A stretch of DNA of 64,000 nt from Dactylonectria macrodidyma (Eukaryota; Ascomycota; Sordariomycetes; Hypocreales; Nectriaceae): NCBI GenBank assembly GCA_020744425.1, contig JAGMUV010000011.1, forward strand, positions 248,001 to 312,000. The letters are read 5' to 3'. Under the pieces are notes generated by a model that saw nothing but the letters and a program-made list of their open reading frames with translations, did no database searches and was not told the DNA's origin. Every line of letters starts with the position of its first letter. Positions within the stretch are counted from its first letter, which is position 1. The position numbers were made by a program, and so were the translations under genes. Shown one piece after another: positions 1-64,000 of this stretch.

Positions 1-1355
1 GCCGCGCGCTCAACTCCAGCGGGCCGCCGCTTTGCAAGACATGACTGAGTCTAAGACTCTAAAAAAAACCTTTACCTGCCGCGCGCCAGCTTAGTCATCG
101 CGGGCTCATCGCTGAAAAGCATGCCCGACTTCCGAAAACACAAACCCGCTTCGGTGAAGCATGAATGTCCGAAGTAACGAACTCTCACCGACGGCGGAAG
201 AACAGAAACGACTCTTCAAATCAATCTACAGCAGCCGGTGTGGATTGCTACACATTCGAGACTAGTCTAGTATTAGCTTCATCAGGACACGGCATCATGT
301 CATACCTCCTCTATCATCGACAATACGGGTCGCTGTTCGGCAAGAAACCCGACTGATAGGTCGCCAGTCCGAGATTGACAATCACCACACTGATTCCTAC
401 ACTGCAAAGCGTCTTCACAGTGATCACACTGAGGGGCCATTTAACCAATGCGTAGGCCGGTGAAGTTAGCATTCAAACCCCACGGTTCGAGCCAAAAAAT
501 TGACGGAATGACACTTTGGCTTTAATCTTGCATGTGTACCTACTAGCACGGCAACGAACAGGCTTCCTTGATCGAATGTGCTCTAATTTGGAGAGCTGCC
601 CGTTGTTGCACTATGTATCTATGGTTATTAACCGCATGCCTTCTTTAAGAATTAATGAAGTAAAAGACGCCCTTCAGCCTCGAGCTACAACTCACACTTG
701 ACAAATGTTCATTCGTATGCTAGCTGTGCTCCAGATTGGATTCTTGAAGTCCTTGCTTGAAGGATACCTGAAGATGCCTACCCACCAAAGGCTCGCCACA
801 ACGCCCCCTCGCTGGTGATGTACAATCGGCCCTCATATTCAGCTTTCGTCTAGAGCACATTTGCTCGGGAATCTGCTAGATTGCTAGATTAGCTTTATGT
901 GGGCTGAAGCCGTTAGCCGTCGGCGTTAAGGACAAAGTCGTGATAACGACGGGCAATTGATTAAAACACAGCCTGTTTGTGAAACTAACAGGCGGGAAGT
1001 CTGGCGAAACCTATACATCGCTTTACGTTTCATTCCGCCCTTCACAAGTTGCATTTCGGTACGATATCTTAAAAGTATTTTTTTTATTCGTATCAGACAG
1101 GCGCGGAAGAGCCATTTTCCACCATGGCTACCAACCGGCAAACACATATGCAATGAGACGTTCCTTTTTCAACACACACCACCATCCACAGGCATCGCAC
1201 GCATGAGACTGACGAGTTCTATGTATCCTTATTCCATTTCAACCTAGTGACACGTAACGAGCTGCCTCCGCATCCTCGTCCTTTTCATTAAAGCAACCAT
1301 CCCATGCAAAATGCAAGCAACTTTAGACGCCTTCATCTCGGTTCGTTCCCATCCC
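1..1355. other. Gene-free left edge
   Basis: No reading frame here looks like a protein family, and no tRNA or 5S rRNA pattern was found. The right part (about 930-1355) lies just downstream of the eIF3c stop codon and probably contains its 3' untranslated region and terminator. The left part is unexplained. Confidence 0.5.
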
Positions 1356-4088
1356 CTAGCCCCGGACAGCAGCACCCAGCGCTCCGCCCGTGAACTGTGT
1401 GCCACCGGCCTGTCGCTGTGTGTTACCGCCTCCTCTTGGACCTCCTCGGCCGCCACCACGGCCTCTGTGGCCACCCCGACCGCGCCCGCCTTGTCGCTCA
1501 AAGGCGTTAGAGGTGCCTTGGGTTCGCTGCTCCAGTGTTCGCTCGTTGGTCTCGATGAGAGCGCTGGCCTTGTCGGAAAGCGCCAGTGCGAGTGACTGGA
1601 GACGGCTGAGCTCGACGCCCTTTCGGAAGATGACGGTCAAGGTGACCTGGTCCAGGGAAGCGGCCAGCTCCTCGTGGCTAATCATCTTGCTGACAACAGC
1701 TGACACCTTTGTGATGTCAAGCTCGAACATGCTGCTGAGAGTCTCGATGGCAAGGGTGTCGTAGAAGGGGGCGTAGGTGAAGAGGTATGTTCGGAGACCC
1801 TCCTCTTGGATCTGCTTGGAGAGCATCGCCTTGATCTCCTCAGCGTTCGGCATGAGGTCCCAGATCTTGATGCTGTGGATAAAGGTGGTGGACTTCTTCC
1901 ATTCGCCAGCCGCCAGGGCCTTGGACGCCTGCATCACATGGTCACGGGTGTTCTCGGGAGGACCAGTGAAGATTTGCCTCTCGTGGTACTCGAGCATGCG
2001 GCGGTAGGTCTTGCTAATGACACGCTTCTTGACGTCGGGTGAAGAGCCGGTCTGGGCCAGGAGGGGAATCTCGAGAAGCATGCTGCAAGTGAGATAAACA
2101 CACTCGAGCAGCTCCAGGTTGATGTGCATGTGGAAGGGAAGCTGTCGCTGCTTCTCCAGGCGCTCCTGCTCGGGAGAGACCTGGTTGTATCGCTGCATCA
2201 TGACGCCCTGGGCGAGAAGCTCCTTCTGGCGGCCACTGCCGCAGATCTCCTGGAGGGTGTTCTGGGCATCATAGACAAGACCCTTGCGGAAGGCACACAG
2301 ACCAACTTGTACCAGTGTTCGATTGTACAGAATCTGGCTCTGAACATCGAAGTTGGGGATATTCTCCTGAAGATGAGACATCAACATCATGTCACGAGCC
2401 TTGTAGTACTCTCCATGGAGAGCAAGGAAGTAGACCTGGCACAGCATAGCTCGAGCACGGATAATACCTTCGCTGTTGCTGAAGAGGTAGTTGCACAGAA
2501 CGTTGACAAGGTTGCCGGCATCCTGAGCTTGGCTTCGAGGGGTGATGACAGACTCGACGGAATCGCCAACAGCCGTCCAGCAGTTCTCCTCGAAAGTCTT
2601 GACGACCTGGGCGGGCTAGTGGGAAAATTAGCAATGTGGAAGCAATGCGACGGGGGTGTTGGATTTACCTTGAAGTAGACGTGCTCCAGGCGGCGCATGA
2701 CGATTCGGTTGACGCTGTCCTGGGGGGTTTCAAGAGCCTCGTCTTTCCGTAGGGCCTCGTAGTAGAGGAGACCACGGAAGATAATGTTGTAGAGGGCACC
2801 TTCATCTTGCAACCGCTCGATGTACTCGGATGTGTGGGGGTCGATGCTCTGCAGGGAGCGGACAAGCTCGTCATCCAATCGCTCAACATATGAAACGACG
2901 CTGCCAGCGACCTTGATGTACTTCTCACCAGGTTGCAAGGAAGGGGGCTTCTCGTCGTCGTCCCACTCCTCGGCGTGCTCAACAACGATGTACTCTGGGC
3001 TCTCCTGGAGAACCTCAAGAAGGGCGGAAAGCTCCTTCTCGGCGGCCTTCCAGTGCTCAAGAGGCATGACATTACCGGTACCAGCACCAAGGTCGAATCG
3101 GGCCGAGACGATAGTGAGCAGAACGCGGATCTTCTGGTACGGGGTGTTGGCGATCTCGTACAGCTTCTCCATGACCTTGATCTGCTCTGTGCGGTCGGTG
3201 TTCTTCTTACCGCGAGAGTCCATAATACCTCGTAGGTGCTTGAAGATGCTCTCGGGGGTGTACTGGAGAGTCTTTCCACCCTTTCCAACAGTAGCAAAGC
3301 CATCATCGGCACCGTCCGGGGCGGGGGCGGCGTCGACCTCGAAGGTGGTGACCTTCTTGGGCTTGGGAGCAACTTGCACAGGCTCGTCATCTGAGGACTC
3401 CATGTATGCATCCTTGTCGGCGCGGTAAGCATCGATCTGGGTCTGGAACTCCTTGTTGGTCTTCTTGATTTTTTGCTTGACGGCGTTCAAGGCTCGGGCT
3501 TGGGTGGCGTTCATCTTCTTGGGTGTGACCTTAGCCTTGGCGAGGGCCTCGTTCATGAAGTCCTCGAGCTCAGCGAGGATTCGGATGTAGGGCTTGGGGG
3601 GTTTGTTGGTGGGCAGCTTGGCGACCTGTCGGTTCAGCTTATCGGATTCTATATCTCGCTGTTAGTATTTTTCTTCCTTCTGTTCATCTTCTAGTAGTCG
3701 CTCGAATTTCGAACTCGTGGTTCTGGGAAAGTATCGTACCGGTTGAGATGAGAGTCCAGTCACCGTTCTTTTGACCATTCTCAATCAACTTGATGGTGGC
3801 CTCCAGCTCGTCGAGGCGCTTGTCCTTGGCACTCTTGACTTTGCCTCGGACCTCTTCATCGCTATCCTCATCTGATGAAACCGCATCTCTCAAGAATTTG
3901 TTGGCGCCGGCCTTGTTGTCATCGTCGCTGGAATCGCTGTCGGAGTCATCGGCCTGGGAATCATCGTCGGAGTCGTCCTGGGAGTTGTCCTGCTCCTGCT
4001 GCTCCTCCTCCTCCTCGGAGTAAAGGTCCTCCTCATCGCTGGAGGACTCGCTAGAGCTGTCGTCGCCACCACGGAAAAATCGAGACAT
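1356..4088 (-). CDS. NIP1: Eukaryotic translation initiation factor 3 subunit C (eIF3c/Nip1)
   Basis: Core subunit of eIF3, which joins the 40S subunit and the multifactor complex during initiation in the cytoplasm. Three exons on the minus strand: 4088-3740, 3648-2669 and 2615-1356; the introns (3739-3649, 2668-2616) have GT..AG ends and the phases join to 862 residues, the expected size for fungal eIF3c. The start [10 protein letters not shown] is followed by a long Ser/Asp/Glu-rich acidic tract (about residues 10-80), as is usual for the family. The second exon carries the conserved eIF3c N-terminal domain with the KKxTNKEFQ-type helix. The third exon holds the PCI-domain part (around residues 560-750, including [16 protein letters not shown]). 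The C terminus is an RGG-rich tail (about 800-862). It is divergently arranged with ISA2. Family assignment is firm; exact exon ends are read by eye. Confidence 0.93.
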
Positions 4089-4640
4089 GATGGGCGAGTG
4101 TTCTGGACGCTGGGTCTTGTCCTTTGGGGTCAATCTCGCGAAAGGCGTGCGCGGGGTTGTTTCGACACAAGGCAAAATTGATGATTTTTGGTGGGAGGTG
4201 GGGCGTGCACCTTGGGGCTTAGCGATACGGCGACTCACGAGTCACAGGCCACAACCCGATAACGATAAGCGGGCCAAACCGGGCAAGGGGGGGAATATTA
4301 CCTAAGCTGCCCGTTTTCGCACACACTCTCAGGGTTCTCAGGGCTCCTGGTTCCTTGGAGGCCTAGAGGAGGCGACTTTTAGGCAGGGTGGTCCCCAAAG
4401 TCCCTCGGACCTCCGGTTGTCATTGCTCGGGCCCCGGCTCCGATGCGCCGTGCAGAAGAATTTCGAGATCCAGCAAGCCAGTCAGTGACTCGGATTCTGC
4501 ATTTCTCAGCAGAACGGCCCTTACCGCATCCTACTAACTACCACCTCCCTCACCTCTACATCCTCCACCAACTACTAGGATACCTTCCACTACTCCTGAC
4601 ATCACTCGCCTTCCCAATATCTTTTATCACAGATACACCC
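4089..4640. promoter_or_regulatory. Divergent promoter between eIF3c and ISA2
   Basis: The 552 bases between the two start codons must contain both promoters and 5' leaders. The ISA2 side (about 4500-4640) is rich in C/T tracts (ACTACCACCTCCCTCACC), typical of a fungal transcription start region. An open frame running from 4443 into ISA2 is 5' leader rather than protein, because the mitochondrial presequence begins at the ATG at 4641. Confidence 0.55.
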
Positions 4641-5416
4641 ATGGCTCGAATACGCTGCTCAAAAGCCCCCTCGGCAGCTCGATCCTTTCTCCAGCTTGTG
4701 CGTCGCAACTACTCCTCAACCACTACCGCGTCCGCCGCCCCCCTCGAATTCCTCTTCCCACGATGCGCACCGCCCTCTCCTAGTCAATTCGCCCAAGTCT
4801 CCCCTATCTCGTCGAGAGCTTTCGCTCATGCACAACACATCAATTCGTCACGGTCAAAGGAATTCGCCCTTCATGCTCCATCAAGGCGACATTTCTCATC
4901 CTCCTCTGCTCTGCACCAAACCCGAAGCATATTGAACACTCAAACGGACGAAGATGGAAACGAGATGATGCTGGAGATTACTCCACGTGCAGCGAAGGTA
5001 TGTCGTGCTCGATTTCCACCCTGGACACAACTAACAGTAATAAGCGTCTCTCCCAAATAATGGACAAGGACTCCAATCCCAACCTCGCTTTGCGCATCCA
5101 GGTCGAGAGTGGGGGCTGTCACGGCTTCCAATATCTTATGAGTCTTATTACTCTGCCGGCCAAGGGGTCACCCGAATGGACCGACACCATCAACGAAGAC
5201 GATACAATCTTTCAACACCTTCCCGACGATGCAGACCCGTCCACCGCACCTGAGGACGGCCCTAAGATTATCCTCGACGAGCCATCCCTCGACCTTCTTA
5301 AAGGAAGCAAGGTGGATTTCACAATGGAATTGATCGGGTCCCAGTTTAAGATCGTGGACAATCCCTTGGCCACCAGCAGCTGTGGGTGTGGTACAAGTTT
5401 CGATATTAAGATGTAA
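4641..5416 (+). CDS. ISA2: Mitochondrial iron-sulfur cluster assembly protein, A-type (Isa2-like)
   Basis: A-type (IscA/HesB) scaffold or carrier needed to mature mitochondrial [4Fe-4S] proteins. Two exons: 4641-4997 and 5045-5416, joined in phase 0 across a 47-nt intron whose branch site CTAAC lies at 5031-5035; 242 residues. The first 90-100 residues are Arg/Ser-rich with few acids, as expected for a mitochondrial presequence. The A-type domain shows the signature cysteines: one in SGGCHGFQY near residue 140 and the paired CGCG motif near the C terminus (SSCGCGTSF). The spacing and the large insertion between them, with its Asp-rich loop, fit Isa2 better than Isa1. Divergent from eIF3c, convergent with RPL7. 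Isa1 versus Isa2 rests on the length and the N terminus, so that part is less certain. Confidence 0.88.
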
Positions 5417-5721
5417 ATAATCTCGTCATGAGGTTACCAATGACATAAATTACTATTGCCTCTCGCTTGAGGCCCACATGTAATTAGTTATCAATACCCC
5501 TCCTCCAGTTAATTTTCAAAAGTCTCTACGTGACATTACACCGGGCGGTCGACATTCACGCAAGAGGCGGAGGCGTCACAGAAAAGTTTGGAAACTCGAG
5601 TGTCATTCATCATGGTATCAATTCCACAAGTCCCTTGTCATGACATCGAACGCCGAGCAACCATGCTAATATTTTGAGGTCTTAATGACCAGCCCATTAA
5701 CCATTTTCTTTTGGAAACCAT
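5417..5721. other. Convergent 3' region of ISA2 and RPL7
   Basis: AT-rich spacer between two converging genes; it should hold both 3' untranslated regions and polyadenylation signals. No coding signal seen. Confidence 0.5.
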
Positions 5722-7215
5722 TTAGTTCATCTGGCGGATGAGACCGTTGATGGCCTCCTCGCGGTTGCCAAGGTCACCACCCTCGATGAAGTGGCGGAAC
5801 TTGCGGGGGCGGAATCCACCGTTGGGGTTGCTGAGCTTGAAGGGCCAGAGGAAGTTGGAGGCCTGCTTGAAGTTGGGGCCGACAGTGTAGATCTCGTGGA
5901 TGAGATCCTCCATGCAGACAATGCCGTACTTGCCGAGGTTCTCCTCAATGATGGAGTTGTCGGTAAGAGCGACACGCTGCTTGTTGACCTTTCCGTATCC
6001 ACGCTTGTAGACGAGCTCCTTGATGGACTTCAGGTTGGGGTAACCGTAAGCGATCCAGGGCTCGACGATCTTGAGCATCTCAGTGGTGGCCTTGGTGACC
6101 TTGATGAAGACACCGTTGTTGATCTGGAGGAGACGGAGAAGCTGGAGGATCTTGCGGGGCTTTGGGGGCATCTTGTTGATACTAAAGGCATGTTAGCTGT
6201 ACTCACAGGCGACTATCAGTTAAGAGAATGCACATACCCCTTGATACGGACGACGAAGATCAACTTGGCCTCAGCGGGGATGTAGGCGGAGTCCTCCGAC
6301 TTGGCAACGCGGGCCAGACGGATCTTCTCACGCTCAGCATCGCGGTACTCCTTGACGTACTTCTCAGCACGCTGGAAGATGACACCACGCTTCTCCTTGT
6401 TGGACTGGAAGACAGTTAGTTATTGTCTTCAGGTGCAGTGATGAAATGAAGGTGGTTTATCAGGCAAGCGTCAGACCCGAAAGAAGGTTAATTGATCAAC
6501 AGCATCGACAATGTCTAGTTGATTGATGTATTTGTGCATCATTGTGCCGGGAAAGAAAACAGGGTAGTACTCACGGCCTTCTTCTTCTCGATGGCGTCAG
6601 TGCGCTCGGCGCGGGCCTTCTCCTGAGACTTGCGCTTCTTGAGAAGAGTCTCAGGGACCAGGATCTGGTCGTTGGTGGGGACACTACAATCATCAGATTA
6701 GTTCGCAGTCCAGATACCACAAGTGGTATGGAGCAGAGCGCCGGGGAGAGAACTGTTGCAATGCGACATTCTCTGCTTGGCTGACTCGAGACATAAATTT
6801 GATCGGTGAGACGGGAAACGCCGACAGCACAAGCCTATCGATGGCGTCTCCCTGTGAAGCTCATCCGACAACACCCCGTAACAACTGAATGTTCAGGAAA
6901 ATTCGGTCGTAGGCGGTCTGCATGAGGCATTCTCAGCCCAAAGCAAACACCTTGATGACCATGAATTTGAGAGGGAAGACAGCAAAGTCTTCATCTCCAA
7001 CACCCCAGACGACGTCTCTCAACACACAAGCTGTATTTCAAGCCTGGGCAATTAAGGGAGCCGTCCAAGAAAGATCGAGCTGGCAGGTCAGCGTCTCGTA
7101 TGAGAACACGACTTATCCAGCGAGAGGACCACGACAATCTGCAAACGAAGAACTCGATTCCGGGCGCCTACCCATATCGCAGGTTTCAAGGAGGAAGCAC
7201 ATACGTGACACCCAT
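5722..7215 (-). CDS. RPL7: 60S ribosomal protein L7 (uL30)
   Basis: Structural protein of the large ribosomal subunit. Four exons: 7215-7205, 6683-6575, 6404-6238 and 6181-5722, summing to 747 nt (248 residues, the usual L7 size). The first exon encodes only three codons plus two bases (ATG GGT GTC AC) and is followed by a 521-nt first intron (7204-6684), a common layout for fungal ribosomal protein genes. Later introns are 170 and 56 nt. The basic N-terminal extension ([21 protein letters not shown]) is followed by FVVRIKGINKM, which spans the last splice junction, then the [10 protein letters not shown] motif and the C-terminal [19 protein letters not shown]. Shares a short divergent promoter with RPS14. 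The long first intron could host a snoRNA, but I could not identify one with confidence. Confidence 0.96.
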
Positions 7216-7529
7216 TTTGTCGGCGACGGCTGTTGTGAGGTCGGTTAGTCGGTCGGTGAAGCTAGAAGAAGGGGAGAGAGAAGGAGGTCGACTTTTTCTC
7301 CGCAGACTTGGGGGATTGAGTTGGACCCGCCCGCGTAAAAAAAAATTGGCTAGGGCAGGGCTTTCCAACCTCGCACACCGAATATTGCGCCTAAAGTTTT
7401 CTGCCGCACCCCACCGCTTTACAGCCCACCTCGTCCGCCACCAAACCGAACGCATCCCGGAAATCCATTTTGGTGAACCTCATTCTCAACCGCCAATTGA
7501 CTCAGTAACCCGACGTCGCCAATCTCAAA
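7216..7529. promoter_or_regulatory. Bidirectional ribosomal-protein promoter (RPL7 / RPS14)
   Basis: Only 314 bases separate the two start codons, so both ribosomal protein genes must be driven from this interval. It contains a purine run (about 7262-7290), an A8 tract near 7338-7345 and C-rich segments close to the RPS14 start. No specific factor site is claimed. Confidence 0.7.
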
Positions 7530-8193
<664 letters not shown>

Positions 8194-8588
8194 GCTACTC
8201 GCTTATTGGCTGGCCTGGCATGGACGGGAGTTTGGCTATCTGGTTTCTATGTGGCGTTGAGAATCACGAGGAGAACGGCTATTGCGCCTGGTCTCCAGTC
8301 TACTTTGCTTGTCTGGTCCTGTAATGGATTACGAGGCAGTAGACAGTCATGAATTCGCCCGAAGAAGGCCCATGAATCATCCTCCTTGTCAAAACACATC
8401 TCCTCCGTGAGAGTTTACTCGTGACGCCATCTATATGTAGTTCGCGAACAATGAGTATATGATGATCAAAAGTTAACCTAGACCATTTTACGATTGATGT
8501 ATATACATGTTCCGCCTTGACGTGAGGGTATCCGAACTCCATGCTCCAACCATGCCAACGCACATACCAGTACCAACGTCTTCACGCT
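8194..8588. other. Convergent 3' region of RPS14 and RAD26
   Basis: About 395 bases between converging genes; presumably both 3' untranslated regions. No coding potential or RNA gene recognised. Confidence 0.5.
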
Positions 8589-11500
8589 CTATTTTATGCC
8601 AGGTTTCAAGGTCCAAATACCTCTGCCTGTTCCACCTGCTTTGGATAACACGGCAACTTTGTCGAGGGCAGCCTTAAACTCGTCGCTTTGCTTTTTTCCG
8701 GGACAATACGGATTGAAGTGGTCTACAAGCATCTTGCTGGGCACGCGACCCCCATGACGATTGACAAACGTCTTGATCATGGCAATGAAGTCCTTCGTTT
8801 TCAAGTTGCGGTCCGAGCCTGGGGTACCAGATCGCGAGCTGCTCGCGCTGCCATCATCAAGGCCTTGACGATCTGCGAGATTACTCATGATACCAGCTGA
8901 ACTCGGTCCTCCGCGACGGCGACTGGCTCCCGGACGACCTGCTTGTCCAACCTCGCCGGTCCAGGTAACGGTGCCGATGGGAACTCGACGGGCGTCGACA
9001 CCAGCCTGTCGGAGGTGTGCTGCTGCTTTGCGAGCGACCTGGTTGGCTTCATGTCGAAGTACGCTGAGGTCTGCCTTGGCCTTCTGGGGCCCATTGACGA
9101 TCTGCTCGTGATCGTAGGCACTGTTCACAGACCGGGCAAAGATGCCTTCTAGCATGCGCCTCTCATCGTGGACGGATTTGTCCTCCTTGTATTCCTCCAT
9201 CGCAGCAACCAAGTTCATTTTCTGTAGCTCGATTCCTTCGATGTCTTCCGAGCTGCGTCCCACACTCGCAATGGGCTTCAGAGCATGCGCGTCTACTCGA
9301 TCCGTAGCAGGACCGCCAAGATCGACCTCCGCTCCTTTGAACACTTCGCTCCTTTGAGCCCCTGCATCGCCTGATGTGTTGAAACTGAATAGATCATACA
9401 AGTCTGAAAGATCGTAGGAACTCCGCTGTTTGGGGTCCTTCAAGACTTTGTTCGTCATAAACTGCTTGAAAATCTGACGATGGTAGATTTTCTCCTCAAT
9501 GGTGCCCTCTGTCATAAGCCGGTAGATTTTCACCGGCCTCTTCTGACCCAGTCTCCATGCCCTTTCTCTCGCCTGGAGATCAGTTGAGGGGTTCCAATCA
9601 GGGTCAAATATGATGATCCGATCAGCTCCAGTTAGGTTGGTCCCCAAACCACCTGTCCGGGTAGTCATAAGGAAGACATGAATGTCGGGGTCCTCGTTAA
9701 ACCTGTCAATCATAGACTGTCGTTGGTCCACAGGCGTTTCGCCGTCCATCCGGAGATGGGAGATGCCACATTCCCTCATGCACTTCTGGATGATATTGAG
9801 CATTTGCTTTCCTTGGGAAAACAGGAGGGCCTTGTGGCCGTTGGGAATCATGACCCTTTGCAGAAGATCCTTGGTGAGTTGCAACTTAGCAGAAAGCTTG
9901 GGACTTCCAAAGTCATACCCAGCTTTCTGCCCCAAACTTTTGTCCAGCAAATCAGGATGATTACAGATCTTGCGTAGGATATCAATGCCGTAAAGCGATT
10001 GACGTCTTCGATTCAAGATAGCCGAAACCTCATCCGACTTGATGAAAGTCTCGTAAGCAGCGCGTTGTCCATCACTCAACTTACAAAAGAGGACTTGCTC
10101 GGTTTTCTCGGGAAGATCAGCAGCAACATCCACCTTCAGCCGCTGGAGCAGGTACTCGCTGATGGTCTCCTTTAATGCTTCTGCGCACTTCTCGGCTGTC
10201 ATGACTTGGAGATTGGAGGCGTTGGCGTAGCCTCCCTGGCGAATTGGAATTTCGAACTGCGACCGGAAGTTGACCAACGTTCCCAGTCGCATAGGGTAGA
10301 TGAAATCAAACAAAGACCAGAGCTCAGTGAGGTTGTTTTGGACAGGAGTACCTGAGAGAATGACTCGGTTCGGTGTGTTCAGTTCCTTGCAAGTCACCGT
10401 GATCTCGGCGTTTGGATTCCGTATCTTGTGCCCCTCATCCAGGACAGCGTAGTCCCAATGAATGGGCAACAACTCCTCTGCGTATGTCTGAAGACCAGTG
10501 TACGTCGTAACCAAAACGTGACCATTCTTCACAGCACCGTTGACAATTCTCCTTGCAGCTTTCCCTGACTTGCTTGCGATAGGCTGATAGTGATCCAGAT
10601 CATAGTCATCCTCAAACTTGGGGTTCATCATCCCACTACCTGAAGCATGCAAAATCGAAACACGAAGGGGAGGCCACCAGCGATGAAACTCACTGACCCA
10701 TTGCCGCAGAAGGGTTGCTGGCGCAACGACAATGACGGGGCCCTTCAGTTTCTTGCTGTAATGAAGTGCGGCGATGAAGGCAATCAGCTGGACGGTTTTT
10801 CCAAGGCCCATCTCATCACCGACAATGCCCCCGACGTTTTGTTTGTGCAGCTCGGCAAGCCACTGAACGCCGGTTTTCTGGTACCCAAAAAGCGATGGGT
10901 GGATATCTCCAGGCAATTTGAGACCATCGCCAAATTGATGATCAGGAAAGTCCGGTGCAGGTTTGAACCACTCGTCCTCTTCTTCATCGCTTTCTTCGGC
11001 CCCGGCAGACGAGTCAGTATTTTGTCGACGAGCCCGTCTAGCACGACTTCTCCGGATAACCCAATCGTCCAGTCTTCGTTTGTAATGTGCTCCATTCCCG
11101 TCGTCAATTTTGCTGAGGTCAATGGTCTCTTGATCTTCGACCTTAGCTTTGGCCTTCGCCTTACGACGCTCGTCTCGGATAAGATCTTCGTCCGTTCCTT
11201 GCTGCCAGACATCATGGTCTGAATCAGACGAGCCCTCGGGTTCGAATTCCGCGGAGGGGCTACGCTCCGCCTGAACACGCCGCTTTTTCCGAGGCCGAAG
11301 AGAAAATTCGCTCTCGACGGCAGCGGGCTCTGGCTCCGACTCAGTAGCCTCTTCGGCAAAGCCTGGTCGTCGAAGCAGTTGGTGGGATATGGGACCTTGG
11401 TCTGCGCCTTCCAGCTGCTCCGCAGCAGCTGCCTCTTCAGCGTCCAAGATAGCTTCCGCAAGCTGTCCCTCGATACCTGCAGGCCGTGGACCCCCGACCT

Positions 11501-12056
11501 TGGCAAAGGGTGTGATTTTTCCGGTTCGAATCAGAAATTCACGGTGTCCCTCACCGGGGAGTCTTTGAGACTTGTGTTGCGTAATATCCTCAACCGGGTT
11601 CTCTTGATGGCGTCTATTGATACGTGACTGGAAGTCTGAAATGTCGTTGCCCACCTGGGCGACCTCAGTTTCCAATTTGGCGATTTCTTTCTGAACATTC
11701 CGAGCCTGGTACGGGTTTCCGGAGACCTTCTCGAGCCGCTTTTCTTCCTTGTCTAGTTGAAGTTGAAGCCGGTGCTGAGTGGCCTTTAGTTTGTCGATCC
11801 GGTTCTGGTCCTTCTTGTCCTCTGCCTCCATAAGCGCAGCGTTGGCCTGGATGGTGATGTCTCGTTCCAAGTCATTTTGGTCTCTGACAGTTCCGGTAAG
11901 ATTTCTCAACGCGTCTTCTTCATTCATTCCCGCTGTATCGGTAACGGCCTCGCTGTCATTTTGAGATGATTGCTCTTGCGCGGCGGCAACCATTCTGCCG
12001 AGCAAGATGGCACGTCTTTCCGCCTGGTCCTCGGGAGGCGCGTCATCTGAAGTCAT
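8589..12056 (-). CDS. RAD26: Rad26/CSB (ERCC6) SWI2/SNF2 DNA-dependent ATPase
   Basis: Transcription-coupled repair translocase that acts on RNA polymerase II stalled at lesions, in the nucleus. Single exon, 1155 residues, the size expected for fungal Rad26. The N-terminal third is charged and coiled-coil-like (around 60-160) with acidic/basic low-complexity linkers and a nuclear-localisation-like RPRKKRR. The ATPase core shows Walker A in DEMGLGKTVQ (about residue 412), the motif II DEGH (about 534), SGTPVQNN just after, and in lobe 2 the FSQGKQML, TTRTGGLGTNLTGADRII and DWNPSTDLQARERAWRLGQ blocks that define the Rad26/CSB branch of Snf2 proteins. The last 70 residues (FIAMIKTFVNRHGGRVPSKML) resemble the winged-helix-like C-terminal domain of CSB. 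Divergent from the PanE-like gene. Confidence 0.94.
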   Translation of the reverse strand: MTSDDAPPEDQAERRAILLGRMVAAAQEQSSQNDSEAVTDTAGMNEEDALRNLTGTVRDQNDLERDITIQANAALMEAEDKKDQNRIDKLKATQHRLQLQLDKEEKRLEKVSGNPYQARNVQKEIAKLETEVAQVGNDISDFQSRINRRHQENPVEDITQHKSQRLPGEGHREFLIRTGKITPFAKVGGPRPAGIEGQLAEAILDAEEAAAAEQLEGADQGPISHQLLRRPGFAEEATESEPEPAAVESEFSLRPRKKRRVQAERSPSAEFEPEGSSDSDHDVWQQGTDEDLIRDERRKAKAKAKVEDQETIDLSKIDDGNGAHYKRRLDDWVIRRSRARRARRQNTDSSAGAEESDEEEDEWFKPAPDFPDHQFGDGLKLPGDIHPSLFGYQKTGVQWLAELHKQNVGGIVGDEMGLGKTVQLIAFIAALHYSKKLKGPVIVVAPATLLRQWVSEFHRWWPPLRVSILHASGSGMMNPKFEDDYDLDHYQPIASKSGKAARRIVNGAVKNGHVLVTTYTGLQTYAEELLPIHWDYAVLDEGHKIRNPNAEITVTCKELNTPNRVILSGTPVQNNLTELWSLFDFIYPMRLGTLVNFRSQFEIPIRQGGYANASNLQVMTAEKCAEALKETISEYLLQRLKVDVAADLPEKTEQVLFCKLSDGQRAAYETFIKSDEVSAILNRRRQSLYGIDILRKICNHPDLLDKSLGQKAGYDFGSPKLSAKLQLTKDLLQRVMIPNGHKALLFSQGKQMLNIIQKCMRECGISHLRMDGETPVDQRQSMIDRFNEDPDIHVFLMTTRTGGLGTNLTGADRIIIFDPDWNPSTDLQARERAWRLGQKRPVKIYRLMTEGTIEEKIYHRQIFKQFMTNKVLKDPKQRSSYDLSDLYDLFSFNTSGDAGAQRSEVFKGAEVDLGGPATDRVDAHALKPIASVGRSSEDIEGIELQKMNLVAAMEEYKEDKSVHDERRMLEGIFARSVNSAYDHEQIVNGPQKAKADLSVLRHEANQVARKAAAHLRQAGVDARRVPIGTVTWTGEVGQAGRPGASRRRGGPSSAGIMSNLADRQGLDDGSASSSRSGTPGSDRNLKTKDFIAMIKTFVNRHGGRVPSKMLVDHFNPYCPGKKQSDEFKAALDKVAVLSKAGGTGRGIWTLKPGIK

Positions 12057-12894
12057 GGTGAATGTGTACAGAGGTTATTTAATTGACGTAGTGAAATAAA
12101 TGATATGGGCGATCGCTCTTCGTAAGCTGAACGGGAATAGAGTAGATTGGGCTTCTCGAAAGTGTGCGGAAGAGATCACCTTGGTTCCGAAAGCGTGAAC
12201 TCGGTCGTCAAATGGAGGTTTCACGGCAAGAGTTTGTCCTCACACATCGCTTCCTTGCTTTCCCGAGACTCGAATCAGTGACTCAAAATCTTCGTTATGT
12301 GTGCAAAGCACATCATAGATGGCAGACGATGCCTCAGGAAACGCTTTTAATGGATGTGAGAAGTTGAAGTTGGGATTCTGCTCATTACGAGATGACGCAC
12401 GGGATGTGAGAAGAGCGCAGTGGCTACAGGCACGTGCTCTGATTGGTGGGCGCAAGGACTTTCTCCTAGGCACCCAGGCACTGGGGACTGGCAGCGCCAC
12501 AAGTTCTTCAGTGAACGCCTCACCGCAGTCACTCCTCAGGCCGGGCAAATTCCACAGCCACACGTCGATATCTCATGGTGGATCAACCTCGCTTCAACCT
12601 CCATTCGACAACAACGCATCGAGGACGACAGCGTTTCGAGGATTGGCTGCTTCACCCACTCTTTCTTCTTCACCTCACGAATCATCACACATCACTCGCT
12701 CCGTTTAGTTGGTCGAGCTTCATCCTTCATATCTCCGCCTGAAGCTACTCCAGGGTCACTCAACCGTTCCCGTCACTCATCATATCATAAATCAAATTCA
12801 AAACGAATCGCTTGTCACCTTAGCCCTAGCCAGTGTTCGGGCTAGAGCGCAGATTCCCCAATTAGTTGATTCTTGATATCTGACCACGTCGATT
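12057..12894. promoter_or_regulatory. Divergent promoter between RAD26 and the PanE-like gene
   Basis: 838 bases between opposing start codons. Several short open frames occur but none has recognisable protein character. C/T-rich segments at about 12590-12780 resemble a fungal 5' leader on the plus strand. Confidence 0.5.
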
Positions 12895-14277
12895 ATGAGA
12901 CCAACCTGCCCCATCCTTACCCGTACCCGGATACTTCGTCCAACCGCCACCCGGGTTAAACCCCCGGTTCCTTTTACATCGACGAGAATGTACGCCCAAC
13001 GACCTCAATGGCTTGAATCGGTCTTTCGAGAAAGTCATCCGCCCCCAAAACTGTTTGCTTGGAGCGCCTCGAACCTTAGTCTTGTGGGTGAGTGGAAGCC
13101 TTGTGTTGCCGACGACTTGGACCGTCGCATCTTCATCCTAGGAATTGGGAATCTAGGCCGACTATTTGCATCCTGTCTAGCCCAAGCACCCGACTCTCCG
13201 CCAATTACACTAGTTGTCCACCGGAAAGAGCTGTTGACTCAATGGGATGCTAGTCAAGGCATCGAGATCCTACGATCTGGCGTGCTTGAAAAGAACAAGA
13301 ACTTCAATATCGAATGGTGGACGGACTCCCCGCCAGACCACGGAGTTGTGCGTGAGGTTGCAGATGGCATGAAGCTCAAGAACTTACTTGTTACGACCAA
13401 GGCTACCGCAGCGCTGCCCCAGGTCGATCGTCTTCGAGGGTATCTTGACCACAACAGTACTGTCGTGTTTGCCCAAAACGGCATGTCCAAGCTCTGGCCG
13501 CCTCATGGACACACTTATACCTCCTACAGGTACTCAGCAGGCGATGTCCCCAACTTCCTTGCCTGCGTCACGACCCATGGTGTGACATCGCAGGGTCCGT
13601 TCAAAAGCCTCCATGCATCGCAGGCGGATGTTGCAATCGGGACAGTGCTCCCGAACCAGTCCTCGAGTGAGGCGGCCGGCTACTTTGTTAATCAAATCCT
13701 CGAGGCACCTCGCCTCAATGGAAGGCCGGTTTCACGGGCCGAGTTCTGGATACTTCAATTAGAGAAGTTGGTTGTGAATTCCGTCATTAACCCTTTGACT
13801 GCCATTCTAGGGTGCAAAAACGGAGCTCTGTTTACAGGGTCGGATGAAGTCCTCGCAGGAGTCATTGATCAACTCGTGGGTGAAGCAAGCCAAGTGCTTC
13901 AACTTTTGGTCAACCATGAGAGCAGCGCAGAGATTATCAGAGATGTTCCTGCGTCTCAATATCCAGAAAGTAGTCTCGACCTGTCTCCACAAAGCCTATG
14001 TGACAGGTTCTCTCAGCCGCGCCTAAAAGACATGGTCTATCGAGTGGGTGACAAAGTGCGGGAAAACACAAGCTCCATGCGACAAGACTTCCGCACGGGC
14101 CGATCAACCGAGATCAGGGACTTCAACGGCTGGCTTGTCGAGACTGCAGCTTTCCTTGATCCGAGCCTGGATCTCACGGGCCACAGTGCGCTGGTCGACT
14201 TAGTCGAGGCAGGCAACATCCTGCCTGTCGATCGACTCGGAAGTCATTTCGACAAGAGCGGTGCACCGTCTTCATGA
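12895..14277 (+). CDS. Ketopantoate reductase-like (ApbA/PanE family) protein
   Basis: Family members are NAD(P)H-dependent reductases acting on 2-dehydropantoate in coenzyme A synthesis, but many fungal paralogues are uncharacterised and some act elsewhere, including in mitochondria. Single exon, 460 residues. The first 35-40 residues are Arg/Thr/Pro-rich without acids, compatible with a mitochondrial presequence. The dinucleotide-binding motif GIGNLG lies at about residues 83-88, preceded by the strand IFIL. VTTKATAALPQVDRL near residue 165 corresponds to the family's 'vk' loop, FAQNGM near 190 to the QNG motif, and KLVVNSVINPLTAILGCKNG near 285 to the conserved lysine/asparagine region of the C-terminal helical domain. 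It is longer than bacterial PanE (about 300 residues), mainly through N-terminal and internal additions. The role is therefore inferred only at family level. Confidence 0.85.
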   Translation: MRPTCPILTRTRILRPTATRVKPPVPFTSTRMYAQRPQWLESVFRESHPPPKLFAWSASNLSLVGEWKPCVADDLDRRIFILGIGNLGRLFASCLAQAPDSPPITLVVHRKELLTQWDASQGIEILRSGVLEKNKNFNIEWWTDSPPDHGVVREVADGMKLKNLLVTTKATAALPQVDRLRGYLDHNSTVVFAQNGMSKLWPPHGHTYTSYRYSAGDVPNFLACVTTHGVTSQGPFKSLHASQADVAIGTVLPNQSSSEAAGYFVNQILEAPRLNGRPVSRAEFWILQLEKLVVNSVINPLTAILGCKNGALFTGSDEVLAGVIDQLVGEASQVLQLLVNHESSAEIIRDVPASQYPESSLDLSPQSLCDRFSQPRLKDMVYRVGDKVRENTSSMRQDFRTGRSTEIRDFNGWLVETAAFLDPSLDLTGHSALVDLVEAGNILPVDRLGSHFDKSGAPSS

Positions 14278-17200
14278 GGAACCGCAAACAGGGCACTATT
14301 TGGCCGAGATCAGAAGTTCTTCTCGGCATCGTCATACATGGATCAACCGTTCCCCGAGTGAATCCGGTTCGCCCAACCGAGGCCGGGTCGAGGCCCCCTA
14401 AACGTTATGATGGGGAACAACAACAGCTTCGCCCGGCAAAGCGCACTGGGATCTGTCCACATCAGGGGTTCTCCTCCACTCCCCAGAATTTAACCTATAT
14501 CAGGCCCTCAAGGATTATTTGCCGTAAGTGGCGTGTTTTTTTTTCTTTGTGAATTATGTGCCAGGGTTGCCAGCGGTATTAAGACTTCAGATATAGGTCC
14601 ATAAAACGGCAACTATCACGGCGCTAGCCACCCTTCCCACGCCTCTACCAACCAAGTGGCATGTTTGTTCGGGCATGTACTGGCCCTTACCCGTGAAGGA
14701 TAAGCAGTGGTGTCCTTATTCCAGACCAGCGTCGCATTGCATCAAACAACGAGGCCCAGTCCCTCGCCGGGTCTTGAAGGCTGCTCGGACCAGGAAGCAA
14801 CCCGATGTTACCCAAAACGCCCAACCGCTATAGCCTCCGGGTGGATTCTTCGAGTCTCATCGAGCCTCGAGACGGGTTACAAAGACATGACGAAGCCTTA
14901 GTTTAGCCCGGATCCGTCGAGGTTACACTGGGAGACATCCGGGGTGTAGCAACACAGATCAAACGGCTTGGAGAGATCTGGGCCTGGGGCCACGAGATAC
15001 GGCCCTCAAGAGGCTACGGGGCCTCGCTTAGCAAATGCGGCTCGGAGATTTCACAGAACATGTTTTGGCCATCCCGTTTCCCGCCCCAGCATGTTTCCCA
15101 AAGGTCCCTGTCCAATGTCAACCCCAACCCCCAGACTTCCAAGACAGGTTGTGGCAGCCGGGGTGATAGGGTGAATCGAACAATCGCCCGCAACGGCACA
15201 TTGTCGCCAGATACCCAACCAACAGGGACCAGCATGTGACGGCAAAAAGCTCCTCTCCCCAAAGGATTCCCCCATCTGGGCATTGACTGGCCTAGTTGGG
15301 ACGAGACGAGACAACCGCCCTCATGCCTCGTCTCTCGGTCCCCTTCGTACATACACACGTACATGCTGCGCTTCCCTTGCGTGCGCTTAACCGCCGCCAG
15401 CCATACCGTTTCAGCCATTTAGTCCCTCACGACGAGTCACCGTGTCCACGTCAGCGTGAAACACACGACTCACTGGCGAATCGCCTTATTTCCATTCCTT
15501 CCGGGTCCTTGAGATACAGTATGCACTGTACAGTGCCCCCCTCTCATCCATCACCCCGTCCGGGTTGGCGCCCAAAACTTGCCGGTGGTGCGAAATGCGA
15601 CGCGAAGAGAGAGAAGGTGCCTGGCTACGAAGGGGGGCAATGCCGGGCGCGTGGGGCATCGTCCCAACCCAGAACCGGCCGATGAGCGCTCCGGTGGCCC
15701 CCGTGTCTCCATCGGGGCGCCATTTACTGCTACTGCACGTCTCCAACTGCGGGACACACGCGATCCAGGCGACCTCTTCAAGACGTTGTGGTTGTGTCTC
15801 GTTGCCATGTGGCTGGAGTCTACTACGTAGTGCACCGGCTCCCACATCCCAGCGCCTCCCCTCTCGAGTCAGACCTGCCGTCGACGTTCCATAGCACAAA
15901 CCCAGACCAGGAGAGATCTGCCCAACCCGGGTCGACTGCCCGCACCGAGGGGAGGGGGGTCCACCAGATAAAATCCGGGTCGCCAGTCGCCACAGCCTCT
16001 CTATCTCACTCTCGCTTTGGTGTCAAGCCTCACCAAGTGCTCCACGGCCGCCGTCCTCACCGGAACTCTGACTCTGGTATGGACCCCCGTGGCAGCACAC
16101 CACTACCGGAGACAGTCACCATGGCCAGACCGACGACGGCTTTTTTGCTACGTGGCAAGGGTGGGAGCGAGGGAGATGGCTCCGCTTGCCTGCCCTATAT
16201 CATCGCCCGTCTATGGGGCAACCTATATCTCATGGGGTATGCGAATCGCGTTGCAAGGCAGGGGGGTTAGTCCCAACGCGTCGATGGACGGTTGTGACGC
16301 AGGCACACTTCCTTTTGTCGCCCGTAAGCGCAAGTGGCATGCGGAAGCGTCTCGTCATGCTTTGGAGGCCCAATGCGCTCAGGGGTTCGGCATCTGCGGG
16401 TGCGCAGAGGCGCTGATTTCAAAGCGAGGGTATCGTGGAGGAAAGAAAGGCCATCACAGAGGAGGCCATCGCGGGAGAAGGCCTTCGTCGTGTAATTTCA
16501 TTTCAACTATCAAACAAAGAGGTGACTCTAAGGGACACCCGCAGACGTCATGTTCTCCGTAATCTACACTTTCTTCACTTCAGGCCCATCCGTCCATGGT
16601 ATCCTGAGAAACACCGGGAATCGCTCGCGCATCGCTCGTGTATCACACGCATCACACACTCACATGCACACCCCCCTCTTCCTCCCCCCCCTTTCCAGCC
16701 TCTTCTTCATGCTTCCCTCGTCTCCACCGCTTCTCACCCAAAATCTTAATAATAATACTAAAAAGAAAGAAAAATAATAGAAGAGCAAAGGTATTCACCA
16801 ATCTGCCACATCACACCCAGCCACCCAAAAGTACTCCCACCTCCCGCCGGGTTGTCCCTGGGCATTTGAGGCCCGCGTCATCCCCCCTGGTCTCTCGCAA
16901 TCCCAAGGGGGGGTCAACAGGTCCAGAAAAAAGAAAAGTCACACCAGAAACTGATAAACAACATAAAAAGGACAAAATGAAACACTGCTTCCCAGGTTTT
17001 TTCCACCCCGGTCCAGCGACGGGGGTTCCATTAAGTGCATGCATTTGTCTCCTCCCGAGATTTCCCAAGTCTAATTTTCGTAACGCAACTGACAAAGGAG
17101 ATCGTAGCCGTGTGTGTAATAAAAAAACTGGCTGTAAACCAAAAAAGAAGAGGATGATAGAAAGACGAAATGGCGAAATTCGTCGGCTCTAAAAGTGAGG

Positions 17201-17879
17201 GAGTTCCAGAAGAATAAAAAGAGCGTAAGGAGGCCAGAATCAACAACGAAAGGATAACGATGCCGACCTGCAAATAGAGTAATCGAAGAGGATATGTGAA
17301 CCAAAAACCAAGAAAAAAGTCGTTTCAACGGGGCCGCGTTCTTCTAGATTTGTGTCATCCGCGTACCCCGGGTGTCGTGCATTCTTTTAAGAGGAGGGGG
17401 GGTGTATTATAGGCTTTGTTAGGAGAGAGGGAGAGGAAGAGAGGACAATTGTCCGCTAGCAACGTTGCCTCGGATTGCAAAGGAGACGAAACGCGAAATT
17501 GTTGATACAGAGGCGAGGAGAGGAAGGAAGATGAGGTCTTGGCTGCTAACCGCCATGATTCAAGAAATGGCGTCGGGTTGCGGATCCGTGACTGGGTGGT
17601 AACAGTACGGGGCCTCGAGCGGTGGGCTAAACATTGCCACGTTGGACTGTCTTCGTTATTGGGAGTGGGTGGGAGGGCCTGCTACCTCCTAGCACGCTCC
17701 TGGGCCTTTCCCGCGTGAGAAGTGCGCCGGCTGCTAGCAGGTTTCCAAACATCCGAGTAAGGGCTTCCATGTCTGTCTGCGCTATAGAAGCCATCGCTAA
17801 GGCGAGGCTCCCCCAGAGACGGGTCATCCCCCGGTGTTAACGAGTCGGCACCAGCAAAGGGTCCGCAAGCCCCCTCCGT
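14278..17879. other. 3.6-kb gene-free interval
   Basis: The interval lies between the ends of two converging genes (PanE-like and Myb). All open frames are short, overlap one another on both strands and read like random translations of C/G-rich DNA. No splice-joined frame gave a known family. From about 16660 to 17340 the DNA changes to C-rich then A-rich tracts, which could be the 3' untranslated region of a long Myb transcript. A non-coding RNA cannot be excluded. Confidence 0.45.
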
Positions 17880-19383
17880 CTATTGTATCTGCTGTGGGTA
17901 TACCACGTCTCCAGATTCCGCTACCGAAGGGGCAACCGGAGACAGTGATTGTGACAAGGCCGTCATATCTCCGCTCGCCATTTGATCAGCTCGGTCTCGA
18001 CACGCCGCGGGGGTAAAGCCGGTGCCGACTTTGTTGGCCACGATCCGCCACTTTTCGTTCTCGTAATCTTGGAGCGCGTTGCGGAGTTTCTGGTCCTATA
18101 CCTCTCATGTTAGTCTTAGTCTCTGGGTGTTTTGTTGAGTTGGCTCTGCCTCTGTGTGGCCAGTGAATGAGATGTGGGAGACATGGATCAACCCAATGAG
18201 TCGTTCACAGTCAAGGGGAGGAGAAAGGGGTGTCCATTCATGGAATAAAAAGAGAAAAGGGTTTTTAATTTACCGTCTCATCAGTCCAGTGCGTAGTTTT
18301 GGCCTTTAACTTGGTGCAGTACCGCACTTGCAGTGTCCCTGAAGACCGCCCCGGGAAGAAATCCGCAATTTGCTTCCATGTCAAGTTTTTGTGCTCTTTC
18401 AGGTCGATCAGGAGCTGGTCGTCCTCCGGTGTAAACTTGAGCTTCGGCCCTCGCGGCCGGGGTGCTGGAGAGGGCATCCCAGCCTGACCCACGACGCTCG
18501 GTGCGCCTCCGCCGCCATCGTCACGGCGCATCATCTTGGACGGTGGCCCGGAGTCGGGGAGATGATGGTGGTGATGCGTAGGCGCCGACTGAGGTTGGTT
18601 GACAGCGGCGGCGGCAGCAGCAGCGTAGGCAGCCCCAAGGGGAGTGTGCTGGATGCTCTGCAGGTCTGCGTGGTCCAGATTGGGCAACCCGGCGACGGAG
18701 AGGTCGAGGTCGCTCGGACGAGGTCGCTTGGAGCCGGCCCCGGGGTGTCTGGGGTGCGACGACTGGGTCGGCGTCGACATGGCCTGGTACAGCGGTGCAA
18801 CTACCTGTCCCGGGGCACCATAGTGCGGACCCATGCGGTGATGGCCGAGCTGCGACGGATCCATCACCATCTGAGGCTGCGGGTGCTGGTGATGTTGTGC
18901 CATGGCCGGATGCTGCTGGGCGTGTGGGTTGCCTTGGTGAGACTCAACAGCGTCGTGAAGACCCGCGGTCGGTGCTCCGGGGAGATGGATTGAGGCTCGA
19001 TGCTGCTGCTGGGGCTGCTGCTGCGGCTGGAGGCGAGGCCGTTGTTGATGGGCGGGCGAGTCATAGGCGTGCTGATGTTGCTGCTGCTGATGATGTTGCT
19101 GCTGCTGTTGCTGGCCCTGCTCCCCCGAATGCGACTCCTGGCCAGTGTAGTCCACATTGTAGTCCCCTACTCGATACGTGCCCGCCAGCGTGCCTCCGAA
19201 ACATGGGTTCCGCCAGAGCGAACCGCTCTGGACGGTCGCCGGGCTCTGGATGGAAAGAATTTGATTAGAGGGAGCCCTCTCGGGCTGCGTTGTGGAGGGA
19301 AGGGGCTGGTTTTGCTGCGAGAAAGACGTTGCGGGGTCGCGGGCGCCGCCTAGGGCGTCTCGTGTCGGTGGTTGATAGTCGAG
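17880..19383 (-). CDS. Gln-rich two-repeat Myb/SANT DNA-binding protein (5' end unresolved)
   Basis: Probable nuclear transcription regulator. Two exons are clear: 19383-18274 and 18095-17880, joined by a 178-nt intron. The first exon has an in-frame stop just upstream and opens at an acceptor TTATAG (AG at 19385-19384), so a further 5' exon carrying the ATG is needed. One candidate is the ATG at 19449 (MPTQTTH..), but this would need an intron of only 45 nt with a weak GTGCCC donor. The N-terminal 230 residues are Gln/His/Pro-rich (CAG-type runs at 19071-19113). SANT repeat 1 reads FTPEDDQLLIDLKEHKNLTWKQIADFF..RSSGTLQVRYCTKL. Repeat 2 begins at WTDET and crosses the intron (LRNALQDYENEKWRIVANKVG..AACRDRADQM). 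Each has the tryptophan/aromatic pattern of Myb repeats. I do not recognise an orthologue. It stands alone between two very long intergenic regions, as is common for developmental regulators. Confidence 0.8.
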
Positions 19384-22380
19384 CTATAAGCCAACCGCGA
19401 TATTAGTTGCTTCCGAAGACCCGGGCACATGTGTCGTCTGCGTCGGCATGCGTTGTATGCGTCGTCCGAAGTTGGGGATGATTGGTACGGCCGAGAGGCT
19501 TTCCCGCTTCCGTCGTTGGATGAGACTGTAGCGGCTTCGTGGTGGAGGGAGGGTTGTGCGAGTGTGCGAGTGTGCGTGTATGCGTGTGTGTGGTGGGGGA
19601 AAGTCCCGGCTCGAGATGGGAATATCGTCGTCGTTATTGGAGAGTCGAAACGAGTGTGTTTGACGCACGTATGATACAGACAAGGGGGGCCAAGACTCAA
19701 CATTCAAAAGAAGAAGCAGGCGAAGGTGATTATATGGAGTAAGTACTGCCGGTCGAGATAAACAGGGAAACACACAATTATTGTAAAAACGGAATTGGGA
19801 AATGGGGAAAAGGAGCGAGTCGTGGTGACGGAAGGCTGTCTTTCTTTGTATGAGTCCCGTCACTTCGTAGGGCAGATGTCGGAAGGCTCCCCCCTCAAGA
19901 TCTCTCTAGTTCCCGGCCTAGGGTCCGTATTTAAGACACAAGGCCTAGGAACCCAGCCGGGCCTGCCAGTTGCCAGGTTGCCGGGGTATAAGGGATGCAT
20001 TACATCGTCTGATGATCGAGTGCCAAAGCAGCGTCACAGAGAGGGTGGACCCGCTGCTGCCACTCTTTCATGCTGCAAGCTAACTGCCATCAAGATTCGC
20101 CTTGTTGCCAAGAGCGAGGAGGTACCCCGTCCTCGTGCTAGGTAGGTAGGTTGGTATCTGGTAGGCTTGCGGAGACAGGCTGCCAACCTTGACCAGGGGC
20201 AAGGGTTGTCAATTAGAGCATATTATGCCATGGCTGCTTGGGGGTGCCGTGTATAGAAACGGACGCCACCCCTCCCTTGATGATTGATGCCATACCTGGG
20301 TCTGGGCCACACCCCCAAGACCAAGAGCCAGGGCGATGATGCCCTAGGATTCTGGGAAAAGTGGGAGGGCAGCCCGCTCAATGCACGGCTGATCTGTAAA
20401 AAGACGGCAATTTACTGACTTGAATCCCTGCGAGTCCAGCAATTGAGGAGGTGACTGCCTCCAGCAGACATGGAAGCACTCTCAAGGCCACCGCCTATTG
20501 GGGACCCGTGACGATGAAACGCGTCTCTGCTGGGCTCGTATGCACTGAGCTGGCAGTAGCCAACGCCGACAGCATGGATGACAGCGAACAGCAAACAGCA
20601 CGATTCTCGCATCTCTTCGCTAGTCCATGTAGTAAAGGCCTCCAAAGCCCTCATGTCGGATTAATTGCGTGGCAGGCAGAGGAGAAGAAAATTGTTCCGT
20701 TGCTTTCGCGCTTGCAGGACACAGGCCGGCAAAGATCCACCCAAAGTCGATGGGCGACAGGGGTGATATAATGCATACAGGGTCTGCTATATTAGATGGT
20801 GCACCCAAGAATCCCAGGAGTCACGGGCGCTGACTGGGCGAGCCAGGTTAGATCGTGACGGATGCCATCTCCACCCACCAGCCAAGAACTGCCACTCGAC
20901 AAGTCTAGCTGGCCCATTAAACAAGGAAACTCCATGCTTCGTGGCGAAGACCAGGGGAACCGGGGGTCCGGCACGGGGTCAGGACTGGTTAAAGGGGCAC
21001 GCACGTCATGATGGCACTCTGCATCTTGGATCGACGACACCTCAGCCAACTGTGGCTGGGGCCGCGAATAGCTTTCTTCCGCCTGTCTCTCCCCACCAAG
21101 CAGCGATTTGGTGCAGGATTTTGGCACGCGCAACAAAGGCCGGTCTTCGAGGCCTGGACAAGGGTCCGGCCGGAGATGGGAACGATAAAGGCTGCAAACC
21201 GAACGCCCGGAGCCGGTCAAAGGGGTCTGCCATGCAAGAAACAGAGACCGAGATGAAAACGCTGACATTTACCTTGGCGAAAGCCGTGGGTTGATTGGAG
21301 CTCGGTTGATTGAGCATCTGAGCTGGGCTGCTGGCGACGGCCGTTGAGCAACACACACGCATCGGCACGCGAACGATGCGGCGATTTGCACACTCCCCCC
21401 CAGTCCCCAGAAAGAAACGCCCGGATGGAACCAAGATCTTGGGGAGCTTGGCCGGTCCCTTGGACGCCCTAGATGCCTTTCCAGCGTCTGGCCAGCCGAT
21501 CCCCTCCCCATTCAGGTGCCGTGACGGATTGGAATCAGCACAACACGGGCCACAGAAGGCTGATCAACTGTTGGCGCTTGAGTGGGAAAGAGGAAGCCCT
21601 AGACGCGTTCGGGAACTCCAAGATTGCACACGTCAATGCTTCAACGCCCCTTAGGGCACTTAGTGCGGTCCCTCCCCGCGTATGTGTAGAGCCCTTCGCC
21701 AGGGCTTTGGTCAGCTGTCACTTCCAGAACGACACGGGCTGGCATGGAGAAAAGGACATGGCCGCGCCAGGGAATGAGCGTGCGCATAAGCAAACAAGAG
21801 AGCCACAACTTACAAGGGCACACGAAACCCAACGCCAACCCCGAGCCGACTTACGAAGTCCCAACGAAAGACGCCCCTCAGCCACATCCCAATGCCGTCT
21901 CAGGGACCTGGTCAGCATCATGGCATATTGGCATCGAGGGGGATCCGATTCCAGGGCCCTGGCACAGGAGTCGGGATGATGGGTTTTCTAGAAGCCACCT
22001 TCTAGCGTCCGTCCAGGGCCTGACCCAGCTAGCGCTTGGCGAACCCTAGCCTCTTGAGGTGGAGAAAGCGAGGAGGGAGGCATCATGGCAGATGTTATTG
22101 CGATTGGGGGGAGAACGGGGCGTGAACGAACGGCCGGTCGGTCCTCTTGCGGCATTCGGGCAGGTTGAGCGATGACAGGTGGGTCGAGGGTTCGCGTGCG
22201 TGACGTTAGCCTTCTGAAGAAACGGAATGAAGGTTTGCAAAGTTTGGCGAGAAGGAGAAAAGGAGGAAAATGAGCCTCGGCCGGGGGGGTTGAGGAACCA
22301 TCTATCTGGGGTGCAACACGTAAGTGCCCGGGCAGGGAATCAGGTAAGTGCTATGGACGGAGGTAGGAGGGGGATGGAGC

Positions 22381-22445
22381 CTACCTTCCTACCTTATTAG
22401 GTTGGTACCTTAGCTACTAGGTAAGGTAGGTACCTAGGTAGGGAC
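22381..22445. repeat. TACCTAGGTA-type short palindromic repeats
   Basis: The segment is built from ACCTT, GGTACC, CTAGGTA and GGTAGG units that read almost the same on both strands; TACCTAGGTA itself is a perfect palindrome. Related GGTAGGTAGG pieces occur near 20140-20160 and 42415-42422. Such units are seen scattered in sordariomycete intergenic DNA; no function is assigned. Confidence 0.6.
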
Positions 22446-23873
22446 TTATGGAGGGGGAGGGGAGGAAAAGAAGGTGCGAGGCTTGACGGATGGGGGAAGA
22501 GCAGCAAAAGAAAGTAGTGAGAAGGACGATATAGAAAGAAGGAAGGTGGCATCAACACATGAGAAAGCAAGTCTTGACTGAGAAAGTGGGTTCGAGCATC
22601 TGGCCAACAACATGATCCAACGCACCGCACCATCAGCAACAACTAACAACCAACCAACATCTCACAGCTCGTGTTCACCACCGCCACCAACGATGGAATA
22701 TGCACGCAATCCAGGCCTCGCTCGGCCACCCTCCATTGCCGCCTGCACTGGTCTGCTCTATGGAATCTGTGCTGATCTCTTCAGCCCTCCAAACTCATAC
22801 CACGCGTACATACAACGAAGCACCGCTGGGCCGAAGATTCCGACGAACCCAAAGCCGAACTGGCCTCGCATCCCGTCTTTCAGCTGGTGGGCCGCATGAC
22901 AGCCGCATCCAGTGTCCAATCCGTCCGTTCGTTGGTGCTTATCCCGCCATTGCATTGCAGCCCGCATCGCATCGCATCCGCCTTGCATGTGCAAATGAGC
23001 CCCTCCACAACAAAATGGCTTACTTCGTGTGTACCTTAGGCGGAGGGGGCCACGCCACGAACCACGCCGCACGTCCAGCGCCCGTACAGCACTAATCACA
23101 CACTGGCCAGAACCGTTGCAGCGTCCCCAGCATGTGGCGCTGAGCTAGGTCTCCCGCGAACCGAATGGCCATTTGCCCAACTCCCGTATCCCATTTCTCG
23201 CAAGTCTGGGGGGGCGGGATCGGCATCTTGCCGAATTGCAACCAACGGGCGGGATGGGATGGGCGTGGGATCGCTGTGCCCCTAAGGAACACTCGTACCA
23301 CCGCTTGCGCAGGTACGGATGCCGGGCTGACCAGAGCGCAGCACACTATCGATTGGGTACAGAACCCCCCCCCTTGCAAGTTAAGCCTTGTCGCTGTGCA
23401 GGGAAGATACGAATAGCAACAAGAGCGGAGGGTAGCAACTCAGGGTACGTACGTAGCAGCAGATCGACGTCAGCAAGAATCGGTCAACGGGCGATACGAA
23501 CCTGGGGGGGCGATGACGGAATCAATGACACCTCACCAGGCCCGTTACTACTATAGGTCCATCACCACTCGTGCTTAACTACCACCCTCAAACATGATCA
23601 CCAAAACCTTCATATCCAGAGTTGCTCCAGTTCCTTGTCAATGCAGCCAGCCAGCCCCCATCTATCCCCGTGCCCCCCGTACGCGTCGGCTCCGGACCCG
23701 CCCTCTCTACACGCAGACGAGCTCACGCATCCAGATCTTAACAATTGCTCATCCACCTCCCACTTGCGTGCAGACGCATGAACGCATGATATACACCAAT
23801 TTCAATCCCCCACACGTCCAGCTCACGGCGCGGTTCCACGCCCACCCCCTCGGTCAAGCCGCGCCCCGGCAAC

Positions 23874-23936
23874 ATCCCAGCTCTTTAATTATCCCAGTTC
23901 AGCTCTCTAATTATCCCAGCTATCTAATCATCCCAG
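23874..23936 (+). repeat. Degenerate minisatellite, four ATCCCAG units
   Basis: ATCCCAG recurs at 23874, 23891, 23913 and 23930, each followed by a CTCT/TCTAAT-like stretch, giving units of 17-22 bases with consensus near ATCCCAGCTCTCTAATT. Seen directly in the sequence. Confidence 0.7.
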
Positions 23937-24766
23937 CTCTCTCGAAGCTCACAGCTTCTCCCACTCTTCTCGTCCGTCCCAGCAGCCCGGTCGGGAGCCT
24001 CGCAGCCGACTTGGGGCACCCATGCACTCCTCCAGCCCTCCTTGTCCCTTTGCGGCCTCGCCTTCTTCTAACCTTCTTTTCGCATTCTCTCCCGCGCGTC
24101 ACTCAATTTAAACGCAGCCGAATTTGGATCCCAGCCCGCCCGCTAACCCCGACGTCATCATCTGACATGTTGGTAATTAATACACAAATTTCGCTCCAGC
24201 TCATCGATACTTTTTTAACGTCAATTACACGGGAGATTCGGTAGATGCGTTTTTCATTCTTTTTCCCCGATTAGGTATTTTACAAAGTCGACCCGTATGC
24301 CTCGGGTGACTCACTACATAGTAATCAATTACAGCATTCAGCTCCCAGCTTCTACAATAACAAAAAGAATAAACGCCTCCCCCGCATGAATGACACGCAC
24401 CACTGGAATCTGACGCTTCGCTTGTAGGAGCCGACACCTCCGACAAACCGCGCCTCAATCACACCCCTGTGCGCCCATGTCAAACATGTCGCATCGAGTC
24501 GCATCGAGTCGCATCCCGTGCCGACGTCAGCCCAGATCAGATTGCCGCATCATCGGATTTTTGGTCTGATTCCTCGTCTTCCCTCTCCTTCATGTCTGTG
24601 CTTTCGCATGATGATCATTCATCCGTGTCTCCTCGTCTCGCCTCCACGACTCGCCCTCGCCGCACCCGATGCCCTGTGCTTGTCCCTCGCCAGTACCCTC
24701 ATTCATGCTCATGCTCATGCTCTTTCTTGCCCATGCTCTTGCCCAATTCGTCTGTTTCCGCGACGT

Positions 24767-27700
24767 TTAGGCAAAATTGTCCGATCGATCCACCCAGATG
24801 TCTTCCAGCTCCGCGAAGCTGTGGAAGTGGACCGGCCTGTGCTGGTCGCTGTAAAACGGAAGCGGTGTGTCAAGCTTGACAGGTACCGACTTCTTCTCCA
24901 TCCCGGCGAAGGCGGTGCCCATGAAACTGTAGTTCCACTTGCCATCGGCCGGGACCAGGAAGAAACCCCTGAATCTCGGGCTCAGCAGAAGTTTGCGCTT
25001 CTCACCCATCGTCGTCGTGAACCCCTGAGGCTGGTCGCTCTGCGTGTCCTTATTCTCCGCTCCCCATTTGTAGCCTGCAGGCGTGAGGCCCCAAGCAGAC
25101 AGCGACACGCTGCCGGGAGTGAACGAAACAGACACGGTTGCTGTGTTTGTCTTGTCCCATTCGGGGTGGGAGTCCAGAAGCTTCGAATGTTCCGTCACAT
25201 CCATCGCTGACATGTACGGGAGCTCGTTGCCAGATATGGTATGGATCACACCAAGTGGCTCCATGCCCTCAAGGTACTCGCTCTGCGGGAGCTGCTGTTG
25301 GAGCTGCACATTGCGCAGACCTCCAATCTGTGGGACCATGACGATACACTTGATCTCCTTGACTTGGTCGTTGTCGGGCGCCGATGAACCATAAAGGTAA
25401 CCAGCCACCTGCACCCTAAGATCAGCGATGGTTATGAACCGCTTTAGGATGTTGTTAGGCATAACATAGGTTATGTCATCGAGGTCGTTATCGACGGATG
25501 AAACATAAATGTTCTTAGCCCTAGTCCGCAGGTTCGATGTAGCAATGGCTCGCGTTCGCCATTCTGTCTTAGAGGCAAACGTCTGCTGCTCAAATTGCGA
25601 GGTCGTGGTCACGATTATCTCCTCGCCGTGCACGTTCTGAGTCTTGGTGGTCACCGCAGTCAACTGCTGCTGCTCTTGCTGCTGCTTCTCGATCTCCGCA
25701 GCCTGCTGTCGCTGCATGGATGGTGCAGAGATCTCCATGCCCAAGATGATGTCTCGTACCTCACTGCTCGTCAAACTGGAGACATTGACATTGTTCTTCT
25801 TCCCGTAGTCGTTCAGGATAAGATCTCGGAGTTGCGTCTCAACCTTGATCCAGTCCTCGTCCGATAGCGACGGCCAGATATGATGGTCATGGGTGATAAC
25901 AGTCTTATCGGGGCGGAGGATCAGCTTCGTCTTGTCGGGATTGACGTGCAGAGCGCGGAGAATCAGGACAAGACGGGAGAAGGCAGTGTAGGATGAGATG
26001 CTCTTGAGCCACTCATCGTATAGGTTGAAGAGAACCATCTGGGGTTCGGTGGCACGTAGAATCATGTCTCCCAGCTTCTCGACCTTCATGGCAGCCTGGA
26101 AGGGAAGCTGCAGCTCGGAGGCACGGATAGAAATGTTGGGGAAATCAAGCAGATGGACCTCAAGAGGATCCAATAGACCCTTTCGGGTCACGATAAGCTG
26201 TTTCGGTTGCTCTTCCACTGGCAGGGATCGAATCAAGGCAGCAACTTCTTCAGCAGTCTTCCACTTGGCCAGCTGGCCAAGACGCTTCTGTCCAGCCCAG
26301 ACACTGGTGTGGATAATCTTCAGGAAGAGCTGACCAGTGCGAGGGTTGAAGATGAAAATGGCACCATTGATCGGCTTGGTCGTCAAGTTGCCCTCAAACG
26401 TCTTGTGAATGGTAACACGGTAGACGTTGGTATCATCGATGAACAGCTGGGTCTGGTTGCTGAAGAGTTCAGAGTAGTTCTGTGAGTTCAGGAACTCTTG
26501 GTTGCTCTCCGAAGCATAGAGCTGCAGACCCTTGCGGATACGCTCACGCAGGACGTACAAAGCCGGGTTCGCCTTCATAACCTTGGCCATGGCCTGCTGG
26601 ACGAGTACCTTCAAGCCGGGGAAGTACATGCCGTAGGCGGAGTAGAGGTTGTACGCCAGATCAATACCAATCATGAGGCCTGTAGCGGAGGGGTAGATGC
26701 TAGCGCTGTCGGTAGTGTAGTCGAGGTACTTGGCGCGAGTGTACCGCTCGATGTCGTGAGAATCGTAATCGCCATAGCGGAGCTGCACATCAATCCAGAA
26801 CTTGTTGGTAGTAGTAGGCTCAATGACATCTTTGGTGTCGTAGAGGAGCGAGGGTCGCGTAACGTTCCACTTATGACTAGCAAAGAGCAGAATATCGGCA
26901 CAAGAGCTGTTCATCTTGTACGACTTTCGGGGGTGAATCGTTTCCTTCTGGACCGTCTCAATGCCAAGCGATTCCAATTCCTGGTCAAATACCTGACAAA
27001 GATCCATCACAACTGACTCGTGGATTTTCTGCCACAGATGGGCTCGGAAGATCTGGATGAGAGAGATCTTCAACGTCGGGATCTTTCCGTGGAGGAAGAT
27101 GCCGGTCAAATCCAGCTGGACCTGGAAACCAACATAGACGTTGGCTCTGTTGATCGTCGGCGACCACCACAAAGTGAAGCGACGATTAGGGATCTGATTC
27201 AAACCAGATCGTTGGGCGTTGGTGAGCTTTTTGAATTTCATCGATTCTTCAAAACCACTGTTGTGAAGCACTAGATAGTCGTGTCGTAGATAGAGCTGGT
27301 CCCGGTCAACACGGAACCCAGCCCATTGTGTCGTCTCTGGTTCCAGGATGATGTCCTTGATTATGAAACTATGAGCCTGGGGAATGAAGCGCTCTACTGC
27401 CTTTTTGCGCGTCAAAAGACAAGGAACCTCGCCCAAATTGCCGAATATCTGAGCGAAAAGTTGAGGATATTGCTCAGTGCGAGCTGGGTTCCACATCATT
27501 CGCCGCTTGGTCCAGACACTGAAGCCCAGGGAGCGAGCAAGGGCAACAGTATCCCAAAAGAGAGCCGAATGCCAGCGCTCGCTTTGGCTGAAGCCAAACA
27601 TGTTTTCGGGATAGACATACCAGCCATCGCTATCGAGCAAGCCTGCAAGCACTGCGAGACGGACAGATCGTGAGTTCCTCATGAACATCGTGGGGATACG

Positions 27701-30700
27701 TTTCTGGTCAATTTGGGGACCAGTCAATCCAGATTCCGTCAGTAGACCGAGCTGGCGCAGTGCCAGGAGAAGCGTGTTTATGCAGGAACCCTGTGCGCCG
27801 CTCACGATCTGCTCAGCAAGCTGCTCCTGTTCTTCCTCTTGCAAGGTACCGTATGCCCGATTACCAGGCTGTAGTCGAGTGATCTGATGGCTCTGGGGTG
27901 GGTCATCCTCGTCGTGACCTTCATCAATATCACTAAGGGTGTCCACCATGTCAAGGTATGCATCATGGACGTCGTCCAACTCCTCAGACACCATATCAGG
28001 AGACCCAACAAGACCCATGAGCTCCTCATCAGACCTCAGTTGAAAGAGGGCATCGTCGGGGATGGAACCAGCAGGAGAAGGACTGGGGTCCCGTAGGTTC
28101 ATCGAGGAGGCAAAAGACGAGTCCAACTCATGGTCGGCATTCCCGAATCGAGATCGTTGAGCGGAAACCGGAGGGGAGCTTGGAGGGCTCGAACTCAGGT
28201 GATGCTTGACGCCAGCCCCGGTTTCAGGACCTCCCATAGAATCCAGGGCTCCTGTGGAAGGAGGAACCCAAACCCGGGCCTCACCGGGTTGACGATCCAG
28301 CTGGAATGTCCACCCAGCATCAAGGCGTTGTTTGATGATCGTTTGTCGCGCCTGGCGTCTTTCCAGCCTGCCATGAACCCCTTGTTCGGCGGCTTGGGGC
28401 AGTGGGCGGTCCATGAGAGATGATCTTCCCACTATAGCGTACCCCAGTTGCCCATGCCACTCAAGTTGAAGGTCGAGCTCAGCAGCGTACCTAACGAGAA
28501 ACTCTCGAACCTCGGCCTCATGGCTCGAGTACACTGTTGTGGAGTGGCGGTTTCCATCACCAAGCCAAAGCCCAAGGAAGTATGGGTTACAGGGCACTGG
28601 TTCCTCGGAGAGATCAAAACCAGGGGACCTGAAAAGCCTGTGTTTAGCCCTCTCTTTGGGATCCAGGCTTGCGAACTCAGCTGCGGTCATCTCAACAGTA
28701 TCGTAACGCTCAGCTACAGAAACCTCTTGAAGTGTCAGGCTTGCGAGACTAGGATCCTCATCGGACTCATAACCCGAATCCTCGAGGTCGCTTTCGGGTT
28801 CAGGAGTGGAGCGTGGCAATGATGGGAACGCAAAATAACGTCCGTACTTCTTGTAGTTGCGGGAACACATCACTCGGATCCTCAGATTAGAGCCATTCTT
28901 GTTCCATAGGAGAGACATGTTCGGAAGCCCGGTGTCCAGTCTGAGCTCCCCCCCTTTACCATTCGCAGACTTGTCCAAGAACCGCTCACGGAGGCTGGTG
29001 AGGGTCACATCATTATCATCATGGATCTGACGGCTCTTGGTGACTGCAGCTGCAAAGGCATCCTCCTTCGTTGGGTAGAACGTTGGTGGGTGATCCACGT
29101 GTACTTTGAGATTTGTTCTCTCAGGGTTTCCCCAGGCGAAAGTGGCAAACTCAGCACGACTCCCACGCCCAACTGGCAGGTTGACAATGTACGATTCTTG
29201 TCGAGTTGTGATACCCGTGGTACCATTGAGCATGTTGCGAACTTGGGTGGCTCCGGAGCTGCCTCGCTCAGCGTTGAGGATCCAAGCAATGGCGCTCCTG
29301 AGAGCAGAGATGAAGGTTGGACGCTGCTTGACGAGATTGTTTGGATGATCTCCATCGGCAGGATCCGAGCTAGGCTCAGGCAAATCACCCATCTGGTCCT
29401 CAAAGCGTACACGATGATCCTGGGCAGAAGGGCCTTCATAAGTGTTGCCAGCACTCTTTTCCCTATGAAGGACCAGGATATGATTGGGGGTAACGACAAG
29501 ATCCTCCTTGCGGCTCCCGATCATGATGCGATAAAGGCGTTCCTGGCCTTTCACCACGTTAAAGGCGCGTCGTGGTCCTCCGTCTGGACCCAGAAGAAGA
29601 TCACCCTCCTGGACATCCTCAACCGCAACCTGAGAGTGGTCGTACCGAAGCAGCATAGTTCCATAAGCAAGGCAAGCCTTTTCCCAAAAGAGGCCTTCCC
29701 ACGATGGAAAACCAGTTGCTTTGAAGAGGGTGTGCTCAAGAATTGTCTCGACACCACCAAGCGCCTGGATGACGTCGGTGCGGTAAGCGTTTAGGTTCCA
29801 CAATTTTCCGTCATGGCGCTGGCTAGTCCACCAAAAAGGATTGCTCTTCATGAGCTGATAGATCTTGAACTCAGCTCGAGCGCGGAATCCCTTGTCGAAG
29901 CTCAGGGTGCTTCGGTCCTTCTGGAACAGGGTGTTGATACGGGGCAAACCACGATCCCAGCTATCCTCGAGATCCTCAAGCGTGAGACGACGGTTCTGTT
30001 GATTCGCTTCAAGGCGCTTCTGGGAGTACTCTGTCCAAACTCGCTGGGAGTCGATAAACTCGGCCTCCCAAGGGATGATGTAACGGAAAATGTTGGGAAT
30101 TAATGTCTCCTCGTCATGGGTCATACCAGCACGGTAGTGAGTGACACCAGTGTCAGTTTGTTTCGACCAACGCTTGTCACTGGCAGGAATCAAGATGTGA
30201 GAGCCTGAAATCATGCCAAGACCGCCAAGCTCCTTGGGGGTGTAGAAGACAGCAGGGGGAAAACGCGAAGGCATCTTGGAATTTAGACCAATCTTGACTC
30301 GGGTCTGAATCTTCGTCTCACACTTGACAATCGTGTCGAGCAGGTCAACGGTCGACACAGCCGCTTCTCGATAGTATGTGAAAAGCGCAATCAAAGCAGT
30401 GTTCCACTTGTTCGCGATCTTGGTGAACGTAGTGGATCCTGAAGACATGAGGATCTGTCGGATTCGGTTGTTAAACTTCTGAATGTCCTCCTCAGTAACT
30501 TGCAAAAAGGCGTGTGCAGTCCGCTCCTTGGTGGTGTTGTCGACAAGCGACCAAACGCTGTCCTTAACTGGGAACTCCTCGTTCGTGTTCCGAATCTTGG
30601 GCAGGATGCGGACCTCGAAGCCAGCCATCGAGAAGAGCAGATTCGGGTTGTCACGGCTGTACACGCTAACAAAGCTGTCATCCCAGTCAATTGTAGTGAC

Positions 30701-33700
30701 TGATCGGGGAAGGCGGTTCTTGATGTCCCAGAAGACAGCTCGACCCAGGTTCACATCATGTCGCATCAAGCGCATGCGAGAGTCTCTGGGCCAGCACTTC
30801 TTGCTCTTGTAGCCAATGACATTCTCGAAGTTAGGATCCGGCTGTTCCGTGAGAAACCGTTGAATGAGATCCCTTGACTCTTCGGCGGTAAATCGAAGGA
30901 AAATCCAGATTTTGTCGATGTATCGAGTGTACAGGCGGATCGGATGTCTAGTCTCCGTTTCACGATCGCGGAACTGCAGGAAATCGTTGGGGCTCTGGGG
31001 AGGTCCAGCAATCTCGCTGGCTCGCTGAGGGCCAAGGAGCAAAAGATCCAGGACAAGGCCGTAATATTGGAAAACGAATGCCGAGAATTGAAGACCTCGG
31101 ATCATGCCATAACTGTTGACATGGTTCATGTCCTTGTAGGTGAGTTGGACGTTGTTCTTGGCAGTGATGTAATCAGCCAAGTTGTGGTCCATGATCAGCC
31201 TCAGAAGAGAGTTGAGGAGAGTAAGTTCCATCTTCTCGTACACCTTAGAGAGCTCCGTCTCGATCATGACGTTGCACTCCCCATTCTCAGATTCCCAAAC
31301 ACCGCCCAAGTTGTTGATACCCTGAGCCCACTTGTACACCAGCAGCGGGGGAACCTCAGAATCAGATGGCTTGATCCATGCGGGGAAGAGATGTCGCTGA
31401 TCGGCCTGGTACCAGAGGTACTGGTCCAGGTAGGCATCACTGATCTTCTCAATGGGCTCGATATCATAGACGGGGTTGATGGTGCTGTAGTTATCGTTCA
31501 TGTCAATGTTGACCTCCTTGAAAGCTCGCTGAGTGAGCAAGAAACGCTTGATTCGCTCCAGAGTAGTGCCAGGGCTATCATATGCTTGCTCGATCAGGGC
31601 CAACTCTTCACGCTGGCTCTGGTTGAGACGCCCCTTAACTGAGTATGCCTCCCTGAGTCGCTCGAGCGCCAGAATCAGGATTTTCGTGTCGTGCTTGTAT
31701 GAAACACTGGGGAAAGGAATAGGAGAAAACTTGCGCGATTCCAGCCAGTGGACGGTAGTCGTGTAGATGGCAACAGCCTCTTCAGATGAGACATAGGGAC
31801 CATCCTTCATGTGGTTGTGCTGTCGCTCCTGCTCAGCCTTCAACCACAGTCGGGTCAATCGGCCAACGTTCTTCTTCGCCACAGTCTTATCAACCGTGGC
31901 ACCACGGCGAATACGCTCACGGTTGTAGTGAGCCACGGACACCCACCAGTCGGCCTTAGACTTAACATATCGGAGAATGATATTCTCGATAGGTGCAGGC
32001 AAGCCGGGGACCTTCCAGGGAATATTACTCTTCCAGCATCTCCACGCCTCAGACAGGTGCTGAAGGACAGTGTTGACCTTGTTTTGCTTGATTCCTTCAG
32101 GCATCATGTCCATTAAATCAGCCATGACGGAGGCGCGGAGTTCCAGATCGAAGTGAGACTCCACACGCTGTTTGGTAACAGTTTTTGCGACACCCTTACT
32201 GTGTCGGCCCTCGAACTGACGGGACAGCAGGTTGCCTAGCCATCTTTCGAGAAGAGGAATAATACCTCGCATGAAAAACAGCCAAACTCTCCAGGCAGGG
32301 GCCCAGAAACCACACCCAGGTCCCTTTCCAACAGGTCCAGAGTTGAATCGGTAGTAGATAAGATGCTTAAGATCCTTGCAGGTTCGGATTTGGTGCATCA
32401 GCTTGTACTTGTATCGGTACATACCCGTGAGCTGACCGACGTGGTTAAAGGCATACAGAATACCATCGGCAAGCTGGAAAGCGTCGATGTTGCCCAATCT
32501 GTACTGAACTTGTGCATCCACAATCAGCTTCGTTAACCTCAAGATTTCTCGCATAAGATGGAATGCATTTCCGAATCGAGACTTCTTTCGCTCCTTGGTG
32601 GTAAGGGTCTTGACGGGCTTCAAGTTAAAGTTGTAATCAAGATGAAGGTAAGTGAGGTTTTTGCGGTGGATGAGGAGGTTCAGCATGTTGAAACCCTGTC
32701 GACACACCTGAAGACCGGCTTCTACCCAGTCGATGGTGGTTTGCTGGAAGAACTTGGTCTGCTTCAGAGACTTCAGGAGGTTCTGCTTGTTCTGGGCCTT
32801 CGGTGTCTTCTTGTGAAGTTCGTTGAGAACATAGTTCTTCAACAGCTTCTGGTATGAGACTCGGACCTTAACTGGGGGGCGGTCGGAGGGAGCATGCTCT
32901 AGATACCACTGCTTAACCAGGGGAACGTCCTGAGCTCGAACCATTTGGCCTGAACGTCGATCGAAGGGAAACGGGGCCCACCAAAGTTCGACTGCGGCGG
33001 ATGTGTGCTCGTTCTCCAATTCCTCATCATCGAGGAATGGCTCAACACCGGCGGGGAGTTCAAAAGCGTCCTCCTCTGGCTCCTCATTATTTCCAGGACC
33101 AAATAACTCATCCTCGAGTGACACTACAACATTCTTGGACGCAACCGTTCGAGATGAAATAGGGTTGATGCGGCGGTCAAAGTGGAAGGTCGGGAGATCG
33201 GGATCATCGGCTCGGTTGAAGACAATCTGAGGGTGAGACTGCCAAGACTGGTGGACACTTCTCGGGAGAGAGTTGTAGAGATATGGGAATGCGACCCGGA
33301 ATTCTGTTCGGATCGGGTTTCTAAAGATGATGCGATCAATCGCGTTGAACTCACCAAAGTCTTCGTCGTTTGGGTCAATGTCTTTGTACAGGGGTTCGAA
33401 TCGAGGACCACCGGGGAGGGCAACGTTGAGCGCCTTGGCTGAGAGAAGACTCTTCAGTTCAAACAGGTAGAAGTAGTTCTTATCCACGACATCGGAAACG
33501 AGAGGTCGACTGAGACGGAAGAGCGCCGCCATCTGTGGCAAAGTAAGGTTCCACGACTTGTAACTGGGCCCATTGACGTGGGGTGTGTCCAGCAAAGGTC
33601 GGTGGTCGTAGAACCACTCGTAGATGGCCTCGTCATCCTCCTCGTCCAGCTCCATCTGAATGGGCTCCAATGGTTCGACGTCTTCGATGTTCTCGGACCA

Positions 33701-34288
33701 TGACAGTGGCGGTTCTTCGTCATCGAATGGCGGGAATCGCATGCGCTTAAATAACCTTCGGTCGGCTTTCTCTTTTCGCATGAAAGTCCACATCATTGCC
33801 CACTGTGCAAAAAATACCGGCTCGATGACTCGAGGGATCTCGTTGACCAGTGTCAGACAACCGTTCACGTGGTAGAGAACCTTCACTTCACGTGCAGATT
33901 CCCATGGCATAGGCATGTTCTCGAGGAGCTTCAGAACCGCATGGGGCATGAACTTGAGCGCTCCAAGGTAGCTACGCTTGTCGTTCGTATACTTTTTCTG
34001 CGACACATCGCCAATGTCCTTGACAATCTTTCGCAAATGCTCGGGGGGCATATCGGCCTTCTGAGACTGTACAAAGCCGCCCTTGCGCTTCTCGCCGAAG
34101 CGGTTGCGCTGGGTCCGGAGCCATTCCTTCTTCTTCTGTGCGAACTTTGCGATCTGGGGATCGGTCGGGGGACGATAGCCTGGAGGAGGAGGCGCCGGAG
34201 TCGATGGGGGAGGCGGGAGAGAAGACGAAGGAGGAGGTGGAGGTGGAGGACCCCAGCCTGGGGGTGGCGGCGGAGGGGGCTGCGACAT
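24767..34288 (-). CDS. PRP8: Pre-mRNA splicing factor Prp8 (U5 snRNP) containing an intein
   Basis: Central scaffold of the spliceosome catalytic core. One uninterrupted frame of 3173 codons; removing the 805-residue intein (27260-29674) leaves 2368 residues, the normal size of fungal Prp8. It starts [13 protein letters not shown], the usual proline-rich head. The N-terminal domain includes [16 protein letters not shown]. The reverse-transcriptase-like and linker regions precede GLFWEKA at about residue 1538. After the intein the chain resumes with [19 protein letters not shown] and continues through the endonuclease-like and RNase H-like domains. The C-terminal Jab1/MPN-like domain contains [20 protein letters not shown], and the chain ends in [14 protein letters not shown]. 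No intron was seen in 9.5 kb. The host protein can only work if the intein removes itself after translation, since the insertion sits in a core region. Divergent from the complex I gene. Confidence 0.97.
27260..29674 (-). mobile_element. Full-length Prp8 intein with LAGLIDADG homing endonuclease
   Basis: In-frame protein intron of 805 residues (Prp8 residues 1539-2343) between N-extein ..GLFWEKA and C-extein SGFEESMKF.., the site used by most fungal Prp8 inteins. Splicing residues are all present: Cys1 ([12 protein letters not shown]), the block B motif TPNH, and the C-terminal His-Asn (HDYLVLHN) followed by Ser+1. The endonuclease carries two dodecapeptides with their acidic residues: FLGLWLGDG at about intein residue 365 and LAGLLDSDG at about 678. 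The conserved lead-in [17 protein letters not shown] precedes the second. Two segments go beyond the minimal plan: roughly residues 95-285 between block B and the first dodecapeptide, and an acidic, Ser/Pro-rich, probably disordered linker of about 200 residues between the dodecapeptides. There is no stop or frameshift, so both splicing and homing activity are plausible; activity itself is inference. Confidence 0.95.
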
Positions 34289-35169
34289 GATGACTTTGCG
34301 ATGCGCTCAAATGTTGATGATCGTAAAGCTGCCTGTCGAAGGCTACACGCCGTCGCGCCTGTTCCGACGCGCTTCCGCTTCTAGGTTCCTTGATTCAATG
34401 TTGAGTTGATGACGGTATCTTGGTCGCGGGGTTTCAGTGATGTAACAGATGCCGGTCGCGCAGAATTTTGCGCAGCGACGACCAGAGGCGACGTTTGTTG
34501 CAGAGCTCTTGATGAAGTCGCCCCCGTCACGACAAATTTCCTGTCGGACGAGAGACGCGCTAGGCAGGTGTGGGTCCCATCACGTGATTGTCTTGGCATT
34601 TGATGATGTCTCTAAGGCCGCGACAGAATGAGGTTGCTACCTCCAGGCAGCCTCTTATAAAAATCCTTTTTTTCTTACGTTGATGTGATGATATCTAGCT
34701 GTATCTAGTGCTTTCTTTTGGTCGTGTTCTTTCACCTAGTCATATCGTGCCTTGCATTTTATTATGGCTGGCCATACAACTGACTACAGTTTTAAGAGGT
34801 GGCCCCAGCAACGAGTTGTGACGAACTCTGAAGGAGGGATATCACGCGCGAAAAAAGCTCAAATCTAACGATCAAGTCAATATAAATGATAAAACACAAC
34901 CCCCTACGAAAGAATAACATTATATATCACGGATAGCATGGAGACCCATCAACAGATCCTTGGCCCAGAGCTGCAAGTCAGAGGTCTAGGGTATGTGGGC
35001 TGGGAACATGACCCCAGCCAATTACATGCACTGGAATTTGGTTACCTAAGCCTTCAACTTCAACTCCCACGCATCGTCGTTCCAGGTAATCGACCTCAAG
35101 CTTGATCATCACGTCAGCCAATTCGCCTCTCACCTGCCCTAGCCAGACATCCGCTGCCGTCGAGTCAAA
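34289..35169. promoter_or_regulatory. Divergent promoter between PRP8 and the complex I subunit gene
   Basis: 881 bases separating opposed start codons. The right half (about 34650-34930) is AT-rich with T-runs and a TATAAAAA motif near 34656. No coding region is supported. Confidence 0.5.
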
Positions 35170-35562
35170 ATGGCGCATCTCAGTATGCATTAGAACCGCC
35201 CCATTGACCATGTCCTGCTAACCGCCTTGTGCTAGATGTTAAGCCCGACCCGGCCTACCTGAAGTTCCAGGGTGCGTGACTTCCCCTCCAATTCCCCCGT
35301 CGATACCGTCCTCGAGCAACCCCTCTAACGCCATGGAATACAGCTATGCAGAAGAGCCGCCACAAGTACTTCCGCTGGACGCCCCGAACTGCTCGCCTTA
35401 CTATCATCTACGTTGCCGTAATCCCGACCATCATGGGATACATTGCCTACAAGACCGACGTGAGTTAGCCGAGGACCGTCAACGCGATGGCACACTGACG
35501 ATTGATAGGGAAAATGGGACTTCCGAGCAAAGCGAAAGGGCGATCTCATTGTCGAGCGATAG
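35170..35562 (+). CDS. Complex I accessory subunit, B15/NDUFB4-like
   Basis: Small single-pass inner-membrane subunit of mitochondrial NADH:ubiquinone oxidoreductase. Assembled from four exons: 35170-35182, 35236-35271, 35344-35459 and 35509-35562 (219 nt, 72 residues). It is invisible as a simple open frame. The product begins [16 protein letters not shown], continues with [17 protein letters not shown], has one hydrophobic segment [16 protein letters not shown] and ends in a basic tail [15 protein letters not shown]. The order PA-[LY]L-[KR], aromatic-rich loop with RxTP, membrane helix, then KTD/KTE and a charged tail matches human NDUFB4 and fungal B15-type subunits. Each intron has GT..AG ends; introns 1 and 3 carry good branch sites. 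The first exon is just 13 nt. Assignment to this subunit rather than another small complex I subunit rests on pattern likeness only. Confidence 0.8.
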
Positions 35563-35774
35563 ATTCCACTGGGATGGAGGAGAAGTGGGACTTGTGTACA
35601 TATATTGGGTTCGCTCTGGGATAGAGACTGCTTCGGAATCCAGTCGAGATAATGAGACTACAACAACAAAGTACAAGACTTCATCAATGTGAAAACCTCA
35701 GAAACACTGCTTTGAAATTTGGGTATAATATAACGTAACGCCATCCTACTGGCCGCCATCCGCCCCGGGTATCA

Positions 35775-36573
35775 TCATGACCGCCATCCTCTGCCTCTTG
35801 AACTCGGCCCAGCACCAGGGCTACCTGGTAACCTCTCTCCTCTCCTCCACTCTCCTCTAGGAAAACCGCCTCCAAATTCATCTCTCCAACCGCCCCTCCC
35901 ACCTCGTGAGCCCCCGCGACCATTGCCATTCTCTCGACCCTGGAACCCTCCTCGGAAGCCGCCGCGACCTTCCCGGGATGGCATGGTCGGTTCTCTCCGG
36001 ATACTCGATGCTGGAGCTACCGATCCATCTGACAGAGGCGGTATCACGGCGCAAGATATGTAGTCCCCAACGACGAATCGGGCATCGTTCAGTGTCTTGT
36101 CCTTGTCCTTCAAACCCTTGACTGGTCCGTCCGTGTCGATATCGTCCGATAATTGTACACTCGGTCCTCCCTCGCCGATGACGATGCTGCCCAGATCCTT
36201 AATTCCGAACCGGGGTTGTGCATTGCTGGCCGCGCTAGTGTTGCGTAGGTCTGGGAAGACGAGTTGGAAAGCGAGGCGTGTGCCGATAGAGGGGACGGGG
36301 AGAGAGGACGGCCTGGCGGCTGCGAGCTCGAAGCCGAGCTCCTCGAGGGTACAATCAGACCATGTGTATACTGATATATGTGCTGGTAAAGATTGCGACG
36401 CAAATTCTTCTGGTCTGTGAGTCGAACTTCGTCAGCATGGGGTTGCTAATTTAAGAGTTGAAGCTCTAGAGGTTCTTGTAATCGTACCTGTGGAAAGCTC
36501 CCTGGCGGTAGAAGAGTTGGACTAGAAAGGGAGCTGTGTCCTCGCGGGCTGATTTTTGCGGAGGCGACGACAT
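35775..36573 (-). CDS. Histone deacetylase complex subunit SAP18
   Basis: SAP18 is a small ubiquitin-fold protein found in the Sin3-HDAC corepressor and in the exon-junction-associated ASAP/PSAP complexes. Two exons: 36573-36488 and 36414-35775, with a 73-nt intron between them; 241 residues. The junction restores FHRPEEF, the hallmark of the family (PFLVQLFYRQGAFHR then LPAHISVYTWSDCTLEELGFELAAA). The fold continues with IGTRLAFQLVFPDLRN, KDLGSIVIGEG and the very conserved TLNDARFVVGDYISCAVIPP. After this the protein carries an extra tail of about 75 residues made almost entirely of RGG/RG repeats (RGGFRGGFQGR..GRGGSRGGRGG), absent from animal SAP18 and suggesting RNA binding or arginine methylation. 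Divergent from PRP18. Confidence 0.93.
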
Positions 36574-36908
36574 GTCGTATGTTGTTCACCACATGAGATT
36601 ATCGAAAAGCCCTTCTTCATTTAGTTATCTTCAGTTGCAATGTTGGAGACATGCAGGTTCCGGGATGCTTGATGTTGTCGCTAGGCACGGAGGCTCACTT
36701 CGAAACTAGCCGGGGTATTTCCGTAATCGATAATCAGGCATGTGGTGATCTCTCTGGCAACTTACACTCTTTGCGACATCTCGATCAATCAAGTCAACAA
36801 TAAAAATCACTTGACCGGCTGCTTTTATTTGCATTGCCGAGAAAGAGCTCTACCGATCAAACCTACGAACGACGATCCTGACCTCCAGAGGGCCTCTCAC
36901 CCGCAAAT
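36574..36908. promoter_or_regulatory. Divergent promoter of SAP18 and PRP18
   Basis: 335 bases between two opposed start codons, so the two nuclear RNA/chromatin genes share a control region. No specific site is claimed. Confidence 0.6.
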
Positions 36909-38006
36909 ATGGATTTCGCAGCGTTGATGAACAAGGAGATGGCCAAGTCCAAGAAGAACGGCAGCGGCGACAAAAAGTTCCTCAAGCGCTCCGAAGTCGA
37001 AGCCCAGCGCAAGGAGGCATACATAGCCGAACAAAAAGCCCTCGAGGCCGAGCGCGAAGCCAAAGCGGCCGCCAAGCGCAAGCGAGAAGAGGACGTCGCC
37101 GCCGAGACGGCCATCCGCGAGGAGAAGCGTCGCAAGCTCGCCGAAGAGTCGCGCAAGCGTCAGGAGGAGAAGGAGCTCGAGGAGGAGCGCGTGCGGCGCA
37201 AGCGGCTCGGCCTGCCGGAGCTGGTGAGGAAGACGAGCGAGGAGGACGAACAGGACGCCGCTGCTGGAGGAGAGGATATACCAGAAGAGGAGCTGGCTAC
37301 CAAGCTGCGAGCGCTAGGGGAGCCGGTTGCCTTGTTCGGAGAGGGACATGGGGCGCGGCTGAGGCGGTATAGGAAGTTGACGACAGTGATGACCAAGGGG
37401 CCGATCCCGACAACTCTACAGCTGGTGGAAGAGAAGGATATGAAGGTGGACGGCAAGGTGCCGCAAGATAAAGAAGGCCGAGATTGGCTCTTCCGGCAGC
37501 TGGCGAGCTACTTCACAATGGTTCTCACAGAGTACGAGAGAGCAATGGAGGCAGAGAAGCGGGAGACGAGCGCGAGCAAGACGGCTTACAACGCTATGGT
37601 GCAAACGCGTGAAAACATGAAGCCGGTACGTTCTTCATCTATGGCACTGCAGACCTACTGAGGCTGACACTACTGAACACAGCTCTTCCGCAAATTCGAA
37701 CAAGGCGACCTCGATGACTCCATCATCCAGCCCGTCATTGAGATCGTCCAGGCATTACAGGAAAGGCGGTACGTCGATGCCAACGACGGGTATCTGCGCC
37801 TCAGTATTGGCAAGGCAGCGTGGCCCATTGGTGTAACCATGGTGGGTATCCACGAGCGCAGCGCCCGCGAGAAACTGCACAACGGCGAAAAAGGTCATGT
37901 TATGGGAGACGAGGTAACTCGCAAGTACCTGCAGAGCATCAAGCGCTGCCTCACATTCGCCCAAGTGCGGTGGCCGCCCACGGATCTTCGGCAGTTGATG
38001 GGCTGA
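36909..38006 (+). CDS. PRP18: Pre-mRNA splicing factor 18 (Prp18)
   Basis: Second-step splicing factor that works with Slu7 and the U5 snRNP to position the 3' splice site. Two exons: 36909-37625 and 37683-38006 joined in phase 0 across a 57-nt intron; 346 residues. The N-terminal half is a highly charged helical region rich in Lys/Arg/Glu (about residues 15-105). It is followed by the SFM/PRP4-like motif (IPEEELATKLRALGEPVALFGEGHGARLRRYRKL, about 125-160). The Prp18 helical domain occupies about 190-335 with WLFRQLASYF, the conserved loop region YLRLSIGKAAWPIGVTMVGIHERSAREKL and KRCLTFAQVRWPP. The order of domains is exactly that of the family. Confidence 0.95.
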
Positions 38007-38432
38007 GGGACCGGACGCAAGGGGCCGAAAACATGGGGATGGTCCGGGGCGGAGGACGAAACGGCAAACTATTCATGATACCCCCGCAAAATTAGACAAA
38101 ATGGAACAAGACAACAAGGAGCAATGGCACCTCTTCAGGACTCTCGCCGGAAATAGCGACTTTGTGATTGGTTTCCTGTAAACTATGCCCCTTTGCGCCT
38201 CATCTAATCTCGCAAGGCACGTCATTTGACGTGCCGTAGTAACCGGGACCCTGAACGCCTAGGTCGTGATGTATGCATTCTCAACTCTGATTCGGTGCGC
38301 TCCGCCAAATAGTCTCTGGCTGTTCCATCGTCCGCCAAAAATAATCCGCCAAACAACGGTGGTTATTACCAACGACATAGAGCTTCACGGATAATTCGTC
38401 CTCCACCGCAATTAGCCCAATGAGGTATTGGT
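38007..38432. other. Convergent 3' region of PRP18 and CSN1
   Basis: 426 bases between converging genes, with no coding signal. A short inverted pair, GGCACGTCATTTGACGTGCC, lies at about 38216-38235 and could form a hairpin. Confidence 0.5.
38216..38235. terminator. Perfect hairpin between PRP18 and CSN1
   Basis: An eight-base perfect inverted repeat (GGCACGTC / GACGTGCC) around an ATTT loop lies between two converging genes. Whether it aids 3' end formation for either transcript is inference; it also contains two ACGTC/GACGT cores resembling CREB/bZIP half-sites. Confidence 0.4.
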
Positions 38433-40089
38433 TCATTCTAGAGCCTCAACACCGCTCGGAAGCGGCTTAATGTCATCATACCACGTCTCCTCTATTCCTC
38501 CTTTGGGACCGTGCGACTTCTTGAACCCGGCGACCTCGAGGCCAGCAGCCACGAGGCTCATGCGACGTAGTCTTTCTTTGGCTTCCTGCTCGTACTGACG
38601 AGCCGCCTCCAGAGCCTTCTGCTGCATCTCGAGACGAGGATCTGGCACAACCGCAAGGAGCAACTGCACCATTAATTTAGTGATCAACACATACTCGGAT
38701 CAAATGAAGTCCATACCTTATTCTTGGCGTCCATTCGAGCCTTCAAAGTACCCTCGCGGATCATTTCGACAAGCTCCTCCTCGAGGGACTCTCCCTCTCG
38801 AGCGAATGCCTCATTCAGAGTGTCGAGAGTAACACATGAGAAGGGGACAAAATACTGGACAATGGACTTGCTGCGAATCTGTGCATAGATGGCGGGGATG
38901 TGTCGCTGTAAGTAGATGTCGAGCATATAGTCGTTTCGAACTGACTCAAGAATCGACAAGCAGTTTGAATACCTGCCATTTACGAAGAGACTGATAGCCT
39001 TTCTAATGTGGGGCTCGTGCTCCAGAAATGTTCGAAATGACTGGTTCTCCAACACCCGAGTCTGTAGTTCCTTTCGGTCCATGGTGGCCAGGGCGAGAAG
39101 CCCTCCGTAGATAGCGACATCGTTGGGGCTTGCGACATGGCTGTAGGTTACAGAAGGCAACCCGAAGTCAGTCTGTAGGAAGCTCTTGGCAGCATCTGAA
39201 TAGTGACCGAGACCCAGGAGGGCGATTCCAGAAACAATCTTAGTGTACGCCTGTGTGGCTTTTTCCTCCTCGCCGTTCGGAACGCCAGTGATCTTGCCGA
39301 GGTTGTTGAGGACCATAGTCCAGTCGCGGCGCTGAAGGGAGATGTTGACGAGGCGCATCCCGCAATCGATTATGTGCTTGGTGGTGCTCACGTCTTGACG
39401 CATCTTGCTATAATATTCCGCAGCCTCGTTGAGGAAACCAATGCTCTCAAAGTGTCGACCGAGATCTTCATTCCCCATCTGTATGGAAAAATTCAGTTCA
39501 TCAAACGAGGAAGGTTTGGACGGGGTTGACCCACGCGAATGCTCTCTTTGATCAGGTTGTTCTTGTAGCCTTTGAGTTCCAGCTCAAGCCTCGCGGTTTC
39601 CAACTTGTTTGTACGGTCGGTGTTCTCGATCCAAGCATCGTCTCTCTGAGCCTCAGGCTCATTTGGCGCAGCCAGGCGAATGCAGTCCCACGCCTCTCTG
39701 TATCTCGACACATCTGAGCCGGCCTTTGCTTCGGCCACAGCAGCCTTGAGAGCATCGACACATAGTGACACGGAGCACTTGCCGATGAGGATGAGGCGAT
39801 CGTATCTCGTTCGGCCTGGAGGCAACGCAACCTTGGCGTTAGCGGGAGTGTGGAAGTGACGATTCGGTGAGGGGCTGGGATGACGCACCAGTGTAATTCT
39901 GGAGGTATAGGTCGAGGTCGAGTTTGGGCTGGTCTGGAGCGGCGTCAACCATCATTCCCGGTCAGGCAGAAGAGCAGCGGGGAAGCTGTTTGGGGGTCTT
40001 TGGGAGCTTGCCAACCTACCTTTGACTATGACGCCATTCATATTGTTCATTTGGGTAAAGAACTCCAGCAACGAGCTAGAATCTGCCAT
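38433..40089 (-). CDS. COP9 signalosome subunit 1 (CSN1)
   Basis: Subunit of the COP9 signalosome, which removes NEDD8 from cullins; in filamentous fungi it affects development and light response. Five exons: 40089-40020, 39933-39889, 39815-39535, 39478-38717 and 38663-38433, total 1389 nt (462 residues). The N terminus MADSSSLLEFFTQM joins through the first intron to QPKLDLDLYLQNYTG, then GRTRYDRLILIGKCSVSLCVDALKAAV, ELKGYKNNLIKESIR and MGNEDLGRHFESIGFLNEAAEYYSKMRQ, all typical of CSN1. The PCI-domain core (about residues 240-410) contains SIVQYFVPFSCVTLDTLNEAF..EGTLKARMDAKNK. The 5' exon pair was chosen because the simple continuation from exon 1 runs into a stop; the acceptor at 39935-39934 restores the conserved KLDLDLY block. 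Confidence 0.92.
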
Positions 40090-43000
40090 TTTGTATGCGG
40101 TAATTGGCAGGGACAGCACACTGAGATGAGGTTCGCGATGCAGAATAGCTTCCACAACTGGTTGTTGGACCCGGAACAGGTGGAGGCGTAGTACGGCGGG
40201 CAGGCTGTAGTGGGGCAGTAGTGGTTACGTGAAAGTGGAGACCTTCAGCCTTGGGGAGGGGGGGCAGGTGCCGACTTGTGGCGGGTACTAATTTAGGTGC
40301 TATGAAATGGCAATATTAGGGGTCACCTCAGGGTAATTCAGGTGCTTTTAAGAAATGGTCGCGAATGGCTCTAGGGTAGGACGCATTCATCTGCGAGCTT
40401 GTGCAATATCACAGCACTCAGAATATCTGCCTTGACGTTGGGTATCATTTCACGATATTGGTGAATTTATTAAAATCATGTCTATGGTGTTTCCTTGGCG
40501 ATATCTTCAAATATCGTCAAGATTTCCACCTCTTTCATGTAATTTTCCCTTTTATTCGTGGATACTTTCACAGACCCCATCGATCTTGGTTCACAAGAGC
40601 ATTCGAAGCTAACAGACGGGTGTAGGCAATACTCTGCGACTGCGAAAACGTGCGCGTCAACAGCGAAGGATCAAGTATGCAAACAGCACCCACTCGGGAA
40701 CCTCCGTGATCAGACAATCAGACGCAAATAGATGGTAACAGACACCAAATGCCCAGTGGCGACTCCTCGGAGGCCGCGACCCTAGATTACGTCTCTTAAG
40801 CTTGACTGTCCGATGCCGGTACTGGAAATAAGCACTATTCAACACCGTATTGTTGTTCATTCCCGAATACATTGCATCACGCCTTGTTGTCTTCCTTCCT
40901 ACACTACTTTAGTTGGCATACCTAGTGGCGGCCGACAGTCAATAACAAAATCGCCCGTGCCATAGAATGACCCACGGTGCGGCCGTGCAGGGAAGAGACA
41001 AAATCCGAAGGAAGGATGTTTCACTTGGACTTCTCGGCCGACTGCTGTGGACAAGCTCATGATGTGATGCGGCCGTTCTGATAATCTGTAAGGTCGGATT
41101 GGATGAGAAGGTACCTTGTGCTGCAGGGGTGGGGTACTTGCAACTGGCGATTCGTCTCTCATGGAACGCTGGCCAGAAAACCGCGCGATTCACGCAGGGA
41201 TGCACTCAGCTCGCCGAGATGCTAAGAGATACGGTCACAACCCATGGGCGTCTTCGAACGGGGAAAAGATGGATATCGGCATCTGGTGGTATGCAGTTGT
41301 CGTCATCTCACCTTCCAACTCTGTTCTAGTCGCCTGAGTCGCTGGGGTGGTGTCATTCCGGTGGCCTTCTAGAATCATGGAAGCATCCATCGAGGCTGCA
41401 GAATCGCGGCCTTCCATCCACGCATCTCTGGGAGGCGAACCACACGATCTCCAGCCAGCATTAGTGTCAATTATCGTCATGGTGTTTATAGTAGCCGCAT
41501 CCTTGAAGGTCGGACCCTTGGAGGCTGACTGGACCCTTGATTTCCCCGGCATTGGTAGCACTATGGAAAGAGCATGACGTCTCAAGCTTCTAGATCGGAA
41601 CAGCCGGATGTAGCACATGTGAGCCAGGCAAAGAGAGCGTGAAGATTGGATTTTTGACAATGCTCTCCTTTCCTCCAGGCTTGGAGGCTGACGACTCATG
41701 CGCCGATGAGATGTGACGTTGGCGAATGAGATCTGTGTGACGCCACCTGTGTCAGCGGTAGAACCCCGAGATGGACAAGCACAATCGGAAACTCGGCATG
41801 CCAGCACAATGGAGAACACTGGAAATGTATTCACTCAAAGATATACTCAAAGATGTTGATTTATCTTTGGACGCATAGGTAGAGACAGACGAGGGCATGT
41901 GTCTACCCTCATTCCTCTATTTCGCTTTGGAATGGCAATGTTCAAAGGACCATAAAAGGCGTTGAAACAAAGAAATGCCAAGCCTTTTCCCGCCAAGACA
42001 ATGTCTATCCCAATCGGTCTTCCATTTTGTCACAGGCGCATCCACTCCAACCAGACCAAAAAATAGACTAGAAAATAAAATAAAAAGTAGAGACAGTGGC
42101 CGTCCGGCTAAGGGTTAATCCTACTAGGCAATAATTCCACCAATTACGCAGCGGCGAGATGCAACGCGGCTCTGAAATGGGCGTTGATCTGGCATGTTGG
42201 ACCCGAGCGTTCGTTGCCGAACGGCACGCCTTGTCCTGGTCGAATGGCCTTGGCGCCAAGATGAGATCCGGCGGCCGAAACCCGTAGGGCCGGAGGGAGT
42301 CAATGGGTATGAACATGGGAGTGATGTCATGTCGAGTGCCGGCGACCCATAGTAGACGGGATTGGGTGGGATGGACCCCTGCATTTGGCCCTACGAAGGG
42401 GTTTCTCAAAACGTAGGTAGGTAGTGCCCACGGGTGAGTCGTGGACTCGTGGGGTGGACTCGAATTGCTTTAGGGACGGACAGATGCATTTTTAGTGCCT
42501 CTTTGGACTGGTCCAGTTTGGTGGCAGTTAAGGTAACGCTACACGGTGCACACATATTCGCGAGCCCTTCGTATATACGAGATATTTTAGAGCCCCTGCT
42601 AGGTGCACGACGTGGTGAGCCTTCCGATGATCCTGTGGGCGTGGCACACCGACGAAGCAAGCCCCCCTTCTGGAGTGCGAAACCTGGCTGTGCCACACAG
42701 TGCATTTTCGAAATTCAAGCGATGGAAGCGGCCGACCATCACGGGCACAGACCGACTTGTGGCGCGGCGGGCTTCCTCCGTCTCGCCCGGAGCCGAAGCG
42801 GCCATTTGAGGATGTGTGGGCACTGGTCTCTTCTCTATGGACTAGGATTAAGGTTCTCTCCTTCTCTCTGATGGTACGCAGTTGGACGACCAAACGGGAA
42901 AAAAAAGCGGCGCTCTCTTGTCTCCTATGGCTTGTGGTCTCGCCAGCTCTTTTTCTTCTTCTCCGCCTAGAGTTGGGTGTTTCTGTACGATGGCGTAATC

Positions 43001-45583
43001 TTGCAGGACGCCGGTTGTGTGGATTGCCGTCGGGGGTTCCGTCCCTTGGTGCTGAGTCAAATTGCGCCGTTGATGAGAGATGGGGATGAGATGGGGGAGT
43101 TTGGCTGCTGTGTTTCGCCTGTGTTTTTGGTCGGTGGATGTTGTTGTGTGCGTGCCTGCGCGGTCTAAACCCACTGATTGCCTGCAGGCCATGGCTCTCA
43201 TGCAGGCCTCCAGAGGCACCTTATCCTCATCAGAGTTCGGCCCGCTTCACCTCTGGCCGTTTGCATGGAGGTGAGTCCGCATTGTCGGGCTGGCCGGGGA
43301 CGGGAATGTGGACTGGAAAGTCTGGGGGGAGGGGAGATAGAGTTGGGCCGTTCGTCATTGCACAACCGTGGAATTGTATCATGCACTCTCTGGCGTCATC
43401 ACCACGTTCATTCTCACCCACGAACAGCAGCAACAACGTGTATAGCTCCACGTTCAAGAGAGACTGATGGGTGGGGATTACGTATCATACATGTTACCAA
43501 CAGCATAGGTCCATGGGGCCCTCGTGACTGTTCTCTAACCCGACATGAGCTGACCGGGACACACAGTGTTCGCAGATAACACGGGAACAACGTGCTTCTC
43601 CACACGTTGCGTGGGATTTGCCGCTCTCATGTAGGTAGTCTCTTCAAGTGCAAGTTGCAAGTTCCCTCCCCCGGTTCGGGTCCGCTCCTTTTTCGAGAGT
43701 TGCATGCATGTAGTTGGACCGTCAAGTTCCCCATCACAGGATGGGAGATCTGGCTGACGAGGGCAGACTGGGTCTCGAATATTGCCCTATTCTCTCTCCC
43801 ATGCCCTGTCATGTTCCCCATCTACAATCCAAGCAGGGCATCAAGCCGTATGTACAGCATCAGCTAATTACCAGTCGCCGCCGCGCCTTTGGTGTCTCCT
43901 GCATGTTGTACGTTGCATGCTGCATGCATGCATGTCCCCTCTTGCAGTGGCCTCCATCTGCTGACCCTCCCGTCTTCGCTTTTCGCGGCTGGTACCTTTG
44001 GCTCTGCATTGTGCGGGCCGGTCTGCGCGTGTTCGTGCGTTGGTTGTTCACCTTAACCTTACCTCCCGTATTGGTGCTAATCTAGGTTGGCACCGTCGTC
44101 GAGGGACAATCCGCTGGAGCGCCCCTTTGCAAGGCCAGGTGTAATAAAAGTCCCTTCTTAAGCTAAACCTTGGATGAGAGAGAGGAGGGGACGCGTGTAC
44201 ATGGCTGAAAGAGGAGAATTGCTCAACTCAATGGACTTTTAGCATGTCCTTTGGATTCCACGGGGGTTGTGACCCCGTTCGTAGTAGCTGGAGCAAGCCG
44301 GAACAATGTTCCTCACTGGGGCGCGCTCTGAGATGAGCAAGAGACTGTGCGGTTGAAGCCATCCAGCCATGTCCTCCCTCTCAGACTCTCCCTTCTCCCC
44401 CTGTGCCCTGTCTGTTCTGTCCTGGGAGTGGCCGCCAGCTTGTTCCCCCTACCAAATCTGCTGTTGTTTTACGGAGACGGGCTCAAGGGCTGCACCACCT
44501 GCACAGCCCGGATGGTGGAGGTAGCCTCCGTCCTCACCGTTGTCCCTGTCCCGTCCAGCCAGGCCCGGCCAGACGCTTAGGTTCCGTGTTAGCCGTCCAC
44601 GGGGTAGAAAACAGGACGCGGCCAGTGTATCTGGTTGGGTGCCCTGATTCTGATGGGATTCGACACACGCAGACGCACGAAACAAGCACACACTTGGAGC
44701 AACAGCACCTCGACCTAGGAGGAGCCAGGAGAGACAAACCAGTCCAGCGGGCCACCGGAGGCGCTCCCCTGGTCCACCAATCCCGGCCGTGACTACGTAC
44801 ACTGTCCGCTGTCCGATCGTCTCAATTCAATTCGTATGGCTCTTGGAGAGGGCCAGAGCCGATCCGCAACAAATCGCTCGGTGGTTTTGTACCGTGCGAG
44901 CGAGACAGACTGAAGGAAAAAAAAAAAGCCACAGAGCAAAAGCAGGGCTCGGCCTTTCGCCTTTCGCCTTGCCAGCATCCACCCCATCCCCCATCTCGTC
45001 CCCAGCTCATCCATCCCATGCCATCATCGCGCGCCATCTTTCTTGCGCCAATTCGGACATCGGATATCGGGCTCGACGCTGGGGGTGGTCCATCCATCCC
45101 ATCCCTCCATGTCCGTCCAACCAGCCTACCAGCCGGATGCTGCAAACTGGGCCCTGGGTTGGATTGGATGGGCTGCGTGTGGGTTCCTTCGTTCCTTGTC
45201 TTGTCCACAGTCCCCATTGCCTAGTCGGGCGCCCTCGAAAAAGAACCCTGTCGTGTTATTCGGGGACACCTCTAGTCGCCCAGTCGCCTCATCCAGACAT
45301 CCACCAGCACGTTACTAGAGTAGGTGCCGTACACGCTCCGTAGCTGCTCCGTAGCCGCAGCCCATGGAACCTCGTTCAGCGACTTTATTACTTTCCCCTT
45401 GGCCCATCTCGTCTTGGTCGTTTTGGCCAGTCCGTCCAGAAGTCTCTCGCGTCTTTGAGTCCCGCCGCTCGACTCCTTATCTGACTTGGTGCCGTCGCGT
45501 CTCCCCCCCTCAATTCCCCAAGGCATTCCCCCTCTCCGCCTTGTCCTCGTCTCACGTTCACTCTTGCTCACTTTGCCCTATCC

Positions 45584-45644
45584 TCTTGGCTCTTGGCCCT
45601 ATTCTCTTGGCCCCGTCTCTTGGCTGCTTGGTCTCGCTCTTGGC
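45584..45644 (+). repeat. Five TCTTGGC direct repeats
   Basis: TCTTGGC occurs at 45584, 45591, 45605, 45618 and 45638, all in the same orientation within 61 bases, about 0.8 kb before the regulator's start codon. Counted directly; binding by a factor is inference. Confidence 0.65.
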
Positions 45645-45928
45645 ACTCGCTCTGTCGCCCAATTTTTTCTTGGACGGGCGCGCTCTGACCCAATACCACC
45701 GCTCGCTGTTATTTAGACACTGTACGCTGCACTGTGCAGCCGCTACCAAACCCACCGTATCGCCGTACCGTGCTGCCCGTACCGTCGTCGCCGGCACACT
45801 GTCCAACGCTACCCCCGCCCAAAAGACGCTGGTAGCCCCGAAAAAAAGGCCCCAGACACGCCAGCGCCAAACCGAAGCGCGGACCTGACAGCGCTCTCCA
45901 CAGGCTGCGCTGACTGAAGAGAACGGCC

Positions 45929-46004
45929 CAGTGCCCACTGTCCACTGTCCAGTGCCTCAGCGCCCAGTGCCCATTGCTCTGAGTGCGAGCATCAGTGCCC
46001 ACTG
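45929..46004. repeat. CAGTGCCCACTG repeat cluster
   Basis: An exact 12-base unit CAGTGCCCACTG is present at 45929-45940 and 45993-46004, with related CCACTGTCCAGTG and CCAGTGCCCATTG units between them. Each unit is itself a partial inverted repeat (CAGTG..CACTG), so the region can form several alternative small hairpins on either strand. Confidence 0.65.
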
Positions 46005-46444
46005 GTTTTGATTTCCTCATACCTCGCCCATTCCGCTCTGTTTCTGGGCTCACTCACTCGCTGTCGCCTCTCCCCGGTCGCAAACCCGCTTGCTTCCCTC
46101 GCCGTCTCTCGCCGTCCCGCTTCCTCAAACCTTCAACTCTTTCGCTCAACCCTCGAATTCGACACCGCAACCCTCGCCTCCCTTTCGCCCTCTCGCCCTC
46201 TCGCCCTCTTTCGTATTGTATCTGCCGCCCGCTGATGGCCTAGGCCCGCGAATCTTGGGGCAATTGGGACATGCGCTTGCCGCTGGCCTTGCTTTCTGCG
46301 CCCCTGCAACTCGTTCCGCCAAGATCGCTCTCCATCACCCGCCCGCACCACTGCCGCACTCGCTATCGCTCTCCATCGCCTCACATCCATCCGCAATAAT
46401 TCTCTTCGCACGACAGCTTGGACAGTGGCCATCGTGCCCGAGAA

Positions 46445-49400
46445 ATGGTGAGTACTGCCCCTGCCGCGTCCTGTCCAGATCATTCCCCGGGATGCCTCCG
46501 TAGACGTTGCCGCAGACGTCTTCGTAGTACACGCCCGTATGCTTTTGCTTGCGCATGCACCTACCAATGGGACACTCACTGTGGCTCCATCGCTGGTGTT
46601 GGTGCTGCGTTCTTGGTGCTGGTTCATAGCGCAAGGTCCCTCTCATCCCCCGGCGCCATCCTCCTTCTCCCCTCCACCCTCCAGGCGCCCAGCGCCCAGC
46701 GCCTCCATCTTCATCATCGCCATCACCATCGCCATCGTTTTGCTGACCCCATCTAGCCTGAAATGCCGACTGATGCCGCCGAGGACGACCCTGGCCAGGG
46801 GTCGACCAACGACTGGCTCGCCAACGACGTCCCATCACCATCGCTCAGCGCCAAGTCGGACAATGAAGGCGACGACGATGGCAACAACTCGATTGACGCG
46901 CCATCACAACCGATCCAAAAACGACGCCGAGTAACCCGCGCCTGTGACGAATGCCGTCGTAAGAAGATCAAATGCGACGGCAAACAACCCTGCACGCACT
47001 GCTCCGTCTACAGTTACGGTACGATTCGCCATTTATGCTTCCATCCTGCATTTCTTGTCCGGCTTCAATCCCCTCTCCAAAACGCGACTCCTTGCTACAC
47101 ACCTTGAGCTGACCACCCCCCCCTTTAGAATGCACATATGACAAACCTTCAAACCGCAGGAGAAACCCCGCACCGCAATACATCGAAGCCCTGGAAAGTC
47201 GTCTTCAGCGCGCCGAGTCGCTGCTTCACAAATTTATGCCCGATGTCGACCTGGCCGACCCCAATCTCGACCCAGCTATCCAGCAAGAGTTCCACAACCG
47301 CGAAAATGCCCGCTCAGGGTCCAAAGCCCGGCAAATCCATACGCCTCAAAGTCAACATTCTTCGCATGTTCACATTGCTCAGCCCGACCACCACAACGAA
47401 GCTCACCTCACTTCTATGATTGATTCCATCGGCCAGCTCGAGTTGGACGAGCGCGGAGGTTGGGATTTCCATGGAGTGTCATCCGGTGCCGTCTTCCTGA
47501 AGCGAATGAAGGAACATTTCCGAGGCATGCTTGGCCCTGTTGGAAAGACGACGTTTTTGGCACGACCCGATCGAACTCCTAGCCTCGCGAACCTCGACTC
47601 GCCTTCGCCCGCCGTCTCTTCTCCATTCTCCGCTGTACCCGCGTCCCCTGAACTCCCGCCCAAGGAGGTGGCCCGTAAACTCTGCTACTACTCTCTCAGC
47701 TGTGCCACATGTCTGGTCCGCATCGTGCACGTCCCGACCTTTTATGAAAACTTCGAAAAACTGTACGAAAAGCCGCTCGACAGCCTCTCACAGGACGAAA
47801 CGCACTTTCTTGGCCTCCTTTACGCCGTTATGGCCCTGGGTTGTATGTACAACAACCTGGACGATGACACAGGAAGCATGGCCTTTCGGGAAGCCACCGA
47901 CGAAGGGTAAGATGAACTTTGAATCCTGACCGTAAGACGAGGCTAACTCAATATGACAGGATCAAATACTATAACTCAGCACGATCCCTCTTGCAGGACA
48001 TCACAGAGTGCCGCGACCTCACATCATTACAGGCTCTCCTGTTCATCATTCTCTTTCTGCAAGCTACATCAAACCTTAGCGGCTGCTACTCATTCGTTGG
48101 CATCGCGCTCCGCTCGGCCTTGCGAATAGGCCTCCACCGACACTTACAGCACGAGAAAATTAACACGGTTGAGGAAGAAGTTCGAAAACGCGTGTTCTAC
48201 GTAATACGACAGATGGATATTTATGTTTCGACTTTGCTGGGATTTCCTCTCCTCCTCAACGTCGATGATATCGACCAGCCATTCCCCGCCGAAGTTGATG
48301 ACGAATTCATCACTCCCTCCGGAATCCTCCAACCACCGCTGGGGACATCCTCCTTCTTCGAAGCCTTCAATGCCCACTCTCAGCTGATGGAGATTCTTTC
48401 GAAAATAACCAAATATGTCTATCCAATGAAGGGGTTGGGCCAGAGCGTCATGAAGGACAACAAGCCGACATCGACATATCTTATCAGCTATGGACGTATC
48501 AAGGAAATCGAGGCTGATTTGCACTCTTGGTTCGAGCGGCTACCGCAAAATTGGCGGCCGAGCGCCGACGGTCCGATTGAGGTCGTACGGTAAGTCTGAG
48601 TCGCAATCGACACTTGTCTCACAACGTGCTAACTTGACAACTAGCGTTCGCCACCTGTTGAGATTTGCCTATGCTCATGTGCAACTGGTCCTGTACCGAC
48701 CATTCCTCCACTACGTATCTCCCCGCCTTAGCCAAGGGACTAAGGTCGACGAGCTTTCGTATGCATGCGCAGCGGCGGCAATCAGCGTATCTCGCAACAT
48801 TGTGCATATTGGTCTTGAGATCCGCAAGCAGCGGGTTCTCAGTGGTCCTTATTGGTTCATGCTTTACACCGAGTTCTTTGCCGTCCTTTCTCTGGTATTT
48901 TATGCTACCGAAAATCCCGAGAAGCCGGGATCTGGGGAGGTGTTGGCCGATGCCCGAGCAGGCAGACAAATGATTTCCGCTTTGGCGGACAAGAGCATGT
49001 CTGCCGAACGGCTCACGAATGCCCTTCAAGTTTTGTTCGATCAAATACCCGAGCAATTGGACCCTGGACGCATGCGAACCGTGCCCTCAAAAAAGAGATC
49101 GGCGCCCATTGGCAGGCCATCATCCGTCTCGTCGCAGCAGACGACAATCCCCCCCAGCATGTCCTCGCGACAAACTGCCGACTACGTCCGCGGCACCAGT
49201 CAACTCACCAACACCAGTTATGCAACCAGCTTCACGCAAGGTACTATGGATCAAGCTCCAGCGACAACTGCTGCCGGTTTCCCGGACAGCGCCTTCTCGA
49301 CCAACTTTGGCGACTTTATGTCAATGGATTTGCAAGCACGGGATACGCCCGATTCCACTAGCACAGCGGCCAGTTCGCAGCGCAACCACCCGTACCCGAC

Positions 49401-49929
49401 TCAACCGCTCACCATCCAGAACCCTGTGAACAAGCTCGACTCGCTCATGTTCCCATCGGAAGACCCATTTGCGTACCCCAACCAACCCATGATGGAGCTT
49501 GGGTTCCCTGGGAAATCGGATCCACCTAGCAGCGTGTCTGACCACAGCGGCCAGGATATGCAGCTGTTCCTGACCGGGACATTCGACGATGTGGAGAGCC
49601 AGATCTTCGGAAACCCTCCGCCCTACATGATGCATCAGCAAGGACAACCAATGATGAACATGTCGAACCAGATGTTTGATCCTGGCATGATGGGGATGCA
49701 GGCGTCGGCGAGCCACCCCATGATGGCTCAACAACGGCACCCGCAGCAGCAGGCGCAGTCACATATGCGAGCGCATCCGCAGCACCCGGCAAACTTGATG
49801 GCAAGTAGACGAGCGCACACACAGCGGCACCAGGAGAGGCAGATTCAGCAGATGTTTACGGAGCAAGGTATGCAAGCGGACTGGGGTGGTTTCTTTGGTT
49901 CAGGACGAGGAGGATTTCAAGGCATGTAA
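46445..49929 (+). CDS. Zn2Cys6 transcription factor with fungal-specific regulatory domain
   Basis: Nuclear DNA-binding regulator; target genes unknown to me. The shortest model starts at 46763 with four exons (46763-47018, 47129-47906, 47960-48589, 48645-49929; 982 residues). An upstream ATG at 46445-46447 is followed directly by a consensus donor GTGAGT. Joining it to the acceptor CATCTAG (AG at 46755-46756) gives M-PE-MPTDAA in the same frame, so the real start is probably 46445 (985 residues). The zinc cluster is CDECRRKKIKCDGKQPCTHC plus a final Cys after SVYSYE, a CX2CX6CX5CX2CX6C pattern. The first coding intron splits the cluster just before that last Cys. A linker (IEALESRLQRAESLL) looks coiled-coil. 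The fungal_trans domain spans about 240-560 (FRSALRIGLHRHL.. and RKRVFYVIRQMDIYVSTLLGFPL). The C-terminal 250 residues are Gln/Met/Pro-rich. No orthologue name is claimed. Confidence 0.9.
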
Positions 49930-51522
49930 CGGTCGCTACATTGATACCCATTTTACGACACGGGAGGCGTGCAGGCGCCGGATACATTTTACAAACATAC
50001 GAAGGGGTGTTGATCTGAAGAGGAGACATTTAGGGATATGGGGACGAGATGTGAGATCCGCACTTAGCAGAGGAAGAAGTTGGAAAGCTACAGGAGGATG
50101 CAGAGTTGGGACACGGAACGCCACTGCAAAGGTCAAAATTCGGCGGCATTGCTTAGAGGAGCCTGGCAAATAGACGGAGCAACCTTTTTGGATATGTATA
50201 TACGGAAGCAAGCGGGATTGTCTCTTGGGAATGATGACGAACCTGAGGTAGGGGAGGACTGATGATCTGGAGTGACAATATTTTTTTTGAGACACTTGGT
50301 GGATTGATGAGAGATGGGGACTGCATCTGCATGTAGATATTTAATAATGATACATCTGTGGATCATCTATCTTCCCACCTATCTATCAAATCTGAGATAA
50401 CCAGTGTCACGATAGACGTAACAGGGAGCATTTGGATGAGAAACGCACGAGTGTCTCATGTCTAGATCTGTTTCATGATTTCATCCAAGATGACGGGTTC
50501 CATATCTGGCTCAATTGACTGAAAGCTGGATCGACTCATGTCGCCGAATCGGTGCCGCGCACAGTGTTATGTTGGACCAGTTCGGCATGGAGTTTCCGAG
50601 TAGGGCGTGCACTACTGGAAGGGGGCGGGCGTCGGCGGCGAGATCCGCTTGGCTGTCAAGCCATCAGAATGGATGTAACCTTCGAGGTCCTCCTGGCTGG
50701 GGTCTGTGTGTGATTTCTGGCACTGTATAAGTATATGTTTCGTTGGTCTTTTTACGAAAGGTTGACCCAACACGAATGGTGACATCGTAGGCATGCGCTG
50801 GTGTATTTACTCACCTGGGCAGTGGAGGGAACTGAACCTGAGCTGCAAACGGGCTTGACACCTCTGTTCGGCTCGGATTTTCGGGGCAGACACGTGCGTC
50901 CAGTTGATCCCGAGCAGGTAGGTGACTTAGCAGGCTTGTGATCACCCTCTGTCTTGAGTCTCCGAGATCTGTACCTGTAGTAGTGTGCAACTCCAGTACG
51001 CATTTAGTAGGTAGCAAATGTACTTAAGCACCAATCCTGGGCAACCTAGGCTTGTGTTGGACAAGTGCTTAGGTAGTATGAGACATTACACTGCATCACT
51101 GATGAATCCAAGCCGAGTTTGAGGTTCATCCTTATCTTCAAATCGGGTTGGCGTGCGCGCTGAAGGTGAGCGCTGGCTACTGGGAGTACATGCCGCTAAA
51201 CTCAGGTAAGCAAGTCACCCGTAGCGCTGCGATAGGGAACGCCTGGCGAACCTCCCCCCCCGAATTGTCCGCCCACGGCCGCCGCCGCTAAATCTGTTCC
51301 GTCCAACCCACTCACTCATCTGCGCGCCGACTGACGACATCGCTTTGTTGAGCTCGAGCGACCAGCGACCTGCGACGACGACCTGAGGACGCTTCACTCT
51401 TCCGCGTCATCTAGATTTTCTGCAGGGGAAGAACGAGAAGCGAGACCGAGAAAGCGTGCGTAAACTCGGCGGGAAGAGACCAGAGAGGAACAGCAGCCAC
51501 TCCTATTGGACACGGAGAACCC
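49930..51522. other. Intergenic region between the Zn2Cys6 gene and the aminopeptidase gene
   Basis: 1.6 kb in tandem orientation. It should hold the 3' untranslated region of the regulator (about 49930-50400, with T-runs) and the promoter of the aminopeptidase gene. No coding region or RNA gene recognised. Confidence 0.5.
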
Positions 51523-53437
51523 ATGGCGACCCAGATGTCGAAGCCGATTTGCGGCCAGCCCAGCAGAGAGCCAGCGGCGGCTTCAGCTTCACCACCGGTT
51601 TCAGCACGTGCCGACGCTGCCGGCCACGTCCTTGACTACGAGCTGGTTCTCGAGGACGAGTTTGATGCGCTGTAAGAGGCTTCGTCGGCGGCCTTTTTAG
51701 AAGGGAAGACGAGTTAACGCGGCGTATAGATGTGTTGAGGTGAACACGGGCGACCATCTCCAAAGTAGCACCACGAGCAACACCAACAAGTATCCCGGTA
51801 TGCGATCGACACCTACCTCGTGACTTCCTCCAACAGTGATGGAATTTGATCTTACTTAACCTAGCAGCTCATCGCTAACTGGTCGCATAGCTAAACTCCA
51901 TGCTCACAAAGTAGCTGCCGAGCTTGGCGTCAGCGATGGCCTCATCTACCTGCCCGGCGAGCCTACCCGTCTCTATGAGGATTCCGACCAGTCGCCCCCT
52001 TTCAAGCAGCGCAGATAGTATGTCTTCATATATACCTGGCCTTCCGTTGGAGCTCTCTTCTGACTGAGCACATAGCTTCTACTACTTGACTGGTGCCGAT
52101 TTCCCCGACTGTGCCGTCACTTATGAAATCGCCAATGATCGCCTCACCCTCTGGATCCCGTATGTTGAGCCGCGCCAGGTTCTCTGGTACGGCGCCACGC
52201 CGAATGCCGCAGAGGCCATGCGCTCCTACGATGTCGACGACGTCCGCTATACGGCGCAGCTGTCCAAGTTCCTCCATAGCCAGCTCCGTCCAGCCACCAC
52301 CCTCTACATCCTACATCCTGATCAGGCTCCCAAGCTGGCTGATCGGCCTCGGGGCCAGACTCACATCAACTACTCCAAGCTTCGTCCCGCCATGGATGAA
52401 GCCCGTGTGGTCAAGACCGACTACGAGGTGGCGCTGATCCGCCGGGCCGCCCTCATCTCATCCGCCGCCCACCGCGCCGTTGCTGAGCGACTCTTAACGA
52501 TGCGGAATGAGCAGGATGTCGAGGCTGTGCTCGTTGCCGAGTGCACTGCTCGTGGCGCCCATGCCCAGGCATATCCCATCATCGCTGGCGCTGGAACCAA
52601 CGCTTCGACACTTCACTACGATGCAAACAACCAGACCCTCGAGGGCAAGCAGCTGATAGTCATCGACGCCGGCTGCGAGTGGCAGTGCTACGCCAGCGAT
52701 ATCACCCGTACGCTGCCCATCTCGGGCTCCTTCACCCCCGAGGCCGCTGCCATCCACGCTATCGTCCAGCGCATGCAGGACGAGTGTATTGCGCGTATCC
52801 GCCCCGGCTGTGTCTTCTACTCGCTGCACTTGCACGCCGCTGACGTAGCCATCCGCGGCTTGCTGAAGCTAGGCATCCTCCGCGGCGCATTCGACGACAT
52901 CCAAAAGGCCGGCACCGTCGCTGCCTTTTTCCCGCATGGCCTGGGACACCACGTCGGCCTCGAGGTCCACGATGTGACGGGCGCCGACCGTTTGTTGATG
53001 CGCGAGAGCTTCCATATTGAGGGTGGCAAGCGCGAGATGGTGACTCCCACGACGCTGATTGGGTTGCGACGCATGGCATCTATGCCACCGCCTTACAAGG
53101 GACGACAGGCTCTCCGACCAAACATGATTGTCACTGTCGAGCCTGGTCTGTGAGTTTTCTCCGTCTTTACCAGCAACCTAGTCGATGATACACTTGCTAA
53201 CACGTATCGCTTAGCTACTTCTGCCGCCCTTTCATCGAGGGGTACTTTCTCTCCAACTCCGCTCATGCTCAATTTATTGACGAAGAGCTTCTTGAGAGCT
53301 ACTACGATGTTGGTGGCGTGCGAATCGAGGACGACATCCTCGTCACGGAGAATGGACATGAGAACATTTCGGCTGATGCGCCAAAAGGCGATGAGCTGCT
53401 GGATGTCATCAATGGGAACTTTGAGATTCTTACATGA
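51523..53437 (+). CDS. Xaa-Pro aminopeptidase (M24B metallopeptidase)
   Basis: Removes an N-terminal residue next to proline using two Mn-type metal ions; the absence of a signal peptide suggests a cytosolic enzyme. Five exons: 51523-51671, 51730-51797, 51891-52017, 52076-53149 and 53215-53437 (1641 nt, 546 residues). The N-terminal domain has [24 protein letters not shown] and [19 protein letters not shown]. The catalytic pita-bread domain shows the five metal ligands: Asp in VIDAGCEW, Asp in [10 protein letters not shown], His in [14 protein letters not shown], Glu in TVEPGLYF (spanning the last intron) and Glu in RIEDDILVT. The extra N-terminal 45 residues before the KYPAK motif include [12 protein letters not shown], which is also found in a group of fungal aminopeptidase P-like proteins. 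Every junction keeps a conserved block intact. Confidence 0.94.
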
Positions 53438-53876
53438 GCGGGCTGACTTTTTTCCTCTTCTATTTTCCTTAGTGATGTTAGTTTGGTATAATGATCCTAC
53501 CTGGGTAGTTAGAGATGGCCACTTCTATACGGTATTTTGTTTTCGGGAATAGGGGCAAGTTGGAATTGACCTCTACGTATCAGGCAGTTTGGGAAACCTA
53601 GAATGAGAACCCTTTTGAATCTGGATGCGGAAACACTAGGTTGACAGCCGTTGTAACGTGAAAGTCTTTCATGCTCATTACTACCCAAAAACATGAATCT
53701 TTCCTCATGTGCAGCCATTGCGTGTAATATACAGGAAACAAGGGCTAACGTAAAAATGGAGGCGACAACACACCCACTCAATTGCTCCATCCCATTGACA
53801 AACTCTTTTCTTATGGTTGTTCTTTTCTAGTTTCGTATTCCGTGAATTCCCGCTGACGACAGAAACCAGACACGGC
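53438..53876. other. Convergent 3' region
   Basis: 439 bases between the aminopeptidase gene and the cargo-lectin gene, which converge; AT-rich, presumably both 3' untranslated regions. Confidence 0.5.
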
Positions 53877-55330
53877 TTACAGGTACTTCTTGGGCATGCT
53901 GTTGCGGCGGCGCTTGTAGATGAGGTAAGCGGTGATGAGGAGGCCCTGGGTGCCGAAGAAGACGAAGACGAGGAAGCGGTGGCCGGGGGTGCTCTCGAGG
54001 ACGGCCTCGGAGAGGGATGAGTGGTGGTCAGAGAGGACGGCCTTGACGGAGCGCTCGTTGGCCTGGAACTTGCGGGTGAGCTCGCGGCGCAGGCTCTGGA
54101 TCTCCTTGTCGAGGTCGGTGATGCGGCCCTGCAGCTCGTGGATCTCGTCGACCTTGGCCAGGCCGGATCGTAGCTGGCCCAAGACCTGCATGATCTCCTC
54201 CTGGCGCTTCTCGTCCTGCTGTTGGTGGCGCGAGGCGACGCGGTGCAGGGCCGACAGCTGGTGGTTGGTGCTCTGGAGGCGGTTGTGCAGGTCCATGAAC
54301 TGCGTCTTGGACGTCTGGAAGATATCCGGGTCCTCGTCGGCCAGGTCGCCGTCGTCGTACTTGTCCTTCTTGGCGTTGTTATTATAATTGTTGTTATTGT
54401 TGTTATTATTATTGTTGTTGTTGTTGTTGTTGCTGTTGGAGGGAGGGTCCTTGTTTGGCGTCTGCTGCTTCCTGGCGTCCTCGCTGGAGGTGTCGGAGCT
54501 GTCAGACATGACGACGAGCTTAAAGACCTCGAACGAGTCGGGAGTGTCTGGGGTGGCGGCCGTGACACCGAACTGATATCCTGTGGGGATGCTGAACTTG
54601 GTCGTCTCAAAGCAGAGCTGGCCGTCGATCTCGACACGGAACGAGCTGGACGTCTGGCGCATCTTGATCTGAGAGGGACGGCCTAGATTGCGGTAGGCAT
54701 AGGGGCAGTGTCCAAAGGCCAGCTCCTCGACACGTTGCCTGCTGCTGTAATCGGTGGTGCCGTCGTTCAGGTAGCCACGGATGATGCCGCCCTGGCTCCC
54801 CTGCTTGTCGAGGACGAGGGCGAAGCCGTCGAACTTGCCGACCGTGTAGATGCTGCTGGAGCCGACAGTGCCGGGCCCGGCGCGGACGAGCCAGACGTTG
54901 AGGTTGCCGCCGCCGCGGTCCGGCCCGTTGGCGCGGAAGTCGACATCGGCGATCCACTGCGAGCGCTGCAGCGACTGCTGCGACCACACGGCGCCGCGCT
55001 GGTTGCCCGGGGCGAGGGGCGTGAGGATGATGCGGTTGGAGAGAACCTCGGGCATCTGCGGAGCGCCCTGGAGCACGAAGTTGGGGATCTGGCCGCGGCT
55101 CTCGGCAGGGCTGATTCTGCATCGTTGGGAACCCTGGTTAGCAAACAAGCCACCTCAGCCCAAGTTGAAGCCATTCCCGCTTCTGACGAGAATCAAGATT
55201 CAAGAGAGAACGAAAATAAGGCTAGGGAAATATACCTCCCGGCATGACCGAAACTAAGCTCACTGATCAGGTACTGGGCCTGCGAGAGGCTTGCTGCCAG
55301 CAGCGCCGTGAGGGTGAAGTCGAGACGCAT
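53877..55330 (-). CDS. L-type lectin cargo receptor (Emp47/ERGIC-53-like)
   Basis: Membrane lectin that cycles between ER and Golgi and collects glycoprotein cargo into COPII vesicles. Two exons: 55330-55236 and 55116-53877 joined across a 119-nt intron; 444 residues. A signal peptide (MRLDFTLTALLAASLSQAQ) opens the protein. The legume-lectin-like domain (about 30-235) includes SFGHAGRISPAESRG, the carbohydrate-fold WIADVDFRANGPDRGGGNLNVWLV and DGFALVLDKQG..GGIIRGYLNDG. It is followed by a poly-Asn spacer encoded by an AAC/AAT microsatellite, then a long coiled coil (about 310-400, heptads in LRSGLAKVDEIHELQGRITDLDKEIQSLRREL). One membrane helix (FLVFVFFGTQGLLITAYLIY) and a short cytosolic tail ending KKYL complete it; KKxx is a COPI retrieval signal. 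Divergent from ALG8, another ER glycoprotein gene. Confidence 0.92.
54374..54437. repeat. AAC/AAT trinucleotide microsatellite in the cargo-lectin gene
   Basis: About 21 consecutive GTT/ATT triplets on the plus strand encode the poly-Asn spacer between the lectin domain and the coiled coil. Length variation here would keep the frame. Confidence 0.8.
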
Positions 55331-56168
55331 GGCGAGATCGGAGCTCTCTTTCTCTGTGTCTCGCGAAAGGATGCCGTCGTCGTGGCTCGAACTAAGGAAT
55401 GCCGATCAACGGGCAACGGGCATCAAGCAAAGATACTCGTACAAGAAAAAGGTGCCCGGGGCTCTTTCGGTCGTCTGCGGAATCGCGGATGGTACGAGGG
55501 AGGAGGAGAGCGAGGACGGGGCCTAGCCAAGGCTGAAAAAAGAACGGTCCAGAGAGGTGTGAGGACACCTTTGCACTATTACAGGGACGAGATGGCCCCC
55601 TGGAAAACGCCCAGCCTTGAGATCGCCTGTGTCGGAGCAGGATCTGGGTCACCAACAGGGGCAAAAAAATTGCAATTCTGCCGCTGGAAAGCTTGGGATT
55701 CAATTGATGCTGTGTAAATTGTACCGATGATGCTTCGTAAAGTTTTTTCCTTAGTTTCCTTCGACAGCAATTCTCTGCCTAACGGATCAACACGAGCTGG
55801 AATGAAGCCACACGCGATCATCCAGCCTCGAACGGATCCCCAGGACCCCTGAAGTTTGTGGCTTGTGCCCCGGTGGCTCGAGCTGCGGGTCCGAAACGGA
55901 GCTAGGTGATTGGTGGGACTGCTCGTGCCCCAGGAAAAGCAAGGGCGCCTGTCCGCTTGCCATTCTGGAAGCTTGGATCACAGGGCGCTAAGCCGCCTTC
56001 GGAAGCGCTCCTGAGACTGGGTGATTAATTGCGGTGCGTCGCGTCGGTGCTTGGCGCAGCCTCTCCTCCACTCCAAGCAGCAAAAGCCAACACTGAGTCC
56101 AACACTCCTAGGACCTTGTGGATATTTTGGGAGGTCATGAGGCTGAGGCTGAGGAACCGACACTCATC
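55331..56168. promoter_or_regulatory. Divergent promoter between the cargo-lectin gene and ALG8
   Basis: 838 bases between opposed start codons of two secretory-pathway genes. An unfolded-protein-response element may be expected here, but I could not point to a convincing one by eye. No coding region. Confidence 0.5.
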
Positions 56169-57873
56169 ATGGCAGAGTCCTATCCGACGCTGACGCAATG
56201 CGCCCTTGTGGCCGCGGCCTTTAAGGTCCTCTTGTTCCCAGCTTAGTGAGTTTGTTCCTCTGTCGCGTTGTCTCAACCCATCACATTGTGAGGTGTCCTC
56301 GACGGTTTGGGTGGAGGCCGCAACCGATGGCCTCAGGAGGGAACGGAGACGAGACACATGAAAGCGGCGCGAAAGCTGACACCATCTTCCACAGCAAATC
56401 CACCGATTTCGAAGTGCACCGCAATTGGCTTGCTATTACCCAAAGCCTTCCCCTCGACAAGTGGTACTTCGAGAAGACATCGGAATGGACCCTCGACTAC
56501 CCGCCCTTCTTCGCCTACTTCGAATGGGTGCTCGCCCACGTCGCCCGCCTCGTCGACCCCCTCATGGTGCGCGTCTACAACCTTGACTACGACAGCTGGC
56601 AGACCATCTACTTCCAACGCTCCTCCGTCATCGTCACCGAGCTCGTCCTCGTCTACGCCCTGCAATACTTCATCGACTCAAGCCCCCTGTCCTCGAGGCG
56701 TGCCGCGCAGGTAGCGGCCCTGTCCGTCATCCTGTCGCCGGGCCTCTTGATCATCGACCACATCCACTTCCAGTACAATGGCTTCATGTACGGCGTCTTA
56801 GTGCTGTCGCTCATTCTAGCCCGCGGTAAGACGACGCTGTTGTCTAGCGGCCTCATCTTTGCGACGCTACTGTGCTTTAAGCACATCTACCTGTACCTTG
56901 CGCCTGCGTACTTTGTGTTTCTCCTGAGGACCTATTGCCTTTCCGCCAAGTCTATCTTCCGTATCCGCTTCCTCAACTGCATCAAGCTTGGACTGGGCAT
57001 CACTGGCATTTTTGGCGCCGCCTTTGGGCCCTTTGCTGCGATGGAGCAGATGCCTCAGCTGTTTAGCAGGTTGTTCCCCTTTTCGCGAGGACTCTGCCAC
57101 GCGTATTGGGCTCCGAACATTTGGGCTCTGTACTCATTTGCCGACCGCGTTTTGATCCATCGTAAGTTATTCATTCAATGGTCGGGAACCTAGATTATTG
57201 ACCGAACCTAGTCGCCCCGAGGCTTGGCCTGGCCGTCAACCAGAGCGCGCTGCAGAGCGTCACCCGTGGACTTGTCGGCGACACTGCATTTGCTGTCTTG
57301 CCTGAGATTAGCCCGCGGACGTGCTTCCTCCTGACCCTCTTCTTCCAGGTGCTGCCTCTGATCAAGCTCTTCGGGCAGCCTACCTGGGAAAATTTCATCG
57401 GCGCCGTCACGCTATGCGGCTACGCCTCTTTTCTGTTTGGGTGGCATGTCCACGAGAAGGCTATTCTTCTTGTCATCATTCCCTTCAGCCTTATTGCTCT
57501 ACGAGATCGACGCCACCTGGGAGCTTTCCGACCCTTGGCCGTCGCAGGACATGTGTCTCTGTTCCCACTCTTATTCACGCCGGCAGAGTTCCCCATCAAG
57601 ACGGTGTATACAATCCTCTGGCTGGTCGTGTTCCTCATGGGTTTCGACCGTCTGGCACCGGCTTCAAACAAGCCGAGGTTCTTCCTGCTTGATCGGTTTA
57701 GCACACTCTACATTGCGGTGAGTGTGCCGCTTATCCTGTATTGCTCGCTTCTGCACCAGATCGTATTTGGCAAGGCATACGAATTCGTTCCCTTGATGTT
57801 TACGAGCTCGTACTCGGCGATAGGGGTCGTCGGGAGCTGGGTGGGTTACATGGTGGTGTACTTTACGGCATAA
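56169..57873 (+). CDS. ALG8: Dolichyl-P-Glc:Glc1Man9GlcNAc2-PP-dolichol alpha-1,3-glucosyltransferase (Alg8)
   Basis: Adds the second glucose to the lipid-linked oligosaccharide on the luminal side of the ER. Three exons: 56169-56245, 56395-57161 and 57212-57873 (1506 nt, 501 residues). The junction of exons 1 and 2 restores [46 protein letters not shown], the hallmark of the ALG6/ALG8 family with its acidic and HRNW residues in the first luminal loop. [19 protein letters not shown] and [20 protein letters not shown] in the middle, and [23 protein letters not shown] in the third exon, are further family blocks. Many hydrophobic segments fit a polytopic GT-C fold. HIHFQYNG together with [14 protein letters not shown] points to Alg8 rather than Alg6. 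Confidence 0.93.
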
Positions 57874-59994
57874 GGTTCATGCACTAATTTGACTGGTGGA
57901 TGACCTCTATTGGCGTTCTGAGGCATGGTTGCAGCTTTACTGTGAACGATACCCCAAAATATAGAAATTATTTACAAGGATTTGAGGAGGTTTCTTACAT
58001 CGTGATGTCTTGAATTACCGAACCGATTTTCTGTTTGTGGTCAATTCGTGTGACTCAGGTGTAAATGTCTTGCCTATCTGATTGCGAGCCGGCCCTCTGA
58101 TTCGCGAAACCACTTTCGAGCGCGGCTGCTGAGTCAGCGAGCCAAAATTGGAAAATATATGGGGACGTTCCACGTGAGACGCAAGGCTGAGGGTCAATTT
58201 TGGAGCTAAGAACCTCGATCCAGGATACGTTTTGCAGAGCTGTTGATGGACGTTGATTAGGACTCTACGAATTCCGCGGTGCATGCTGGGAATGAGAACG
58301 TGCACAACGTGTTTCTGGGAAGAGGATGGGATAACTAAAAAGGTCGAATAGAGTGCATGCCTACACAGGGCATATACATCAAGAGGACGCGGTTGGATTA
58401 CAGATTGACAAGGTTCGCGACGTGTGATATTGAAGGATAACAAGGGTAAGAGTAGTCGAGAGCATTATTTCAGGGCGCGCAGATGCTCTTTGCACCACGA
58501 TACACTTAGATGAGCCCTTTAAAATGCACCTTGGTGGTTGTGGGCGGACAGCATAGCACCGCCGCGATCGCGGTGCCGGAGGAGGCCGGTTTGGCCAGCG
58601 GCCCACCTGGCTACGGGTTCATATTGACATTTATTTACAAGTATACATATCTAAACGAAAAATCAAGTAAAACAGACGGTTCAGGTGACGTTGGACGCGG
58701 CAGGCTACGGCGAGCAGAATGAGCCCAAAAACGTGGGTGAATGGAGCTGGTGGGTGGTGTCGGCGGCCGGGGAGAGTGGTGCGGCCGAGTGGAGGAGGTC
58801 AAGCATGAATCGTTTGGCTGAAGGGATTCGATGGCGGAGGAGGAGGGAGGCAAGGGAAGCGCCGCGCCGCCGGGGAAGGGGGGGTGAGGGTTAAGGGCGG
58901 GGGGCTTGTCAGTTAGTGTTAGTTGCGGCGGTGGCCCAAAAAACCCGGGTCGAACAGGGGTGTGAAATCTTTTGGGGGGGGTACCAGTGAGGCGGAATCG
59001 GGCAGGGATGTTCAGCGGTTGGGACTCGGGAATTGATGCCACGGATAGATTGATGCTCTCGGATCTGGTTGATTGAACACTCGGTATATTGCTCTTTGTT
59101 TTGAGTTTTTCGATCTTTTGGTTTGCGCACTTTGGCACGGGTTGCCGTTCAGTGTTTCGTTGATGGGCGATCAACACCATTGCTAGCGGTACCTTGGCTG
59201 GCACTGCGACCCATGGCGGCATTGCAACCTATTGGCAGCGGCACCTACAATTTGGCAGCTGTAGACAGCAAAGCAGTACCTGTACAATACCTTTGTCCTC
59301 GCGTGCAACAACGCGCGCATCCGGGTACTGCGCAGGACCCGTAGACCGTAGACCCCAGTTCGTTTTCCCTGTCCTCGTCGTGGCGGCAGCGTATTACTGG
59401 CTCCCAGCAGGTACTCTTGGCACTAACGCCAACCCGCGCCCACACAGACACACAGACGCCCAGACGCCCACCCAGGCTCCTGCTTTTCTTCCTCGCTCCC
59501 CCCCGGGTGCCCTTCGCCGTTGCTCCCGTCGCGTCAGCCCGCTTCTTCACTTTCTCCTCCTCCATCATCACTTCAACCTCTTGGTCCGCCATTGCCCCGC
59601 GCGCCAACGTCGACTCCCACGCCGCGTTTGCTCTCCACTTGGCAGCTAGTTCTCTTGTCGCGTCTTGTCTTGTGAGGCACTCGCTCTGCCGCGTGTAAGT
59701 CAAGTCGGTCGAACCAACCCGCAAACACTCGCAAACCCATCCCCCGGCGCCCCGGCCAACCCGCGACGCCCCCCGACTTCCGCCTGCGCGCCCGCGTTGC
59801 TTTCGACCGCTGCGCGACGAGCAACCGTCTTTATATCAACACTCCGCCCCGCGTCTGCTCTTCCAGCCCTCCGAGCCGATGCTGCGACTTGACTGCCGTC
59901 TTCAGATTCATTCTTGTTAGTGGGGGGAAGGCTGCGTCTCAGCCTTGCAGAAAACTTGATCTGGCACTCGATCCGCTGCGAACAATCTTTCGAC
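57874..59994. promoter_or_regulatory. Intergenic and upstream region of ITC1
   Basis: 2.1 kb in tandem orientation. The left part is the ALG8 3' region. From about 59400 to 59900 the plus strand is strongly C-rich (CCCACCC, CCCGGCGCCC) and lacks recognisable protein, typical of the promoter and 5' leader of a widely expressed gene. Overlapping short frames on both strands were not accepted. Confidence 0.5.
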
Positions 59995-62900
59995 ATGGTA
60001 CTGCCCCGTTGGACGCCTCTCCTGATTCATGAGCAATTGCTGAATCCCGTCTCTAGGTTCTCTTTAAGAGGAAACCAGTCCAATTCCTGCCTCCAGCGGT
60101 TTTCGAGGATGAGAACACCGAGGTACGACCGTCGCCTTTGCAGAACTTTGAAAGGTCACCCGAAGGCTGACTTTTTTCATTTAGGTCTGGCATATACCCC
60201 AGACAGGGGAGATATTCGCTTCCTATGAGGATTATCTGACCCGGTAAGTGCTCCCTACGCCTCCTTTCGGGATTTCTCTAGCTTACACAGCATCTAGCAT
60301 GGACTTTTATAAACAGGTACTACCACGTTACTCCGATTTCAACCCGTAGCATCCCCGCTTACCACAGTGACGCAGCGCCGCTTCAATGACCAAATCACAG
60401 GACACTCAGGTTTGACCTTTTTCGAGGCTTTTAAGAGTGAGGTTTGTGTTATCGACCATCCCTCATAGGCATGCGCTCACACCCAGAACAGCTTGCCGGA
60501 GGCAAAGAAGTCGAAGCTTCATTCCCCGAAGCACTCAAGGGTCCTATCCTGCGAAAAGTTCAGTTCCAGATCGTTTCTCGTCTCGATAACCTCGTTGATC
60601 AGATTTACGAAGAATTCAAGCACGACTACTACCCCGGCGAGGAGGTGACCGTCACCATGGATGGCGGTGACCGAGTTCATGGCCTGGTCCGCGACAAGAC
60701 TACCTTTGGGCCGAGAACCCTTCACGATGGCACACAGGCCTTACCCACGACCCGATACATAGTCGATCTTAAGGAGTCGGAGTCGGAGACGTTTGTGACA
60801 GACGAGCACATTTGCCGCGATCGAGGCATCTTCACCAAGGCCATGCTCAGGTCATTTATCAAGAAAACTGTAACCCGCGATGCGTGGAACGGTGCTCCTT
60901 GGCTAGTTAAGCACGATTACGCTGGCCAGTACCACATCGACACTCGGGTCCCACCTCATCTTCGCTATGATACCAAGGTCCAGGAGCGCAAGCAACTTCA
61001 GGCTCAGAAACGCGCAAGCCTCCCGCACGAAACAAACGGCCACAGTCCTTCGACAGGTCTCAATTCTGGCCCGATGCGGCTCCCAGAGCTGAAGCCCGCG
61101 CCAAAGGGTAAGTCCAAGCTTGGCCAGCCTGGACCGGGGACAAAGGCCCTCAAGTGGCCCCTCAACATACCTGTGCACGGCGGCAATCCCTTCAGCTACC
61201 CGCCCAATCACTACGACCAGACGCCTCCCCAGCGCGAGCCTACTCCGCCGCCACCACCGCCGCCACCTCCCAAGTACCCTATCGAGGACTTGCAGCTTGA
61301 CCCGCGGGAGGATCGCAAACGCCCGCCTCTCAAGTATCTATGCATAAACCCGCCTGTGGAGGTAGAAAATGGGCATTTGGAAGACACCGATGTCGATATG
61401 GACTCTGTTGGCCCGTTGTTGGAGACATGGGATACACTAAATGTGTACTGCGAGGTTTTCAAGCTGGATTCTTTCACTTTTGACGATTTTGTCCAGACAC
61501 TGTCCGTTGCGTCTGAAGAGGTCCCTGTTCAACTTTTCGAGGAGATCCACTGCTCCGTGCTCAAAATCCTTGTCGATTCTGAGGCGGATGGCGGTAAGGT
61601 CCGAATCAACTTGCCGGAGATTGAGGAGGATGACAGCGATGAGGACGACGAAGACGACGAGAACGAGACTGCGGAGCCCACCCCTGAGCCCGAACCGAAA
61701 CCTGTGGGGCGTGCTACTAGGAGTAGCATGGCTAGACTTGAAGCCGAGAGATTGGCTGCCGAGATTGCTGCCGCCGAGGCAGAGGACGAAACTGCCGACG
61801 AGGAGGTCAAGCACCGCGCCGAGGAACTCCTCAAGGACTACGATTGGATCGAGCACCTCCGAAAACGCGATTTCGCCAATGGAGGCTGGGAACGAATCAT
61901 TGTTGGACTTCTCCACCAGTTGTCTAAGAACGAGCGCCAGCAGGAGGCTTGCGAAGAGCTTCTATTTCAACTTGTCCCGGCTGATGTGGACCCCACGCAG
62001 GACACAGTGCGGCAGGCATATGCGGAGCTGAATGTCAACCTCCGTGTCAAGGCACTACAAATTCTCTGCATGCTGACAACAGAGACCAAAGCCATTCGCG
62101 GCTACATGGAGGACTGCAGCGAAACCATGACGACTTACCGCAAGGAGAAGATTGAATGGCAGAGACAGCGGAAGCAAGCGTAAGTACTTTCTACTAGCGA
62201 TGAGAGCGAAAAGTGCTGACTGACGGGCCCAGTGTCGAAGATCTACGCCAGTTGAATGAGCAGCGAAAGATTCTCCTACCAGATAACATGCCACCTTCGC
62301 CAGTACTCACTCCTGCCAAGGAACTTGAGGATGTAAAGATGACAGACGCGGATGAGTCGCACATCTCAAGGGACGAAAATGGAGAGGAGACTGAGGAGGA
62401 TACCGCGGCACGGAGGAAGCGGAGACGGGCACTGTCGACTAAACAGCGGAAGCGCGAGGAGGAGCAGGCCAAGAAGGAAAAGGAGAAGAAGATTGAGAAG
62501 CCACCCAAGCCGCCGCCTCAATCAAAGCAGTTCATCAAGCTGCTCAAGGATATCCAGAAGAAGGAGGACTTCATCAAGAACTGTGAGGAAGAGATTGCCG
62601 TTCTCGACAACGACCTGCGCGAAGCTGATTGTCCCCGAACCCGAGTCTTGGGCAAGGATCGATTCTGGAATCGGTACTATTGGTTTGAGCGGAATGGCAT
62701 GCCGTACGGCGGACTTCCAGATAGCTCAACAGCCTCGGCGGATTATGCCAACGGATGCATTTGGGTACAAGGGCCTGATGAGTTGGAGCGCGAGGGGTAC
62801 ATTGACCTACCCACCGATTTGCAGGACGAGTATAAGGCCAAGTTCAACATGACGGTTCCGGAGCGGAAGAAGATGGAAGAGGGCAACACAAGTGTTTACA

Positions 62901-63310
62901 ATGCCCGCCAGTGGGGGTATATCTCTGAGCCAGAGCATGTCGATTCTCTGATCAAGTGGCTGGATCCGCGTGGACTTAACGAATTGCGCCTCCGCAAGGA
63001 ACTGCTCAACTACAAGGAGAAGATTGCCAAGCACATGGAGAACCGGAAGAAGTATCTCGCGGAGAGCGAGGAACCCGAGAAGAAGGAAGAGAACAAGCGG
63101 ATGAGCACGCGAATCCGTGATAAGACACCGGAGCCTCCCAACTACCGATGCCTCCAGTGGGAGAATACGACTGCGCTTGAGGAGGTCGGGCATCTTCATA
63201 GCGATCCGCCGCCCCCACCGAGGGCGAGAAAGCAGACCAAGAAGCGAGAGGCGATGAGCGAGGCGGCATCAGGCCCGGCACCGAAGACACGCCGCCGCCG
63301 AGGAGGTTAA
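59995..63310 (+). CDS. ITC1: ISW2 chromatin-remodelling complex accessory subunit (Itc1/ACF1-type)
   Basis: Partner of the ISWI ATPase that directs nucleosome sliding. Seven exons: 59995-59997, 60057-60122, 60185-60243, 60298-60316, 60376-60441, 60492-62179 and 62233-63310 (2979 nt, 992 residues). The first exon is only the ATG, followed directly by GTACTG. The join gives M-VLFKRKPVQFLPPAVFEDENTE then VWHIPQTGEIFASYEDYLTR, MDFYKQ, RRFNDQITGHSGLTFFEAFKSE and LAGGKEVEASFPEALKGPIL, which is the WAC domain (about residues 20-130). The DDT domain is at about 375-440 (WDTLNVYCEVFKLDSFTFDDFVQTL). WHIM1-like residues follow near 520-560 and the WSD motif DRFWNRYYWF near 778. Acidic runs and basic tails occur between domains. 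The fourth exon is only 19 nt; small exons were accepted because they restore conserved blocks in phase. Confidence 0.93.
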
Positions 63311-63943
63311 GGCTATTTGGAAGTTGTCAAGCTTTCATTCGATGAAAGCTTGATACATGTCGCCAGGATGTACATTTTAAAGGTCTGGACATGACATGGC
63401 CACTGTTGGCTACTATGCATTGGTGACGGATATGAGGGAGTATAGAAGTTGGTCTGGCTACAGGACTTTGGTGGTGTGTTGTTTCGCGGTATTAAAATCA
63501 GAGTACAGGCGTTTGGCCAGGCCAGGCCAGGATAGGCTTCGGCAGCATTTGGGAAGCATCGAATAGACTACATGTGATTGGAACTAGGCCATACAATGAG
63601 ACTTGAGTTGAGGTCGCAAGCAAGGGTGACATAAGGTTAGGTAGAGAATGGCTATGACGAGTGTTCGAGAGAAGGATGTGGTGAACGCAGCCTGTTCAGG
63701 CAATAGAGCCGACACCAAAGGGTAGTTCAAGTGGGGCGACGGTGCCTCGGCAGCTTGAGATACCCATCGCCGACACATCAATTCCTCCATCGGATGGTTA
63801 TTTGGGCCGGACATTTTTAGGTGGCTCGGGGCGATATATATTGAAAGTATCCGGAATCCAAAAGCATTTATTCTGAGATTCTTCACACATCTGATTAGAC
63901 TTTAGAAAATCATCAGTGAATTTTCAACAGACGCTCAGTAAAA
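63311..63943. other. Intergenic region between ITC1 and the right-edge gene
   Basis: 633 bases in tandem orientation: ITC1 3' region followed by the promoter of the right-edge gene. A hairpin-like pair AAGCTTTCATTCGATGAAAGCTT lies at about 63328-63350, just past the ITC1 stop codon. No coding region. Confidence 0.5.
63328..63350 (+). terminator. Inverted repeat downstream of ITC1
   Basis: A perfect ten-base inverted repeat (AAGCTTTCAT / ATGAAAGCTT) around TCG lies 18 bases past the stop codon. Such a stem in a 3' untranslated region may affect RNA stability or end formation; this is inference. Confidence 0.4.
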
Positions 63944-64000
63944 ATGGCCGCTACCGAACAACCCAAGATCACCCTCCACTGGTACGTCATATATCCCAGC
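63944..64000 (+). CDS. Probable glutathione S-transferase, first exon only (cut by window edge)
   Basis: The ATG at 63944 starts MAATEQPKITLHW, after which a donor GTACGT begins at 63982 and the window ends within the intron. PKITLxW is the usual opening of the thioredoxin-like domain in a group of fungal glutathione S-transferases. Only 13 residues are visible, so the call is tentative. Confidence 0.4.
   Translation, partial: MAATEQPKITLHWYVIYPS

Follow-up and report, generated by a model that had tools for sequence, protein, structure and literature searches.

The window analysed, a stretch of 64 kb of DNA, carries on its minus strand a PRP8 gene that is read as a single 3173-codon Prp8 frame with neither a stop nor an intron (Table 1). 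Seven Prp8 Pfam families (PRO8NT, PROCN, RRM_4, U5_2-snRNA_bdg, U6-snRNA_bdg, PRP8_domainIV and PROCT) matched the protein above their cut-offs. Across the whole genome (77.28 Mb in 77 contigs) the PROCT profile gave one match, so that there is one detectable Prp8, and a second PRP8 copy was rejected on this ground. A fungal-specific transcription-factor domain was also detected in the same window, at 96.2 bits; together with the kind of intein described below it makes a fungal host likely, and a filamentous ascomycete is plausible.

Table 1. Features of the PRP8 locus, with positions in the 64-kb window and residue numbers counted from the first residue of the intein unless stated otherwise
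Feature	Positions	Strand	Basis or remark
PRP8 gene	24767..34288	minus	Single frame without introns, 3173 aa with the intein; 2368 aa for the ligated host
Prp8 intein, 805 aa	27260..29674	minus	Precursor residues 1539-2343; frame, Pfam, phmmer
N-terminal splicing domain, residues 1-84	29423..29674	minus	Aligned to 6mwy and 6mx6
Cys1	29674-29672	minus	In N-terminal splicing domain
Block B, T62PNH65	29491-29480	minus	In N-terminal splicing domain
Extra insertion after block B, residues 85-318, 234 aa	28721..29422	minus	Borders from 6mx6 alignment; not in the aligned Cryptococcus inteins
Conserved stretch before block C, residues 319-360	28595..28720	minus	Common to Cryptococcus mini-inteins
LAGLIDADG motif 1 (block C), LGLWLGDGN, residues 367-375	28550..28576	minus	PI-SceI alignment
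Asp373	28558-28556	minus	Opposite PI-SceI Asp218
C-to-D stretch, 281 residues, partly acidic and Ser/Pro-rich	27707..28549	minus	Between motif positions
Block D, QKRIP, residues 657-661	27692..27706	minus	PI-SceI alignment
Lys658 (block D)	27703-27701	minus	Opposite PI-SceI residue 301
LAGLIDADG motif 2 (block E), residues 676-685	27620..27649	minus	PI-SceI alignment; Pfam Hom_end at 660-725
Asp683	27628-27626	minus	Opposite PI-SceI Asp326
Block H, residues 707-718	27521..27556	minus	Letter assigned by position in PI-SceI alignment
C-terminal stretch, residues 772-805	27260..27361	minus	Aligned with 6mwy
Ser+1 codon	27257..27259	minus	Directly after Asn805

Within this frame lies an insert of 2415 bases, or 805 residues, which is in frame with Prp8 and contains no stop. 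A run of 805 stop-free codons has a chance of approximately 7e-15 when calculated from the base composition of the insert alone, and stops number 22, 56, 9, 31 and 37 in its remaining five frames. A first-pass annotation had described an in-phase insert of this length without stop or frameshift; its coordinates proved to be exact, and the strand, which it left unstated, is the minus strand. The N-extein aligned with solved Prp8 chains through WEKA and the C-extein resumed at SGFEES, so that the residues on either side of the insertion point correspond to yeast 1578/1579 and human 1506/1507, which are adjacent in the chain. We take the flanking letters WEKA and SGFEES to be those of Prp8 site a, the site named in that annotation. 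According to the accessible text of one report, this site holds approximately 100 Prp8 inteins and belongs to the 1585 loop, the part of Prp8 that the Cryptococcus intein is expected from modelling to interrupt (PMC6805012). What we found is thus an in-frame insert at site a in the 1585 loop and, judged from these alignments, residues 1539-2343 of the precursor are foreign to Prp8. Because Prp8 is essential and the insert interrupts it within this loop, the cell would rely on splicing of the insert.

A phmmer search against PDB sequences gave Prp8 inteins as the best matches (6mwy, 6mx6 and 6owu; E 3e-33 to 2e-32), each in three stretches, and those of 6mwy (E 3e-33) were collinear at intein residues 1-84, 306-360 and 772-805. 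The chains 6mwy and 6mx6 are presumably from Cryptococcus neoformans/gattii. PI-SceI/VMA1 chains ranked below the Cryptococcus inteins, with E values of 1.6e-10 and weaker. The splicing blocks were all present, namely Cys1, T62-x-x-H65, His804, Asn805 and Ser+1, as the first-pass annotation had listed them together with two LAGLIDADG motifs, likewise found. Cys1, TxxH, the terminal Asn and the +1 residue are described for Prp8 inteins in the accessible part of PMC6805012. The Pfam profile Hom_end_hint scored 33.5 bits on the intein alone (cut-off 32.1) and 30.6 bits, just under that cut-off, on the full 3173-residue protein; the Intein_splicing profile (PF14890) gave no match to the 805-residue intein. 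Sub-threshold PHROGs matches of the whole intein to a DNA primase (E 0.004), terminases (E 0.024 and 0.31) and a family of unknown function (E 0.11), and an NCBIfam match to rSAM_Tes_intein far under its cut-off (E 0.068), were taken as traces of inteins within those families.

The frame, the insertion point and the splicing motifs are thus directly legible, and splicing itself is what membership of the family leads one to expect. We reasoned that PRP8 would be translated as a precursor (364 kDa calculated) carrying the intein, that the intein would excise itself after translation via Cys1, block B His65, Asn805 and Ser+1, and that the joining of the two Prp8 halves would give ligated Prp8. 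The calculated masses of the freed intein (90.2 kDa) and the ligated host protein (274.2 kDa) fit the earlier estimates of approximately 90 and 270 kDa. Taken together, the insert is very probably a full-length Prp8 intein that is predicted to self-excise.

When the insert was scored in 19 windows of 60 codons with a codon score trained on the host, four windows were negative (those beginning at residues 361, 401, 441 and 481), and in an equal number another frame outscored the coding frame (those beginning at residues 1, 361, 401 and 481). The dip fits weak constraint on this stretch, where a small intron may also be hidden, although no strict consensus intron was found. The low codon score around residues 361-540 is the sole observation in keeping with the insert, or part of it, being a spliceosomal intron open by chance; however, no pair of GT and AG within 8 nt of the two ends would remove 2415 nt, which argues, on sequence grounds, that the insert is removed as protein and not as RNA. 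Strict fungal intron candidates numbered none in the insert against one in the host frame, and intein homology is present at both ends of the insert. An RNA intron was rejected on these junction and consensus grounds, and we consider it hardly credible.

For the central part of the intein, blocks C, D, E and H of a LAGLIDADG homing endonuclease were found in the correct order, and both active-site aspartates (Asp373 and Asp683) are retained together with Lys658 of block D. In the accessible text of the sources, PI-SceI Asp218 and Asp326 are metal-binding active-site residues (PMC1508164) and the block D lysine is a putative one of the active site (PMC10849329). The alignment with PI-SceI that places these residues is weak: its two pieces score 12.5 and 12.9 bits, and the E value for residues 330-805 is 1.3e-05; the Pfam Hom_end profile scored 28.5 bits on the intein alone (cut-off 21.1). 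The aspartates and the lysine can be read off the translation, and cleavage and homing are expected from the family. Both splicing and endonuclease activity of the intein are likely. The freed intein would likely cleave the empty site of PRP8 alleles that lack it, and repair of the cut allele would then copy the intein in. For the Prp8 intein of B. cinerea, the accessible text of PMC3158057 reports homing at 100% in crosses and refers to Bokor et al. 2010 for it.

Taken alone, an open frame says little for such activity, since, as Butler et al. 2006 stress in the part of their paper accessible to us, the frame of an intein has to remain open in an essential gene even where the endonuclease is dead (PMC1508164). 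The intein may therefore splice while its endonuclease is dead or fixed, being inherited vertically without homing, with a frame that is open only because PRP8 is essential. This explanation shares its splicing half with the one that we prefer and differs from it in the homing half. The same source, as far as its accessible text goes, notes two Torulaspora VMA endonucleases that are inactive although both aspartates are retained, and that long spacing between blocks C and D accompanies inactivity in VMA inteins (up to approximately 160 residues with inactive endonucleases, and approximately 80 with active ones). The weak codon signal and the lower third-position GC of the insert (0.55, compared with 0.65 for the host) point the same way. 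However, Asp373, Lys658 and Asp683 are all retained here, and the C-D spacing of 281 residues is inside the range of 212-300 that the paper gives for Prp8 inteins. We therefore regard loss of the endonuclease as somewhat doubtful, and homing by the intein endonuclease, taken by itself, as fairly probable. Alleles from the same species could reveal whether the endonuclease is maintained.

The first-pass annotation had suggested recent homing or active maintenance, and one reading of recent homing is a recent arrival by horizontal transfer. The third-position GC of the insert differs from that of the host, but this is ambiguous, as weaker codon selection explains the difference equally well. It may be counted in favour of transfer that no other intein was detected in the genome: across the whole genome, searches with the intein as query and with the Hom_end_hint profile, both at E values up to 10, and with the Hom_end profile, at E values up to 1, each returned this copy only. 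These searches were heuristic and run exon by exon, so other inteins could be missed, and the absence of any Intein_splicing match across the genome is a weak negative, as that model also misses the present intein. On the other side, in the accessible part of their paper, Butler et al. see nothing that points to horizontal transfer among the euascomycetes and argue that the inteins are ancient and vertically inherited, with endonucleases that are still active (PMC1508164). Thus 'recent' goes against that paper, whereas 'active maintenance' is in line with it, and a recent horizontal arrival is unlikely. As the genome shows a single detectable Prp8 and a single detectable intein, no empty allele is visible. 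Matches by pattern in viral_contigs (13 stretches, intein query) and genome_contigs (113 stretches, whole-protein query) were in no case confirmed by tblastn; as the collections are viral and prokaryotic, this negative carries little weight.

A further feature of the intein is the insertion after block B. No Pfam, PHROG or PDB match was found for residues 84-330. An AP2-like strand-helix pattern had been suspected by eye in the insertion, for which searches of Pfam, PHROGs and PDB gave nothing. Single-sequence structure prediction returned a mean pLDDT of 33.8 for the intein and 31.6 for residues 136-297, values too low for either model to be of use. That the 234 residues form a separate folded DNA-binding module aiding target recognition by the endonuclease is a long shot; if true, large Prp8 inteins would be three-part machines that splice, cut and aim, rather than inteins with filler. 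The insertion provides an extra case for the question left open, in the accessible text of both Butler et al. 2006 and Green et al. 2018, of what role the long insertions and linkers play.

Green et al. 2018 group Prp8 inteins of more than 800 residues as HEN(+)extra, with linkers described in the accessible text as of unknown origin and function (PMC5784728). The present intein resembles them in host gene, in total length (805 residues) and in its long linkers, the post-B insertion of 234 residues and the C-D stretch of 281. Some of the HEN(+)extra linkers are said there to contain repeats, whereas the sole tandem repeat recorded inside the present intein is one of 19 bp in 2.2 copies, obtained at the lowest score setting. 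The Cryptococcus Prp8 mini-intein shares with it an alignable splicing domain at both ends and the stretch before block C but, at approximately 170 residues according to the published description, lacks both an endonuclease and the post-B insertion. PI-SceI, the yeast VMA1 intein (1dfa), has the same architecture of Hint and LAGLIDADG domains with active-site residues that line up; it differs in host gene and site, and active VMA inteins are described with a C-D spacing far shorter than that seen here.

The first-pass annotation had also held that most fungal lineages lack this element or keep a mini-intein only. This is a fair account of the general trend, but there are well-known full-length copies. 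At this same site in filamentous ascomycetes they span 517-838 residues in the accessible text of Butler et al. 2006, whose Table 1 lists full-length Prp8 inteins of A. nidulans (605 residues), N. fischeri (517), A. fumigatus (819), H. capsulatum (534-535), P. brasiliensis (573), B. cinerea (838) and C. laurentii (522) (PMC1508164). The same text describes a conserved stretch of approximately 40 residues preceding block C, and 203 extra residues after block B in A. fumigatus, with a similar insertion in B. cinerea (206 residues according to the figure legend, and 33 residues longer than that of A. fumigatus according to the main text). Compared by these published descriptions, with motif borders that may differ from those drawn here, the A. 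fumigatus and B. cinerea Prp8-a inteins are of the same size class as the present one and have the same block order, a post-B insertion, a C-D spacing in the 212-300 range and both aspartates. Thus we consider it a further full-length Prp8 intein, of the size class represented by A. fumigatus and B. cinerea and ordinary for its kind; it adds an intact large Prp8 intein to a class for which reports of homing in crosses already exist.

Within the intein of PRP8, the 234-residue insertion that follows block B (a motif of the N-terminal splicing domain) had no match in Pfam, PHROGs or PDB, and the structure predicted for it was of unusable quality. Judged by eye from the sequence, its residues 130-300 (intein numbering) read like a folded domain of strands and helices rather than filler. 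Two long open frames run antisense to PRP8, and both are possibly by-products of codon use.

Positions of the insertion segment and of neighbouring open frames in the window
Feature	Position	Strand	Remark
Intein residues 130-300	28775-29287	-	within post-block-B insertion
Long antisense frame, 257 aa	29021-29794	+	overlaps intein start
Long antisense frame, 232 aa	30944-31642	+	opposite PRP8
Frame with PRP4-like domain (PF08799)	36882-37658	+	Pfam, 45.2 bits
Two successive frames: DDT, WAC_Acf1, WHIM1, then WSD domains	60441-63307	+	Pfam

The Pfam scan of the open frames covered 20 of 48. The two successive frames carrying the DDT to WSD domains are probably exons of a single Itc1-like chromatin-remodelling gene. 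The PRP4-like frame begins ~2.6 kb from the PRP8 start, and thus two splicing-factor genes lie close together.
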